Source: Pseudomonadota bacterium
GTDB taxonomy: Bacteria > Pseudomonadota > Gammaproteobacteria > Magnimaribacterales > D2472
Assembly: GCA_028404565.1 (NCBI GenBank)
Contig: JAOOBR010000004.1
Location: forward strand, 1-64,000
Direction: 5' to 3'
DNA: 64,000 nt
The notes under the pieces were generated by a model. That model was not told where the DNA came from and ran no database searches. It saw only the letters and a list, made by a program, of their open reading frames with translations. This document shows, piece after piece, positions 1 through 64,000 of the stretch (position 1 is the first letter of the stretch; each line of letters opens with the position of its first letter). A program made the translations under genes and the position numbers.

Positions 1-1
1 G

Positions 2-856
2 GAGGTTTCACTTAAAAGCGGTAAATTTATTCACAAATCTCTAGTAAAGAATGGTTATAAATCTCACTTAATTGATTATGCAGATCTTACTGAACTGGAA
101 AAGCTAAAAGATTTTAATCTTGTTTTTATTGCATTACATGGCGAAGAGGGCGAAAGTGGTATTCTTCAATCCAAAATGGATAAAGCAGGAATAGGCTATA
201 CCGGCTCTGGTTTCGAAGCTTGCAAGAATAGTTGGGACAAAGAAATTTGCAAAAATATATTAAGACAGCACAATATTCCTACTCCTGATTTTTTTGTGTA
301 TAAAACATTTCAAGAAATAATTGAGTCTAAAAATAAAATAGAAGAGCAGTTTCATGAAGGCGTATTTATAAAACCCTGCAAAGAGGGCTCTAGTATAGAT
401 ATTATTAAGGTAACAGATTTTTCAAAATCTGATCTAGAGAAGATGAAAGTAGATTTAGTTGACAAAGAAAGAAAATTTTTAGTCGAAAGATTTATTGAGG
501 GTAGGGAATTTACCGTTGGTTTTTTAAATGATCATATTCTTGAACCCTTAGAAATAATTACTAAAAGAGAGTTCTATGATTATGAGGCTAAATATGATGA
601 TGATGAAACGCAGATTATTAAAGCTAATTTGGAAGAAAATGAGTTGGATACATTAAAAGAAATAGCTAAAAATTGTTTCAATGTATTTGGACTTTCAAGA
701 TGGGGTAGAGTGGACATTCTGCAAGACCAAAAAGGAAATTTTTTTGTATTAGAACTCAATACTGTTCCAGGTATGACAGATCATAGTCTTTTTCCCTATG
801 CTGCAAGCTTAAAGGGATTTAGTTTTGATGAGCTAGTTAATGAAATTGCAAAGTAA
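2..856 (+). CDS. ddl: D-alanine--D-alanine ligase, 5'-truncated by window edge
   Basis: Frame is open from base 2 (EVSLKSGKFIHKSLVKNGYKSHLIDYADL...LVFIALHGEEGESGILQ) into the listed ORF; ATP-grasp motifs (FIKPCKEGSS, FFVLELNTVPGMTDHSLFPYAA); followed by ftsQ-ftsA. Confidence 0.95.
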   Translation, partial: EVSLKSGKFIHKSLVKNGYKSHLIDYADLTELEKLKDFNLVFIALHGEEGESGILQSKMDKAGIGYTGSGFEACKNSWDKEICKNILRQHNIPTPDFFVYKTFQEIIESKNKIEEQFHEGVFIKPCKEGSSIDIIKVTDFSKSDLEKMKVDLVDKERKFLVERFIEGREFTVGFLNDHILEPLEIITKREFYDYEAKYDDDETQIIKANLEENELDTLKEIAKNCFNVFGLSRWGRVDILQDQKGNFFVLELNTVPGMTDHSLFPYAASLKGFSFDELVNEIAK

Positions 857-1469
857 GAGAAGAGCTTTTTTAGCAAGTTTTTTAATCCTATTTTTAGTTC
901 CTTCGCACTCTGCCGAATTTGAAATTAATTTTATTGAAATCTTTGATGAAAATTACATGCTTGAGGTTATTCAAGAATTAAAATATGAAAAAAATATTAA
1001 AAGAATTAAAACTCTCTTAGATCAAAAGCATTGGATTGAAAGATATGAAATCAAAAGAAACTTTTTTAACTCCTCATCTATAAAAATCTATTCGAGAAAA
1101 CCCATTTTTGTTTGGAACAAGAACAGTTTTGTAGACAAAGATTTAGTTATTTTTCCAATGAATCAGGATTCTATATCAAATAATATGTTAATGATTAACT
1201 GCCCAGAGCCATTACTCTATGAAGTTTTTGACTGGATAAAGCATCCGATTGATTTAGCTGAAAACAAACTAATTTCTATAAACTACAATTCAGTCGAGGG
1301 ATGGATATTCCAATTTGAAGATTTTGAAGCAAAATTGGGTAAAAGTTTAGATAGCTACAAGTTTGAAAATCTTTTAAAAACTATAGAATACTTATACGCA
1401 AAAAGAAAAAATGCAAGTATAGTAGATTTAAGAAGTAATGCAGGAATTTCTCTGAAATATGACAAATAA
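840..1469 (+). CDS. ftsQ: Divergent cell division protein FtsQ
   Basis: Between ddl and ftsA; N-terminal hydrophobic segment; FtsQ-like stretch HWIERYEIKRNFFNSSSIKIYSRKPIFVWNKNSFVDKDLVIFP. Confidence 0.75.
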   Translation: MKLQSKRRAFLASFLILFLVPSHSAEFEINFIEIFDENYMLEVIQELKYEKNIKRIKTLLDQKHWIERYEIKRNFFNSSSIKIYSRKPIFVWNKNSFVDKDLVIFPMNQDSISNNMLMINCPEPLLYEVFDWIKHPIDLAENKLISINYNSVEGWIFQFEDFEAKLGKSLDSYKFENLLKTIEYLYAKRKNASIVDLRSNAGISLKYDK

Positions 1470-2688
1470 TCAATCAAAAAACAAAGATCTTATAGTTGGT
1501 TTAGATATTGGGACTTCAAAAGTTGTTTGTTTGGTAGGCAGGTATGATTCATCTGATAATCTTGAAATACTCTCATTAGGAACATACCCATCAAGCGGCC
1601 TAAAAAAAGGCGTTGTAGTTAATATTGACGCTACAACAGATGCTATCGAGAAAGCTGTTGAACAGGCTCAATCTTTAATAGATGAGAAGATTAAAAACAT
1701 TTTTGTCGGAATAGCGGGAAACCACGTTAAAAGTCTTAACTCTGAGGGTGTAGTTGGTATAAAAGATAAAGAAGTAAAACAATCTGATGTGGATGCAGTT
1801 ATAGAATCTGCAAGAGCAGTTGCTGTTCCGTCAGATCAGACAATGCTTCATGTTATACCTCAGGAATATACGATTGATGAACAAGATTCAATAAAAGAAC
1901 CTATTGGTATGACTGGCGTTAGACTAAAATCTAGTGTTCATCTCGTTACGTGTGCATCAAATGCTATCTCAAATATTGAAAAATGTATAAGTTCTTGTGA
2001 TTTGAATGCAAATGCATTTGTATTAGAGCAACTTGCAAGCTCATATTCAATATTAACTGAGGATGAAAAAGATTTAGGTGTTTGCATTGTTGATATTGGT
2101 GGAGGTACCACAGATATTGCAATTCTTAATTCTGGATCAATTATTTTTACAGGCGTAATACCTATTGCAGGTGATCAAGTTACAAGCGATATTGCCGTTG
2201 CATTAAGAACACCTACATCACAAGCTGAAGAAATAAAACAAACGCACGGATGCGCAGTTGCTGAATTTACAAATGATGAAGATATGATTGAGGTGCAGGG
2301 AGTTGGAGGAAGACCTCCGAGAGAATTAGCAAGAAGATCACTGGCGGAGATTATTGAACCAAGATATGTTGAACTATTTGAATTGATAAGAGCTGAGATT
2401 GAAAGGAATGGATTTGAGCACAAGATTCCTGCAGGCATAGTTTTAACTGGTGGAACTTCAAAAATGGAAGGTGTTATCGAATTAGCAGAGTCAATCTTTC
2501 AGACAAGCGTGAGATTGGGAGTGCCAGAGAAATTTTCAGGCATGGAAAATGTTCTGCGAAATCCAATATATGCAACATCAATAGGTTTATTAGCATATGG
2601 CAATGACAGAATTAAAAATGGACTTGTATCAAACTCAGGAGATAGCTTTGTGTCCAAAGCTTGGAGTTGGCTTAAAAATAATTATTGA
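1459..2688 (+). CDS. ftsA: Cell division protein FtsA
   Basis: Actin-like ATPase motifs (IVGLDIGTSKVVCLVG, VCIVDIGGGTTDIAI, GIVLTGGTSKMEG) and C-terminal amphipathic helix (SKAWSWLKNNY). Confidence 0.97.
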   Translation: MTNNQSKNKDLIVGLDIGTSKVVCLVGRYDSSDNLEILSLGTYPSSGLKKGVVVNIDATTDAIEKAVEQAQSLIDEKIKNIFVGIAGNHVKSLNSEGVVGIKDKEVKQSDVDAVIESARAVAVPSDQTMLHVIPQEYTIDEQDSIKEPIGMTGVRLKSSVHLVTCASNAISNIEKCISSCDLNANAFVLEQLASSYSILTEDEKDLGVCIVDIGGGTTDIAILNSGSIIFTGVIPIAGDQVTSDIAVALRTPTSQAEEIKQTHGCAVAEFTNDEDMIEVQGVGGRPPRELARRSLAEIIEPRYVELFELIRAEIERNGFEHKIPAGIVLTGGTSKMEGVIELAESIFQTSVRLGVPEKFSGMENVLRNPIYATSIGLLAYGNDRIKNGLVSNSGDSFVSKAWSWLKNNY

Positions 2689-2766
2689 TTAGAAACAAAT
2701 TTTATATATAATTCATTCACCTTGATTTAGCAAATAAGTGTTAAGTCTTATAACCATAGGGTAAAA

Positions 2767-3252
2767 ATGCAGAATTACGAAATAGCTTTAATAATTAATC
2801 CTGACCTTTCGAAGGATATTGATAAGTTTTTTACTAGTTTTGAAAAACTATTATCAGATAACAATTTTTCCATATCTAGATTAGAGGATGTGGGAAGAAG
2901 AAAGCTTGCATACTCAATAGATGACCATAACAAAGGCCATTACCTTTTCTATTATGTAGAAGGTACCCCAGAAAATGTTTCTGAAATTGAAAACAAGATA
3001 AAGTTTAACGATATGATAATTAGACATTTATTCGTAAAAATTAATAATATTCCAGACTTTGAATCTGATCTGAAAGAGGACTCTGCAAAAGAAGAGGATA
3101 AACCTAAAAAAGCCACGAAATCAGTTGAAAAAAAAGATGATGATAAAAAGTCAGATGTATCGAAGGAAAATGCTGATGAAGTTAGCGAAGAGGAAAAAGT
3201 AACTGAAAATACAAAAGCTGAGAGTGAAAAAGAGGAGACTAAAGATGAGTAA
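2767..3252 (+). CDS. rpsF: 30S ribosomal protein S6 with long charged C-terminal extension
   Basis: [15 protein letters not shown]...[24 protein letters not shown], followed by a K/E/D-rich tail; followed by rpsR-rplI. Confidence 0.95.
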
Positions 3253-3436
3253 TCTCGATTCAAAATTTATAAATTATAAAAATATTGATTTACTTAAGAG
3301 GTATATAACTGAAACTGGAAAAATCGTTCCTGGAAGAGTTTCTGGAGTTACCTCTTCTCAGCAAAGGAAAATTACAAAAGCAATTAAGGTTGCTAGATAT
3401 ATGGCTCTATTGCCATATACAGATTCACATAAATAA
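3245..3436 (+). CDS. rpsR: 30S ribosomal protein S18
   Basis: [50 protein letters not shown]; internal ATG at 3245 preferred over 3224. Confidence 0.95.
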
Positions 3437-3438
3437 AT

Positions 3439-3885
3439 ATGAAAATTATATTGCTAGATAAAATTATTCGCCTAGGTGATATTGGAGATGTTGTTGATGT
3501 GAAGTCAGGGTTTGCAAGGAATTACTTAATACCTCAGAAAAAAGCAATGTTTGCTAACGAAGAGAATATTAAAATAGTTGAAGCAAAAAAAGCAGAATTA
3601 GCAGCAGAATCAGAAGATCTTAAAGTTCAAGCTCAAGCAGCTGCAGATGCTGTATCTGGTAAAGAAGTAGTAATCAAAGTTGCTGTTTCCGAAGAGGGTT
3701 CTATGTATGGTTCAATTGGAACTAGAGAAATAGAAGAAGCATGTCAGTCATCAGATATTCAAATTGATAAAAGCCAAGTTCAACTACCAGAGGGTCCTAT
3801 TAAGGAAATAGGCGAGCATTCAGTAACAATATCCTTCCATCAAGAGATTTCAACAGAAATCATAGTAAAAGTAGAATCAGAGTAG
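3439..3885 (+). CDS. rplI: 50S ribosomal protein L9
   Basis: MKIILLDKIIRLGDIGDVVDVKSGFARNYLIPQKKA. Confidence 0.97.
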   Translation: MKIILLDKIIRLGDIGDVVDVKSGFARNYLIPQKKAMFANEENIKIVEAKKAELAAESEDLKVQAQAAADAVSGKEVVIKVAVSEEGSMYGSIGTREIEEACQSSDIQIDKSQVQLPEGPIKEIGEHSVTISFHQEISTEIIVKVESE

Positions 3886-3923
3886 TTGTTTATTTTTGAA
3901 TATGATGTAAAAATCATAAACCC

Positions 3924-5315
3924 ATGTCAGAAATAACTAACAATTTTAATCAACAAGCAAGAGAGACAGAGAAAGCTGTCCTAGGTGGACTTATGCTGGA
4001 AACTGAAAGATTTGATTCAGTTATCCTCAAAATTTCTGATAAAGATTTCCATGGCAAAGATCATCAATTAATTTTTGAGAGCATGGGAGAGCTTATTAAT
4101 GAGAATAAGCCTCTTGATCCACTTACAGTTTCTGAAAAGCTTGATAGTAAGAATCTTCTTAATAAAATCGGAGGTAAAGATTATCTAATATCTTTAGCAA
4201 CCGAGACCCCAACTGCAGCTAACCTCGAGGCATATGCCGAAATTATCAGGCAAAGGTCCGTAGCAAGACAACTTATGAAAGCAAATTCTGAGATTGCTGA
4301 ATTAATAAACAACCCTCAAGGAATGGATGGTTTTAGTCTTCTTGATGAAGCTGAAAGAAAAATATTTTCTTTAAATGATGAAGCTAACAGGTCTCAGTCA
4401 AGCATTCTATCAATGAAGGAATTAATACCAAGATCGATTGATAGACTTCATCAATTGGCTGAAAGCGGCTCTCAACTCCTTGGAAGCTCAACTGGCTTTA
4501 AAGCAATAGATAATAAATTGCAGGGACTCCAAGATGGAGATCTGATTGTTGTAGCTGGAAGACCGAGCATGGGAAAAACTGCATTTGCAATGAATATAGC
4601 TGAAAATGTTTTAGTAGATAACGTTGAAAACACAGGAGCAGTGCTTGTATTTAGTCTTGAGATGCCCGCAGAATCATTGACCACTAGATTACTTTCAGGA
4701 ATGTCAAGACTTGACCAACAGGATGTTCGATCGGGAAAGCTTGATAATAAACAAGTAACTCAGGTTGTTGAGCAAAGCAAAAGGTTGCGTGAACTCCCTC
4801 TATACATTGATGATAGTTCTATACTTTCACCTATGGAGCTTAGAGCCAGAGCAAGAAGAATAAATAGACAAGAGCCAAATGGGCTTTCACTAATTATTGT
4901 AGATTATTTACAGTTAATGCAGGTTCCAGGGTCTCTCGAAAACCGTGTTAATCAGATTTCTGAGATCTCAAGATCTTTAAAGTCTTTGGCTAAAGAGTTA
5001 AATGTTCCTGTCATAGCACTATCTCAGCTAAACAGGGCAGTTGAACAAAGAACAGATAAAAGACCGATGATGGCTGATTTAAGAGATTCAGGAGCAATTG
5101 AGCAGGATGCAGATGTTATCTTATTTATTTATAGAGACGAAGTTTACAATGAAGATACTGATCAGGGTAACAAAGCTGAGATAATTATTGGAAAACAAAG
5201 AAATGGTCCAATTGGAAAAACTTATCTAACTTTCTTGAAACAGTATGCAAGATTTGAAGACTTTGTTCCTGATGACAGGCTCCCAGAGGAAGGCCTTTAC
5301 AGTAAGTTTGAATGA
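3924..5315 (+). CDS. dnaB: Replicative DNA helicase DnaB
   Basis: Walker A VVAGRPSMGKTAFAMNIAENV; LSLIIVDYLQLMQ; no intein. Confidence 0.97.
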   Translation: MSEITNNFNQQARETEKAVLGGLMLETERFDSVILKISDKDFHGKDHQLIFESMGELINENKPLDPLTVSEKLDSKNLLNKIGGKDYLISLATETPTAANLEAYAEIIRQRSVARQLMKANSEIAELINNPQGMDGFSLLDEAERKIFSLNDEANRSQSSILSMKELIPRSIDRLHQLAESGSQLLGSSTGFKAIDNKLQGLQDGDLIVVAGRPSMGKTAFAMNIAENVLVDNVENTGAVLVFSLEMPAESLTTRLLSGMSRLDQQDVRSGKLDNKQVTQVVEQSKRLRELPLYIDDSSILSPMELRARARRINRQEPNGLSLIIVDYLQLMQVPGSLENRVNQISEISRSLKSLAKELNVPVIALSQLNRAVEQRTDKRPMMADLRDSGAIEQDADVILFIYRDEVYNEDTDQGNKAEIIIGKQRNGPIGKTYLTFLKQYARFEDFVPDDRLPEEGLYSKFE

Positions 5316-6364
5316 CAACTCACTCAGCTGAGCTAATTGTTGATTGCTCTAAGATTATTAGCAATATTTCTCATCTAAAATCACTTATAAGCACTGAGTC
5401 AAAATTTATGTTCATTGTGAAAAGCAATGCATATGGACACAGCTTAAAAGAGATTGTAAAAAATCTTGAAAGCTATGTTGATGCTTTTGGTGTCGTTAGA
5501 ATGGAAGAAGCTATTTTAGTTAGAAAAGCTTCAAGTAAGCCTATTCTTCTGATGCAAGGTATTTATACAGAGGGTGAAATAAACACAGCTAAAGAAAATA
5601 ATATACAAGTAGTTATCCATAAAATGTGCCAGTTTGAGTTAATTGGCAAGAATCATAGTGAGCTTGGTCTTTGGATAAAGATAAATACTGGCATGAATAG
5701 ATTAGGGCTTTCACAAGAAGAATTAAAATTAGTCTACAAAAAGGGGATTATAGGTTCAGATTCTGTGCTTATGACACATATGGCATGTGGAGATGATCCG
5801 GATGATCCAATGAATAAGATGCAAATAAATAACTTTGAAAAAGCTTTTGACTTGGTTGAGAGGAAAACGAAAAGGAGTATTTGCAATAGCGCGTGCTTAA
5901 TAAATTTTCCTGAACTTTCATTTGATTGGGTTAGGTCAGGTATAGCTGCTTATGGTGGAGAATTTAAAAATTTAAACCTTAAAACAGCAATGACATTCAG
6001 AGCCCCAATAATTTCGATAAGAAACATAAGAAAAGGAGAAAGAGTTGGATATGGTGGAAGAATGAAAGCATCTGAGGATATGAGAATTGCGATAGTCTAT
6101 GCCGGGTATGCTGACGGAATCCCGCAGACAACAACAGATGGGACTAAAGTGTTGGTAAATGACAAACAGGCCAAAATTTTTGGGAGAGTGAGTATGGATT
6201 TAGTATCAATAGATATCACAAATCTTTCTCAAGTCTCTGAAAATGATCTTGTTTCATTCTGGTCTGAAGAACTTCCAATCAATGAATTTTCAAACAATAA
6301 TGGATTGATTTCATATGAGCTTATGACTAGAATCAGTAGCAGAGTAAATGTAAAAGTAATTTAA
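5312..6364 (+). CDS. alr: Alanine racemase
   Basis: PLP motif FMFIVKSNAYGHS; VGYGGRMKA; 4-bp ATGA overlap with dnaB. Confidence 0.93.
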   Translation: MTTHSAELIVDCSKIISNISHLKSLISTESKFMFIVKSNAYGHSLKEIVKNLESYVDAFGVVRMEEAILVRKASSKPILLMQGIYTEGEINTAKENNIQVVIHKMCQFELIGKNHSELGLWIKINTGMNRLGLSQEELKLVYKKGIIGSDSVLMTHMACGDDPDDPMNKMQINNFEKAFDLVERKTKRSICNSACLINFPELSFDWVRSGIAAYGGEFKNLNLKTAMTFRAPIISIRNIRKGERVGYGGRMKASEDMRIAIVYAGYADGIPQTTTDGTKVLVNDKQAKIFGRVSMDLVSIDITNLSQVSENDLVSFWSEELPINEFSNNNGLISYELMTRISSRVNVKVI

Positions 6365-7456
6365 ATGAAAATTAATTATCTTAATAATACACCCAGAAAG
6401 GTAATCGACTCAGACGACTTGCCTGACTATATGTCAGCGAATGATGTTACCGATGTTGTTGAAATTTTTAATACGCCTTTGACGGGATCATATAATTGGG
6501 ACTATACAATTCAAGATAATAGAATAAAAAAGCTTTACGAGTTAGGGAAAGAGCTTAACTGGAATTCTAATATGGATATTAACTGGGATAGACCCGTGGT
6601 TCATTTAGATGAACCACCACCAATCTTTTGGGATGATTATGAGCCTTATATAAAGATGTCAGATAAAGAAAAATTGAGATTTCTTAGACATAGACAGGCA
6701 TGGAGCATGAGTCAGTTCCTGCATGGTGAGCAAGGAGCTTTACTTGTGGCATCCCAGCTAACTAGTTGTGCACCAACTTATAATGCAAAGCTTTATGCAG
6801 CTTCACAAACTTTTGATGAAGCTAGACATGTGGAAAGCTTTAATAGATATGTTCAATCGAGAATGGAACTCATGTATCCAATTGGCAATGCTCTTAAATC
6901 AATTTTAGATAAGATCCTTACAGATCCAAGATGGGATCTTAAGTTCATTGGGATGCAATTAATTATTGAAGGACTGGCACTAGCAGCTTTTAGAACCTCA
7001 AGGGACTTAACACCAGATCCTGTCTTAAAAGATATGCTTGATTTAATAATCCGAGATGAAGCAAGACATGTTACTTTTGGCATAAATTATTTAGAAGAGT
7101 TTGTTACAACTTTATCTGAAAAAGAGATTGAAGAAAGAGCTCAGTTTGCCTATGAGGCATGCTACTTAAGTAAAGAAAGACTTGTTTCCATAGAAGTCTA
7201 TGAACACTTTGGTTGGGACGTTGAAGATGCAAGACAATTTCAGCTAAGTTCTGAAATAATGCAAACATTCCAAAAACTTCTGTTTCAAAGGGTTATGCCA
7301 AATCTTAAGAGGATTGGACTACTAACTGATTCAATTAGACCAAAATTCGAGAAACTCGGTATTCTTGAGTACGAAGATGATGCAAGTGATGCTGACATTG
7401 ATTGGGCTGATCTATCAAGACCATTATTCAAAGAAACTGCAGAGTTAGCACCATAA
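6365..7456 (+). CDS. Ferritin-like / R2-like diiron protein of unknown function
   Basis: Helical protein with two EARH motifs (TFDEARHVESF, RDEARHVTFG) plus HGEQGALL and IIEGLALAAF, a plausible complete diiron ligand set. Confidence 0.75.
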   Translation: MKINYLNNTPRKVIDSDDLPDYMSANDVTDVVEIFNTPLTGSYNWDYTIQDNRIKKLYELGKELNWNSNMDINWDRPVVHLDEPPPIFWDDYEPYIKMSDKEKLRFLRHRQAWSMSQFLHGEQGALLVASQLTSCAPTYNAKLYAASQTFDEARHVESFNRYVQSRMELMYPIGNALKSILDKILTDPRWDLKFIGMQLIIEGLALAAFRTSRDLTPDPVLKDMLDLIIRDEARHVTFGINYLEEFVTTLSEKEIEERAQFAYEACYLSKERLVSIEVYEHFGWDVEDARQFQLSSEIMQTFQKLLFQRVMPNLKRIGLLTDSIRPKFEKLGILEYEDDASDADIDWADLSRPLFKETAELAP

Positions 7457-7504
7457 AGCATTTATATAATCTTTAATATCTGTTATTCTGTTATCCCATC
7501 ATGA

Positions 7505-9984
<2,480 letters not shown>

Positions 9985-9985
9985 A

Positions 9986-11257
9986 ATGCCCAAAATTGAA
10001 AATCTAACCTCCATTCAAGTTCTGGATTCAAGAGGACTTCCCACAATTTCTACGGAAATATTGTTAGATGATGGGACTAGATCAGTTGCAATGGTGCCTA
10101 GCGGAGCTTCAACTGGCGAAAAAGAAGCTCTTGAACTTCGGGATGGAGGTCAAGCATTCCTTGGAAAAGGCGTAACAAAAGCCATAGACAATGTTAATGA
10201 TCGCATAAAGAATTCTCTTATAGGAGAGAATCCACTTGACCAAGATCATATCGATGAAATCTTAAATAACATTGATGGTACAAGTGACAAATCTAATCTT
10301 GGAGCTAATGCAATTCTTTCTGTATCAATAGCTTCTGCAAAAGCATCATCTAAATCAGAGAATTTAGATTTACATGATTATTTTAACATTTTGCTTGGTA
10401 ATAAAATGGGCAAAACAATTGATCAAGTTATTCCAATACCGATGTTAAATATTCTTAACGGTGGTGAGCATGCTGACAACAATATCGATATACAAGAATT
10501 CATGATTATTCCAAAAGGAGCTGTTAATTTTTCGCAAGCAATGCAGTGGTCTTCTGAGATATATTGGAATCTAAAATCTATTCTTAAAGAAAAAGGGTTA
10601 TCAACTGCAGTAGGCGATGAAGGTGGGTTTGCTCCAAATCTCAACACAAATAGAGAAGCTCTTGAGTTAATAGCAAGGGCGGTAGATAAAACTAATCTTA
10701 AGTTAGGTTCAGATATCTGTATATCCTTGGATTGTGCTGCAAGTGAATTTTATGAAAATGGCACTTATCATCTTAAGGGTGAAGATAGAGAGCTTACTAG
10801 TTCGGAATTTGCTGAATATTTAGAGGGTTTGGCAAATGATTTCCCAATAATATCTATTGAAGATGGGATGGATGAAAATGATCTAGAGGGATGGAAACTG
10901 CTTACTAAACAAATTGGAGGAAAATGTCAGCTCGTTGGCGATGATCTTTTTGTTACAAATCCTGAAGTCCTCAAAAAAGGAATTAGTGATGAGATTGCTA
11001 ATTCAGTTTTAATAAAATATAACCAAATTGGAACAATATCAGAAACACTTGAAACGATTTCTATTGCCTTAAATAACGACTATCAAAATATTATTTCGCA
11101 CAGATCTGGAGAGACTGAGGACTCATCAATTTCTGATCTTGCAGTCGGAACAGGAGCCGGTCAAATTAAAACGGGAGCACCATGCAGATCTGAAAGGGTT
11201 GCAAAATATAATAGGCTTTATTGGATTGATAAGAAAAATAGCTTTTCATATGGCTGA
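9986..11257 (+). CDS. eno: Enolase
   Basis: IQVLDSRGLPTISTEILLDDG; GDEGGFAPNL; SHRSGETEDSSISDLAVGTGAGQIKTGAPCRSERVAKYNRL. Confidence 0.98.
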   Translation: MPKIENLTSIQVLDSRGLPTISTEILLDDGTRSVAMVPSGASTGEKEALELRDGGQAFLGKGVTKAIDNVNDRIKNSLIGENPLDQDHIDEILNNIDGTSDKSNLGANAILSVSIASAKASSKSENLDLHDYFNILLGNKMGKTIDQVIPIPMLNILNGGEHADNNIDIQEFMIIPKGAVNFSQAMQWSSEIYWNLKSILKEKGLSTAVGDEGGFAPNLNTNREALELIARAVDKTNLKLGSDICISLDCAASEFYENGTYHLKGEDRELTSSEFAEYLEGLANDFPIISIEDGMDENDLEGWKLLTKQIGGKCQLVGDDLFVTNPEVLKKGISDEIANSVLIKYNQIGTISETLETISIALNNDYQNIISHRSGETEDSSISDLAVGTGAGQIKTGAPCRSERVAKYNRLYWIDKKNSFSYG

Positions 11258-11535
11258 TGATGAGATTAGCGCCTTTAATTATTATTTTATTTTTCCTTCT
11301 TATTGCAGCTCTTTTGTATTCATTATTTTTCAGTGAAAGCAGTATTAATGAGAGAAATATGATTGTTGAGAGCAACAAAGAGTTGCTAGAAGAAAATCAA
11401 AGACTAATGGATGAAAATAAAAAGTTATCTGAAAGTATTAAACAAGCTCAAGAAAACCCAAATATGCATATTGAAAATATTGCTCGTGAAAAATTTAACC
11501 TCACTATGCCTGATGAAGAGTTTATAGTTTTTTGA
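11257..11535 (+). CDS. ftsB: Cell division protein FtsB-like (septum formation initiator)
   Basis: Short TM plus coiled coil; IENIAREKFNLTMPDEEFIVF; position between eno and ispD. Confidence 0.8.
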   Translation: MMRLAPLIIILFFLLIAALLYSLFFSESSINERNMIVESNKELLEENQRLMDENKKLSESIKQAQENPNMHIENIAREKFNLTMPDEEFIVF

Positions 11536-12683
11536 AGAAGAGGATGAAAATGAATAACAACCTTTTGGTAATTATTCCATGTGCTGGAATAGGTAATAGA
11601 TTTTCGTCACAAATTGAAAAACAGCATGCAAGTTTGGGAGATTTATCAGTTATTGAGACAACTTTAAATACTTTTATGATGTTTAAGCCTGCTTCAAAGA
11701 TTGTGGTTGTTGTAAAAGATCCAGAAAGTTTCCAAAAAAAAATAAGTATCAAACTAGATGAAAGATTCTCAATTGTAAGTGGAGGAAATTCTAGGTCAGA
11801 ATCTGTACTAAACGGAATTAGAAGTGAAAATATTGAAAAATATGACTATATAATGACCCATGATGGAGTGAGACCATATATTGACCTTGATTCTTTAGAA
11901 AAGATATATGCATCTATCCTGGAATCTGATTATGATTGTATTTTTTATGGGATAAAGCCAAAAGATTCAATTAAAAGATTAGAAGGAGGATCTTGTAAGG
12001 TTGAAGAAAGAGATAACTTTATTTTAGTTCAAACACCTCAAATCTGTGAATCTAAGAAATTAAAGAACGCTCTTGAAGTACTAACTTCCAAAAATATTTA
12101 TCCTACTGATGAGAGCTCAGCAATGGAGAACTCTGGATACAGTGTAAATTTTATTGAGGGGTCGCAAAAAAATATAAAAATTACTTTTCAAGAGGATTTA
12201 GTAAAAAAGGATATTCTTATTGGGAATGGGTTTGATTTACACAGATTTTGTGAGGGAAATTCAATAGTCTTTGGTGGAGTAAAATTTCCATTCGAATTCG
12301 GAATTGAAGCAATATCCGATGGTGATGTAATTTTACATTCTTTAGCTGACTCAATTTTAGGAGCATTATCTGAAGGCGATATTGGAACTTCTTTTCCAGA
12401 AGATGACCCAAATAGTAAAGATTTAGATAGTCGAGAAATAATTACACACTGCTTGGGTTTGATGAAAAAGAGGGGATATCATCTAAATAATATAGATATA
12501 ACAGTTATATCTGAGATCCCAAAAATTAGTCCAATTAGGAATCAGATCATAAAATCTTTATCTGAAATTTTTTCAATTGATTCAAGTAAAATAGGTTTGA
12601 AAGGCTCAACTATGGAAAAAATTGGAACAATTGGAAAAGAGCAGGCTCTTGCAGTAATGACATCTGTAACACTAAAGAGATAA
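11532..12683 (+). CDS. ispDF: Bifunctional IspD/IspF fusion (MEP pathway)
   Basis: N-terminal IspD (IIPCAGIGNRF, THDGVRPYIDLD, VQTPQIC) fused to IspF (GNGFDLHRF, SDGDVILHSLADSILGAL, GDIGTSFPEDDP, ALAVMTSVTL). Confidence 0.93.
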   Translation: MKKRMKMNNNLLVIIPCAGIGNRFSSQIEKQHASLGDLSVIETTLNTFMMFKPASKIVVVVKDPESFQKKISIKLDERFSIVSGGNSRSESVLNGIRSENIEKYDYIMTHDGVRPYIDLDSLEKIYASILESDYDCIFYGIKPKDSIKRLEGGSCKVEERDNFILVQTPQICESKKLKNALEVLTSKNIYPTDESSAMENSGYSVNFIEGSQKNIKITFQEDLVKKDILIGNGFDLHRFCEGNSIVFGGVKFPFEFGIEAISDGDVILHSLADSILGALSEGDIGTSFPEDDPNSKDLDSREIITHCLGLMKKRGYHLNNIDITVISEIPKISPIRNQIIKSLSEIFSIDSSKIGLKGSTMEKIGTIGKEQALAVMTSVTLKR

Positions 12684-12685
12684 AT

Positions 12686-13438
12686 ATGAATATTCTTCTT
12701 ACAAATGATGATGGTTTTGATGCTGATGGAATTAAGGCCATTAGAACTGCATTAGAAAAGAGTCATAATGTCTATGTTGTAGCTCCAGAAAAAAATTGCA
12801 GTGGCCTTAGTGCATCTATCTCGTACATGAAAGAAATTGAAATCAAGAAGGAATCAGAAAGACTATACATTGTTAAAGGAACTCCAGCTGATTGCGCATA
12901 TATTGGCTTATTAAATCTTTTAAATGATGAAATAGATGTGCTTGTATCAGGCATCAATCTTGGAGCAAATATTGGGAATGATGTTTTGTATTCTGGGACT
13001 GTAGGAGCTGCGCTTGGAGGAAGAAAGCTGAAGTATCCGCCAATTGCAATTTCTTCATGTGAGTACAAACCTAAATCTCTTGAGTTTATAGCAAATAAGT
13101 CATGTGAATTAGTTGAATTAATAACTTCTTTTGAAAAACAGGAAATTTTAAATAAAGTTGTAAATATAAACTTTCCTGACATTGATCAAAAATCTTACAA
13201 GGGCATTAAAGTGGTTCCAATTGCTAAAAGAGATGTTCCACCAACTCCTGATATTCTAAAAAATAATTCTGACATTCAATCATTTAGGTATGCAGCATCT
13301 GGAGCGCCAATAAAGGAAGATTTTCTTACCGATGCGGAGGCTGTGAAACTTGGGTATGTATCTATATCAATTTTAGATTATGAATTACTAGATCCTAATT
13401 TTAATAGTCTTGAGTTTGAGAACTTCATAAATGAATAA
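12686..13438 (+). CDS. surE: 5'/3'-nucleotidase SurE
   Basis: MNILLTNDDGFDADGIKAI; VVAPEKNCSGLSASIS; VSGINLGANIGNDVLYSGTVGAA. Confidence 0.97.
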   Translation: MNILLTNDDGFDADGIKAIRTALEKSHNVYVVAPEKNCSGLSASISYMKEIEIKKESERLYIVKGTPADCAYIGLLNLLNDEIDVLVSGINLGANIGNDVLYSGTVGAALGGRKLKYPPIAISSCEYKPKSLEFIANKSCELVELITSFEKQEILNKVVNINFPDIDQKSYKGIKVVPIAKRDVPPTPDILKNNSDIQSFRYAASGAPIKEDFLTDAEAVKLGYVSISILDYELLDPNFNSLEFENFINE

Positions 13439-14096
13439 CCCTAAAGCAATATATGAAAGACCGCTTGAAGAGATGATTGGAAAATTGCTTGAAATGGGCA
13501 TCAAAGATTTTAGTGTTTTGGATGCAATGAGAAGGGTGCCTAGACATATTTTTATTGATGAAGCCTTAAGGTCCAGAGCTTATGAAAATATGTCTTTACC
13601 CATTGGCTACAAACAAACCATATCGCAGCCATATATTGTTGCAAAAATGACAGAACTATTGGTTCGAAATTCAGCAAAACAAAATGAGAAATTTGAAAAG
13701 ATTCTTGAGATAGGATCTGGTTGTGGATACCAATCTGCTGTTCTTTCTTACTTTGCTGACGAGGTGCATTCCGTGGAAAGAATTAAACAATTAGTTAGCA
13801 AGTCTCGTGAGAATTTATCAGATTTAAGAATTCATAATGTCCTAATTAAAAATAGAGATGGCTTTAAAGGTTGGGATGAAGAAATTAAATATGATGGCAT
13901 TCTTTGTGCAGCAGCACCCCCAGAAATACCCAAAAGCCTTTTAGCTTTTTTAAAGGTTGGATGTTGTCTTGTTCTTCCAGTGGGTGGAAGCAAATCTCAG
14001 AAATTAAAAATAGTTACTAAAACTAAAAAGGGTTTTGATGAACAAGAATGCGAAAACGTTTCATTTGTTCCAATGCTAGGCGGTACTTCAAAATGA
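13431..14096 (+). CDS. pcm: Protein-L-isoaspartate O-methyltransferase
   Basis: YKQTISQPYIVAKMTELL; ILEIGSGCGYQSAVLSYFADEVHSVER; surE-pcm synteny. Confidence 0.96.
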   Translation: MNNPKAIYERPLEEMIGKLLEMGIKDFSVLDAMRRVPRHIFIDEALRSRAYENMSLPIGYKQTISQPYIVAKMTELLVRNSAKQNEKFEKILEIGSGCGYQSAVLSYFADEVHSVERIKQLVSKSRENLSDLRIHNVLIKNRDGFKGWDEEIKYDGILCAAAPPEIPKSLLAFLKVGCCLVLPVGGSKSQKLKIVTKTKKGFDEQECENVSFVPMLGGTSK

Positions 14097-14779
14097 GTAT
14101 TAGACTCAGATTTCTTTTGGCTGGTTTTTGTATAGGTCTTGCCGAGTTGCTCCCAGGGATTTCAGGGGCAACAGTAGCCCTGATGTTTGGCATATATAAA
14201 AAACTCATTGAATGTATTTCCAAACTAAAAGATCTAGATCTTCTTGTTCCATTGTTGCTTGGAATGACTGTAAGTGTTTTTGGTTTTTCAAAACTGATAA
14301 ATTTTTTATTTTTAAATTACACCAACTTATTCGAGTTTTTTATTGGAATTCTTATGATTTTCTATGGTGCTTATTTATTCTTAAGCAATATTCAAAAATC
14401 TAAAAGAAAAGAACTATTTATCTTTTCTTTATTATTTGTTATTTCAGTAGCTATTGGAGTCGCAATTGGAAATTTATCTGATTTGGATGCATCTGTTGGA
14501 ACCTTTCCTTTAGTAATATATGGATTTATTGCGTTTTCTTTTCTTTTGATACCAGGTATATCCGGGAGCGCTTTTCTGCTAGCAATAGGGATTTATCCAT
14601 TAATTATTGGATCAGTAGCAGACCTAAACTTATTAGTACTTCTTCCTTTTGCAATAGGAATGCTTTTTTCATTAATTACTATGCCAAAATTAATAGAAAA
14701 GCTTCTATCTAAATTTGATAAGAATATCTATATGATTTTTGCAGGTTTTATTCTTGGTGCCGGCTCTTCAATAATTTAA
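14093..14779 (+). CDS. DUF368 family membrane protein
   Basis: Polytopic; [25 protein letters not shown] and [19 protein letters not shown] repeats; internal ATG at 14093 preferred. Confidence 0.88.
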
Positions 14780-15099
14780 TAATCAAGAAGGTGTTTTTTT
14801 TCTTTAATGTTTTTCCATTCATCGGCATTAGGAAGAGGTTCTTTTGCCTCCGAGATATTTGGATAAACATCAGCTAATTTTGCATTTATTTCTATAAAAT
14901 CGATTTGATCTTCTGGTAGTTCATCTTCCGATAAAATTGCATCAATAGGGCACTCTGGCTCACACAAAGCACAGTCAATACATTCATCCGGATGTATGAC
15001 AAGAAATTCTGGTCCCTCGTAAAAGCAATCCACAGGACAAACTTCTACACAATCAGTATATTTACACTTTATACAAGCTTCAGTAACTACAAATGCCAT
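14776..15099 (-). CDS. fdxA: 7Fe/8Fe ferredoxin FdxA
   Basis: [42 protein letters not shown]. Confidence 0.95.
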
Positions 15100-15183
15100 G
15101 ATTATTTATTAGATAGGGTGATTCTAGCTAACAACAATGAAAAATTGTATATAAAGTCTTTAAATTTTGACATTTTTCTAATA

Positions 15184-15203
15184 TACTGTACAAATATACA
15201 GTA
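15184..15203 (+). promoter_or_regulatory. LexA (SOS) box upstream of recA
   Basis: TACTGTACAAATATACAGTA, i.e. CTGT-N8-ACAG with near-perfect dyad symmetry, 10 bp before the recA ATG. Confidence 0.93.
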
Positions 15204-15213
15204 GGAGTTAATT

Positions 15214-16218
15214 ATGGCAGAAGATAAATCAAAGCAACTTAACGAGACTTTAAGTCAGATTGAAAAACAATTTGGTAAGGGAACTGTGATGAGAATGGGC
15301 GATAGAGAAGTTGTCGATATTCCCTCTATCTCTACTGGATCTTTGGGATTAGATATCGCTCTTGGAATTGGGGGAGTACCACAAGGTCGAGTTATTGAGA
15401 TTTTCGGACCTGAATCATCTGGAAAAACAACACTTACTTTGCAAGTGATTGCAGAATGCCAAAAAGCAGGGGGGACAGCAGCTTTTATTGATGCAGAACA
15501 TGCTTTAGACCCGCTTTATGCAAAAAAACTTGGAGTTAATGTTGATGAGCTTCTGCTCTCACAACCAGATACTGGCGAACAAGCTCTTGAAGTAGCTGAT
15601 ATGCTTGTTAAATCTAATAGTGTAGATCTGTTGGTGGTTGATTCAGTTGCGGCTTTAACGCCAAGAGCAGAAATTGAGGGCGAAATGGGAGATCATCATG
15701 TTGGACTTCAAGCCAGACTAATGTCACAAGCTTTACGGAAAATTACTGGAAACATTCAAAGATCAAATGCCACTGTAATCTTTATCAATCAAATAAGGAT
15801 GAAAATAGGAGTTATGTTTGGTAATCCTGAAACTACCACAGGAGGTAATGCTCTTAAATTCTACTCGTCAGTTAGATTAGATATACGAAGAATTGGTGCA
15901 GTAAAAGAAGGAGAAGAAGTCATAGGTAATGAGACGAGAGTAAAAGTAGTAAAAAATAAAGTCTCTCCACCATTTACAAAAGCAGAGTTCCAAATCTTAT
16001 ATGGAAAGGGAATTAATGTTGAAGGAGAAATTATCGACTTTGGACAAAAACTAGGCCTCATTGAGAAAGCAGGTTCTTGGTATAGCTACAATGATGAAAA
16101 GATTGGTCAGGGCAAAACTAATGCAAGCAATTTTTTAAGGGAAAATAAAAAAATACGAAATGCTCTTGTAAAACAAATAAAAGCAGCCCACATCAAATCA
16201 AAATCAAAGAAAAAATAA
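15214..16218 (+). CDS. recA: Recombinase RecA
   Basis: [75 protein letters not shown]. Confidence 0.99.
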
Positions 16219-16236
16219 TTTAATATATTTGCCTGA

Positions 16237-16277
16237 AAAATGATTGAGTATTAGAATTTACTCAATCATTTTTTTTT
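16237..16277 (+). terminator. Rho-independent terminator after recA
   Basis: AATGATTGAGTA - TTAGAATT - TACTCAATCATT, 12-bp perfect stem followed by a T-run. Confidence 0.88.
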
Positions 16278-16286
16278 GGAGTTTTT

Positions 16287-17468
16287 ATGGCAGAAAAAGC
16301 ATTTATTGTAGAGGCAGTTAGAACTGCTGGTGGAAAAAGAGATGGAAGATTAAGTTTATGGCATCCTGCAGATTTAGGGGCAAAAGTACTTGATGAGTTA
16401 GTTTCTAGACTGGATATGGATCCTGAGCTAGTAGATGATGTAATCTTTGGTTGTGTTGATCAAGTTGGAGCCCAGTCAGGAAATATTGCAAGGAATGCAG
16501 TTCTTTCTTCCTCTTTTCCTGAGTCTGTTCCTGGTACTTCTGTGGATAGACAATGCGGATCTTCGCAACAAGCAATTCATTTTGCTATTCAGGCAGTAAT
16601 GTCTGGTACACAGGACATCGTCATAGGTGGTGGTGTTGAGGTTATGTCAATGGTTCCAATTGGAGCCGCAGTAAAAGACGGTTTTGATGCAGGTCATGGA
16701 CTCCCATTTGATTCAGAGGGAATGAAACAGAGATATCCAGAGATATTCTTTTCACAATTTACTGGTGCTGAACTTGTTGCAGATAAATGGAATCTTTCAA
16801 GAGAAGACCTTGATCAATTTGCTCTAGAAAGTCATCAAAAAGCAGCTAATGCAACAGAATCTAATTTTTTTGATCGTGAAATTCTTCCCGTTAAAGGCAA
16901 GAATGCTGAAGGCATTGAAGATATGGTAATCGCTGATGAGGGAATAAGATTTGATGCAAGCTTTGATAAATTGGCTGGTTTAAAGACTGTTACTGAAGGT
17001 GGAGTTATAACCGCTGGTAATGCAAGCCAAATAACTGATGGAGCTGCAGCAGTTTTAGTTTGCAATGAATCAGGCCTCAAGAAAATTCAAGCAAATCCAA
17101 GAGCAGAAATAGTATCAATCTCTGTCGTAGGAGATGACCCAGTATTTATGCTAACTGGTCCAATTCCTGCTTCAAAAAAAGCATTAGAAGCTGCAAATTT
17201 ATCAATAGATGATATAGATCTTTATGAGGTCAATGAAGCATTTGCTCCTGTTCCTCTTGCATGGGCAGCTGAGCTACATGCTGATAAAGAAAAGCTTAAT
17301 GTAAATGGGGGCGCAATGGCTTTAGGTCATCCCCTAGGAGCTACGGGCGCAAAACTAATGACTACACTTCTTCATGAAATGGAGAGAAGAGAGTCAAAAT
17401 ATGGTCTCCAAGCAATTTGTGAAGGTGGCGGAACTGCAAATGCGACCATAATAAAAAGAGTAAGTTAA
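16287..17468 (+). CDS. Acetyl-CoA C-acyltransferase (thiolase)
   Basis: VDRQCGSSQQAIHFAIQAV; NVNGGAMALGHPLGATGAKLMTTLLHEM; CEGGGTANATI. Confidence 0.95.
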   Translation: MAEKAFIVEAVRTAGGKRDGRLSLWHPADLGAKVLDELVSRLDMDPELVDDVIFGCVDQVGAQSGNIARNAVLSSSFPESVPGTSVDRQCGSSQQAIHFAIQAVMSGTQDIVIGGGVEVMSMVPIGAAVKDGFDAGHGLPFDSEGMKQRYPEIFFSQFTGAELVADKWNLSREDLDQFALESHQKAANATESNFFDREILPVKGKNAEGIEDMVIADEGIRFDASFDKLAGLKTVTEGGVITAGNASQITDGAAAVLVCNESGLKKIQANPRAEIVSISVVGDDPVFMLTGPIPASKKALEAANLSIDDIDLYEVNEAFAPVPLAWAAELHADKEKLNVNGGAMALGHPLGATGAKLMTTLLHEMERRESKYGLQAICEGGGTANATIIKRVS

Positions 17469-17499
17469 AGAAACCCTAAGTAGATACTCTAAAATTGTT

Positions 17500-18942
17500 A
17501 TGCAATCAGGCCTTAAGAATTCTTATGCCCAGGATTTGCCTGAGTTATCAAAGAAGTGTATTCCTTCTGGATTCCAGAATTCTGAAATAATTCTTAAAAA
17601 TTATGAACTTGGCGAGGAGCTTGGTTTTAGTAAAAAGTTCTTAGACTCTGATAAATGTCTAAATGTTTTCAGTGGTAATGTATTACTTAGAGATTCAATG
17701 CCTATTGCACAAGCATATTCCGGACATCAATTTGGACAATTTAATCCAAATCTTGGTGATGGAAGAGCGATCTTGCTTGGAGAGATTAACAATCTAGATA
17801 TTCAATTAAAAGGTATTGGACAAACGCCTTTTTCTAGAAGAGGAGACGGAAAATCTGCTCTTAGTCCTGTATTAAGAGAATACATAATAAGCGAATTCAT
17901 GAATGCAGCTGGGATACCAACAACTCGAGCACTTCTTGCTTTAAAAACTAATGAAAGTGTAACAAGAGACACTGAGCTTCCTGGAGGTATTCTTGTAAGA
18001 GTTGCTAATAGCCATATAAGAATAGGTACATTCGAGTTTGCTGCTATGCAAGGTACTCAGATATTAAAAAAGTTAGCAGATTATTCTATTCTTAGACATT
18101 ACCCTGAATTAAAAAATTCCAATGACAGATATATAAAGTTTTTTGCTGCTGTATGTGAAAGTCAGACAAGATTAGTTTCTAAGTGGATGAATATTGGATT
18201 TATTCATGGAGTTATGAATACAGATAATGTGACTGTTTCTGGAGAAACGATTGACTATGGACCATGCGCTTTTATGGATTATTATGATCCAAAGACAGTT
18301 TTTAGCTCAATAGATGTTGCAGGAAGGTATTGTTATGGAAATCAACCTGCAATTCTTGTTTGGAATCTTTCTAAATTAGCTGAAGCTCTCATCCCCCTCA
18401 TTGATGATAATGAGCAAAAATCAATTGAAAAATTAACTGAAGTTCTTCAAGAAGTAATGCCTTCCTTCGAAAAATACTTTTACTCAGAAATGGGAGAAAA
18501 GCTAGGTATTGATTCGATAAATCAAAACAATATAAATCTTGTAAAAGATTATCTTAAAATATTAGATTCAAATTCAATTGATTTCACTCTGTCCTTTAGA
18601 GACTTATCAAAAATACTCAACAAGACGAAGAGTATAGAGGATTCAGTTTTTAAAAATTCAGGCGATTTCAAGAAGTGGACTGAAGACTGGATGATAAAAA
18701 TTATTACAGAAAAGACCAATCCTAAAGACATTGCAAAGAAAATGGATTTAACTAATCCATGTTATATCCCTAGGAATCATATTATCGAGGATGCGCTTGA
18801 AAATGCTGTAAACGGCGACATGAATCTTATCAATGAAATTCTTAAGCTATATAATAATCCCTTTGATGAGAATGAACATACTGAAACTTTTAAGAAGCCC
18901 TCTGAAACAAATACACCATTTGTAACATTTTGTGGTACTTAA
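17500..18942 (+). CDS. selO: SelO/YdiU family protein adenylyltransferase
   Basis: AYSGHQFGQFNPNLGDGRAILLGE; LKGIGQTPFSRRGDGKSALSPVLREYI; GVMNTDNVTVSGETIDYGPCAFMD; C-terminal Cys (TFCGT). Confidence 0.94.
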   Translation: MQSGLKNSYAQDLPELSKKCIPSGFQNSEIILKNYELGEELGFSKKFLDSDKCLNVFSGNVLLRDSMPIAQAYSGHQFGQFNPNLGDGRAILLGEINNLDIQLKGIGQTPFSRRGDGKSALSPVLREYIISEFMNAAGIPTTRALLALKTNESVTRDTELPGGILVRVANSHIRIGTFEFAAMQGTQILKKLADYSILRHYPELKNSNDRYIKFFAAVCESQTRLVSKWMNIGFIHGVMNTDNVTVSGETIDYGPCAFMDYYDPKTVFSSIDVAGRYCYGNQPAILVWNLSKLAEALIPLIDDNEQKSIEKLTEVLQEVMPSFEKYFYSEMGEKLGIDSINQNNINLVKDYLKILDSNSIDFTLSFRDLSKILNKTKSIEDSVFKNSGDFKKWTEDWMIKIITEKTNPKDIAKKMDLTNPCYIPRNHIIEDALENAVNGDMNLINEILKLYNNPFDENEHTETFKKPSETNTPFVTFCGT

Positions 18943-18952
18943 AAGTACTAGT

Positions 18953-19474
18953 TTAGTTTTTTATTCTTAGTGTTCCAGCAAAATCAAGTTTACCTATTTC
19001 AAGACCCTTAACTCTGAACAGATCATATAATGTTGTAACATGAAAATAGAAATTAGGAAGTGAGAAAGAAAGAATAAAGTCCTCTGCTGTAAAGGACCAT
19101 TCTATTTGCCCCATTCTAAACATTACTTCTTTACCTGAAAGAGAATTTATATCTTCATCAGAAAAATGATTTAATTTTTCCTCAGCATTTTCAAGCATAT
19201 CAATAAGATCATTGAAACTTAAATTCTCTGGCATTTTTGGAGGAGCGAATTCACCTGTTTTTAGAGCATCTATAGCACCTACAGAATGATGAACGACACT
19301 GAAAACTTGGAAAGTTAATGGAGCCATGTCCTCTATCAATCTCATTTCAGCTAGATCATTTAAGTTTGTACCTTCATCAGTAAAATATTTTTCAGCTTTC
19401 TTCATAATAGCTAAAGATGCAGGAAGAAGCTGTTTGTAAGTTTTAAGCGATGCATCGCTGAGCAAAATACTCAT
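18953..19474 (-). CDS. DUF1993 family protein
   Basis: DUF1993-like pattern including NFYFHVTTLYDLFRVKGLEIGKLDFAG; complete ORF. Confidence 0.75.
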   Translation of the reverse strand: MSILLSDASLKTYKQLLPASLAIMKKAEKYFTDEGTNLNDLAEMRLIEDMAPLTFQVFSVVHHSVGAIDALKTGEFAPPKMPENLSFNDLIDMLENAEEKLNHFSDEDINSLSGKEVMFRMGQIEWSFTAEDFILSFSLPNFYFHVTTLYDLFRVKGLEIGKLDFAGTLRIKN

Positions 19475-19487
19475 ATTTTTCTCCTTT

Positions 19488-20753
19488 TTAAATTATTTCC
19501 TCTACTTCATTCAAAGCAGAAGCCACTTTCTCTCCATTCCTGAAGATAATTTCAACCTTTTTATGATCCGTAAAATTTTTACCAAAAACGATCGATACAG
19601 GAACGCCAATTAACTCAGAATCTTTTATCTTTTTCCCAAAACCATCATCTCGATCATCCAATACTACCTCGAACCCTTTCTGAGTGAGCTCTTTATAAAG
19701 TTTTCTGGATGATGCTTCAATATTTTTGTCTTTATCAGCCCCGATTGTAATTATATTTAAATCAAAAGGAGAAATAGATTTTGGCCAAATAATTCCCTTA
19801 TCATCAAAATTTTGTTCAATTGCAGCCGCGACTATCCTTGAGATACCTATTCCATAACATCCCATGTGCATGTTTTTAGCTTTACCTGAGTCATCTAAAA
19901 CAGTCGCATTCATATTTTCGCTATACAGCTTGCCCAATTGGAATATATGTCCCACTTCAATACCTTTTGTAATTTCCAGCAATCCATTCCCATCAGGTGA
20001 TTCTTGTCCAACTAGTGATTTTGAATCTTGACCATTTTCAAGCAAAAGCTCAGCATTAACCGCATAATCAGATTTATCAGATACTGCAAGAGTATCTTCA
20101 CCATTTTCTGCAAGTACATGAAATTCCTCAGATTTATCTCCACCAATTGCGCCTGAGTCTGCTTTTACTATTTTAAAATCTAGCCCTATTCTCTCAAAAA
20201 TTTTTGAGTAGGCATTTCTCATTATTTGGTATGTTTCTTCCAAGCTTTCTTCAGAAAGATGAAAGCTGTAAGAATCTTTCATTAAGAATTCTCTACTCCT
20301 CATCACTCCATATCTTGGTCTTATTTCATCTCTAAATTTAGTTTGTATTTGATATATATTCAAAGGAAGCTCTTTATAACTTTTGACATTATTTTTAATT
20401 AAATCAGTTATTACTTCTTCATGAGTAGGACCTAGGCAAAAATCTCTATCGTGACGATCTTTAAATCTAAGCAATTCTGGACCAAATTTATCCCATCTCT
20501 TTGATTCATTCCATAAGTCCTTTGGTTGCACCATCGGCATTAGCACTTCATGCGCTCCCGCATTGTTCATCTCTTCTCTAACAATATTTTCAACCTTATT
20601 TAAGACCCTTAAACCAAGCGGAAGCCAAGTATAAATCCCAGAGGCATTTTTTCTTATCATGCCAGACTTAAGCATGAGGCTATTACTTATAACTTGAGCA
20701 TCTTCAGAAGCAGTATCTTTTAGCGTAGGAATGAAATAATTTGACCAAAACAT
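19488..20753 (-). CDS. proS: Prolyl-tRNA synthetase, short form lacking INS editing domain
   Basis: [83 protein letters not shown]; 421 aa total. Confidence 0.97.
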
Positions 20754-20818
20754 ATCTATTTTATTTTTGCATATAAAAAATACTTATAGTTTATAATTTT
20801 ATAGTTTTTTTTAGTTAT

Positions 20819-21100
20819 ATGCCCATTTATGAATACAAATGCTCAAATTGTGGGCACCAATTTGAAAAAATACAGAAATTTTCGGATGATCCACTAAAAA
20901 AATGTCCAAATTGTGATAAAAATGCTTTAAATAAGTTAATATCCAGCCCATCATTTAGGCTTAAGGGCAGTGGATGGTATGAAACTGACTTTAAAACAGG
21001 TAATAAAAAGAACATACTAAATAAGGAAAAAGATACTAAAGACTCCACAAAGTCTAAAAAAAAGAATAAGGATAGCGGAAAGGTAAGCAATGAGAACTGA
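20819..21100 (+). CDS. FmdB-family zinc ribbon protein
   Basis: [32 protein letters not shown]. Confidence 0.92.
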
Positions 21101-22853
21101 ATACTGTGGGAATGTAACTAAAGAACATTTAGGAAAAGATGTTTCAATATGTGGTTGGGTCCATCGAAGGCGAGACCATGGTGGCGTTATTTTTCTTGAT
21201 ATAAGAGATCTTGAGGGTATTTGTCAGGCAGTTATCGATCCATCAAACGAAGAGGCATTTTCCCTTGCAGATAAATGTAGAAGCGAGTTTGTTATTAATA
21301 TAAAAGGAAGTGTCCGAGAGCGACCTGAGGGAACTGTTAACTCTAAAATGAAGACTGGGGAGATTGAAATAGAAGTAAGCGAATTAGAGGTTTTAAACTC
21401 TGCTGCAACACCAGCATTCCCTCTAGATGATTACCAAGATGTTAATGAGGATGTTCGATTAAAAAATAGAATCCTAGATTTAAGAAGACCTGAAATGAAT
21501 AATAGGATTCTTAAAAGATCTAAAATCGTATCTACCATAAGAAATTTTTTAGAAGGCAGAAGTTTCAATGAAATAGAAACTCCAATACTCACAAGAGCAA
21601 CTCCTGAAGGAGCAAGGGACTATATTTTGCCAAGCCGTGTTCACCCCGGAAGCTTTTACGCTCTTCCTCAGTCCCCTCAACTTTTCAAGCAAATGCTCAT
21701 GATGGGAGGAATGGACAGATACTATCAAGTTGCAAGATGTTTTAGAGATGAAGATCTAAGAGCAGACAGACAGCCTGAATTTACTCAGATTGATATAGAA
21801 GCATCTTTTGTTGAGGAGAAAGATATCATTGAGCTTGGCTCAAGCTTACTAAAGCTTTTGCTTAAAGATTTTGCAAATCACAACATAGATAATATTGATG
21901 AACTTGACTATGCGGATGCTATTAATAAATACGGCTCAGACAAACCTGATCTAAGAATACCTCTTGAGTTGATAGAGATTTCTGATGAAGCTAAAAAGGA
22001 GGAATTTAAAGTTTTCTCTGATCCTGCAAAAAATGATGGATCAAGAGTTGTTGCTTTAAAAGTAGATGGAGGAAATAAACTTACAAGATCTCAAATAGAT
22101 GAATATACAAATTTTGTAGGTAAATTGGGAGCAAAAGGGCTTGCTTATATAAAAATTAATGATGCTTCTGACATCGAAAATGGACTCCAATCTCCAATTC
22201 TTAAGTTCCTTTCTAAAGACTTCATTACTGATCTTTTTAACAAGCTGAATCCTGTAGATGATGACTTAATTTTCTTCGGTGCAGGACCTTCTGAGGTAGT
22301 TAATTTAAGTATGAGCTCTTTAATAAAGAAACTTGGAAAAGATTTAGATTTATATCAAAACGATTGGGCGCCATGTTGGATAACTAATTTCCCAATGTTT
22401 GAAAGCGATGCAGGTAATTTGAAGGCGCTCCATCATCCATTTACAAGACCTAAAGAGGATCTAGAAAAATTTAGAAAGGATCCATCTGGTGCTCAAGCTT
22501 ATGCTTATGATCTAGTTCTCAACGGATATGAAATCGGCGGAGGTTCTTTGAGGGTTCATGACTCTAAAATGCAATCGGCTATCTTTGATGCTCTAAATAT
22601 TTCAAGTGAGGAGGCAAGTCTTAAGTTTGGATTCTTGCTTGATGCTCTTAAAACTGGATGTCCGCCTCATGGCGGTATAGCTCTAGGTCTTGATAGAATT
22701 GTCATGCTGCTAACTGAAACTGAAAATATAAGAGATGTAATTGCATTCCCTAAGACTCAAAGCGCATCATGTCTTCTTACAGACGCTCCAAATATTGTTG
22801 ATGAGTCTCAACTTAACGAACTGCATATTAAAAAAGATCTTGATGAGGAATAA
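21090..22853 (+). CDS. aspS: Aspartyl-tRNA synthetase
   Basis: [82 protein letters not shown]. Confidence 0.98.
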
Positions 22854-22856
22854 ATA

Positions 22857-23600
22857 ATGGCTGGTCATTCCAAATGGGCAAATATAAAACATAGAAAAGC
22901 CAGACAAGATGCTAAAAGAGGAAAGATATATACTAAATTGATCCGTGAGCTTACCGTTGCAGCAAAAGCAGGTGGCGGTGATCCTAATGATAACCCTAGA
23001 TTGCGATTGGCTCTTGATAAAGCTAATTCTGAAAATATGCCTAAAGATACAATAAATAGGGCTATAGAGCGGGGAACTGGTGCAGGAGAAGCTGGGAACC
23101 TTGAGGAAATTACATATGAAGGATATGGTCCAGGAGGGGTTGCTGTTTTAGTTGAGGCAATGACTGATAATCGAAATAGAACTGTTGCAGATGTTAGACA
23201 TGCATTCACAAAATTTGGAGGTAATCTTGGTACAGATGGTTCCGTTAGTTACTTATTTAACAAAATTGGCCTTGCGATGATTGAAAAAAATCAAGATGAA
23301 GATGCAGTAATGGAAATTTTATTGGATTTTGATGGTGAAGACCTAGAAGATACTGGAGATAATTTTGTAGCGACAGTGCCATCTCAAAATCTTTCTGCAT
23401 TTGTAGAGAAGCTAAAGGAACAAGGGATAGAAGTTGAAAATGCAGAGGTCACAATGAAAGCTGATACAAGCGTACCTGTTGATCAAGAAATGGGAGAAAA
23501 AGTTCTAAGGATTCTTGATTTTTTAGATGAAGTAGATGATGTTCAAGAAGTACATTCAAATGCAGAATTTCCTGACGACTTTAAACCTTCGGAGCATTAA
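22857..23600 (+). CDS. yebC: YebC/PmpR family protein
   Basis: MAGHSKWANIKHRKARQDAKRGKIYTKLIREL; YEGYGPGGVAVLVEAMTDNRNRTVADVRHAFTKFGGNLGT. Confidence 0.98.
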   Translation: MAGHSKWANIKHRKARQDAKRGKIYTKLIRELTVAAKAGGGDPNDNPRLRLALDKANSENMPKDTINRAIERGTGAGEAGNLEEITYEGYGPGGVAVLVEAMTDNRNRTVADVRHAFTKFGGNLGTDGSVSYLFNKIGLAMIEKNQDEDAVMEILLDFDGEDLEDTGDNFVATVPSQNLSAFVEKLKEQGIEVENAEVTMKADTSVPVDQEMGEKVLRILDFLDEVDDVQEVHSNAEFPDDFKPSEH

Positions 23601-24025
23601 TGCCAGTTAATTCTAGAGCAAAGGGAGCTAATTTTGAGAGAGAAATTGGAAACCTTCTTGTAAAAGATTTAGGCTTAAAGAATCCTGTCAAAAGGATTCT
23701 TGAACAGACTAGAACGAAAGAATTGCCCGATCTCATGTTAGGAAGATGGTGTATTGAATGTAAACGTTATGGTGATGGCTCTGAGCCAAGTGCTGATTGG
23801 TGGAATCAAGTGCTTATCGCATCAAGAAATGACAATCAAATACCAGCTTTGGTTTATAAATTTAATAGGAAACCGCTAAAAGTTAGAATTCTGGCATCAA
23901 GTATAAATACTAAGATTGAAAATCAAGATATAACCGTTGATCTATCATGGGAAGATTTCATTTCAATTATTAAAGAATTATTTTTAGAAGATATTGACTT
24001 ACATGAAAAAAGTTCACAGGTGTAG
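23600..24025 (+). CDS. Putative PD-(D/E)XK nuclease, Holliday-junction-resolvase-like
   Basis: SRAKGANFEREIGNLLVKDLG (motif I Glu); ELPDLMLGRWCIECKRY (PD-X9-EXK); 141 aa; sits between yebC and ybgC where ruvCAB is usually found. Confidence 0.65.
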   Translation: MPVNSRAKGANFEREIGNLLVKDLGLKNPVKRILEQTRTKELPDLMLGRWCIECKRYGDGSEPSADWWNQVLIASRNDNQIPALVYKFNRKPLKVRILASSINTKIENQDITVDLSWEDFISIIKELFLEDIDLHEKSSQV

Positions 24026-24419
24026 AGATTTCAACATTTTTGTTTTTGTTGAGGATACTGATTTTCAGGGAATTGTTTACCACGCAAATTACTTGAAATA
24101 TTTCGAAAGAGCGCGATCAAGCTGCCTTAAAGATCTTGATATTTCTCAGAGTGAGGAAATTGTTGCAGGAAAAGTTTTTATCATAAAGACTATAAATATT
24201 GAGTTCGTAAAACCAGCTAAGATTGAGGATAATTTGGTTGTTTCCTCAGAAATTGAATACTCATCTAATGCTCGACTATTCTTTCATCAACAAATCAAAA
24301 GGAAAGAAAGTGATGATATTATATGTAGTGGAAAAGTTGAGGTATGTTTTTACGATCAAAATAAAGATAAACCAGTTGCTTTCCCAAAAAAATTATTAAA
24401 AGTCTTTAAAAATGAATGA
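24003..24419 (+). CDS. ybgC: YbgC-like acyl-CoA thioesterase
   Basis: VEDTDFQGIVYHANYLKYFERARSSCL; start of the tol-pal cluster. Confidence 0.94.
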   Translation: MKKVHRCRDFNIFVFVEDTDFQGIVYHANYLKYFERARSSCLKDLDISQSEEIVAGKVFIIKTINIEFVKPAKIEDNLVVSSEIEYSSNARLFFHQQIKRKESDDIICSGKVEVCFYDQNKDKPVAFPKKLLKVFKNE

Positions 24420-25095
24420 AGTATCAGCTATAGAGTTATTTTTACAAGCAGGAATAGTTGTTAAGTCAGTAATGATTGTTTTGATTTTTGCTTCGATTAT
24501 TTCATGGATAATTATCTTTGAAAGATACATTTTCTTTAGGAAAGCTAATGAAAATAGATTTATTTTTGAGGATAAATTCTGGTCAGGAACTGATCTAAAT
24601 GATCTTTATACTGAACTTGATGAATTAGATGTTGATTTAATTGGCTCAACAAGTGTTTTTAAAAATTCTTTCAAGGAATTTAAAAGGATATCAAACAGGA
24701 GCGGACTAACAGATATGGACTTAGAAGGTCTCAATAGATCTATGAGAGTTTCTATAGCAAGAGATGAAGAGGATATGAATAAAAATTTATCGATACTTGC
24801 AAATATAGGTTCAGTGAGTCCTTATATTGGCCTATTTGGAACAGTTTGGGGAATTATGGGTTCTTTCCAAGGCCTTTCAGATGCAACACAGGCTACTATT
24901 AATGCTGTTGCACCAGGGATATCTGAGGCTTTAATTGCAACAGCTATGGGTCTTTTTGCAGCTATACCAGCTGTAATAGCTTTTAATAGATTTACTTCAA
25001 AAGCAGATTCTTATTTACAGACAACAACAATTTTTGCTGAAGAGCTTGCAAGCATCTTCTATAGAGAATCAGTAAAGCAAAAAGATGATCTATAG
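24412..25095 (+). CDS. tolQ: Tol-Pal system protein TolQ
   Basis: LSILANIGSVSPYIGLFGTVWGIMGSFQGL; PGISEALIATAMGLFAAIPAVIAFNRF. Confidence 0.96.
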   Translation: MNEVSAIELFLQAGIVVKSVMIVLIFASIISWIIIFERYIFFRKANENRFIFEDKFWSGTDLNDLYTELDELDVDLIGSTSVFKNSFKEFKRISNRSGLTDMDLEGLNRSMRVSIARDEEDMNKNLSILANIGSVSPYIGLFGTVWGIMGSFQGLSDATQATINAVAPGISEALIATAMGLFAAIPAVIAFNRFTSKADSYLQTTTIFAEELASIFYRESVKQKDDL

Positions 25096-25507
25096 AATAG
25101 GTCGAAGAAAGAAACTACATGCAGAAATTAATGTAGTCCCCTACATTGATGTAATGCTCGTATTACTAATAATCTTTATGGTTTTATCACCACTATTAAT
25201 ACAAGGTATTGATGTTAATCTGCCTAGAACAGATACAACAAAAATGTCAATTCAGAATGAGCCTTTGGTAGTATCAATCGATAAAAATGGTAATTATTTT
25301 CTTAATCTGGGGGAAGAAGAAATTGCAATTTCGCTTGATGAGCTTAAAGACAAGGCATTTGTTATTTTTGATGCTAATCCAGAAATTGAAGTTGTTTTTA
25401 AAGGAGATGAGGCAGCTGATTTTCAAAGTGTGGCAGCTGCAATGGCGGCAGTTCAAAGTGTTGGCATTGCAAAAATAGGAATTGTAACTTCGGGATATGA
25501 TGACTAG
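25085..25507 (+). CDS. tolR: Tol-Pal system protein TolR
   Basis: INVVPYIDVMLVLLIIFMVLSPLLIQGIDVNLP. Confidence 0.95.
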   Translation: MIYRIGRRKKLHAEINVVPYIDVMLVLLIIFMVLSPLLIQGIDVNLPRTDTTKMSIQNEPLVVSIDKNGNYFLNLGEEEIAISLDELKDKAFVIFDANPEIEVVFKGDEAADFQSVAAAMAAVQSVGIAKIGIVTSGYDD

Positions 25508-26120
25508 CACTAATATACTTATTGCATCCTTTTATTCTTTCTTAATTCATGCAGGCCTGTTTTTAGGATTTTTTGGATATTTTGAACAAACTTCAAAGCC
25601 AAACAAAATACTTAGCTCGCCTCTTAGTGTAAAAATGCTTGTCGAGGAAGTAACTCCAAACACTCAAAAAAAGAACTATGTAAAGATGCAGCCAGATATT
25701 TACAAGGAACCTATTATTGAATCAGCAGAAATAATTCAGGAAGTTATGAAAACAAAATCTTATGCGATATTTGACTCTGGAATAGATTCCTTATTGAGTG
25801 AAGAAAAAGATTCTGATAATGCTTATGATGACGATATTGTAAGATTTTATAATGCAATAAAGCTTAAGATTGAATCAGCATGGATTAAGCCAAGAAATAT
25901 TCCATCTAACCTTTCATGTGATCTAAAAATTACAATTAATCCACAAGGCAGAGTAGTTGGCTTAAATCTTTTAAAAAGTAGTGGGAATATAAGATTTGAT
26001 AACTCTGCTATGCAGGCGGTAAGAAGGGTTGAAACTTTTTTTATCTTTAAAGAGATGGAAAGACAAGTTTATGAGGAAACTTTTAAAAACATTATCTTTA
26101 GATTTAATCCAACAAAATGA
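25497..26120 (+). CDS. tolA: TolA-like protein with short linker domain
   Basis: Between tolR and tolB; N-terminal TM; TonB/TolA-like C-terminus (IKLKIESAWIKPRNIPSNLSCDLKITINPQGRVVGLNLLKSSGNIRFDNSAMQAVRRV). Confidence 0.85.
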   Translation: MMTSTNILIASFYSFLIHAGLFLGFFGYFEQTSKPNKILSSPLSVKMLVEEVTPNTQKKNYVKMQPDIYKEPIIESAEIIQEVMKTKSYAIFDSGIDSLLSEEKDSDNAYDDDIVRFYNAIKLKIESAWIKPRNIPSNLSCDLKITINPQGRVVGLNLLKSSGNIRFDNSAMQAVRRVETFFIFKEMERQVYEETFKNIIFRFNPTK

Positions 26121-27406
26121 AATTTTTAAAATACTTTTTGATATTCCCACTTTTCTTGAATGCTGAGCTAGTAATTGAGATTACAAAAGGTTCTGATAAT
26201 CCATACCGAATAGCATTAATTCCATTCCAAGGAGAATCTGGTGCAGCAAAACAAGCTAACGAGATTGTGAAGAATGATCTTATTAGAACAGGAGAATTTT
26301 ATATTTTTGATGAGAAGTCTTTGATTGCATATCCACCCAGTGAAGAAGAAATTAATTACAGTGACTGGAGACTTATAAACGCTGATTTTCTTCTTCTTAC
26401 ATCAGTTATTGATAGCAATTCAGGTATTGAAGCCAGATATGAAATATTTGATGTTAGGAAAAAATCTAAAATTAGAAGCTCAAAGGTTTATGGAGTTACT
26501 AATAATGTAAGACAGCTATCGCATTATGTAAGTGATGGGATTTATGAAGCAATTACAGGAATCCAAGGCGTCGCATCAACAAAGATACTTTATGTAAGTC
26601 AGTCAAATGATGTTGATACCTCATACAGGCTTTATGTCGCAGATGCAGACGGAGTTAATGAGCAACTTTTAGTGAAAAGTCCTGAGCCAATAATATCTCC
26701 AGCCTGGTCACCTGATTCCAAGAAGGTCGCTTATGTTTCTTTTGAAACTGGCATTGCAAATGTATACATTCAGGATATTTCAACTGGAGAGAGACAATCA
26801 ATTATTGAGAAAAGGTGTTTGACATGCATCTCTAATGAACAAATTAGTTCTCCCTCTTGGTCGCCAGATGGGAAGTATCTGTCATTAACTTTATATCAAG
26901 ATGGAAATGCTGAGATTTATATTTATAACCTCCAAAAAAGAAATCTAACAAGGTTAACAAATCATTATTCCATTGATACAGAATCTCAATGGTCGCCTGA
27001 TGGGAGGAAACTGATGTTCACTTCAGGAAGGTCTGGCTCACCACAATTGTATGAGCTAGATTTACGAAAGCTAAACAAAAAGCCAAAACGCTTAACATTT
27101 GAAGGAAATTACAACGCAAAAGGTTCTTATCTTCCAGGTGGAGAGGGCATTGTTTTTGTTCACAGGTCCTCTGATAAATTCCAAATAGCGATAAAATATT
27201 TTGAAGACAATTTTGTGATTCCTCTTACTGATGCAAAAATGGATGAATCTCCTAGTGTTTCTCCAAATGGTAATGTGATAATCTATGCTATAAGCGAACA
27301 AAATAATGACATTTTGGCAGGAGTAACTTTAAGTGGAGCCAAGTTCCGTTTACCCTCTGCAAAAGGTCAGGTAAGAGAACCAGCTTGGTCAGGTTTCTTA
27401 AAATAA
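26117..27406 (+). CDS. tolB: Tol-Pal system protein TolB
   Basis: N-terminal signal; WD40-like repeats (PAWSPDSKKVAYVSF, PSWSPDGKYLSLTL, SQWSPDGRKLMFTSGRSGSPQLY). Confidence 0.96.
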   Translation: MKFLKYFLIFPLFLNAELVIEITKGSDNPYRIALIPFQGESGAAKQANEIVKNDLIRTGEFYIFDEKSLIAYPPSEEEINYSDWRLINADFLLLTSVIDSNSGIEARYEIFDVRKKSKIRSSKVYGVTNNVRQLSHYVSDGIYEAITGIQGVASTKILYVSQSNDVDTSYRLYVADADGVNEQLLVKSPEPIISPAWSPDSKKVAYVSFETGIANVYIQDISTGERQSIIEKRCLTCISNEQISSPSWSPDGKYLSLTLYQDGNAEIYIYNLQKRNLTRLTNHYSIDTESQWSPDGRKLMFTSGRSGSPQLYELDLRKLNKKPKRLTFEGNYNAKGSYLPGGEGIVFVHRSSDKFQIAIKYFEDNFVIPLTDAKMDESPSVSPNGNVIIYAISEQNNDILAGVTLSGAKFRLPSAKGQVREPAWSGFLK

Positions 27407-27901
27407 ATGGGAGATAAAATGCAATTAATTAAATCTTTTTTCACAATTTCTCTAGTGACAATATTTATTGTTTCATGCAGCTCTGTTCAGGTAACTGAGG
27501 AGTCTGTAAGAGAATCAAGTATTGCAACTGTAGAGGTATCAACATCTGATACCTATGAAACAAAATCAACGGCTGTATCAACTTCTGCAACAATTTATTT
27601 TGATTTTGACAAATACAATCTTACATCTAGATCTATTCAAACGTTAAGAGGTGTAATTTCAGCGATGAAAGATAACTCTTCCATAACTCTTGTTCTTGAG
27701 GGACACGCAGATGAAAGAGGGACTAGAGAATATAATTTAGCTCTAGGACAACGAAGAGCTGAGTCTGTTGCTGATTATCTTGAATCAAGAGGAATAAATA
27801 GATCAAGACTGGTAATCAAAAGTTATGGAGAGGAAAGTCCAGCTGTTTCTGCGTCTAATGAGAGAGCTTGGGCAAGGAATAGAAGAGTAGAAATAAAATA
27901 A
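27407..27901 (+). CDS. pal: Peptidoglycan-associated lipoprotein Pal
   Basis: Lipobox IVSCSS; OmpA domain IYFDFDKYNL...LVLEGHADERGTREYNLALGQRRAESVADYL; start possibly 27419. Confidence 0.96.
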   Translation: MGDKMQLIKSFFTISLVTIFIVSCSSVQVTEESVRESSIATVEVSTSDTYETKSTAVSTSATIYFDFDKYNLTSRSIQTLRGVISAMKDNSSITLVLEGHADERGTREYNLALGQRRAESVADYLESRGINRSRLVIKSYGEESPAVSASNERAWARNRRVEIK

Positions 27902-27905
27902 ATTT

Positions 27906-28547
27906 ATGCGATTTGCATTTATTTTCCTTGCATTAACTTCTTTTCAATCTTTTTCTCAAGGTTTTGAAAATACGGAATCTGATATTTTGTTTCTCAAAAT
28001 ACAAGAGCTTGAACAGGAAATTGCAGAGCTAAGAAATGAGCTTGAAACACAAGCATATCTTCTTGAAAAGCTTCTCAATGAGTTAAAGTCTATTGGGGAC
28101 GAATCAGAGGCAGGATCGACAGAGGAAATTGTCGATGAGGATATTTTTAGATTTGAGGGCATCAATGATTCGCAAAGTATTGATGAGATTTATGATTCTG
28201 CGATAAATGCACTTGAGAATGATGATTTAGAAAATGCAAAAAGGCTTTTAGATTTTTTTCTGATTAATTTCCCAGATGCCGAACGAATTCCCCTTGTTTT
28301 ATTTTGGTTAGGAGAGATATCTTTTATAAATGGAGATATTGATGATAGCTTTATATATTTTCTAGAACTTGTTTCTAATCATGAAGATCATTGGAGAGCT
28401 CCCCAATCACATAAGCGACTTGGTGACATTTATCTTTCAAAAGATGATTTAGATAATGCTAAAGCAAAATATAATTTTGTATTAAAAAACTATCCCAATA
28501 ATTCTGTATCATCAATTGTCTTGCAGATATTGGAAAATATGGAATAA
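27906..28547 (+). CDS. cpoB: Cell division coordinator CpoB/YbgF-like, coiled coil plus TPR
   Basis: Downstream of pal; N-terminal signal and coiled coil; AINALENDDLENAKRLLDFFLINFPDAE...ALFWLGEISFINGD-type TPRs. Confidence 0.88.
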   Translation: MRFAFIFLALTSFQSFSQGFENTESDILFLKIQELEQEIAELRNELETQAYLLEKLLNELKSIGDESEAGSTEEIVDEDIFRFEGINDSQSIDEIYDSAINALENDDLENAKRLLDFFLINFPDAERIPLVLFWLGEISFINGDIDDSFIYFLELVSNHEDHWRAPQSHKRLGDIYLSKDDLDNAKAKYNFVLKNYPNNSVSSIVLQILENME

Positions 28548-28570
28548 TCACCATCTTTAGTATTATGAAT

Positions 28571-28646
28571 GGGTCGCTAGCTCAGTTGGTAGAGCAGTTG
28601 GCTTTTAACCAATTGGTCACAGGTTCGAATCCTGTGCGACCCACCA
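28571..28646 (+). tRNA. tRNA-Lys (anticodon TTT), CCA encoded
   Basis: GGGTCGCTAGCTCAGTTGGTAGAGCAGTTGGCTTTTAACCAATTGGTCACAGGTTCGAATCCTGTGCGACCCACCA; acceptor GGGTCGC/GCGACCC, anticodon loop CTTTTAA. Confidence 0.97.
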
Positions 28647-28649
28647 CTT

Positions 28650-29891
28650 ATGAATGATTATCTAGATACATTAAAGCAGTCTTTTTCAAAAGATTCTTTT
28701 CTAGCTAGTCTTTTTTTCTTTTTTGTTCTTTCCTCGTGGTACACATTAAGACCTCTAAGGAATGAGCTAGCCGTTCAGGATATTGATAACATATCTCTAC
28801 TTTTGGCTATGGTTGGAATCGGAATGCTATTTGCCAACCTCATTTATTCATGGGTAGCTTCAAAAACAAATCTTAAGCAGCTAATTATTTTTTGCTATCT
28901 TTTTCTTGCCAGCAACTTAGTAGTTTTTATAAATCTTGATTTTTCCTCAAGCGCATGGGTAGGAAGATCCTTCTATGTTTGGTGCAACATTTATAGTTTT
29001 TTTGTTGTAGCAATTTTTTGGGTAGTGGCTATAAATCTATTTCGACAAAACAAAGCAAAAAAATACTTTGGATTTATTTCATTTGGCGGCACTTTAGGAG
29101 CAGCTTTTGGTTCAAGATTATCAAAATATATTGCTAACAATTTCTCAATTACTCCTATTGACGGTGGTCCTGAAGAAATAAATATCTCAATATTTGCTAT
29201 TTTTACATTAGGACTTTTGATAATTGGTTTATTAATTGGTCTATATTGTATTGGTAGAGTCAAAAGCGAGAATATTGCTCTTGGCGGCTCTGCCAAAGAT
29301 GCATTCAAAAATCTTTTTGATTCTAGTGATGTCAGACAACTCGCTGTATATATGTTCTTATTTACATCGCTGATGACTATTCATTGGATAACTTCAGCAA
29401 TTATATTTGAAGAAGCAATAGAAAGCTCAATCGAGAGGGTAGCACTTTTTGCTGATATTGAGCTAGCAGTTAGCTTAATTGCTGGAATAACACAAATATT
29501 TCTTACCTCTTTTATTGTTAAAAGGCTGGGCATTAAATTTATTTTATTTTCTTATGGAGTAATTTTTTCAATTGTATTTATTGTTTACGCTTTTGCTCCT
29601 TTACTAATTTCTGCGATTCTAGTAACTATTTTTCTCAGAGTATTCGAGTATTCAATCAATAAACCAAGTAGGGAGATTGTTTTTAGCCACTTATCCAAAA
29701 ATAAAAGATATAAATCCTCAGTTCTTGTTGATACTTTTTTTGCCCGCTTAGGAGATTTTAGTGGAAGCATTTTCTTGGGTTTATTTAAAGGAACACAAGT
29801 AGCTTTTAGTTTTGCACCAATAATGGCAATTCCATTTGCTGTAACTATTTCAATAATTGGATCAAGAATCTCAAAAATCTTAAAAAATTAG
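28650..29891 (+). CDS. MFS / nucleotide-translocase (ATP:ADP antiporter)-like membrane protein
   Basis: 12-TM-like; N-terminal WYTLRPLRNELAV resembles the 'YYxLRPxRDEMG' signature of the family. Confidence 0.65.
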   Translation: MNDYLDTLKQSFSKDSFLASLFFFFVLSSWYTLRPLRNELAVQDIDNISLLLAMVGIGMLFANLIYSWVASKTNLKQLIIFCYLFLASNLVVFINLDFSSSAWVGRSFYVWCNIYSFFVVAIFWVVAINLFRQNKAKKYFGFISFGGTLGAAFGSRLSKYIANNFSITPIDGGPEEINISIFAIFTLGLLIIGLLIGLYCIGRVKSENIALGGSAKDAFKNLFDSSDVRQLAVYMFLFTSLMTIHWITSAIIFEEAIESSIERVALFADIELAVSLIAGITQIFLTSFIVKRLGIKFILFSYGVIFSIVFIVYAFAPLLISAILVTIFLRVFEYSINKPSREIVFSHLSKNKRYKSSVLVDTFFARLGDFSGSIFLGLFKGTQVAFSFAPIMAIPFAVTISIIGSRISKILKN

Positions 29892-31300
29892 ATTCTTTTA
29901 TTTAGCTTTTCTCTTAAATTATTTATTTTAGTCATTATTATTTCGAATGTTTGGAAATTATCCTGAGATAATTTAAGAGCAAATTGAAGCTCATTAAGAG
30001 CTCTTTCGTTTTGACCTAGCAGGATAAAATATTCCGCTCTGCTTTGGTGATAACCAGCTACATTAAGATTATCTTTTTGAATTTCTGAAAGTAAAAACCA
30101 CAGGCTTGGATCTGAATTTCTTCTTAGAAGTGTATCTCGCAGTATTTCCTCTGCAGCTATGGTTTTTTCAAGACCTCTTAACACTCTGGCTTTTTCAATC
30201 GTTAGCGGATAGTTTTTGGGTGAAATTTCTAATTGCTCATTAACCAAAATAAGAGCTTCCTCATATTTCTTTGATTCTCTTAAGATTTCTATTTTTGTTG
30301 TGTTCAAGATAAGATTTTTAGGATACATATCTAAAAGCTGATTTATTTGAATAAGACTTTCTTCGAATCTGCCATTTAAAGATAAGGCTCTTGAGAAGCC
30401 ATAAATATTTTGTATATTTCTGTTTGTATTAACTTTATTTTCAAATATTCGGATTGCATTTATTGGTAGCTCTTCATAATCAGCCTCAAGCCTTCCCTTA
30501 ATTAATCTATAATTGACGCTATTTCTTACACCTCCGATATCTCCAAGCTGATCTGCTGCATTAAATGCATCACTTACTCTGGTCGAAGAAATTGGGTGGG
30601 TTAAAAGAAACTCGGGTATATTATCTCCATAGAACCTCCTTAATGCAGCCATGTTTTCAAACATTTCGCCCATTGCTTTTGGATCATATCCAGAAGCAAC
30701 GCAATTCTCAAAACCGAATCTATCTGCTTCTCTTTCAAATGCTCTGCTGTATCTTAATGATTGTTGTTGAAGAAAAGCAGGTCCAGCAATAAATGCTCCT
30801 GGATTATTTGTAGCAATTGCAACTGCAATTGAAGAAACAAGTATTAAAGCTGAAGCAAGGTTTCTATCTTGAGATCTCAATACATTTCTTTGGAAGTGTC
30901 TTTGGCTTAGATGAGCTAATTCATGACATAACACAGATGCAAACTGAGACTCATTATCAGCATTTAAAAAAAGGCCTCCGTTTATGCCAACAATACCCCC
31001 AGGTGCTGCAAAAGCATTTAAAGACGGATCATCAATTAAAATAACAGTGAAATCTCTGTCATCAACTAGACTTGTCTCAGACAATCTATAAAGCAGAAGC
31101 TCTGAATATTCCTGAATAATTGGATCTACAATTAAAGCTGCCTGAGAATAGACTTGTTGCAAGAATTGCTCACTTAGAAGCTCAACCTCTGCTTCAGAAA
31201 TCGCCCCAGATACTCTATCCCCAAGCTCCGGAAGCTCTATATCTACTTGCGCATTGGCAAAGCTTGATAGTAAAAATAGTGTTATTAATATTTTTTGCAT
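29888..31300 (-). CDS. bepA: M48 family metalloprotease with TPRs (BepA/YfgC-like)
   Basis: Signal peptide; HELAHLSQRHFQRN (HEXXH); FEREADRFGFENCVASGYDPKAM; TPR C-terminus. Confidence 0.92.
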   Translation of the reverse strand: MQKILITLFLLSSFANAQVDIELPELGDRVSGAISEAEVELLSEQFLQQVYSQAALIVDPIIQEYSELLLYRLSETSLVDDRDFTVILIDDPSLNAFAAPGGIVGINGGLFLNADNESQFASVLCHELAHLSQRHFQRNVLRSQDRNLASALILVSSIAVAIATNNPGAFIAGPAFLQQQSLRYSRAFEREADRFGFENCVASGYDPKAMGEMFENMAALRRFYGDNIPEFLLTHPISSTRVSDAFNAADQLGDIGGVRNSVNYRLIKGRLEADYEELPINAIRIFENKVNTNRNIQNIYGFSRALSLNGRFEESLIQINQLLDMYPKNLILNTTKIEILRESKKYEEALILVNEQLEISPKNYPLTIEKARVLRGLEKTIAAEEILRDTLLRRNSDPSLWFLLSEIQKDNLNVAGYHQSRAEYFILLGQNERALNELQFALKLSQDNFQTFEIIMTKINNLREKLNKRI

Positions 31301-31388
31301 TTTGGTTTAATTTTAGACATAAATCTAACAATAAAGTTTATTTTGCATTAACATAAAGTTTAGTAAAAGAAAAAATCAATAATTTATT

Positions 31389-32453
31389 ATGTTTGATCAA
31401 ATAAATACGCTTTTAAATAAAATCTTTAGTAATGAGGAATCAATAATATTTTCTTTATTAATATTTGCTTTTTTATTGGTTTTATATATTTTTGGAGGGA
31501 TCTTAACTCCATTTATTGTTAGCTTAATATTTGCTTATTTACTTATTGGGTTAAGTAAGAATTTTATCAAATATGGTTTAAGCGAGTTAGCATCTCTTAT
31601 TATTTCATATGTCATATTCATATTTTCAGGCTTAGGATTTTTAGTTTGGTTGATACCATTAATTTTCCAACAAACCCAAGCTTTTTTCTTGGAAGTTCCA
31701 ATTTGGCTTAACAACTTTAGAAGTTATGTTGAAAACTTGGTGCAATCAAATCAGGAATTAATCTCTTCCGATCAGATTTCATCATTTTTTACTGAGCTTG
31801 TAGGAAGGCTTTCCTCTCTTTCACAAGGAGTACTTGATGCATCAATTTCAGGTATTCAAGACACTGTAGTCTTCTCAATATATTTAATTATGATCCCAGT
31901 CTTAGTATTTTTCTTTTTATTTGATAAGGAAAGAATTATTAGAGGTTTTCTGATGCTCTTACCAAAGAAAAGAGAAATGCTCTCAGAGGTGTGGATTGAG
32001 ATGGATGATCAGTTAAGTAATTATGTTTGGGGGAAAGGAGTAGAAATTCTTATTGTTGGTTTTGCAGCAGCTCTTATATTCGGAATAATGGGCCTTAACT
32101 ATACTGCATTATTATCAATTATTGTTGGACTTTCCGTTCTAATCCCATATGTAGGTGCATTTCTCGCAACAATTCCAGTTATAGTTGTCGCTCTTTTACA
32201 ATTTGGCATTGGTTTTGATTTCTATATGATTGTCGGGCTTTATCTTCTTCTTCAAGCTCTAGATGGAAACCTTCTAGTTCCAATCCTATTCTCTGATGCA
32301 GTTAAACTTCATCCAGTTGTAATTATGCTAGCAGTTTTTGTATTTGGTGGAATTTTTGGTTTTTGGGGAGCATTTTTCTCAATACCTTTGGCTACTTTCA
32401 TAAAAGCTGTATGGAATTCATGGCCAAGCACTTCTGCACATAATGATCATTAG
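31389..32453 (+). CDS. AI-2E family transporter (PerM-like)
   Basis: ALLSIIVGLSVLIPYVGAFLATIPVIVVALLQFG; LDGNLLVPILFSDAVKLHPVVIMLAVFVFGGIFGFWGAFFSIPLAT. Confidence 0.93.
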   Translation: MFDQINTLLNKIFSNEESIIFSLLIFAFLLVLYIFGGILTPFIVSLIFAYLLIGLSKNFIKYGLSELASLIISYVIFIFSGLGFLVWLIPLIFQQTQAFFLEVPIWLNNFRSYVENLVQSNQELISSDQISSFFTELVGRLSSLSQGVLDASISGIQDTVVFSIYLIMIPVLVFFFLFDKERIIRGFLMLLPKKREMLSEVWIEMDDQLSNYVWGKGVEILIVGFAAALIFGIMGLNYTALLSIIVGLSVLIPYVGAFLATIPVIVVALLQFGIGFDFYMIVGLYLLLQALDGNLLVPILFSDAVKLHPVVIMLAVFVFGGIFGFWGAFFSIPLATFIKAVWNSWPSTSAHNDH

Positions 32454-33402
32454 GAGTTTCTTAATAATACTTGCTATGTCATCTTTTCTTCACTCAGAAG
32501 AAAGCTTTGGAATAGTTGTTCATGGCGGAGCTGGAGTCATGTCTGGCCTTTCTCAAGAAAGGCAATGCGAAATTCATCAAAAAATTCAAGAAACAGTGTC
32601 TGAAGCTTATGAGATATTAGAAAAAGGAGGCTCCAGTCTTGATGCTGTAGAGCTGGCTGTATCTATGTTGGAAGATTCACCCTTATTTAATGCTGGAAGG
32701 GGATCTGTGTACAACTCAGATGAAGTTCAAGAAATGGATGCTTCAATTATGGATGGCAAAAATAGATTATCCGGAGCTGTAGCATCAGTTACTACAGTTA
32801 AAAATCCAATTAAGTTAGCAAGAAAAGTTGCTGAAGAAACAAAACATGTTCTTCTTATGGGAGAGGGTGCTGAAAGGTTTGCAAAAGATATTGGCGTTGA
32901 TATTGTTGAAAAAGATTACTTTTACAACGAAGAAAGACTTAAAAGACTTCGCAACTCAAAGAAAAAGATTTCTAAATTAAATGAAAGCACAGACAAAATT
33001 GGAACTGTTGGTGCTGTTGCTCTAGATAAAAATGGCAATATCTCAGCAGCAACTTCTACAGGAGGCATGACGAACAAAATGCCAGGTAGAGTTGGAGATT
33101 CGCCTATTATTGGTTCAGGTACTTGGGCCCAAAATGGTGTTTGCGGAGTTTCATCAACTGGCCATGGAGAATTCTTCATTAAGTATCAAGTTGCACGCGA
33201 GGTTTGTGTTCGCATTGAATACTTAAACCAAAATTTAAGTGATTCTGCTGAATCTATTATCAATGAGCTCATGGAACTAGAAGCCTCAGGCGGGTTAATC
33301 TCCATTGATCATAAAGGGAACATTTCTACTCCTTTTAACACCAAAGGCATGATCAGGGGAAGTCAAACAAACAAAACTGATTTAGTATCTAAAATTTATT
33401 AA
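32443..33402 (+). CDS. Isoaspartyl peptidase/L-asparaginase family, predicted exported
   Basis: Signal-like N-terminus; VVHGGAGVMSG; LFNAGRGSVYNSDEVQEMDASIMDG; autocleavage site KIGTVGAVALDKNGNISAATSTGG. Confidence 0.94.
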   Translation: MIIRSFLIILAMSSFLHSEESFGIVVHGGAGVMSGLSQERQCEIHQKIQETVSEAYEILEKGGSSLDAVELAVSMLEDSPLFNAGRGSVYNSDEVQEMDASIMDGKNRLSGAVASVTTVKNPIKLARKVAEETKHVLLMGEGAERFAKDIGVDIVEKDYFYNEERLKRLRNSKKKISKLNESTDKIGTVGAVALDKNGNISAATSTGGMTNKMPGRVGDSPIIGSGTWAQNGVCGVSSTGHGEFFIKYQVAREVCVRIEYLNQNLSDSAESIINELMELEASGGLISIDHKGNISTPFNTKGMIRGSQTNKTDLVSKIY

Positions 33403-33860
33403 ATTTCTTTTAGCGCTTGCAATACTTCCAGAACATGACCCTTAACTTTAACGGATCTCCATTCTTTTTCGACTAAGCCATTTGAATTAATAAGGAATGT
33501 GCTTCTATCAACACCAATATATTTCTTTCCATACATTGATTTTTCTCTCATGACATCAAAAGATTTACACATTACTTCATCAGGATCGGACAATAGTTGA
33601 AATGGAAAACTCTGTTTCTCTTTAAAATTTTCATGAGATTTTATTGAATCTCTAGAAACGCCTAGTATTTCAGCATTAAGCTTTACAAATTCTTTATGAT
33701 TATCTCTAAAATCCTGACCCTCTAGGGTACATCCAGGAGTATTATCTTTAGGGTAGAAAAAGATTATTAAATTTTTACCCTCAAAATCTTTATTAGATAA
33801 TGAAATTCCACCTGTTGCGTCTCCTGAAAACTTGGGACATTTTTTCCCTTCTAAGCTCAT
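33399..33860 (-). CDS. bcp: Thiol peroxidase / peroxiredoxin (Bcp)
   Basis: LIIFFYPKDNTPGCTLEGQDFRDNHKEF; ILGVSRDSIKSHENF. Confidence 0.96.
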   Translation of the reverse strand: MSLEGKKCPKFSGDATGGISLSNKDFEGKNLIIFFYPKDNTPGCTLEGQDFRDNHKEFVKLNAEILGVSRDSIKSHENFKEKQSFPFQLLSDPDEVMCKSFDVMREKSMYGKKYIGVDRSTFLINSNGLVEKEWRSVKVKGHVLEVLQALKEI

Positions 33861-33946
33861 AACTACTCCTTTTATAAAAAATAAAAATTTAGCTAAGTTT
33901 ATCTAAAATTTATTTAAATTACTCTCTATCAATGTAAAATTATGCA

Positions 33947-34927
33947 ATGAATAAATTAAACTATATCGTTTTAGTACTTTTAGTATCAAGCTGTGCTTCT
34001 TTAACTGGACCTGAAGGTGCTTTTCCCGACACTAAATATGATTTTTTAGATGAAGAGTTATCAGATGATGTTGTAACTACTGATGATCTTGAATTAAATA
34101 CTGAAGAGGATCATTACCCAATTGATATTGCTTCAAAAGATACTGTCTTCCAAGAAGTTCCAAAGCCTAGACAAATCTTTTCAGCAGGTGGTGCCAGCGA
34201 AGTCCAACTTAGAAGATTGGGAGAATTACTGTGGATTTATGTTGAAACTCTTCCTTCAACAACCTGGCCAATAACTAGAAGTTATTGGGAAACTTCTGAG
34301 TTTGAACTTCTTGATGCTAATCCAGAGACAGGTGTAATGCTAGTTGATTTTAATGATGAGATTAATTTCAAGATTACAATTGAGCATGGAATTAAGGAAT
34401 CTTCATCAGAAATATTTTTATCTGGTGTTCAAAAAGATGAAGAAACCTTAGTTGAGCTTGACCAAGAAGAAATACAGCCTTACCTTGAAGATATAGTTAA
34501 CTACATTGCAGACTCAGTAGGAACTTTTTCAGGAACATCTCTTGCAGCTCAATCACTTAATGATAGAAAGAAATCTAGGATTTTCTCAGAAAATGAAAGA
34601 ACTGTAATTGAGCTTGATTTAAATTTTGAAAGAGCGTGGTCTACAGTAAGTAGAGCAATAAATTCCTCCCAAATTATTTCTAATGATAGAAATAGGGAAG
34701 AGGGTATATTTTATGTCAGCTTGTCTGCAGAGGAAGAATCAAATGAATCAAGATTTAATCCTTTTTCTTTCTTGAGAAGAAATCCATCAGAACAAATTGC
34801 TGATCCAGAATATATAATTTTAGTATCTCAATCTGGTTCAAAGACCTTAATTAAGGCTGAAGCTATGACAGGTAATATCCAAGATGCTGAGGATTTGCTT
34901 TCAATACTAAATGAATCACTAAGTTAA
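33947..34927 (+). CDS. bamC: Outer membrane assembly lipoprotein BamC
   Basis: Lipobox LLVSSCASL; upstream of purC; repeated helix-grip domain pattern; VELDLNFERAWSTVSRAI. Confidence 0.85.
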   Translation: MNKLNYIVLVLLVSSCASLTGPEGAFPDTKYDFLDEELSDDVVTTDDLELNTEEDHYPIDIASKDTVFQEVPKPRQIFSAGGASEVQLRRLGELLWIYVETLPSTTWPITRSYWETSEFELLDANPETGVMLVDFNDEINFKITIEHGIKESSSEIFLSGVQKDEETLVELDQEEIQPYLEDIVNYIADSVGTFSGTSLAAQSLNDRKKSRIFSENERTVIELDLNFERAWSTVSRAINSSQIISNDRNREEGIFYVSLSAEEESNESRFNPFSFLRRNPSEQIADPEYIILVSQSGSKTLIKAEAMTGNIQDAEDLLSILNESLS

Positions 34928-34936
34928 GGATTTCAA

Positions 34937-35656
34937 ATGGAAAAAGTTAAAGAAATTGCAGCTGGTAAAGCTAAATCAATGTTTACCACCAACAATCCAA
35001 ATGAATTGATAATGGAGTTCAGAGATGATGCTTCTGCATTTGACGGAAAGAAAAGAGCTTCTTTAGCTGGAAAAGGAGCAGTGAACAATCAATTTAATGC
35101 ATTTATTATGGATTACCTTGGTGATAACGGTGTAGATCATCATTTAATTAATCTTATGGATAATACTCATTCTCTTGTGCATAGCCTGGATATGTTTCCT
35201 ATCGAATGTGTAATAAGGAATAGGGCTACTGGATCAATATGCAGAAGACTAGGGACAGAAGATGGTTTAATCCTTGAGAAGCCTCTCTTTGAATTCTTCC
35301 TAAAAGATGATGATTTAGGTGATCCATTAATTAATAGAAATCATATAGTTTCATTTGGATGGGCAAAAGATGATGAGCTAGATGAAATGATCAGTACTTC
35401 TCATAAGGTTAATGAACTTTTAACAAAACTTTTTGCTGATTCAGGAATGATATTAGTTGATTTTAAGCTTGAATTTGGTGTCTCTAGCGGAAAAATCTTG
35501 CTAGGCGATGAATTTACTCCAGATGGTTGCAGATTGTGGGATGATCAAACTCTTGAAAAGCTTGATAAAGATAGATTTAGACAAGATTTAGGAGATGTTA
35601 TCGAATCCTACCATATGGTTGCACATAGATTAGGAATGCAAATAAAAGTTGACTAA
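34937..35656 (+). CDS. purC: Phosphoribosylaminoimidazole-succinocarboxamide synthase
   Basis: SMFTTNNPNELIMEFRDDASAFDGKK; IECVIRNRATGSICRRLG; LVDFKLEFGVSSGKILLGDEFTPDGCRLWD. Confidence 0.98.
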   Translation: MEKVKEIAAGKAKSMFTTNNPNELIMEFRDDASAFDGKKRASLAGKGAVNNQFNAFIMDYLGDNGVDHHLINLMDNTHSLVHSLDMFPIECVIRNRATGSICRRLGTEDGLILEKPLFEFFLKDDDLGDPLINRNHIVSFGWAKDDELDEMISTSHKVNELLTKLFADSGMILVDFKLEFGVSSGKILLGDEFTPDGCRLWDDQTLEKLDKDRFRQDLGDVIESYHMVAHRLGMQIKVD

Positions 35657-35669
35657 TTTAGTCAAGATT
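35645..35669 (+). promoter_or_regulatory. IscR type-1 binding site controlling iscR
   Basis: AAAGTTGACTAATTTAGTCAAGATT; 22/25 agreement with ATASYYGACTRWWWYAGTCRRSTAT by hand alignment; perfect GACTAA-T-TTAGTC core; overlaps the purC stop. Confidence 0.85.
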
Positions 35670-35676
35670 CTATAAT
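35649..35676 (+). promoter_or_regulatory. Predicted sigma-70 promoter of iscR operon
   Basis: TTGACT (35649-35654) - 16 nt - TATAAT (35671-35676). Confidence 0.75.
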
Positions 35677-35681
35677 ACATC

Positions 35682-35703
35682 CCCAATAACACAAGTTATT
35701 GGG
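35682..35703 (+). repeat. Perfect inverted repeat / RNA hairpin in iscR leader
   Basis: CCCAATAAC-ACAA-GTTATTGGG, 9-bp perfect stem, no following T-run. Confidence 0.85.
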
Positions 35704-35718
35704 AAGTATTAAAAAATT

Positions 35719-36153
35719 ATGAAATTTACTACAAAGAGTAGGTATGCTCTGAATGCTCTTATTGAACTTCATTTGATGGAGATTGATGGACCAGTGAAGG
35801 TTTCCAAAATTGCAGATATGCAGTCAATTGAAATTACTTATTTGGAGCAACTTTTTAGAAAGTTACGCATTGCTGGTTTGATAGATTCAACTAGAGGAAG
35901 AAATGGAGGTTATTTCTTTGCTAAAGATCCAACTAAGATCTCCGTTAAAGATATTATGATTGCAGTTGAGGAAGATCTTGATGCAACTAGCTGCTCTGGA
36001 GCAAGTGATTGCAGTGATGGTAAAAAATGCAGAACTCATACTCTGTGGGCAAGCTTAAATACAGTAGTAGTTAATTACTTAGAAAAAATTACACTCGATA
36101 CACTTGTTGAAAGCCATGATGATCACTATATAAATGTTGTTAATTTACGTTAA
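35719..36153 (+). CDS. iscR: Fe-S cluster regulator IscR (Rrf2 family)
   Basis: [21 protein letters not shown]; cluster cysteines [13 protein letters not shown]. Confidence 0.96.
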
Positions 36154-36161
36154 AGGAAGAA

Positions 36162-37382
36162 ATGAGCAAAAGTAAACCAATTTATCTAGACTATGCATCT
36201 ACAACTCCTGTTGATGAGAGAGTTGCTGAAAAGATGTTGGAATATATGACATTCAATAACAACTTTGGAAATGCAGCTTCAAGATCTCATTCATTCGGTT
36301 GGCAGGCTGATGAGGCTGTTGAGCTAGCAAGATCGCATGTAGCAAACCTTGTTAATTGTGATCCTAGAGAAATTGTCTGGACTTCTGGAGCCACTGAAGC
36401 AGATAATTTAGCTATAAAAGGAATTGCTAATTTTTACAAAACAAAAGGCAAACACATCATTACTTCCAAGATAGAACACAAAGCAGTTCTCGATCCTTGC
36501 AGACAACTTGAAAGACATGGTTTTGATGTTACTTACTTAGAGCCAAATGAGGGAGGAGTTATTACTTCAGATGCTGTAAAAGAGGCTATTAGGGAAGATA
36601 CTATCCTTGTTTCCATAATGCACATAAATAATGAATTAGGAACAATTAATGACATTGCTTCTATTGGGGAGTTAACAAGAGATAATGGAATATTTTTCCA
36701 TGTTGATGCGGCTCAAAGCACTGGGAAAGTCAATATTGATTTATCAACCTTAAAAGTTGATTTGATGTCATTCTCAGCCCATAAGACATATGGACCAAAA
36801 GGTGTCGGCGCTTTATTTGTTAGAAGAAAACCACGAGTAAGGATTGAAGCTCAGATTCATGGAGGTGGCCATGAAAGAGGTATGAGATCTGGAACGCTTG
36901 CAACTCATCAAATTGTTGGGATGGGAGAAGCTTTTAGGCTTGCAAAAGAAGAAATGAAAAGTGATTCTGAAAAAGTCACTGAATTCCATGAATACTTTTT
37001 AGAAGAAGTTAAGAAGATCGACGAAATATATATTAATGGAGATATACAAAACAAAGTACCTAATATTTTAAATGTAAGTTTTAATTTTATTGAAGGTGAG
37101 TCTTTAATCATGGGATTAAAAGATATTGCTGTCTCATCAGGTTCAGCATGTACTTCCGCAAGTCTTGAGCCATCATATGTTTTAAGAGCGTTAGGTAGAA
37201 AAGATGAGTTAGCGCACAGCTCAATTAGATTTTCATTTGGCAGATTTACTACAGAAGATGACGTAAGGAATACCCTCAATCTTCTTTCAAATGTAGTTGA
37301 GAGATTAAGGGAGCTATCTCCTCTTTGGGAGATGCATCTTGATGGAATTGATTTGGATACGGTCGAGTGGCAAGCACACTAA
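36162..37382 (+). CDS. iscS: Cysteine desulfurase IscS
   Basis: [58 protein letters not shown]. Confidence 0.98.
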
Positions 37383-37395
37383 ATGGAGGAAAATA

Positions 37396-37800
37396 ATGGC
37401 TTATAGTAAAAAAGTTGTAGACAAGTTTGAAAATACTTTAAAAAATCCTGAAAAATTCAATGTTGGAAGATTTGATCCAAAAGATGGAGATGTTGGAACA
37501 GGGATGGTTGGAGCTCCTGCATGTGGAGATGTAATGAAATTACAAATAAAGTGCAAACAAGAGGGAAACCAACACATCATTGAGGATGTAAAGTTTAAAA
37601 CATATGGTTGTGGTTCAGCTATAGCATCATCAGCGGAACTTGTTGAAATGTTAATTGGCAAGACTCTTGATGAAGCAAAAGAAATTAAGAATAAAGATTT
37701 AGCTGAAGTTCTAGAGTTGCCTCCAATTAAGATACATTGCTCGGTCTTAGCTGAAGATTCGATTAAGCAAGCTATTGAGGATTATGAGTCTAAACAATAA
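37396..37800 (+). CDS. iscU: Fe-S scaffold IscU
   Basis: MAYSKKVVDKFENTLKNPEKF; VGAPACGDVMKLQIK; FKTYGCGSAIASSAELVEM; LPPIKIHCSVLAEDSIKQAI; ATG at 37396. Confidence 0.98.
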   Translation: MAYSKKVVDKFENTLKNPEKFNVGRFDPKDGDVGTGMVGAPACGDVMKLQIKCKQEGNQHIIEDVKFKTYGCGSAIASSAELVEMLIGKTLDEAKEIKNKDLAEVLELPPIKIHCSVLAEDSIKQAIEDYESKQ

Positions 37801-38141
37801 TGCAGAGTTTCAATCCCTCAAGTATTTCATTTACTGACGCTGCAGTTAACCACTTTAAAAATTCTTTAAATGATAAGCCTGAAAGCTTTGGAATAAGAAT
37901 TGGTGTCAGGGAAGCAGGTTGCTCCGGATATGAATATTTCTTCGAATACACAAATGAAGAACAAGAGGGAGATATCTTATTTGATAAATCATCCTTTAAG
38001 ATCTATGTTGACAGCAATAGTTTTGAATTCTTGAAAGGAAGTGAAGTTGATTTTGTATCAACTGGACTTAATCAAGGTATTATTTTCAACAATCCTAACG
38101 CAAAAGTTACATGTGGTTGTGGCGAAAGCTTTAGTATTTGA
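37800..38141 (+). CDS. iscA: Fe-S assembly protein IscA
   Basis: IRIGVREAGCSGYEYFFEY; IIFNNPNAKVTCGCGESFSI. Confidence 0.96.
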   Translation: MQSFNPSSISFTDAAVNHFKNSLNDKPESFGIRIGVREAGCSGYEYFFEYTNEEQEGDILFDKSSFKIYVDSNSFEFLKGSEVDFVSTGLNQGIIFNNPNAKVTCGCGESFSI

Positions 38142-38142
38142 T

Positions 38143-38481
38143 ATGCCAAAGGTAAAGATCTTACCGCATCCAGAAATTTGTCCTGAGGGCGCAGAATTTG
38201 AACTTAATGATGACGAGTCTCTTTGTGAGGGAGCTCTAAGAAATGGTTTAAAAATTGAACACGCTTGTGAACTATCTTGTGCATGCACAACCTGCCACTG
38301 TATTGTAAGAGAGGGTTTTGAGTCATTGGAAGAGCCCTCTGAAACTGAGGAGGACATGCTTGATAAAGCTTGGGGATTAGAACCTCAGTCACGTCTAAGT
38401 TGTCAGATTTATCCTGGTAAAAAGGATCTTGTTGTTGAGCTTCCAAAATATACAGTTAATCAAGTATCGGAAGAAATATGA
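38143..38481 (+). CDS. fdx: ISC [2Fe-2S] ferredoxin
   Basis: HACELSCACTTCHCIVREGFESL; LSCQIYPGKKDLVVELPKYTVNQ; ATG at 38143. Confidence 0.96.
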   Translation: MPKVKILPHPEICPEGAEFELNDDESLCEGALRNGLKIEHACELSCACTTCHCIVREGFESLEEPSETEEDMLDKAWGLEPQSRLSCQIYPGKKDLVVELPKYTVNQVSEEI

Positions 38482-38681
38482 AAGATCTATTTTGGCAAGA
38501 TATAACTGATATAGCTATTGAGTTGAGTGAAAATTATGAAGAAATAGATCCACAATGGATAAGTTTTCCAGACCTTCATCAAAAAATATGTGATTTAGAT
38601 TGCTTCAAAGATGATCCCAGCAGATCAAATGAAAAGATTTTAGAAGCAATTCAGATGGCATGGATAGATGAAACTCAATAA
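38478..38681 (+). CDS. iscX: IscX
   Basis: FWQDITDIAIELSENYEEIDPQWISFPDLHQKICDLDCFKDDP; downstream of fdx. Confidence 0.94.
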   Translation: MKDLFWQDITDIAIELSENYEEIDPQWISFPDLHQKICDLDCFKDDPSRSNEKILEAIQMAWIDETQ

Positions 38682-38714
38682 ATTCCCTATAATACCGTTT
38701 TTTTGGAGAAGAAT

Positions 38715-39125
38715 ATGGCCATTCAGCGAACACTATCAATAATTAAACCAGATGCCGTTGCTAAAAATGTTATTGGTGAAATTATATCTAGATTTGAAAA
38801 AAATAATCTAAAAATTATTGCTGCCAAATTAATTACTTTGTCTGCTTCTGATGCTGGTGGTTTTTATGCTGAGCATAAGGGTAAGCCTTTTTATGATGAT
38901 TTAATTGAATTTATGACTTCAGGACCTGTTTTTATTCAAGTTTTGGAGGGCGAAGATGCAATTAGCAAAAATAGAGAGCTAATGGGAAACACTGATCCAT
39001 CTAAAGCAGATCTTGGAACAATAAGAGCAGACTTTGCAAAGACGATTGATGCAAATGCCGTTCATGGATCAGATTCAGAAATAAGCGCTGAAAGAGAAAT
39101 AGCTTTCTTCTTTAGTGATTTATAA
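38715..39125 (+). CDS. ndk: Nucleoside diphosphate kinase
   Basis: [48 protein letters not shown]; start could be 38703. Confidence 0.97.
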
Positions 39126-39128
39126 AAA

Positions 39129-40223
39129 ATGCCTCAAAAAAATAATCTTTTAGGACTTACTCGTGAAGAACTCCAAGATTATTTGATTTCTCTTGATGAA
39201 AAACCATACCGCGGTCTACAAATATTTGAATGGATTCATAATAGAGGTGTTATAGATTTTGATTCCATGACAAATTTAGGTAGAGATTTAATTAGAAAAC
39301 TTAACCTCAATTCAGTCATAAAAGTTCCTGAGGTAGTTAATGTAAGCACTTCGTCAGAGGGCACAAAAAAGTTTCTTTTAAAATTAGATAATGATTCTTT
39401 TATTGAAATGGTGAAAATACCTGAAAAAAAAAGACAAACCCTTTGCATCTCTTCACAAGCAGGTTGTGCCTTGCAATGTACTTTTTGTGCTACTGGGTAT
39501 CATGGGTTTAAAAGAAACTTAACCTCTGCAGAAATCATTAGTCAGCTGTGGCTAGCAAATTATTATGAAGATAATTCAGGAAGAATTTCAAATGTAGTCT
39601 TCATGGGAATGGGAGAGCCTTTGATGAATACTGAGAATGTCCTTAAAACTATCAAAATAATGCAAGATCAGAAATGTTACTCTTTATCCAAGAGAAGAAT
39701 TACTTTAAGTACATCTGGAATAGTTCCAGAGATAGAAGCTATAACTGGAAAAACAGATGTTTCTTTAGCTATTTCATTGCATGCATCAAATGATGATCTT
39801 AGGAATAAGATCGTTCCAATCAATAAAAAATATCCTATTAAGGATTTATTAGCCAGCTCCAAAAGGTATTTGAACTCACTAAATAGTAAATCCCACATAA
39901 CAATTGAATATATTCTTATAAATAATGTAAATGATTCGATTGAGGATGCGTTTAATTTAGTAAATTTATTGTCAGATTTAAAATGTAAAATAAATCTAAT
40001 ACCATTTAATCCCTTTCCTGAGTCTGATTATGAAAGATCAACTAACGAAAAAGTTAAGGCTTTCAAAGATTATCTAATTGAGCATAATTTTATCGCTACA
40101 GTAAGAGTCACAAGAGGTGATGAAATTGATGGAGCTTGTGGGCAGTTAGTTGGAAAGTTGATAAATCCAATTGGCTCTAAAAAGCTGAAGAATAAGCAAA
40201 TCATAGCCCAAAACCTCCATTAA
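39129..40223 (+). CDS. rlmN: 23S rRNA/tRNA A2-C2 methyltransferase RlmN
   Basis: Radical SAM motif CALQCTFCATGYHGF; NVVFMGMGEPLMN; VTRGDEIDGACGQL. Confidence 0.97.
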   Translation: MPQKNNLLGLTREELQDYLISLDEKPYRGLQIFEWIHNRGVIDFDSMTNLGRDLIRKLNLNSVIKVPEVVNVSTSSEGTKKFLLKLDNDSFIEMVKIPEKKRQTLCISSQAGCALQCTFCATGYHGFKRNLTSAEIISQLWLANYYEDNSGRISNVVFMGMGEPLMNTENVLKTIKIMQDQKCYSLSKRRITLSTSGIVPEIEAITGKTDVSLAISLHASNDDLRNKIVPINKKYPIKDLLASSKRYLNSLNSKSHITIEYILINNVNDSIEDAFNLVNLLSDLKCKINLIPFNPFPESDYERSTNEKVKAFKDYLIEHNFIATVRVTRGDEIDGACGQLVGKLINPIGSKKLKNKQIIAQNLH

Positions 40224-40290
40224 TTTTTATCTTATTGCTTCGGATTATTTTGTAACTAACATATACTACTTTTTAAATTTATAAAAAATC

Positions 40291-41388
40291 GTGACTAATT
40301 GGATAAAAAGAAAACCTACTAAACTTGTGACGGTTGGTAATGTTAAAGTTGGGGATTCAAATCCAATTTCCGTGCAGTCCATGACAAACACAAATACATG
40401 TGATGTGAATGGAACAATCAATCAAATTAATAGTCTTGTTGCGGCTGGAGCAGATATTGTCAGAGTATCGGTACCAGATAAAGATTCGGCATCAGCATTT
40501 AAAAAAATTAAAAAAGCTGTATCAATTCCTCTTGTCGCTGATATTCATTTTGATTATATGCTTGCTATAGAGGTTGCAGATTCAGCAGATTGTTTAAGGA
40601 TCAACCCTGGGAATATTGGTAAAGAGAAAAAGGTGATAGAGGTTATTAATGCTGCAAAGCATAATGGAGTTCCAATAAGGGTTGGTGTAAATGCAGGCTC
40701 TCTTGAGAAAGACCTTCAAAAGAAGTATGGAGAACCAAACTCAGATGCTTTAGTTGAATCGGCACAAAGGCATATTGATATTCTTGCAAAACACGATTTT
40801 GATCACTATAAAATGAGTCTTAAGGCATCTAATATTGAAATGACCGTTGATGCATATAGGAAAATATCAAATCTAATAGATCAGCCTCTTCATTTGGGGA
40901 TTACCGAGGCCGGAAGCTTCAGGGGAGGAACTGTAAAATCTTCAATTGGTGTTGGAATGTTGTTGTCTGAAGGTATTGGAGACACCATTAGAATATCCCT
41001 TGCATCAGATCCCGTTGATGAAATAAAGGTTGGGTGGGATATTCTAAAAAGTCTTAATCTCAGAAGTAGAGGCGTAAAAATAATTGCTTGCCCAAGCTGC
41101 TCTAGGCAGAATTTTAATGTTATTGAGGTAGTTAATGAGCTTGAATCAAGATTTGAGGATATTTCAGAAGACTTAGAGGTAGCGATAATTGGATGTTATG
41201 TAAACGGTCCAGGAGAATCTAAAGCAGCTGACATAGGTCTCACAGGAGCAAGTCCAAATAATCTTTTGTATATTAATGGGCTACCCTCTAAAAAACTCAC
41301 AAATGAAGAGCTTGTAGATGAAATAGAGTCACAGGTAAGAGATAAAATTAATTCATCATCATCTGATACAATTATTGCAAGAGGATAA
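40291..41388 (+). CDS. ispG: 4-hydroxy-3-methylbut-2-enyl diphosphate synthase; GTG start
   Basis: [63 protein letters not shown]. Confidence 0.97.
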
Positions 41389-41389
41389 T

Positions 41390-42637
41390 ATGGATAAAAT
41401 AAGCTCAATCAGAGGGATGCCTGATGTTTTCGAATCTGATACAAATTATCTTGCAGAATTAAACGAAGTACTAAGTAAAATATTCCTTTCTCATAATCTT
41501 AATGAGGTAAATACTCCAATTTTAGAACAAACAGAACTATTTGTTAGATCCACTGGGGTAACATCAGATATTGTAAATAAAGAAATTTACAGTTTTAACG
41601 ATCGCAATGAACAAAGTCTTTCATTAAGACCGGAAGGAACAGCTGGTGTAGTAAGATCAATAGTACAAAAGAAACTTGATAATGCTGAGCATAAACTTTG
41701 GTATCAAGGCCCAATGTTTAGATATGAAAGACCACAAAAAGGAAGATTTAGGCAGTTCAATCAAGCTGGAGTTGAATTGCTTGGATTTGAAGAAGGCTCT
41801 TCAGATTTAGAGATTATTTCGATAGTTTGCGATATTTTTATTGAATTAGAGCTTGAAGACGCAGTTTTAAGAATTAATCATCTAGGAGATAAAGATACCA
41901 AAGAAAAATTTTTATCAGAACTGCTAAGGTATTTGAAAAGTTACAAGGGTAATCTTAATGAAAATGATAAAGAAAAACTTAACAAAAATCCCCTGAGATT
42001 ACTTGATTCAAAAGATGTAGATTTAAAGGAATTTCTTGATAAAGGCCCAAAAATCATAGATTTTCTCTCGCCCGAACAGCTAAATCTTCTTGATAAGATT
42101 CAAAGTATTTTTGGTAAATATGTTGAAATTGAGTTAGATAGCTCCTTGGTAAGAGGACTTGATTATTATACTGGACTTGTATTTGAGGCAGTCTCTTCAA
42201 ACCTAGGTGCGCAAGACTCTTTCTTGGGAGGGGGTAGATATGATGATCTATCAAAAGACCTTGGCGGCAAAGAAATGCCTGCTATCGGCTTTGCTATCGG
42301 GCTTGAAAGATTAAATCTCATAAAGAAGCATAAGAATATCAAATCCAATAAAGTAATTTCTTTTGTCACAACCTCTAGCAAAATGAATGCTTTAGCATTT
42401 AAAATAGCACAACTTTTGAGAAGTCATAATTATGATATTCGACTTGAAACGAATTTCACTGATGCAAGTCTCAAAGCAAAACTTAGAAAGGCAAGCAAGC
42501 TTGGTGCTAAATTTGTATTTATAATGGGAGAAGAAGAATTTGAATCTGACACTATAACTGTTAAGTCATTTGATGAAGACGGCTACCAAGTAAACATGAG
42601 TTTTGATGAGATTCTTGATTTTTATAAAGATATTTAA
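41390..42637 (+). CDS. hisS: Histidyl-tRNA synthetase
   Basis: SIRGMPDVF; SLRPEGTAGVVR; MFRYERPQKGRFRQFNQ; LVRGLDYYTGLVFE; ATG at 41390. Confidence 0.97.
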   Translation: MDKISSIRGMPDVFESDTNYLAELNEVLSKIFLSHNLNEVNTPILEQTELFVRSTGVTSDIVNKEIYSFNDRNEQSLSLRPEGTAGVVRSIVQKKLDNAEHKLWYQGPMFRYERPQKGRFRQFNQAGVELLGFEEGSSDLEIISIVCDIFIELELEDAVLRINHLGDKDTKEKFLSELLRYLKSYKGNLNENDKEKLNKNPLRLLDSKDVDLKEFLDKGPKIIDFLSPEQLNLLDKIQSIFGKYVEIELDSSLVRGLDYYTGLVFEAVSSNLGAQDSFLGGGRYDDLSKDLGGKEMPAIGFAIGLERLNLIKKHKNIKSNKVISFVTTSSKMNALAFKIAQLLRSHNYDIRLETNFTDASLKAKLRKASKLGAKFVFIMGEEEFESDTITVKSFDEDGYQVNMSFDEILDFYKDI

Positions 42638-42648
42638 ATAAATTTAAA

Positions 42649-43281
42649 ATGGTTACAGTTAGAAGCGACGAAGAGAGAGTTCAGTCAATAATTAACTTCT
42701 TTAAAGATTATAAGTTTTATATTCTTGCAGTTATTTTGGTTTCAGCAATTTTAGTTGGCGGATATTTCTTTTCAAAAAGCGTTAAATCAAATCAGATTCA
42801 GGCTGCAAAAGTGCTTTATGAGGATTGGCAGGAAACCCAAGTTGAGGAAGATAGAGAACAACTTTTTCAAAATTTAACTGAAAGCTATTCTGATACAGGC
42901 TATTCACATTTAGCTCTGTTAAAAAGGGGATCTGATCTAGCAAAAGAAAATAATTTGGAGGAAAGTCTAGATATTTTTTATCAACTTAAAGAGAATAGTG
43001 ATGGTTTTTTTGGCAATAATCTTATGAATGGTATAGCAAGAACCAATATTGCGCGCATTTCAATTGCTCTAGGAAACTTTGAAGATGCCCTTGCAGTTCT
43101 TGAAAAATATTCAAATGACGAAGATGCTTATACTCATGAGCTTAAAGGTGATGCTCTCAGTGGAGTTGGCAATGACGATTTAGCTCTTCAACAGTATCAG
43201 AGCGCATTCGAAAAATATACAGATAACGGATTAAGAAATCTCGTAGAATTAAAAATAAATAACCTAAATACAAATGAATAA
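42649..43281 (+). CDS. yfgM: YfgM-like TPR membrane protein
   Basis: Single N-terminal TM plus TPR-like; between hisS and bamB. Confidence 0.85.
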   Translation: MVTVRSDEERVQSIINFFKDYKFYILAVILVSAILVGGYFFSKSVKSNQIQAAKVLYEDWQETQVEEDREQLFQNLTESYSDTGYSHLALLKRGSDLAKENNLEESLDIFYQLKENSDGFFGNNLMNGIARTNIARISIALGNFEDALAVLEKYSNDEDAYTHELKGDALSGVGNDDLALQQYQSAFEKYTDNGLRNLVELKINNLNTNE

Positions 43282-44413
43282 AATATTCTCACTAATCTTA
43301 ATATTATCAATAAGCTCATGTTCTTCTATTGCCTTTTGGCAATCAGATGAAATTGATCCTGATGAGCCTAGAGAACTTGTAGATTTTAATGAGAGATTTG
43401 AGTTTACTGAAAATTGGGAAAAAAAGTTTAAAGGAGAGAATAATCTAAATAATTTCATACCTGCTTTTTCAGGTGGCAGTTTATTTTTTGTTGACCAAGA
43501 GGGCAATGTTTCAAATATGGATATCGAATCTGGAGAAGTCCTTTGGGAGACCGAACTAGAAACAACAATTAGTGCTGGCATTGTGGCTGGATTTGGTAAA
43601 TTATTTTTATCTGATGATCAAGGTAACTTGATCTCTCTTGATCAAGAAGATGGCTCTATTCTGTGGAAATCTTTTGCAGGCGGGGAAGTTCTGGCTAATG
43701 TTGATGTTGATGCTGGCCTGGTTATTGTAAAAACAGCAAGCGGCTTTTTAAATGCCTTTAATATTGAGACGGGTTCTGAAGTGTGGTCATATAGATCAGT
43801 AGCGCCTAATCTTACTGTTAGAGGTAGCAGCTCCCCAGTTATAAATGACAATATAGTTTATGCAACCTTTGATAATGGAAGAATTGGAGCATTTAATCTT
43901 AAAACTGGCTTACCTATATGGGATGGGGCAATATCTTTCACAGAAGGAGTCTCTGAGTTAGATAACTTAATAGATGCTGACTCATCTCCTGTTCTTGAGG
44001 GTAGCAGAATTTATACTGTAAATTTCCAAGGAAACTTATCAGTTTTCGATGCTGCTCAAAGAAGAATGGTTTGGGAATCTAAAGAGTCATCTTTCTATGA
44101 GCCATTTATTCTTAGAGGAGTTCTAGGAATAATTTCTGCTGACTCAAAAATATCTACCTATTCGTCAAGAACTTTCGAGGACTCTTGGAAGCTTGAAGAA
44201 TATGTCCTGAGAGAGCTCTCAAATCCTGAAACATTTAAAGGATATATTCTAGTGGGAGATCTTGAGGGTTATATTCATGCTATAGATCCACTTACTGGTA
44301 TTACTGTAGCTAGAAAGAAAGTATCTCGAAACAAAATTACAACTTTAATTAGCCGCTCAGATTCTTTTTATGCAATTGATGAAAAGATGAGACTTTTTAG
44401 TCTAAGTTTTTAG
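43274..44413 (+). CDS. bamB: Outer membrane assembly lipoprotein BamB
   Basis: Lipobox SISSCSS; PQQ-like beta-propeller repeats (GEVLWETEL, GSILWKSFAGGEVLANV, GRIGAFNLKTGLPIWD). Confidence 0.94.
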   Translation: MNKIFSLILILSISSCSSIAFWQSDEIDPDEPRELVDFNERFEFTENWEKKFKGENNLNNFIPAFSGGSLFFVDQEGNVSNMDIESGEVLWETELETTISAGIVAGFGKLFLSDDQGNLISLDQEDGSILWKSFAGGEVLANVDVDAGLVIVKTASGFLNAFNIETGSEVWSYRSVAPNLTVRGSSSPVINDNIVYATFDNGRIGAFNLKTGLPIWDGAISFTEGVSELDNLIDADSSPVLEGSRIYTVNFQGNLSVFDAAQRRMVWESKESSFYEPFILRGVLGIISADSKISTYSSRTFEDSWKLEEYVLRELSNPETFKGYILVGDLEGYIHAIDPLTGITVARKKVSRNKITTLISRSDSFYAIDEKMRLFSLSF

Positions 44414-44427
44414 AATGGGTTTCAGTC

Positions 44428-45819
44428 ATGTTAAATACAGTTGCAATTATTGGCAGGCCAAATGTAGGCAAATCTACTCTTTTTAATAAACTTACTAAAT
44501 CTAGAAGCGCAATAGTTTCAAACTTCTCTGGACTAACAAAGGACAGAAATTATGGCTTGTTGTCTATAGGAGATAGCAAAACTTTCTTAATTGATACAGG
44601 AGGAATTGACTCTAGCAAAAAAGAAAGTATTGAGAATGAAATATCTGAGCAAGCATGGATAGCAGTTGATGAGTCTTCCTTAGTTTTATTTGTTATCGAT
44701 GGATCTGAAGAATTGACTAACCTTGACTCAAAAATTTTAGAGAATCTAAGAAAAAGAAATAAAAAATTTATTGCGATTTTAAATAAAAATGACAAAAAAA
44801 ATGTTTCAAATGCGTCCTTTGATTTATCTCAAAAAGGAATAAAGGATTCAATATCGATTAGCGCAGAGCATTCAATTGGACTGGATGAATTAAAAAAGTA
44901 TTTAAAATCAAATATTGCAGAAAATATTTCTGATACTGAAGAGGGCAATTCACCAAAGATTTCGATTATTGGTAGACCAAATGCTGGTAAATCTACTTTA
45001 ATTAACTCTTTATCGTTAAAAGATAGAGTAATTGTCTCTCCTTTAGCAGGGACCACAATTGACGCAATCAATGTGCCAATCGAATTTGGCGAAATGAAAT
45101 ATGAACTATTTGATACAGCTGGAATAAGAAAAGGATATAAAACAAAAACTAATATTGAATATTTCTCTTATGTAAGAGCCATGCATGCTGCTTCTGAATC
45201 AGATATAACTATTCTTTTAATAGATGCTGATTCTGGTCTTGTTGATCAGGATCTAAAAATTTTATCTATGATAGAAAAATTTGGTAAACCAATCATACTT
45301 GCCATAAATAAGATCGATTTACTGAGTAGAAAAAAAATGAAAGAGTTTTTTGATAATAAGAAAATGGAGAAGAGGTTTTTTGAAGATTTGAAGCTTGTAA
45401 AAATTTCAGCATTGAAGGGCAAAGGTTTTAAGAAGCTCTTTAAAGAAATTGATGATACTCTTCAAAAATCAGTAACAAAATTTACAACCTCAAAACTTAA
45501 TAGGATCTTAAAACGAGTTATTGAGGAGAGATCGCCACCCTCAGTCTCTGGAAAATCGCTAAAATTTAGATACATACATTTTGCAGGAATTAACCCAACA
45601 ACATTGGTGATTCATTCATCTCAGGATAAAAAGTTACCTGCAAACTATAAGAAATATATTTATAATTCTTTTAAAAAATATCTTGATCTTAAGAGCATTC
45701 AACTAAAGATAATATTTAGGAAATCTGATAATCCATATAAAGGTAAAAATACTCTTACTGAAAGGCAAATTAAGAAACGTAAGAGACTATTATCTTTTGT
45801 TAAAAAAGCTAAGAAATAA
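44428..45819 (+). CDS. der: GTPase Der (EngA)
   Basis: Two G domains: IIGRPNVGKSTLFNKL and IIGRPNAGKSTLINSL; FDTAGIRKG. Confidence 0.98.
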   Translation: MLNTVAIIGRPNVGKSTLFNKLTKSRSAIVSNFSGLTKDRNYGLLSIGDSKTFLIDTGGIDSSKKESIENEISEQAWIAVDESSLVLFVIDGSEELTNLDSKILENLRKRNKKFIAILNKNDKKNVSNASFDLSQKGIKDSISISAEHSIGLDELKKYLKSNIAENISDTEEGNSPKISIIGRPNAGKSTLINSLSLKDRVIVSPLAGTTIDAINVPIEFGEMKYELFDTAGIRKGYKTKTNIEYFSYVRAMHAASESDITILLIDADSGLVDQDLKILSMIEKFGKPIILAINKIDLLSRKKMKEFFDNKKMEKRFFEDLKLVKISALKGKGFKKLFKEIDDTLQKSVTKFTTSKLNRILKRVIEERSPPSVSGKSLKFRYIHFAGINPTTLVIHSSQDKKLPANYKKYIYNSFKKYLDLKSIQLKIIFRKSDNPYKGKNTLTERQIKKRKRLLSFVKKAKK

Positions 45820-45891
45820 AGTATTAATTTATAGTCTTTTACGTATAATTAATGCATTAAAGGAAAGTATTAGTAAACATTTGTCCACTCT

Positions 45892-46278
45892 ATGAATACA
45901 GACCACCGCCCGGTTTATATAGATCTTCGTAAGATAAATCTCCCTGTCTCTGCTTTAATCTCTATTACGCACAGATTATCTGGTATGTATGTTTTTTTTA
46001 TAACTTTGCCACTGATGCTTGCATTAATATTTTTTTCTACTGAAAGCGAAGATTCATTTAATAACTTGTCATTATTTTTGAAGGATTATAAATTTATTTT
46101 AGGTCTAATCGTTTTAAGTTTTTGTATTCTCTGGTATCACATTCTTTCGGGAGTAAGGCACTTAATAATGGATGCTCACATAGGAGAATCACTTATTGCT
46201 TCAAAGTATTCTGCAATATTTACTATTTCCCTATGGATTATTACTACTTCTTTTGTATTTTGGAGAATCTTTTCATGA
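45892..46278 (+). CDS. sdhC: Succinate dehydrogenase cytochrome b556 subunit
   Basis: RPVYIDLRKINLPVSALISITHRLSGMYVF; WYHILSGVRHLIMDAHIGE. Confidence 0.94.
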   Translation: MNTDHRPVYIDLRKINLPVSALISITHRLSGMYVFFITLPLMLALIFFSTESEDSFNNLSLFLKDYKFILGLIVLSFCILWYHILSGVRHLIMDAHIGESLIASKYSAIFTISLWIITTSFVFWRIFS

Positions 46279-46640
46279 AGGGATCAACAATTTGGTATCT
46301 TCAAAGGACTAGTGCAATAATTAATTTAATTTATATTGTTTATGTTTTTTACTTTATTTGCTCCACAGAATTAACATTCGAGGCTTGGAGTAATTTCTTT
46401 TATTCCTCCATTATGATTTTTCTTACATTGTGCTTTTTTGCATCAGTTATTATTCACTCATTTATCGGCCTATGGACTGTTGGAACTGATTACCTTACAA
46501 GAAGAACAATTGGATTCTTGAGCTACAGAATTTCTAAATATGCTGATACTTTTAGGTCTATTTATACTGTTGTTTTTTCAATATTTGGACTTAGTTATTT
46601 AATAGTATCTTTAACAATTATTTTTAATAATTTTTTATGA
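46275..46640 (+). CDS. sdhD: Succinate dehydrogenase membrane anchor subunit
   Basis: [18 protein letters not shown], three TMs, [19 protein letters not shown] at 46275 overlapping sdhC stop. Confidence 0.9.
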
Positions 46641-48427
46641 ATAAAGTAATTAATATCTCAAAAAAAAATAACATCAAAGAATTTGATGCACTTATTATTG
46701 GTGGAGGCGGATCAGGGATGAGAACCTCCCTTGAACTAGCCAAATCAGGTCTGAATACAGCTGTTATTTCTAAAGTTTTTCCTACCAGGTCTCATACCGT
46801 CTCGGCTCAAGGTGGAATTACATGTGCAATCCAAAGTGCAGATCCAAATGATGATTGGAGATGGCATATGTACGATACCGTAAAAGGCTCTGACTATATT
46901 GGTGATCAGGATGCTATTGAGTATATGTGCTCAGAGGGACCAAAAGCAGTTTATGAATTAGAGCACATGGGTCTACCATTTTCTCGTTTTGAAAATGGAA
47001 GGATTTATCAAAGACCATTTGGTGGACAATCTAAAGATTTTGGAAAAGGTGGACAGGCAGCTAGAACTTGTGCAGCAGCAGATAGAACAGGTCATGCACT
47101 TCTTCATACTCTCTACCAAAATAATGTTAAAGAGGGAACAAACTTTCTTAATGAATGGTTTGCTGTTGATCTTGTTAAAAATTCAAAGAATGAGATCACT
47201 GGAGTTATAGCTTTTTCTATTGAATCGGGTGAAGTCTGTTATCTTAAAGCTCAGGCAACGGTTCTAGCTACAGGCGGTGCTGGAAGAATATATGCATCTA
47301 CAACAAATGCTTTGATTAATACTGGAGATGGACTTGGAATGACTCTTAGAGCGGGTTTTCCTGCTCAGGATATGGAAATGTGGCAATTTCATCCAACTGG
47401 TATTCATGGTGCAGGGTCTCTTGTAACTGAGGGTTGCAGAGGTGAAGGTGGATATTTAATTAATGCAGATGGTGAGAGGTTTATGGAAAGATATGCTCCA
47501 AATGCTAAGGATCTTGCAGGGAGAGATGTTGTTGCTAGATCAATGGTTATGGAAATACTTGAAGGTAGAGGTTGTGGCCCAGAGAAAGATCATGTTTACT
47601 TGAAACTCGATCATTTGGGTGCAGATGTCCTTAATTCAAAATTACCGGGCATATGCGAGCTTTCAAAAACTTTTGCTCACGTTGATCCTATTAAGGAACC
47701 AATTCCTGTTGTTCCTACATGTCATTACATGATGGGAGGAACTCCAACAAATATTCATGGTCAAGCATTTAGCAGGAATGATGGAAATGATTTCATGGTT
47801 TCAGGGCTTTTCTCTGTTGGGGAGGCTGCATGTGTATCTGTTCATGGTGCTAACAGACTGGGTGGAAACTCTTTATTAGATTTAGTTGTTTTCGGAAGAG
47901 CTGCAGGCAAACATATAAATGAGGAGCTTAAATCTGGTGGTGGCGTAGAAAATGCTTCCAATGAAGATATTGAATTGGCTATGAGCAGGCTAAACAAATT
48001 AAATGAATCTGAATCTGGATACGAGGTTGCTGATGTTAAAAAACAACTCCAAACATGCATGCAGAACTACTTTGGTGTCTTTAGGCGTGGTGAGTTTATG
48101 GAGAAAGGAGTCAAAGAACTTGAGGAGATAAGAGAGAAATCTGAAAACCTTTACTTAAAGGATAAAAGTATTGCTTTCAACACTAACAGAGTTGAAGCAC
48201 TCGAGTTACAGAATCTATTAGAGGTCGCAGAGGCAACAGCTATTTCTGCAATGATGAGAGACGAAAGTAGAGGTGCTCATGCAAGAGATGATTTTCCTGA
48301 AAGAGATGATGAGAATTGGTTATGTCATTCTTTATATGATCCAGTTGAAAAAAAATTGGGCAAAAGAGATGTTAATTTTGTTCCAAAAGAAGTAGAAGCA
48401 TTTCCACCTAAAATGAGGTCTTATTAA
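46637..48427 (+). CDS. sdhA: Succinate dehydrogenase flavoprotein subunit
   Basis: [74 protein letters not shown]. Confidence 0.98.
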
Positions 48428-48428
48428 A

Positions 48429-49166
48429 ATGGAGCTTAGCGTCAGCCTATACAGATATAATCCTGAGCAGGATAAGTTTCCTTATATGAAGAACTATAAG
48501 GTTAAAAAGCCTGAAAAAGATATTATGGTTCTAGATCTTCTTAATATGCTTAAGGAGGATGATGTAACTATTTCTTATAGACGATCATGCCGAGAAGGTG
48601 TGTGCGGATCTGATGGCATGAACATTAATGGTAAAAATGGGCTGGCATGCATTACTCCTTTGTCAGAAGTCTTAAAAGGAAATAAGCTTGAGTTAAGACC
48701 TTTACCTGGTCTTCCTGTTATAAGAGATCTTATAGTAGATATGACTCAATTTTACGAGCAGTATGAAAAGATTAAACCATTTTTGCAGTCTGACTCAGAA
48801 CCACCTGAGCAGGAAAGACTTCAATCCCCTCAAGATAGAGATAAATTAGATGGCTTATATGAATGTATTCTTTGCGCCTGCTGTTCTACAAGTTGTCCAT
48901 CCTTTTGGTGGAATCCTGATAAATTTGTTGGACCAGCTGCACTTCTTCAGGCATATAGATTCCTTGCGGATACAAGAGATACTAAGAAACAAGAGAGATT
49001 AGAAGAATTAGGAGACCCTTTTAGTGTTTATAGGTGTCATGGCATTATGAATTGTGTAAATGTTTGCCCAAAAGGTTTAAATCCAAATAAAGCAATTGGT
49101 GAAATTAAATCAATGCTTTTAACTGGTACTAAAGAGGATAAAATAAAGGTTGTAGGTTTGGAGTGA
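48429..49166 (+). CDS. sdhB: Succinate dehydrogenase iron-sulfur subunit
   Basis: YRRSCREGVCGSDGMNINGKNGLACIT; ECILCACCSTSCPSFWWN; CHGIMNCVNVCPKGLNP. Confidence 0.98.
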   Translation: MELSVSLYRYNPEQDKFPYMKNYKVKKPEKDIMVLDLLNMLKEDDVTISYRRSCREGVCGSDGMNINGKNGLACITPLSEVLKGNKLELRPLPGLPVIRDLIVDMTQFYEQYEKIKPFLQSDSEPPEQERLQSPQDRDKLDGLYECILCACCSTSCPSFWWNPDKFVGPAALLQAYRFLADTRDTKKQERLEELGDPFSVYRCHGIMNCVNVCPKGLNPNKAIGEIKSMLLTGTKEDKIKVVGLE

Positions 49167-49170
49167 GCTG

Positions 49171-51993
49171 ATGAAAAAGACAATGTCAGATTATATGAGT
49201 GATTCTCATACATCTGGCGGACACCTCTCATATTTAGAGGATCTATATGAGAGTTATTTACAAGATCCCAATTCTATTTCAGAGGAGTGGAAAACTTACT
49301 TCAATGACTTACCCTTTCAAAATGGATCCAAAAAAGATAGTTCTCATCTTGATGTAATCAAACACTTTCAAAACACTCCGAGAAGATCAGCAACAAAATT
49401 CAAAGCTTCTTCACAAAATAAAAATCCACTCGAAGCAAAGGTTCAAACTTTAATAAAAGCTTACAGAGACTATGGACATACTGCTGCAGATTTAGATCCT
49501 CTTGGAATTGCTGAAAAAGTTATTCATTCAGATTTACACAAAACAGAAGGCTTATTTAATCGAGATGAACTTTCAAGCATGATTAATTGTAATTTCCCAA
49601 TTGGAAGTAATGCTGAATACGAAGTAAATAATTTAATAAATGAACTAAAAGAAACTTATTGTAAAAATATTGGTATTGAATTTCAGCATATATCAAACAA
49701 AAGAGAAAGAAGTTGGATTATTGAAAAGTTTGAAAACTCAGATCATAAAGTCTCAGATTTAGAAAGAAAAAAAGAGATACTAAAAAGATTAATTTCTGCA
49801 AGAGGCTTGGCTCAATTTCTTTCTTCTAAATATCCAGGTATGAAAAGATTTGGTATTGATGGATGTGAATCGCTTATTCCACTTGTAGATACGCTTATTA
49901 AGACGACGTCAAAAAATGGCGCTGAGCAAATTTGTTTTGGAATGGCTCATAGAGGCAGGCTAAATTTATTGGTTAATGTTTTAGGAAAAGTTTCAAAAGA
50001 GCTTTTTGAGGCTTTTGAAGAAGATTTTGATCTTAAAGGGACAAGTACAGGAGATGTAAAATATCATTTGGGATACTCCTCAAATATTAGAACTGATCAT
50101 GGAGATGTGCATGTATCCTTAACGAATAATCCTTCACATTTGGAAATTGTAAATCCGGTTGTTGTCGGTTCAGTTAGAGCTCGTCAAGATAGGTTAGGAG
50201 ACACATTTAGAAATAGGGTTGTTCCAATTCTTATTCATGGTGATGCAGCATTTTCTGGCCAAGGCGTTGTGATGGAGACGCTCCAAATGTCACAAACCAG
50301 AGCATATGGAGTAGGAGGCACTATCCATGTAGTTGTCAATAATCAAATAGGATTTACAACAAGTCATATAAGGGACGCCAGGTCAACAAGATACTCAACC
50401 GATATTAGTAAATTTATCGAGGCTCCAATCATTCACGTAAATGCCGATGATCCTGAAGCAGTTGTCTATGTCTCTGAATTGGCATGTGAATATAGAGAGA
50501 ACTTCAAGAAAGATATTGTTATTGACTTAGTTTGTTACAGAAGGAGTGGCCACAATGAAGCCGATGATCCTTCATCAACTCAACCCTTGATGTATAAAGC
50601 AATAAAAAGTCACAAAACCGTTTTAGATATTTATGAAAAACTTTTAACCGCTGATTCAATAATATCTAATGAAGAAATAAAAGATTTTAAAAAATCATAC
50701 AGAAAGCAAATTGAAAATGGTGAATCTGTAACTCCTAACTTAGCTCCAAGATCAAATGATGATCAGTGGTTTGATTGGGAGCCATTCATGAATAGAAAAT
50801 GGTACGAGCAAGTAACTACTTCTGTTCCTCAAAAAGAAATTGAAGAAAATGCTTTATCAATCGTTAAGACTCCTGCAGATTTTTCACTTCAGAAAAAAGT
50901 ACAAAAGATTTTTGATGAAAGAATAAAAATGTCGCAGGGAGATATAAAGCTAAACTGGGGATTTGCCGAAATGATGGCATATTCAAGCCTGCTTAAGGAA
51001 GGTTATCCCATAAGATTTACCGGTCAGGATGTAAGAAGGGGAACATTTGATCATCGTCATGCTGTTATCTTTGATCAAAAAAATGGAGAAGGATTTCTAT
51101 CATTAGATTCAATTGCAAAGGAAGGAAAAACATTAGTTGATATTTATGATTCATTATTATCTGAGGAAGCTGTTCTAGGTTTCGAGTATGGTTACTCGGC
51201 AACTTGGCCAAGTGGACTTGTTATTTGGGAAGCTCAGTTTGGTGATTTTGCTAATGGAGCTCAGGTTGTAATTGATCAATTCATAGTTAGTGCTGAACAT
51301 AAATGGGAAAGGCTTTCTGGACTAGTTATGCTCCTTCCGCATGGATTTGAAGGAATGGGTCCTGAGCACAGTAGCGCAAGATTAGAGAGATTTTTACAGC
51401 TATGTGCTGCAAATAACATACAAGTTTGTATGCCAAGCTCCCCATCCCAAATTTTCCATCTTCTCAGAAGGCAGGCAATAAGAAAAATGCGAAGACCTCT
51501 TATTGTTATTACTCCAAAGAGTCTTTTAAGATTACCTGAGGCTGCAAGTGATTTATCTGAACTCACAAATGGGAGTTTTAATTGCATCATTGGAGATGAT
51601 CTTCCAACGGAAAAAATTAAAAGAGTAGTGCTTTGCAGTGGAAAAGTTTATTACGATCTTAAGAAGGCTCGAGATGAAAAAGGTATTTCAGATGTCGCAT
51701 TACTTAGACTTGAACAACTTTATCCTTTCCCATATTTTGAAGTTGAAGAAATGCTTAAGAATTATTCACATGTTGAGGAGTTTATTTGGGCTCAAGAAGA
51801 ACCAAGAAATCAAGGAGCATGGTTTAGTCATCGTCATAGATTAGAAAGGGTTTTAAATAAGCTCAATATAGAGAATTCGTTTAAACCTATTTCAAGGCCT
51901 CCTGCTGCTGCACCAGCAGTTGGGTTAATGAAATTACATCTTCAACAACAACAAGAATTAGTTGATAATGTACTAAAAAGAGATAACAAATGA
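49171..51993 (+). CDS. sucA: 2-oxoglutarate dehydrogenase E1
   Basis: [67 protein letters not shown]. Confidence 0.98.
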
Positions 51994-53186
51994 GTGAAGA
52001 AATAAAGTCACCAACCTTCCCAGAGTCTGTCGCTGACGGAACAATTGCTAACTGGGTTAAAAAAGAGGGTGAAGCTGTATCACAAGATGAGGTGATTGCT
52101 GAAATAGAAACTGACAAGGTTGTTCTAGAGGTGTTAGCTCCTTCAGATGGAAAAATCTCAAAAATTCATAAAAATGAAGGTGATACAGTTTTAAGTGCTG
52201 AATTAATTGGTGAATTTATTTCAGGCGATAGCGAAGAACTAAAAACTCAAACTGTTGAGGAAGAAAAACCTAAAGAAATAGCTACAGATCTTGAATCCTC
52301 ACAAGACTTGGTAGATAAAAAATCAGGACCAGCTGCAAAAAGGATAATTGAAGAAAAAGAGCTAAATCCATCTGAGATACAAGGTAGTGGGAAAGATGGA
52401 AGGATCACAAAAGCTGATGTAATTAGCCACGTTGAGAAAGATCCAGCTATTGAAAAATCAGTCAAGAAAACTAATGTTGATCTTGATAGAGAAACAAAAA
52501 GAGTTCCAATGACAAGATTGAGATCAACAATTGCAAAACGTTTAGTTGAGGTTCAGCAAGAAACAGCGATGTTAACAACCTTCAATGAGGTTGATATGAA
52601 GCCTATAAAAGATATTAGATCAAAGTATGGAGATGATTTTCTAAAAGAGCATGGTGTTAAGCTTGGCTTTATGGGATTCTTTGTAGCTGCCTCTGTTAAT
52701 GCCCTCGAAAAGTTTCCTCAAGTTAATGCCAGCATTGACGGAACTGATATTGTTTATCATGGCTATAAGGATATTGGCGTAGCTGTTTCTACTGATAGAG
52801 GGCTTGTAGTACCTGTAATTAAAGATGCTGACATAAAATCAATTTCAGAAATTGAAAAATCAATCTCAGAGTATGCTGAGAAGGCCAGAGATGGAAAATT
52901 ATCAATTGAGGAGATGCAAGGAGGAACTTTTACAGTTTCTAATGGCGGTATATTTGGATCATTGTTATCAACACCAATTCTTAATGCGCCACAGACTGCT
53001 ATTTTAGGAATGCATAAAATTGAAGATAGGCCAGTTGTGGTAGATGGAGAAATTGTTGTTAGACCAATGATGTATTTAGCAATGAGTTATGATCATAGAA
53101 TGCTCGATGGAAAAGAGGCAGTATCATTTCTAGTCTCAATAAAAGAGCAATTAGAGAATCCTGAAAAACTTTTACTAAACCTATAG
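51990..53186 (+). CDS. sucB: Dihydrolipoamide succinyltransferase E2
   Basis: Lipoyl motif [61 protein letters not shown]. Confidence 0.97.
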
Positions 53187-53194
53187 GTGTAAAT

Positions 53195-54613
53195 ATGTAT
53201 GATGTTGTTGTAATTGGAGGCGGTCCTGCTGGTTATGTTGCAGCGATTAAAGCTTCCCAATTAGGTCTAAATACAGCTTGCGTAGAATTTGCCTCTGATG
53301 AAAAAGGAAATCAAAAGTATGGAGGTACTTGCCTTAATGTAGGCTGTATTCCATCAAAATCTCTTTTGGATTCATCTCACAAATACTACGAAGCTCAAAA
53401 AGATTTTGCATCTCATGGAATAGATCTAAAAGATTTATCAGTCAATATTCCTTCAATGATGAAAAGAAAGGATGATGTTGTTAATAAACTTACAACTGGA
53501 ATAACCGGACTGTTTAAAGCAAATGGTGTTGAAGCAATATCAGGAAGAGGAAGAGTTATTAATGAGAACCTTGTAGAAGTTTCAAATAATGGAGATAAAA
53601 CAAGCTTGGAGACAAAATTCATAATATTAGCAACAGGCTCAAATCCAATTGAAATTCCAATTGCAAAATGGTCTGAAAATATAGTCGATAGCACAGGAGC
53701 TCTTAATTTTGAGAGTGTTCCAGAAAGACTTGGAATAATTGGAGCTGGAGTAATTGGTTTAGAGCTTGGAAGTGTATGGTCAAGACTTGGAGCTGAGGTT
53801 ACAGTCATAGAGGCTATGGATGATTTCTTACCTATTGTCGACAAACAAATTTCTAAAGAATGCCATCGAGAGTTTAAAAAACAAGGTTTAGATATACATT
53901 TAGGATCAAAACTTACCTCAGCTAAAGATAATGGTAAAGATGTTGAAATTTCTTATGAATCAAAAGGTGAGGAGCATAAAGCCTCTTTTGATAAATTGAT
54001 TGTGGCTGTAGGGAGAAAACCTAATACAGCTGATATCTCAGATGAGTCATTTCCAATAGAGTTAGATGAATTAGGAAGAGTCCAAGTTGATGATTTTTGT
54101 AAAACAAATTATGAAAATATTTATGCTGTTGGTGATATTGTTAGAGGACCAATGCTTGCTCACAAAGGTTCAGAGGAAGGAGTAATGGTTGCTGAGAGAA
54201 TTGCAGGCAAAAAGGCTAGAATGAATTATGAACTTGTACCTAACGTTATTTATACTCATCCTGAAGTCGCTTGGGTCGGAAAGACTCAGCAAGAGCTCGA
54301 AGATCATGGTGTGGAGTTTAAGATTGGAAGTTTTCCATTTGCTGCAAGTGGAAGAGCTTTAGCTGCAGCTGATTCAGTCGGTTCTGTGAAGGTTTTAGCT
54401 GATAAGAAAGATGACACAATATTAGGAGTTCATGTATTTGGTCCTTCTGCCGCAGATATTGTCCAACAAGCAGTTATAGCAATGGAGTTTGGATCTAGTG
54501 CTGAAGATATAGGCCTAACTGTGTTTAGCCATCCAACAGTTAGTGAAGCATTTCATGAAGCTGCATTAGCTGCAAATAATTCTGCAATTCATATAGGCAA
54601 TAAAAGAAAATGA
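53195..54613 (+). CDS. lpdA: Dihydrolipoyl dehydrogenase E3
   Basis: [73 protein letters not shown]. Confidence 0.98.
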
Positions 54614-55767
54614 ACTTACATGAGTATCAAGGCAAAGAAATTTTTGCACAATATGATTTACCCGTTTCAAAAGGAAAAGTTGTCACAAGCCTTGATGAGG
54701 TTGAACAAGCATGTACTGATATTGGAGGAAGTAGATGGGTAGCAAAAGCACAGGTTCATGCAGGCGGTAGAGGTAAATCAGGAGGTGTTGCTTTATGTGA
54801 CACCATTGAGGAGGTAGCGAATTTTACAAAAAAATGGCTAGGTAAAAGACTTGTAACATATCAAACTGATAAAGAGGGGCAGCTGGTAAGCTGTATTCTT
54901 GTTGAGGAATGTACCAATATCGCTGACGAACTTTACTATAGTGCAGTTGTTGATAGATCTTCACGTGAGGTTGCAATAATTGCATCCTCGGAGGGAGGAG
55001 TAAATATAGAAAAAGTTGCCGAGGAAACTCCTGAAAAGATCGCCTCCATATCACTTAATGGTAAAGATGTATCACAAGGCGATATTGAAAAGATATGTAG
55101 CACACTCAAGCTGAATGACACTCAATCCTCTCAGATGGAGCATATTGTAAGAAAAACAGTTTCAATGTTCTTTGAATGTGACCTTAGCCTTTTGGAAATT
55201 AACCCACTTGTAATAAAAGATGATGGTAATTTGCATTGTTTAGATGCAAAGATAAATATTGATTCAAATGCACTTTTTAGACAAAAAGAGTTACAAGAAA
55301 TGCATGATCCAACTCAAGAAGATCCGAGAGAATCTGAAGCATCAAAATACGATCTAAGTTATGTTTCATTGGATGGAAATATTGGATGCATGGTAAATGG
55401 AGCTGGATTAGCAATGGGCACCATGGATACAATAAAGTTTTTCAAAGGGAATCCTGCGAACTTTCTTGATGTTGGAGGCACAGCTACTCAAGAAAGGGTA
55501 GCAAAAGCTTTTAAAATAATTTTGGATGATCCAGAAGTAAAAGTAGTACTTGTAAATATTTTTGGAGGCATTGTTAGATGTGATTTAATTGCACAAGGTA
55601 TAGTTGCAGCAATTGATGAAGTAGGAGTTGAAATACCTGTTGTTGTTAGGCTGGAAGGCAATAGTGCAGAAAAAGGACTATCAATCCTTTCTAATTCGTC
55701 CTCAAAAATACAAAGTAAGAATAGTTTGGAAGATGCAGCTAGAACTGCTGTGGAGCTTGCAAAATGA
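54610..55767 (+). CDS. sucC: Succinyl-CoA synthetase beta subunit
   Basis: [55 protein letters not shown]. Confidence 0.98.
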
Positions 55768-56633
55768 GTATCCTAATTGACAAAGATACAAGAGTGCTTG
55801 TTCAGGGTTTTACTGGGTCTCAAGGAACGCTTCATTCATCTCAATCTATAGAATATGGAACTAATGTTGTGGGTGGAGTAACTCCTGGAAAAGGTGGAAC
55901 CTCACACTTAGATTTACCTGTTTTTAATTCAGTTAACGAGGCGGTTGAACAAGTGCAACCAAACGCATCATTAATATTTGTTCCAGCACCCTTTTGTAAA
56001 GGTGCAATTCTCGAAGCCGCAGAAGCTGGAATAAAGTTTATTGTTTGTATAACAGAAGGTGTTCCAACTTTGGATATGTTAGAAGTAAAAAAGATTGTTG
56101 ATGGCTTAGGCATTACTCTTATTGGCCCTAACTGTCCGGGTGTTATCACCCCTGGAGTAGGGAAAATGGGAATTATGCCTGGTGAGATTCATCTTCCTGG
56201 AAGAGTTGGAATTATATCTAGATCAGGAACACTTACCTATGAAGCGGTGAAGCAAACTACTGATTTAGGTCTGGGGCAATCTAGTTGTGTTGGAATAGGC
56301 GGAGACCCAATTCCTGGCTCTTCTTTTATTGATATTTTGGAACTTTTTGAAGCTGATGATCGAACAGACGCAATCGTCATGGTTGGAGAGATTGGAGGAA
56401 GTGCTGAAGAGGAAGCTGCTGAATTCATTTCACAGAATGTCACTAAACCAGTTGTTTCATATATTGCTGGTCAGACTGCACCACCGGGCAAAAGAATGGG
56501 CCATGCAGGTGCAATAATTTCTGGAGGTAAGGGTACGGCAGAGGATAAAATAAAAAAACTAAATGAGAGCGGTGTTGTTGTTGCAAAAAATCTTCTTGAA
56601 ATAGGCTCTACTATAAAGTCACTGATGTCTTGA
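55764..56633 (+). CDS. sucD: Succinyl-CoA synthetase alpha subunit
   Basis: [78 protein letters not shown]. Confidence 0.98.
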
Positions 56634-58092
56634 GGTTTGCGCCTACAACCTTTTTCAATCGTAAAATTCCAAGCAAACAAAATACTGTAAGGCCTAAAAT
56701 CATACCAATCCACATTCCTGCAGCTCCCAATTTGGGACCAATAATCCCGTAAGTCATTACAAATCCAGCAGGAAGAGCAATAATCCAATATGAAATTAAT
56801 ATTAATATCATTGGTACAAAAGTATCCTTAAAACCTCTCAAGCTTCCAACTGCTGACATCTGAACTCCATCAGGTATTTGAAAAATAGCTGCATACAATA
56901 ATAAACTCACTCCAAGAGCAATGACCTGCGGATCATTTGTATAAAGAGAAACCAAGAACTCTCTGAAGGTATAGATGGTAATAGTTGTAATTATTGCAAT
57001 TACAAAACACAGCAAAAGAGAACTTCTGGTTGAAAACTCAGCATCCAGCAATCTTTGTTCCCCAATAAGATTACCAACTCGCGTAGCTGTTGCAAGACCA
57101 AATGCTAATGGAAGCATGAAAAATACACTCGTTATATTGATTGCTATTGTATGACTAGCTATTACTCCTACACCCAGAGCACTGATTATCAAAGCAGCAC
57201 CACTAAACATACTTAGCTCTATAAAAATACCAAAACCTATGGGGATACCAAGCTTAAAAACTTCTTTAAAGGTTTCTAATTTAGGTAAAGTAATCGATTT
57301 AAAGATTCTCACGTCCTTATAAAGTTTTGATTTCATGATAAGAATAGATATCGCTAAAGTTTGGAAAATAGCTATTAAAGAAGTTGCATAACCACATCCC
57401 ACTCCACCAAGTTTAGGAAAACCAAATAAACCATTTACCAAGATAATATCTAGCGGGATATTGATTAGCATCCCAGTAAAAGCAACATAAAAAACAGGAA
57501 GTGTTAAGGTCATCCCTTCACTAAAACATCTAAGACACGTAAATAAACCCATAAAAACAGCACCTATCGCGATAGCCCTCAAATATTCGCTTGTAATGAC
57601 TGAAACCTCTAAATCAATGGGAAGTAGTTTTATTATTGGACCAATATTTATAAGTATTAAAGATAATGCTAAGCCAACCATTAAAGCCATCCACAATATT
57701 TGCCTAACCTTATCTTCAATCTGATTAAATTTTTTCGCTCCAAATAATTGCGCAACAATAGGTGTCACTGCAAATAGGACACCACTTAGTGCAAACCAAA
57801 GCGGATTGAAGATTGAGTTTCCTATTGCTAGAGCAGCAAGGTCTGTTGTATTGGCTCTTCCTGCAACTATCGTATCCGTAACTCCCATAAGCATGTATGA
57901 GGTTTGCGAACCAAATATTGGCAATCCTATAATTACAATACTTTTAATTTCAGAGATATATTTATTCACAAAAGACCACAAATAATTTTCATGTACTTTA
58001 TCATATAGATTGATATTTAAAAGGAGATAAAAAATCAGAAAAGACAACAGACCATACTGGCTTAAAAAACTTTCTAAAAAGCTTGTAAACAT
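56611..58092 (-). CDS. MATE family efflux transporter; start uncertain, probably internal
   Basis: 12-TM pattern; [49 protein letters not shown]. Confidence 0.9.
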
Positions 58093-58753
58093 GTATGTGA
58101 AACACTATCTTCGTCCTCAATTTAAACAGCTTGGCAATGGAGGGGCGTTCTTTAAACCTCAATATCTAAAACTTTTTGGTTCTCATATTAGTGTTGATGA
58201 CTTTCCCACAATTATTGGAGCACGGGATGCAAATGTTCAACTTACCAGCTGGAATATTGGAGATTGGAAAGGAGAATTGAAAATTGGTAAATATTGTCTA
58301 ATTACTCCCGGAGTTAGAATCATGGCAGCTGAATCAATTGAAATAGGCGATGCTTGCATGTTTGCTCATGGAGCATATATATCAGATGCTGATTGGCATG
58401 GCATTTATGACAGAAGTGAGCCAGTTGGAAATACTAAACCAATTATTTTAAAAGATAATGTTTGGATTGGAGACAGCGCAATTGTGTGTAAGGGAGTCAC
58501 AATTGGTAAAAATTCAATAATAGGGGCAGGTGCAGTAGTCACTAAAAATATTCCTGCAAATGTAGTTGCAGCTGGTAATCCAGCAAAAGTAGTAAAAAAT
58601 CTTGACCAAGGAGATTTTATTTCTAGAAAAGACTTCTATAAAGATCCTATTCAACTAGCAAAAGATTTTGATAATCTTGATAAATTTAATCTTAAAGATA
58701 ACACTTTCATAGGATGGCTTAGGAGTATTTTTGCCCCATCTAAAGATAATTAA
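58091..58753 (+). CDS. Left-handed beta-helix (hexapeptide) acyltransferase
   Basis: IEIGDACMFAHGAYISDADWHG; ILKDNVWIGDSAIVCKGVTIGKNSIIGAGAVVTKNIPANVVAAGNPAKVVK. Confidence 0.92.
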   Translation: MYVKHYLRPQFKQLGNGGAFFKPQYLKLFGSHISVDDFPTIIGARDANVQLTSWNIGDWKGELKIGKYCLITPGVRIMAAESIEIGDACMFAHGAYISDADWHGIYDRSEPVGNTKPIILKDNVWIGDSAIVCKGVTIGKNSIIGAGAVVTKNIPANVVAAGNPAKVVKNLDQGDFISRKDFYKDPIQLAKDFDNLDKFNLKDNTFIGWLRSIFAPSKDN

Positions 58754-59841
58754 TGAAATTATTGGTAGATAATAAAATACCTTTCTTTAGGGAGTATCTA
58801 AAAAAAATTAAAAATCATGATCAATTCATTATTAAATATTTTGATGATAATAATCTTGAGAATGATGATTGTTTGAATGCAGATGCATTATTCATAAGGT
58901 CTACAACAAGAGTTAATTCAGAACTTCTTTCAAACTCACCAATAAAATTTATAGGTTCAGCTACTTCTGGATATGATCATTTTGATAATGATATTTTAAA
59001 TAATTCAAAATATTCTTCATATGTAGCTTCAGGATGCAATGCATCAGCAGTTGTGAATTGGGTACTTTCATGTATTGGTCTTCTGGTTTTTAAGAAAGTG
59101 ATTTCAAGAAATAGAATGTTGGGAATAATTGGTTACGGAAATGTTGGAAAACTCTTATCAAATATTTTAGAGAATCTAAATATAAAACATAAGATTTATG
59201 ATCCTTATTTAGATCTTGGAAATATTAATGATATAAAAGATTGTGAGGTTGTATCGATTCATGCATCCTATTCCAAAACCGGTAAATTCCCTTCACATGA
59301 ATTTATAAATTCTGATTTTTTAGATAGCGCATCGGCAAAAGTGATAATCAATTCTGCCAGAGGTGAAATCATTGATGAAGACTCTATTCTAAATAGTGAT
59401 ATTTTTTATTTATCAGATGTCTTTAAGGGTGAGCCATTACCAAATACAGAACTTATTTCTAAATGTTTTATAGCAACTCCTCACATAGCAGGATACAGCA
59501 TAGAGGCAAAACATAACGGAACTATAATGATTCTAAAAAATTTTTGTGAAGCCAAAAATTTAGATAATGATTTGATGGATTTATCTAAAGTCATGGAAAT
59601 TAAAAATCTTCAACCATTAGAAGATGACTACATATCAAATGGATACCCGGTGAGTTTCTTTAAAAATCTAATTGATGTTGAGCAAATCTCTATCGATTTC
59701 AAAGAATCATTTTTGAAGAAGGGTATTCCTTTCAACAATATAAGGAATAACTATGAACTTAGGAATGATTTTTTAGGAATTAAAAGAACCTCTGAAACTA
59801 ATAAACTCTCTTTATTTAGTAATTTATATAAAAATATTTAG
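58753..59841 (+). CDS. pdxB: Erythronate-4-phosphate dehydrogenase
   Basis: [69 protein letters not shown]. Confidence 0.93.
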
Positions 59842-59864
59842 TTTCTGTTAGTTATAATTTAAAA

Positions 59865-60260
59865 ATGGCAAAGGAAGATTTAAAAAATAAAGACTGGAAG
59901 TCAATTCTTGACGAGGATGCTTATCAAGTTACAAGATGTTTTGCTACAGAGGCACCTTACTCTGGTAAATTTCTTGATAACAAGAGAGAAGGAACCTATA
60001 TTTGTATTTGTTGTAAAAAGGAGCTTTTTTCTTCTTCCACAAAATATAATTCAGGTTGTGGATGGCCAAGTTTTTTTCAGCCAATTGATGAAGCATGCAT
60101 CACAGAATATAAAGATTCATCCCATGGGATGATAAGAACAGAAGTAAGATGTTCTGATTGTGACTCACATTTGGGGCATGTTTTTGATGATGGGCCGCCG
60201 CCGACATTTTTAAGATATTGTATAAACTCTCTTTCTTTAGATTTTAATGAGCGCAAATAA
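59865..60260 (+). CDS. msrB: Peptide-methionine (R)-S-oxide reductase
   Basis: [62 protein letters not shown]. Confidence 0.96.
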
Positions 60261-61818
60261 AGAGCCTTCAGAACAAAACTTTTTAAGCTCAATAAAAGTA
60301 AGTTTCTGGACCTTCTCCTCTAGGATTTTTGGTTTGCTTAGAGATATATCTACAACAAATCTTTTTGGTGCATCTCTGTATCATGACATTTTCGTTGTTG
60401 TACTAAGAATACCTAATCTTTTCAGAAGATTCTTCGCAGAAGGGGCTTTTAATCAAGCTTTTGTTCCAATCTTATCAGACATAGAAAAAACAAAAGATCC
60501 AATACAAGTAAAAGACTTCATAGACAGCTTAGCGGGAATTTTAATTTCAACTTTATTTGTTTTTACTATTATTTGTTTATTATTTGCTCCATTCGTGATT
60601 TTTATTTTTGCACCTGGGTTTTATTTCGATTCTGAGAAGCAAGACCTTGCGGTAAATGTATTAAGGATTATGTTTCCATATTTAGCACTGATATCTTTGG
60701 TTGCATTTGCAGCTGGAATTCAAAATACTCATTCAAGATTTTCATTGCCTGCAGCTACACCAATTATTTTTAACTTAACTTTAATAATCTTTGCATTGCT
60801 AATTGCCCCAAGAATGAGTACGCCTTTGATTTCTCTTTCATGGGGTGTCTTCCTTGCAGGTGTCCTGCAGCTTATTATTCAATTTGCTCCTTTAAAAGCT
60901 ATTGATAGACTGCCAGTTCCTAAAGTAAATCTTAATAATTCAGATATTCCAAGATTCTTTAAGTTAATAGTTCCAGCAGTTTTAGCTGGAGGAGTTACAC
61001 AGATAAATTTATTGATAGATACGATATTTGCTTCGTTGCTTGAGACAGGTAGCCCAACTTGGCTATATATATCTGATAGATTGATACAATTTCCTTTGGG
61101 AATATTTGCTATTGCTATAGGAACTGTTCTTTTACCTTCATTATCACGTTCGGCAGCGAATAAAAATAATAGTCAGTTTAAGGCCTCCCTAGATAACAGC
61201 TTTAGATTAGTAATTTTTATAGCTATACCTTCTCTTATTGGCTTAATATATTTTGCTGAGCCTATTATTGCTTCATTGTTTTATAGAGGTGAATTTTCTG
61301 AATTTGACGTTATTAAATCATCTTACAGCCTTGTATTCTTTTGTTATGGTTTACCATTCTTTATGTTAATGAAAGTCTTAACACCCGCATTTTTTTCTAG
61401 ACAGGACACAAAGACACCATTTTATGTTGCAATATTTAGCCTCTTTCTCAATGCAATCCTCAACTATATTTTTGCCTTTAAGCTTGGGTATGGTCATGCT
61501 GGACTTGCCATTGGAAGCTCTCTTGCTGTTCTAGCAAGCTCATGCATATTATTTTTTGTTTTAATGAAACAAAACCTTCTAAGTTTAAGTATTATTTTTC
61601 ACAAAACCAATTTTGCCGCAATTTTTTCTTCATTAATTATGTTTTTTGCATTTGATTATTTCGTGGGTATTGATTCTGAATGGATGTCAAAATTTTATGA
61701 ATACTCAGGACTAGTCAGAATTTCTCTTGTCACAGTTATTGTTATACTTAGCTGTCTTTTTTATTTTTTTATCTCTAAGTGGGTTTTTAGAGTCTCAAAT
61801 AAAGATTTTTATTTATAA
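60247..61818 (+). CDS. murJ: Lipid II flippase MurJ
   Basis: [62 protein letters not shown]. Confidence 0.97.
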
Positions 61819-61820
61819 AC

Positions 61821-62762
61821 ATGTATCTGATAAGAGGCCAAAATAATATTAAGCTTTTTAAGAAAAGATTTCCTGAGATTTCTTTGAGTGCAACAATTGG
61901 AAACTTTGATGGAATGCATCTTGGTCATAAAGCAATTCTAGAAAAAGTGAAGAAAAATGCTAAAGAAAAAAATCTTTCTACCTTGGTTATATTTACCGAG
62001 CCTCATGCCGCCGAGTATTTCTCTAAAGTTAATAATACTTCTCCACCGCCAAGAATAATACCTTGGAGAGACAAGCTAAGGCTTATATCTGAAAATGGCA
62101 TAGATTTTTGTATGCTACTAAGGTTTGATGAATCTCTTAAATCGATGACGCCAGAGCAATTTACAGAAAAAATATTAGAGGAACTCCAAATTAAGTCTCT
62201 TACGATAGGTGATGATTTTAAATTTGGAAAGGATAGAAAAGGTGATTATCAATTTTTGAAGAACTGGGGCGAATCAATGAGCATTGAGATTGATAAAACA
62301 GATACCATAAAAGTTGATGATCAAAGGGTAAGTAGTACAAGAATTAGAGAAGCTTTGATTTCTAATAATTTTAAAAATGCTAACGCTATGCTTGATTGGC
62401 ATTACAGCTACTCTGGAAAAGTAGTTTATGGAAATCAGCTTGGAAGAGAGATTGGTGTGCCTACTGCAAATATATGGATACCTAAACAAAAACTTCCCAT
62501 TTCTGGTGTATATGCTGTTAGATGCTTAGTTGATCATGCAAAATATTTAGGTATTGCGAATATGGGAATTCGGCCAACAGTTGGAGGCACTAGACCTGTT
62601 CTCGAAACACATATTTTTGATTTTGAAAAAGATATTTATGGAAGACGTATTACTGTACAATTCATTGAAAAAATAAGGGAAGAGGTTAAATTTGATAGCA
62701 TTGATCTTTTAAAATCCCAGATTAAAAAAGATATTGAAGATGCAAAGAAAATCTTAGATTAA
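61821..62762 (+). CDS. ribF: Bifunctional riboflavin kinase/FAD synthetase
   Basis: ATIGNFDGMHLGHKAIL; SSTRIREAL; GREIGVPTANIW; GIANMGIRPTVGG. Confidence 0.97.
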   Translation: MYLIRGQNNIKLFKKRFPEISLSATIGNFDGMHLGHKAILEKVKKNAKEKNLSTLVIFTEPHAAEYFSKVNNTSPPPRIIPWRDKLRLISENGIDFCMLLRFDESLKSMTPEQFTEKILEELQIKSLTIGDDFKFGKDRKGDYQFLKNWGESMSIEIDKTDTIKVDDQRVSSTRIREALISNNFKNANAMLDWHYSYSGKVVYGNQLGREIGVPTANIWIPKQKLPISGVYAVRCLVDHAKYLGIANMGIRPTVGGTRPVLETHIFDFEKDIYGRRITVQFIEKIREEVKFDSIDLLKSQIKKDIEDAKKILD

Positions 62763-62766
62763 ACAA

Positions 62767-64000
62767 ATGGAAAAAGATTACAAAAATACCTTAAATCTGC
62801 CAAAAACAGATTTACCTATGAAAGCTGGTTTGCCAAATAAGGAACCAGAGATTCTTTCTTTTTGGGATTCAATCAATCTTTATAATTTAATTAGAGAAGA
62901 AAATGCTAAAAAAGATAAATTTATTCTTCACGATGGCCCGCCATATGCAAATGGCGATATTCATCTTGGCCACTCAGTAAATAAAATACTTAAAGATATT
63001 GTAATTAAGACTAAGACTTTGCAAGGCTTTGATGCACCTTATGTTCCTGGCTGGGATTGTCATGGATTACCAATAGAACTGAACGTTGAGAAAAAGTTTG
63101 GAAGAGATAGTGATACTGTAAAAGATAAATCAAAATTTATAAGTGCCTGTCGTGAATATGCTCTTTCTCAAATAGAAAATCAAAAGAAAGATTTCATACG
63201 TCTTGGAGTCTTGGGTGATTGGGAAAATTCATATAAGTCCCTTGATTCATCATTTGAAGCAGATACCGTCAGGTCTTTAGGCAGAATAGTTACAAACGGC
63301 CATCTTCAAAAAGGGGAGAAGCCTGTCCATTTTTGTTATGACTGCAAATCAGCCCTAGCAGAAGCAGAGGTTGAATATGAAGACAAAGTTTCTAAATCTA
63401 TTGATGTAGGTTTTAAAGTAAAAAAAGATTCACTCATTAAGTTAAGCGCAGCATTTTCAAAAGAAATAGATAGTTGCAGCTTTGTAATTTGGACTACTAC
63501 ACCATGGACAATTCCAGCAAATGCTGCTGTCTCAATTGGTCCAGAATTAAAATATACCTTATGTAGTTCTAAATTTGGAAACTTAATATTAGCTAGTGAT
63601 CTCATTGATCAATGTTCAGAACGCTGGGATGAGGATTTAGAGAAGATCAGCGAGGCTAAAGGCAGTGATATTAAAGACGTAGTTCTAGAACACCCTTATC
63701 TAAAAAGAGATTCTATTTTAGTTCATGGAGATCATGTCACTACAGAAACTGGAACAGGTTGTGTTCACACTGCTCCAGCTCATGGTGTCGATGACCATAA
63801 TATATGTAAAAAATTTAATATTGAGACAATTCATGCTCTGGACGGTAATGGATTTTTTGATGCAGAATATGAAGGCTTAGCTGGTCTCCCTGCAATTAAA
63901 GCTGACAAGATTGTAATTGATATTCTCAATGATTCAGGAGCTTTAATACATGTTGAAGATTTTCATCATTCATATCCATACTGCTGGAGACATAAAACTC
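62767..64000 (+). CDS. ileS: Isoleucyl-tRNA synthetase, 3'-truncated by window edge
   Basis: Own translation from ATG 62767: MEKDYKNTLNLPKTDLPMKAGLPNKEPEIL..FILHDGPPYANGDIHLGHSVNKILKDIVIKTKTLQGFDAPYVPGWDCHGLPIEL; not in the ORF track because it runs off the end. Confidence 0.97.
   Translation, partial: MEKDYKNTLNLPKTDLPMKAGLPNKEPEILSFWDSINLYNLIREENAKKDKFILHDGPPYANGDIHLGHSVNKILKDIVIKTKTLQGFDAPYVPGWDCHGLPIELNVEKKFGRDSDTVKDKSKFISACREYALSQIENQKKDFIRLGVLGDWENSYKSLDSSFEADTVRSLGRIVTNGHLQKGEKPVHFCYDCKSALAEAEVEYEDKVSKSIDVGFKVKKDSLIKLSAAFSKEIDSCSFVIWTTTPWTIPANAAVSIGPELKYTLCSSKFGNLILASDLIDQCSERWDEDLEKISEAKGSDIKDVVLEHPYLKRDSILVHGDHVTTETGTGCVHTAPAHGVDDHNICKKFNIETIHALDGNGFFDAEYEGLAGLPAIKADKIVIDILNDSGALIHVEDFHHSYPYCWRHKT

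Follow-up and report, generated by a model that had tools for sequence, protein, structure and literature searches.

In SAR86, a highly abundant group of marine bacteria to which the genome analysed here belongs, a small PD-(D/E)XK nuclease of the type found in phage recombination modules is probably a housekeeping, Hjc-like Holliday-junction resolvase that displaced the whole ruvC-ruvA-ruvB block in situ before the group diversified. What we observe directly is the presence of the gene, its conservation, the selection acting on it and its position, together with the absence of RuvABC, an Hjc-like predicted fold with matching residues, relatives in phage modules and a repeat of the exchange in a second lineage. 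The displacement of a resolvase by a non-orthologous one is already known as a kind of event. We found no literature linking SAR86 with ruvC or Holliday junctions, subscription papers lying outside our search; among the papers covered, SAR86 and PDDEXK are mentioned together in just one, which to judge by its title and abstract deals with another subject.

The gene lies in an operon of the window, the 64,000-nucleotide stretch of DNA that we analysed, with the following features:

21090–22853, plus strand: aspS, conserved upstream neighbour
22857–23600, plus strand: yebC, left border of the slot and usual left neighbour of ruvC (E. coli layout for comparison)
23600–24025, plus strand: PD-(D/E)XK nuclease (PDDEXK_15), 141 amino acids, proposed Hjc-like Holliday-junction resolvase
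23621–23659, plus strand: N-terminal helix motif KGANFEREIGNLL, with invariant Glu13 (codon 23636–23638), which aligns with Hjc Glu9
23726–23767, plus strand: PD-X8-ECKR catalytic motif, with Asp44 (23729–23731), Glu53 (23756–23758) and Lys55 (23762–23764)
24003–24419, plus strand: ybgC thioesterase, right border of the slot
24412–27901, plus strand: tolQ-tolR-tolA-tolB-pal, conserved downstream neighbours

Reading of the frames together with annotation bears out the gene order first proposed from the letters alone, fmdB-aspS-yebC-ORF-ybgC-tolQ-tolR-tolA-tolB-pal-cpoB. The start of the nuclease and the stop of yebC have one base in common (TAATG) and the 3′ end of the nuclease overlaps the ATG of ybgC at 24003, so that the gene is tightly embedded in the operon. 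E. coli has the order aspS-nudB-yebC-ruvC-ruvA-ruvB, in which a single gene separates ruvC from ruvA. No gene comes between aspS and yebC in the window; family f38, described below, and its sister families have nudB there (L273, L048). Elsewhere in the window, a prolyl-tRNA synthetase is only 421 amino acids long (19488–20753, minus strand), and we take it to be a short form without the editing insertion.

The 141-residue frame is present as the sequence-only reading had described it, and it is not a chance frame, since it matches Pfam PF24608 (PDDEXK_15) above the curated cut-off (E-value 1.4e-9, 38.5 bits against 27 bits, residues 4–111), recurs in 137 of the 151 genomes of the order and shows a low dN against dS (0.009–0.063 versus 0.20–1.97 in the three closest pairs), as expected under purifying selection. 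The differences among close SAR86 copies fall mostly at third codon positions. Both motifs that the reading had pointed out, the N-terminal KGANFEREIGNLL and the second motif LPDLMLGRWCIECKR, are there, but the spacing it gave for the latter, PD-X9-EXK, was wrong, the actual arrangement being D-X8-E-x-K. Glu13, Asp44, Glu53 and Lys55 are invariant across an alignment of 32 relatives, and a WW-x-Q that follows the active site is invariant as well. Judged by its sequence, the protein belongs to PDDEXK_15, described in Pfam as a 'phage putative PDDEXK endonuclease', and PHROGs assigns it to phrog_244, labelled Holliday-junction resolvase; we know of no member of PDDEXK_15 that has been tested experimentally.

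The frame has no match to the Pfam model of RuvC or to the Pfam and NCBIfam models of RecU, and is thus neither RuvC nor RecU; the restriction family models of Pfam and NCBIfam gave no match either. With RusA it would share the character of a small phage-borne resolvase, and the phrog_244 label borrows the RusA name, but the frame has no RusA Pfam match, no RusA appears among the listed PDB fold matches, and E. coli RusA has no credible match in a SAR86 chromosome (G006, described below). The protein is therefore not RusA, and we dropped the 'RusA-like' phage label, a computational one, as a family assignment.

An AlphaFold (AF2) model of the nuclease, built from 32 natural sequences, reached a pLDDT of 88.5 and a pTM of 0.85. 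When it was compared with the PDB using Foldseek, ranks 1–17 were all Hjc-type archaeal resolvases (probability 0.82–1.00), with modest E-values (1e-3 to 5e-2) and TM-scores of 0.37–0.67 (target TM up to 0.67), which mark the similarity as remote. A profile alignment with Hjc by hhalign spanned 82 columns (probability 87) and placed Glu13, Asp44, Glu53 and Lys55 on the Hjc catalytic set, the last three aligning with Asp33, Glu46 and Lys48 of Pyrococcus furiosus Hjc. The Hjc Pfam model does not match the frame, and neither single-sequence nor profile searches found a sequence match among solved nucleases in the PDB; the sequence-family test having failed, the nuclease does not belong to the Hjc sequence family of archaea. 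On the strength of its predicted fold and active site it would instead work like Hjc, with junction cleavage inferred. Archaeal Hjc and Hje (1gef, 2wcw, 2wiw, 1ob8, 2eo0) resemble it in size, predicted fold, the N-terminal KGxxxERE helix, the D-(n)-ExK active site and a conserved lysine in a later strand, whereas the nuclease comes from a bacterial and phage sequence family, is 15–24% identical to them in fold alignments, has no activity data and carries an extra C-terminal helical segment as well as the WW-x-Q after the active site.

A match to a restriction-type fold would have refuted the resolvase proposal, and the PD-(D/E)XK fold is indeed common to restriction enzymes. The first of these, 3ndh, appears only at rank 18 (probability 0.54), after the 17 Hjc-type structures, so that Hjc stands ahead of any restriction enzyme in the comparison. 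No methyltransferase or defence genes lie beside the nuclease in the operon of the window and, unlike defence genes, it occupies one locus in all 22 genera; it is accordingly very improbable that the nuclease is a restriction-type enzyme or serves defence in another way.

Conservation of the locus, which the sequence-only reading had left to be checked, holds across the order. The nuclease model matches 38 of 40 high-quality genomes, all six single-contig genomes and members of every one of the 22 genera, and in nearly every locus read the gene lies between yebC and ybgC or tolQ, at the slot before the tol genes. Contigs with close copies are almost all titled SAR86 cluster and include the complete chromosome CP097973.1, which was counted for its nuclease copy only and is not covered by the figures on RuvABC absence. 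Fourteen of the 151 genomes gave no copy even with a sensitive SAR86 profile; these are multi-contig draft bins, 51–91% complete. One genome, G026, has a second, displaced and divergent PDDEXK_15 copy outside the yebC–ybgC slot (36% identity; L009 1492–1911, G026:C4:52025–52354), perhaps of recent phage origin.

RuvABC itself is missing. The RuvC Pfam profile, positive in E. coli and seven other controls, matched none of the 151 genomes of the order, that of the window included, and RuvB_C likewise matched none (0/151). RuvB_N gave matches of about 30 bits in all genomes, over the AAA+ core only; we rejected these as RuvB, the match examined in the window's own genome being ClpX and RuvB_C giving none. 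The single good RuvA match, in G118 (L052 1093–1692), lies next to an RND pump on a small contig, in a bin of 120 contigs that is 73% complete and has no RuvB or RuvC, and it was set aside because this context suggests that it is probably a contaminant. The loss of RuvABC claimed at the outset thus stands, with RuvA effectively absent, and an intact ruvABC elsewhere, which would have overturned the proposal, was looked for in the 151 genomes of the order without being found. In the class as a whole, RuvC is kept in 332 of 352 genomes. Class genomes at least 90% complete with neither RuvC nor PDDEXK_15 are G153, G154, G171, G193, G200, G212, G230, G262, G435, G465 and G476.

The bin of the window (1.08 Mb) is only 79% complete and many of its relatives are drafts, which raises the question of whether the absence merely reflects incomplete bins. 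The zero counts for RuvC and RuvB_C, however, extend to 40 high-quality genomes and to six on a single contig, the assemblies cover the slot and show the nuclease in it, and RuvABC is also lacking from G006, a SAR86 genome of 1.23 Mb on one contig that starts at dnaA and, as read from its last bases, ends near rpmH. An artefact of this kind is hardly credible any longer, and within the reach of these genomes it counts as refuted.

Beyond the order, PDDEXK_15 is rare in the class, being carried by a few genomes only, and among them is a second case of the same exchange. Family f38 belongs to another order and has genomes of 1.1 Mb; the nuclease occurs in nine of its 12 genomes as against none of eight in the sister families of that order, whereas RuvC was found in none of the eight f38 genomes tested and in all seven sister-family genomes tested. 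Nuclease and RuvC are thus mutually exclusive in this order. In two f38 genomes a shorter PDDEXK_15 protein of 104 residues lies exactly between yebC and ybgC, where the sister families have aspS-nudB-yebC-ruvC-ruvA-ruvB-ybgC-tolQ-tolR-tolA-tolB, which means that in f38 the ruvC-ruvA-ruvB block has been replaced by one small gene. Forcing the SAR86 and f38 proteins into one clade gave a tree that was 59.6 log units worse and was rejected (p-AU 0.0002). Short alignment rows and some long branches call for caution here, and the SAR86 proteins form one side of a weakly supported branch (68/66). The f38 case strengthens the interpretation of the SAR86 nuclease as a displacement.

RuvC and PDDEXK_15 occur together in five genomes of the class (G157, G236, G274, G287 and G341), and in none of the loci read there does PDDEXK_15 occupy the yebC–ybgC slot. 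G274, a gammaproteobacterial genome of 1.1 Mb, has RuvC plus a distant, 111-residue PDDEXK_15 elsewhere (L050 1483–1818), a pairing that might represent an earlier stage of the swap or an unrelated use.

G006 has clear matches to E. coli RecA, RecF, RecO, RecR, RecX and YqgF, and the retention of RecA and RecFOR implies that recombination has not been abandoned. It has no clear match to E. coli RuvA, RuvB, RuvC, RecG, RusA, RecQ, RadA, RecN, RecC or RecD; its best matches to RecG, RecB and RadA were rejected, as the sequences read as Mfd, UvrD and DnaB. The search for recG and yqgF, also suggested beforehand, yielded a divided picture for the former: RecG_wedge is found in 112 of the 151 genomes of the order and in none of the seven of the window's genus. 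Near relatives lack RecG too (the genera concerned are g1–g4), with RecG fragments interrupted by in-frame stops in two g4 genomes (G070 and G101) that look, from their sequence, like decay, and this second branch-migration helicase seems to be undergoing stepwise loss within SAR86. With both RuvAB and RecG missing, no known junction-migration motor was found in the window's genus.

Because YqgF is present, the nuclease is not the sole conceivable resolvase. RuvABC could simply have been lost, with YqgF (RuvX) or nothing taking over and the nuclease a hitchhiker with an unrelated role; YqgF in the single-contig SAR86 genome and the class genomes lacking both RuvC and PDDEXK_15 are compatible with this. 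Yet YqgF is found alongside RuvC or RecU in the majority of genomes and is therefore no simple substitute (PMC1193525), and without functional replacement it is hard to account for two different Hjc-like proteins at one slot in two lineages, which leaves a hitchhiker improbable. A published case in a symbiont concerns recA and ruvABC disappearing together and is not one of replacement (PMC7042692).

Relatives of the nuclease are abundant in viruses, with 318 viral contigs carrying the SAR86 type and 83 the f38 type, and named phages carry both types as well. The SAR86 protein is 39% identical to marine phage proteins, and the neighbourhood on viral contigs includes a Sak-like annealing protein, an SSB and an exonuclease-like protein. 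At an equivalent slot preceding a PD-(D/E)XK exonuclease, an ssDNA-binding protein and a primase/helicase, sibling Roseobacter phages carry different types, SAR86 in CRP-821 and f38 in CRP-823, so that the two subfamilies look interchangeable, as two resolvases would. Compared with predicted viral proteins, the SAR86 model had a best TM-score of 0.78, and several weaker matches are named Holliday-junction resolvase. Modelled separately, the f38-type phage protein L203 likewise had its first 12 ranks filled by Hjc-type enzymes, at low TM-scores, and its profile aligned with Hjc with a probability of 97 (E 3e-11). The SAR86 protein is a direct member of PDDEXK_15 (PF24608) and phrog_244 alongside these phage nucleases, but its gene is chromosomal, operonic and order-wide in the ruvCAB slot, whereas theirs lie in a recombination module. 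Transfer from phage to cell is inferred, not proven.

There is also room for a broader role, in which the protein is a structure-selective repair nuclease that acts on replication forks, flaps and loops and for which, as with many phage resolvases, junctions are one kind of substrate among several. Phage proteins are its closest relatives, promiscuity is typically greater in viral than in bacterial resolvases (PMC3864405), and no branch-migration partner is left in the window's genus. Against this, it is Hjc, a Holliday-junction enzyme, that the fold search picks out, and both its place in the slot and its mutual exclusion with RuvC indicate that junctions are what the nuclease was selected to act on. 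Such breadth, which overlaps with a resolvase displacing RuvABC and differs in specificity only, is possible but doubtful.

For a displacing resolvase, the mechanism can be sketched as follows. By analogy with Hjc, the protein would form a homodimer in which Glu13, Asp44, Glu53 and Lys55 of each subunit surround metal ions, and would nick opposing strands of the four-way junctions that RecFOR–RecA strand exchange leaves behind, giving ligatable duplexes without the ATP-driven RuvAB motor. In the window's genus, where RecG is also missing, junctions would probably be cut where they stand or after spontaneous migration. Dimerisation, metal use, cleavage and direct functional takeover are all inferred. 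In situ displacement, as first proposed, is supported short of biochemistry by the absence of RuvABC, the Hjc-like predicted fold, the conserved locus and its repeat in f38. The lack of a sequence match to solved nucleases, the modest Foldseek values, the presence of YqgF, the 14 drafts without a copy and the lack of a RuvAB or RecG partner in the genus count against it. RecU in Firmicutes and Mollicutes is likewise a non-orthologous nuclease in place of RuvC, but surveys show it acting beside a retained RuvAB, mostly from another location (PMC1193525, PMC3403352), whereas SAR86 has lost RuvA and RuvB and has the new gene in the vacated slot.

SAR86 emerges as a free-living marine order without RuvABC, part of it also without RecG, in contrast to a survey of 117 species in which only two genomes with RecA lacked RuvAB, and both of these had kept RecG (PMC1193525). 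We lean, with some reserve, towards a wider conclusion: at least two streamlined gammaproteobacterial lineages independently lost RuvABC and gained a phage Hjc-like nuclease at the same position, free-living RecA-positive bacteria of the window's genus, which also lack RecG, resolve junctions by a motorless one-protein system, and phage parts can take the place of late-stage recombination machinery, which has been regarded as close to universal and seldom transferred. A conserved SAR86 gene that had no name until now thereby receives a likely function, and its family offers compact candidate junction-cutting enzymes, their activity being inferred. If the nuclease is a resolvase, SAR86 would have a minimal bacterial recombination pathway of RecFOR–RecA and one small nuclease. 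This would provide a natural experiment on the need for active branch migration, and it would mean that core chromosome machinery has given way to phage parts more than once.
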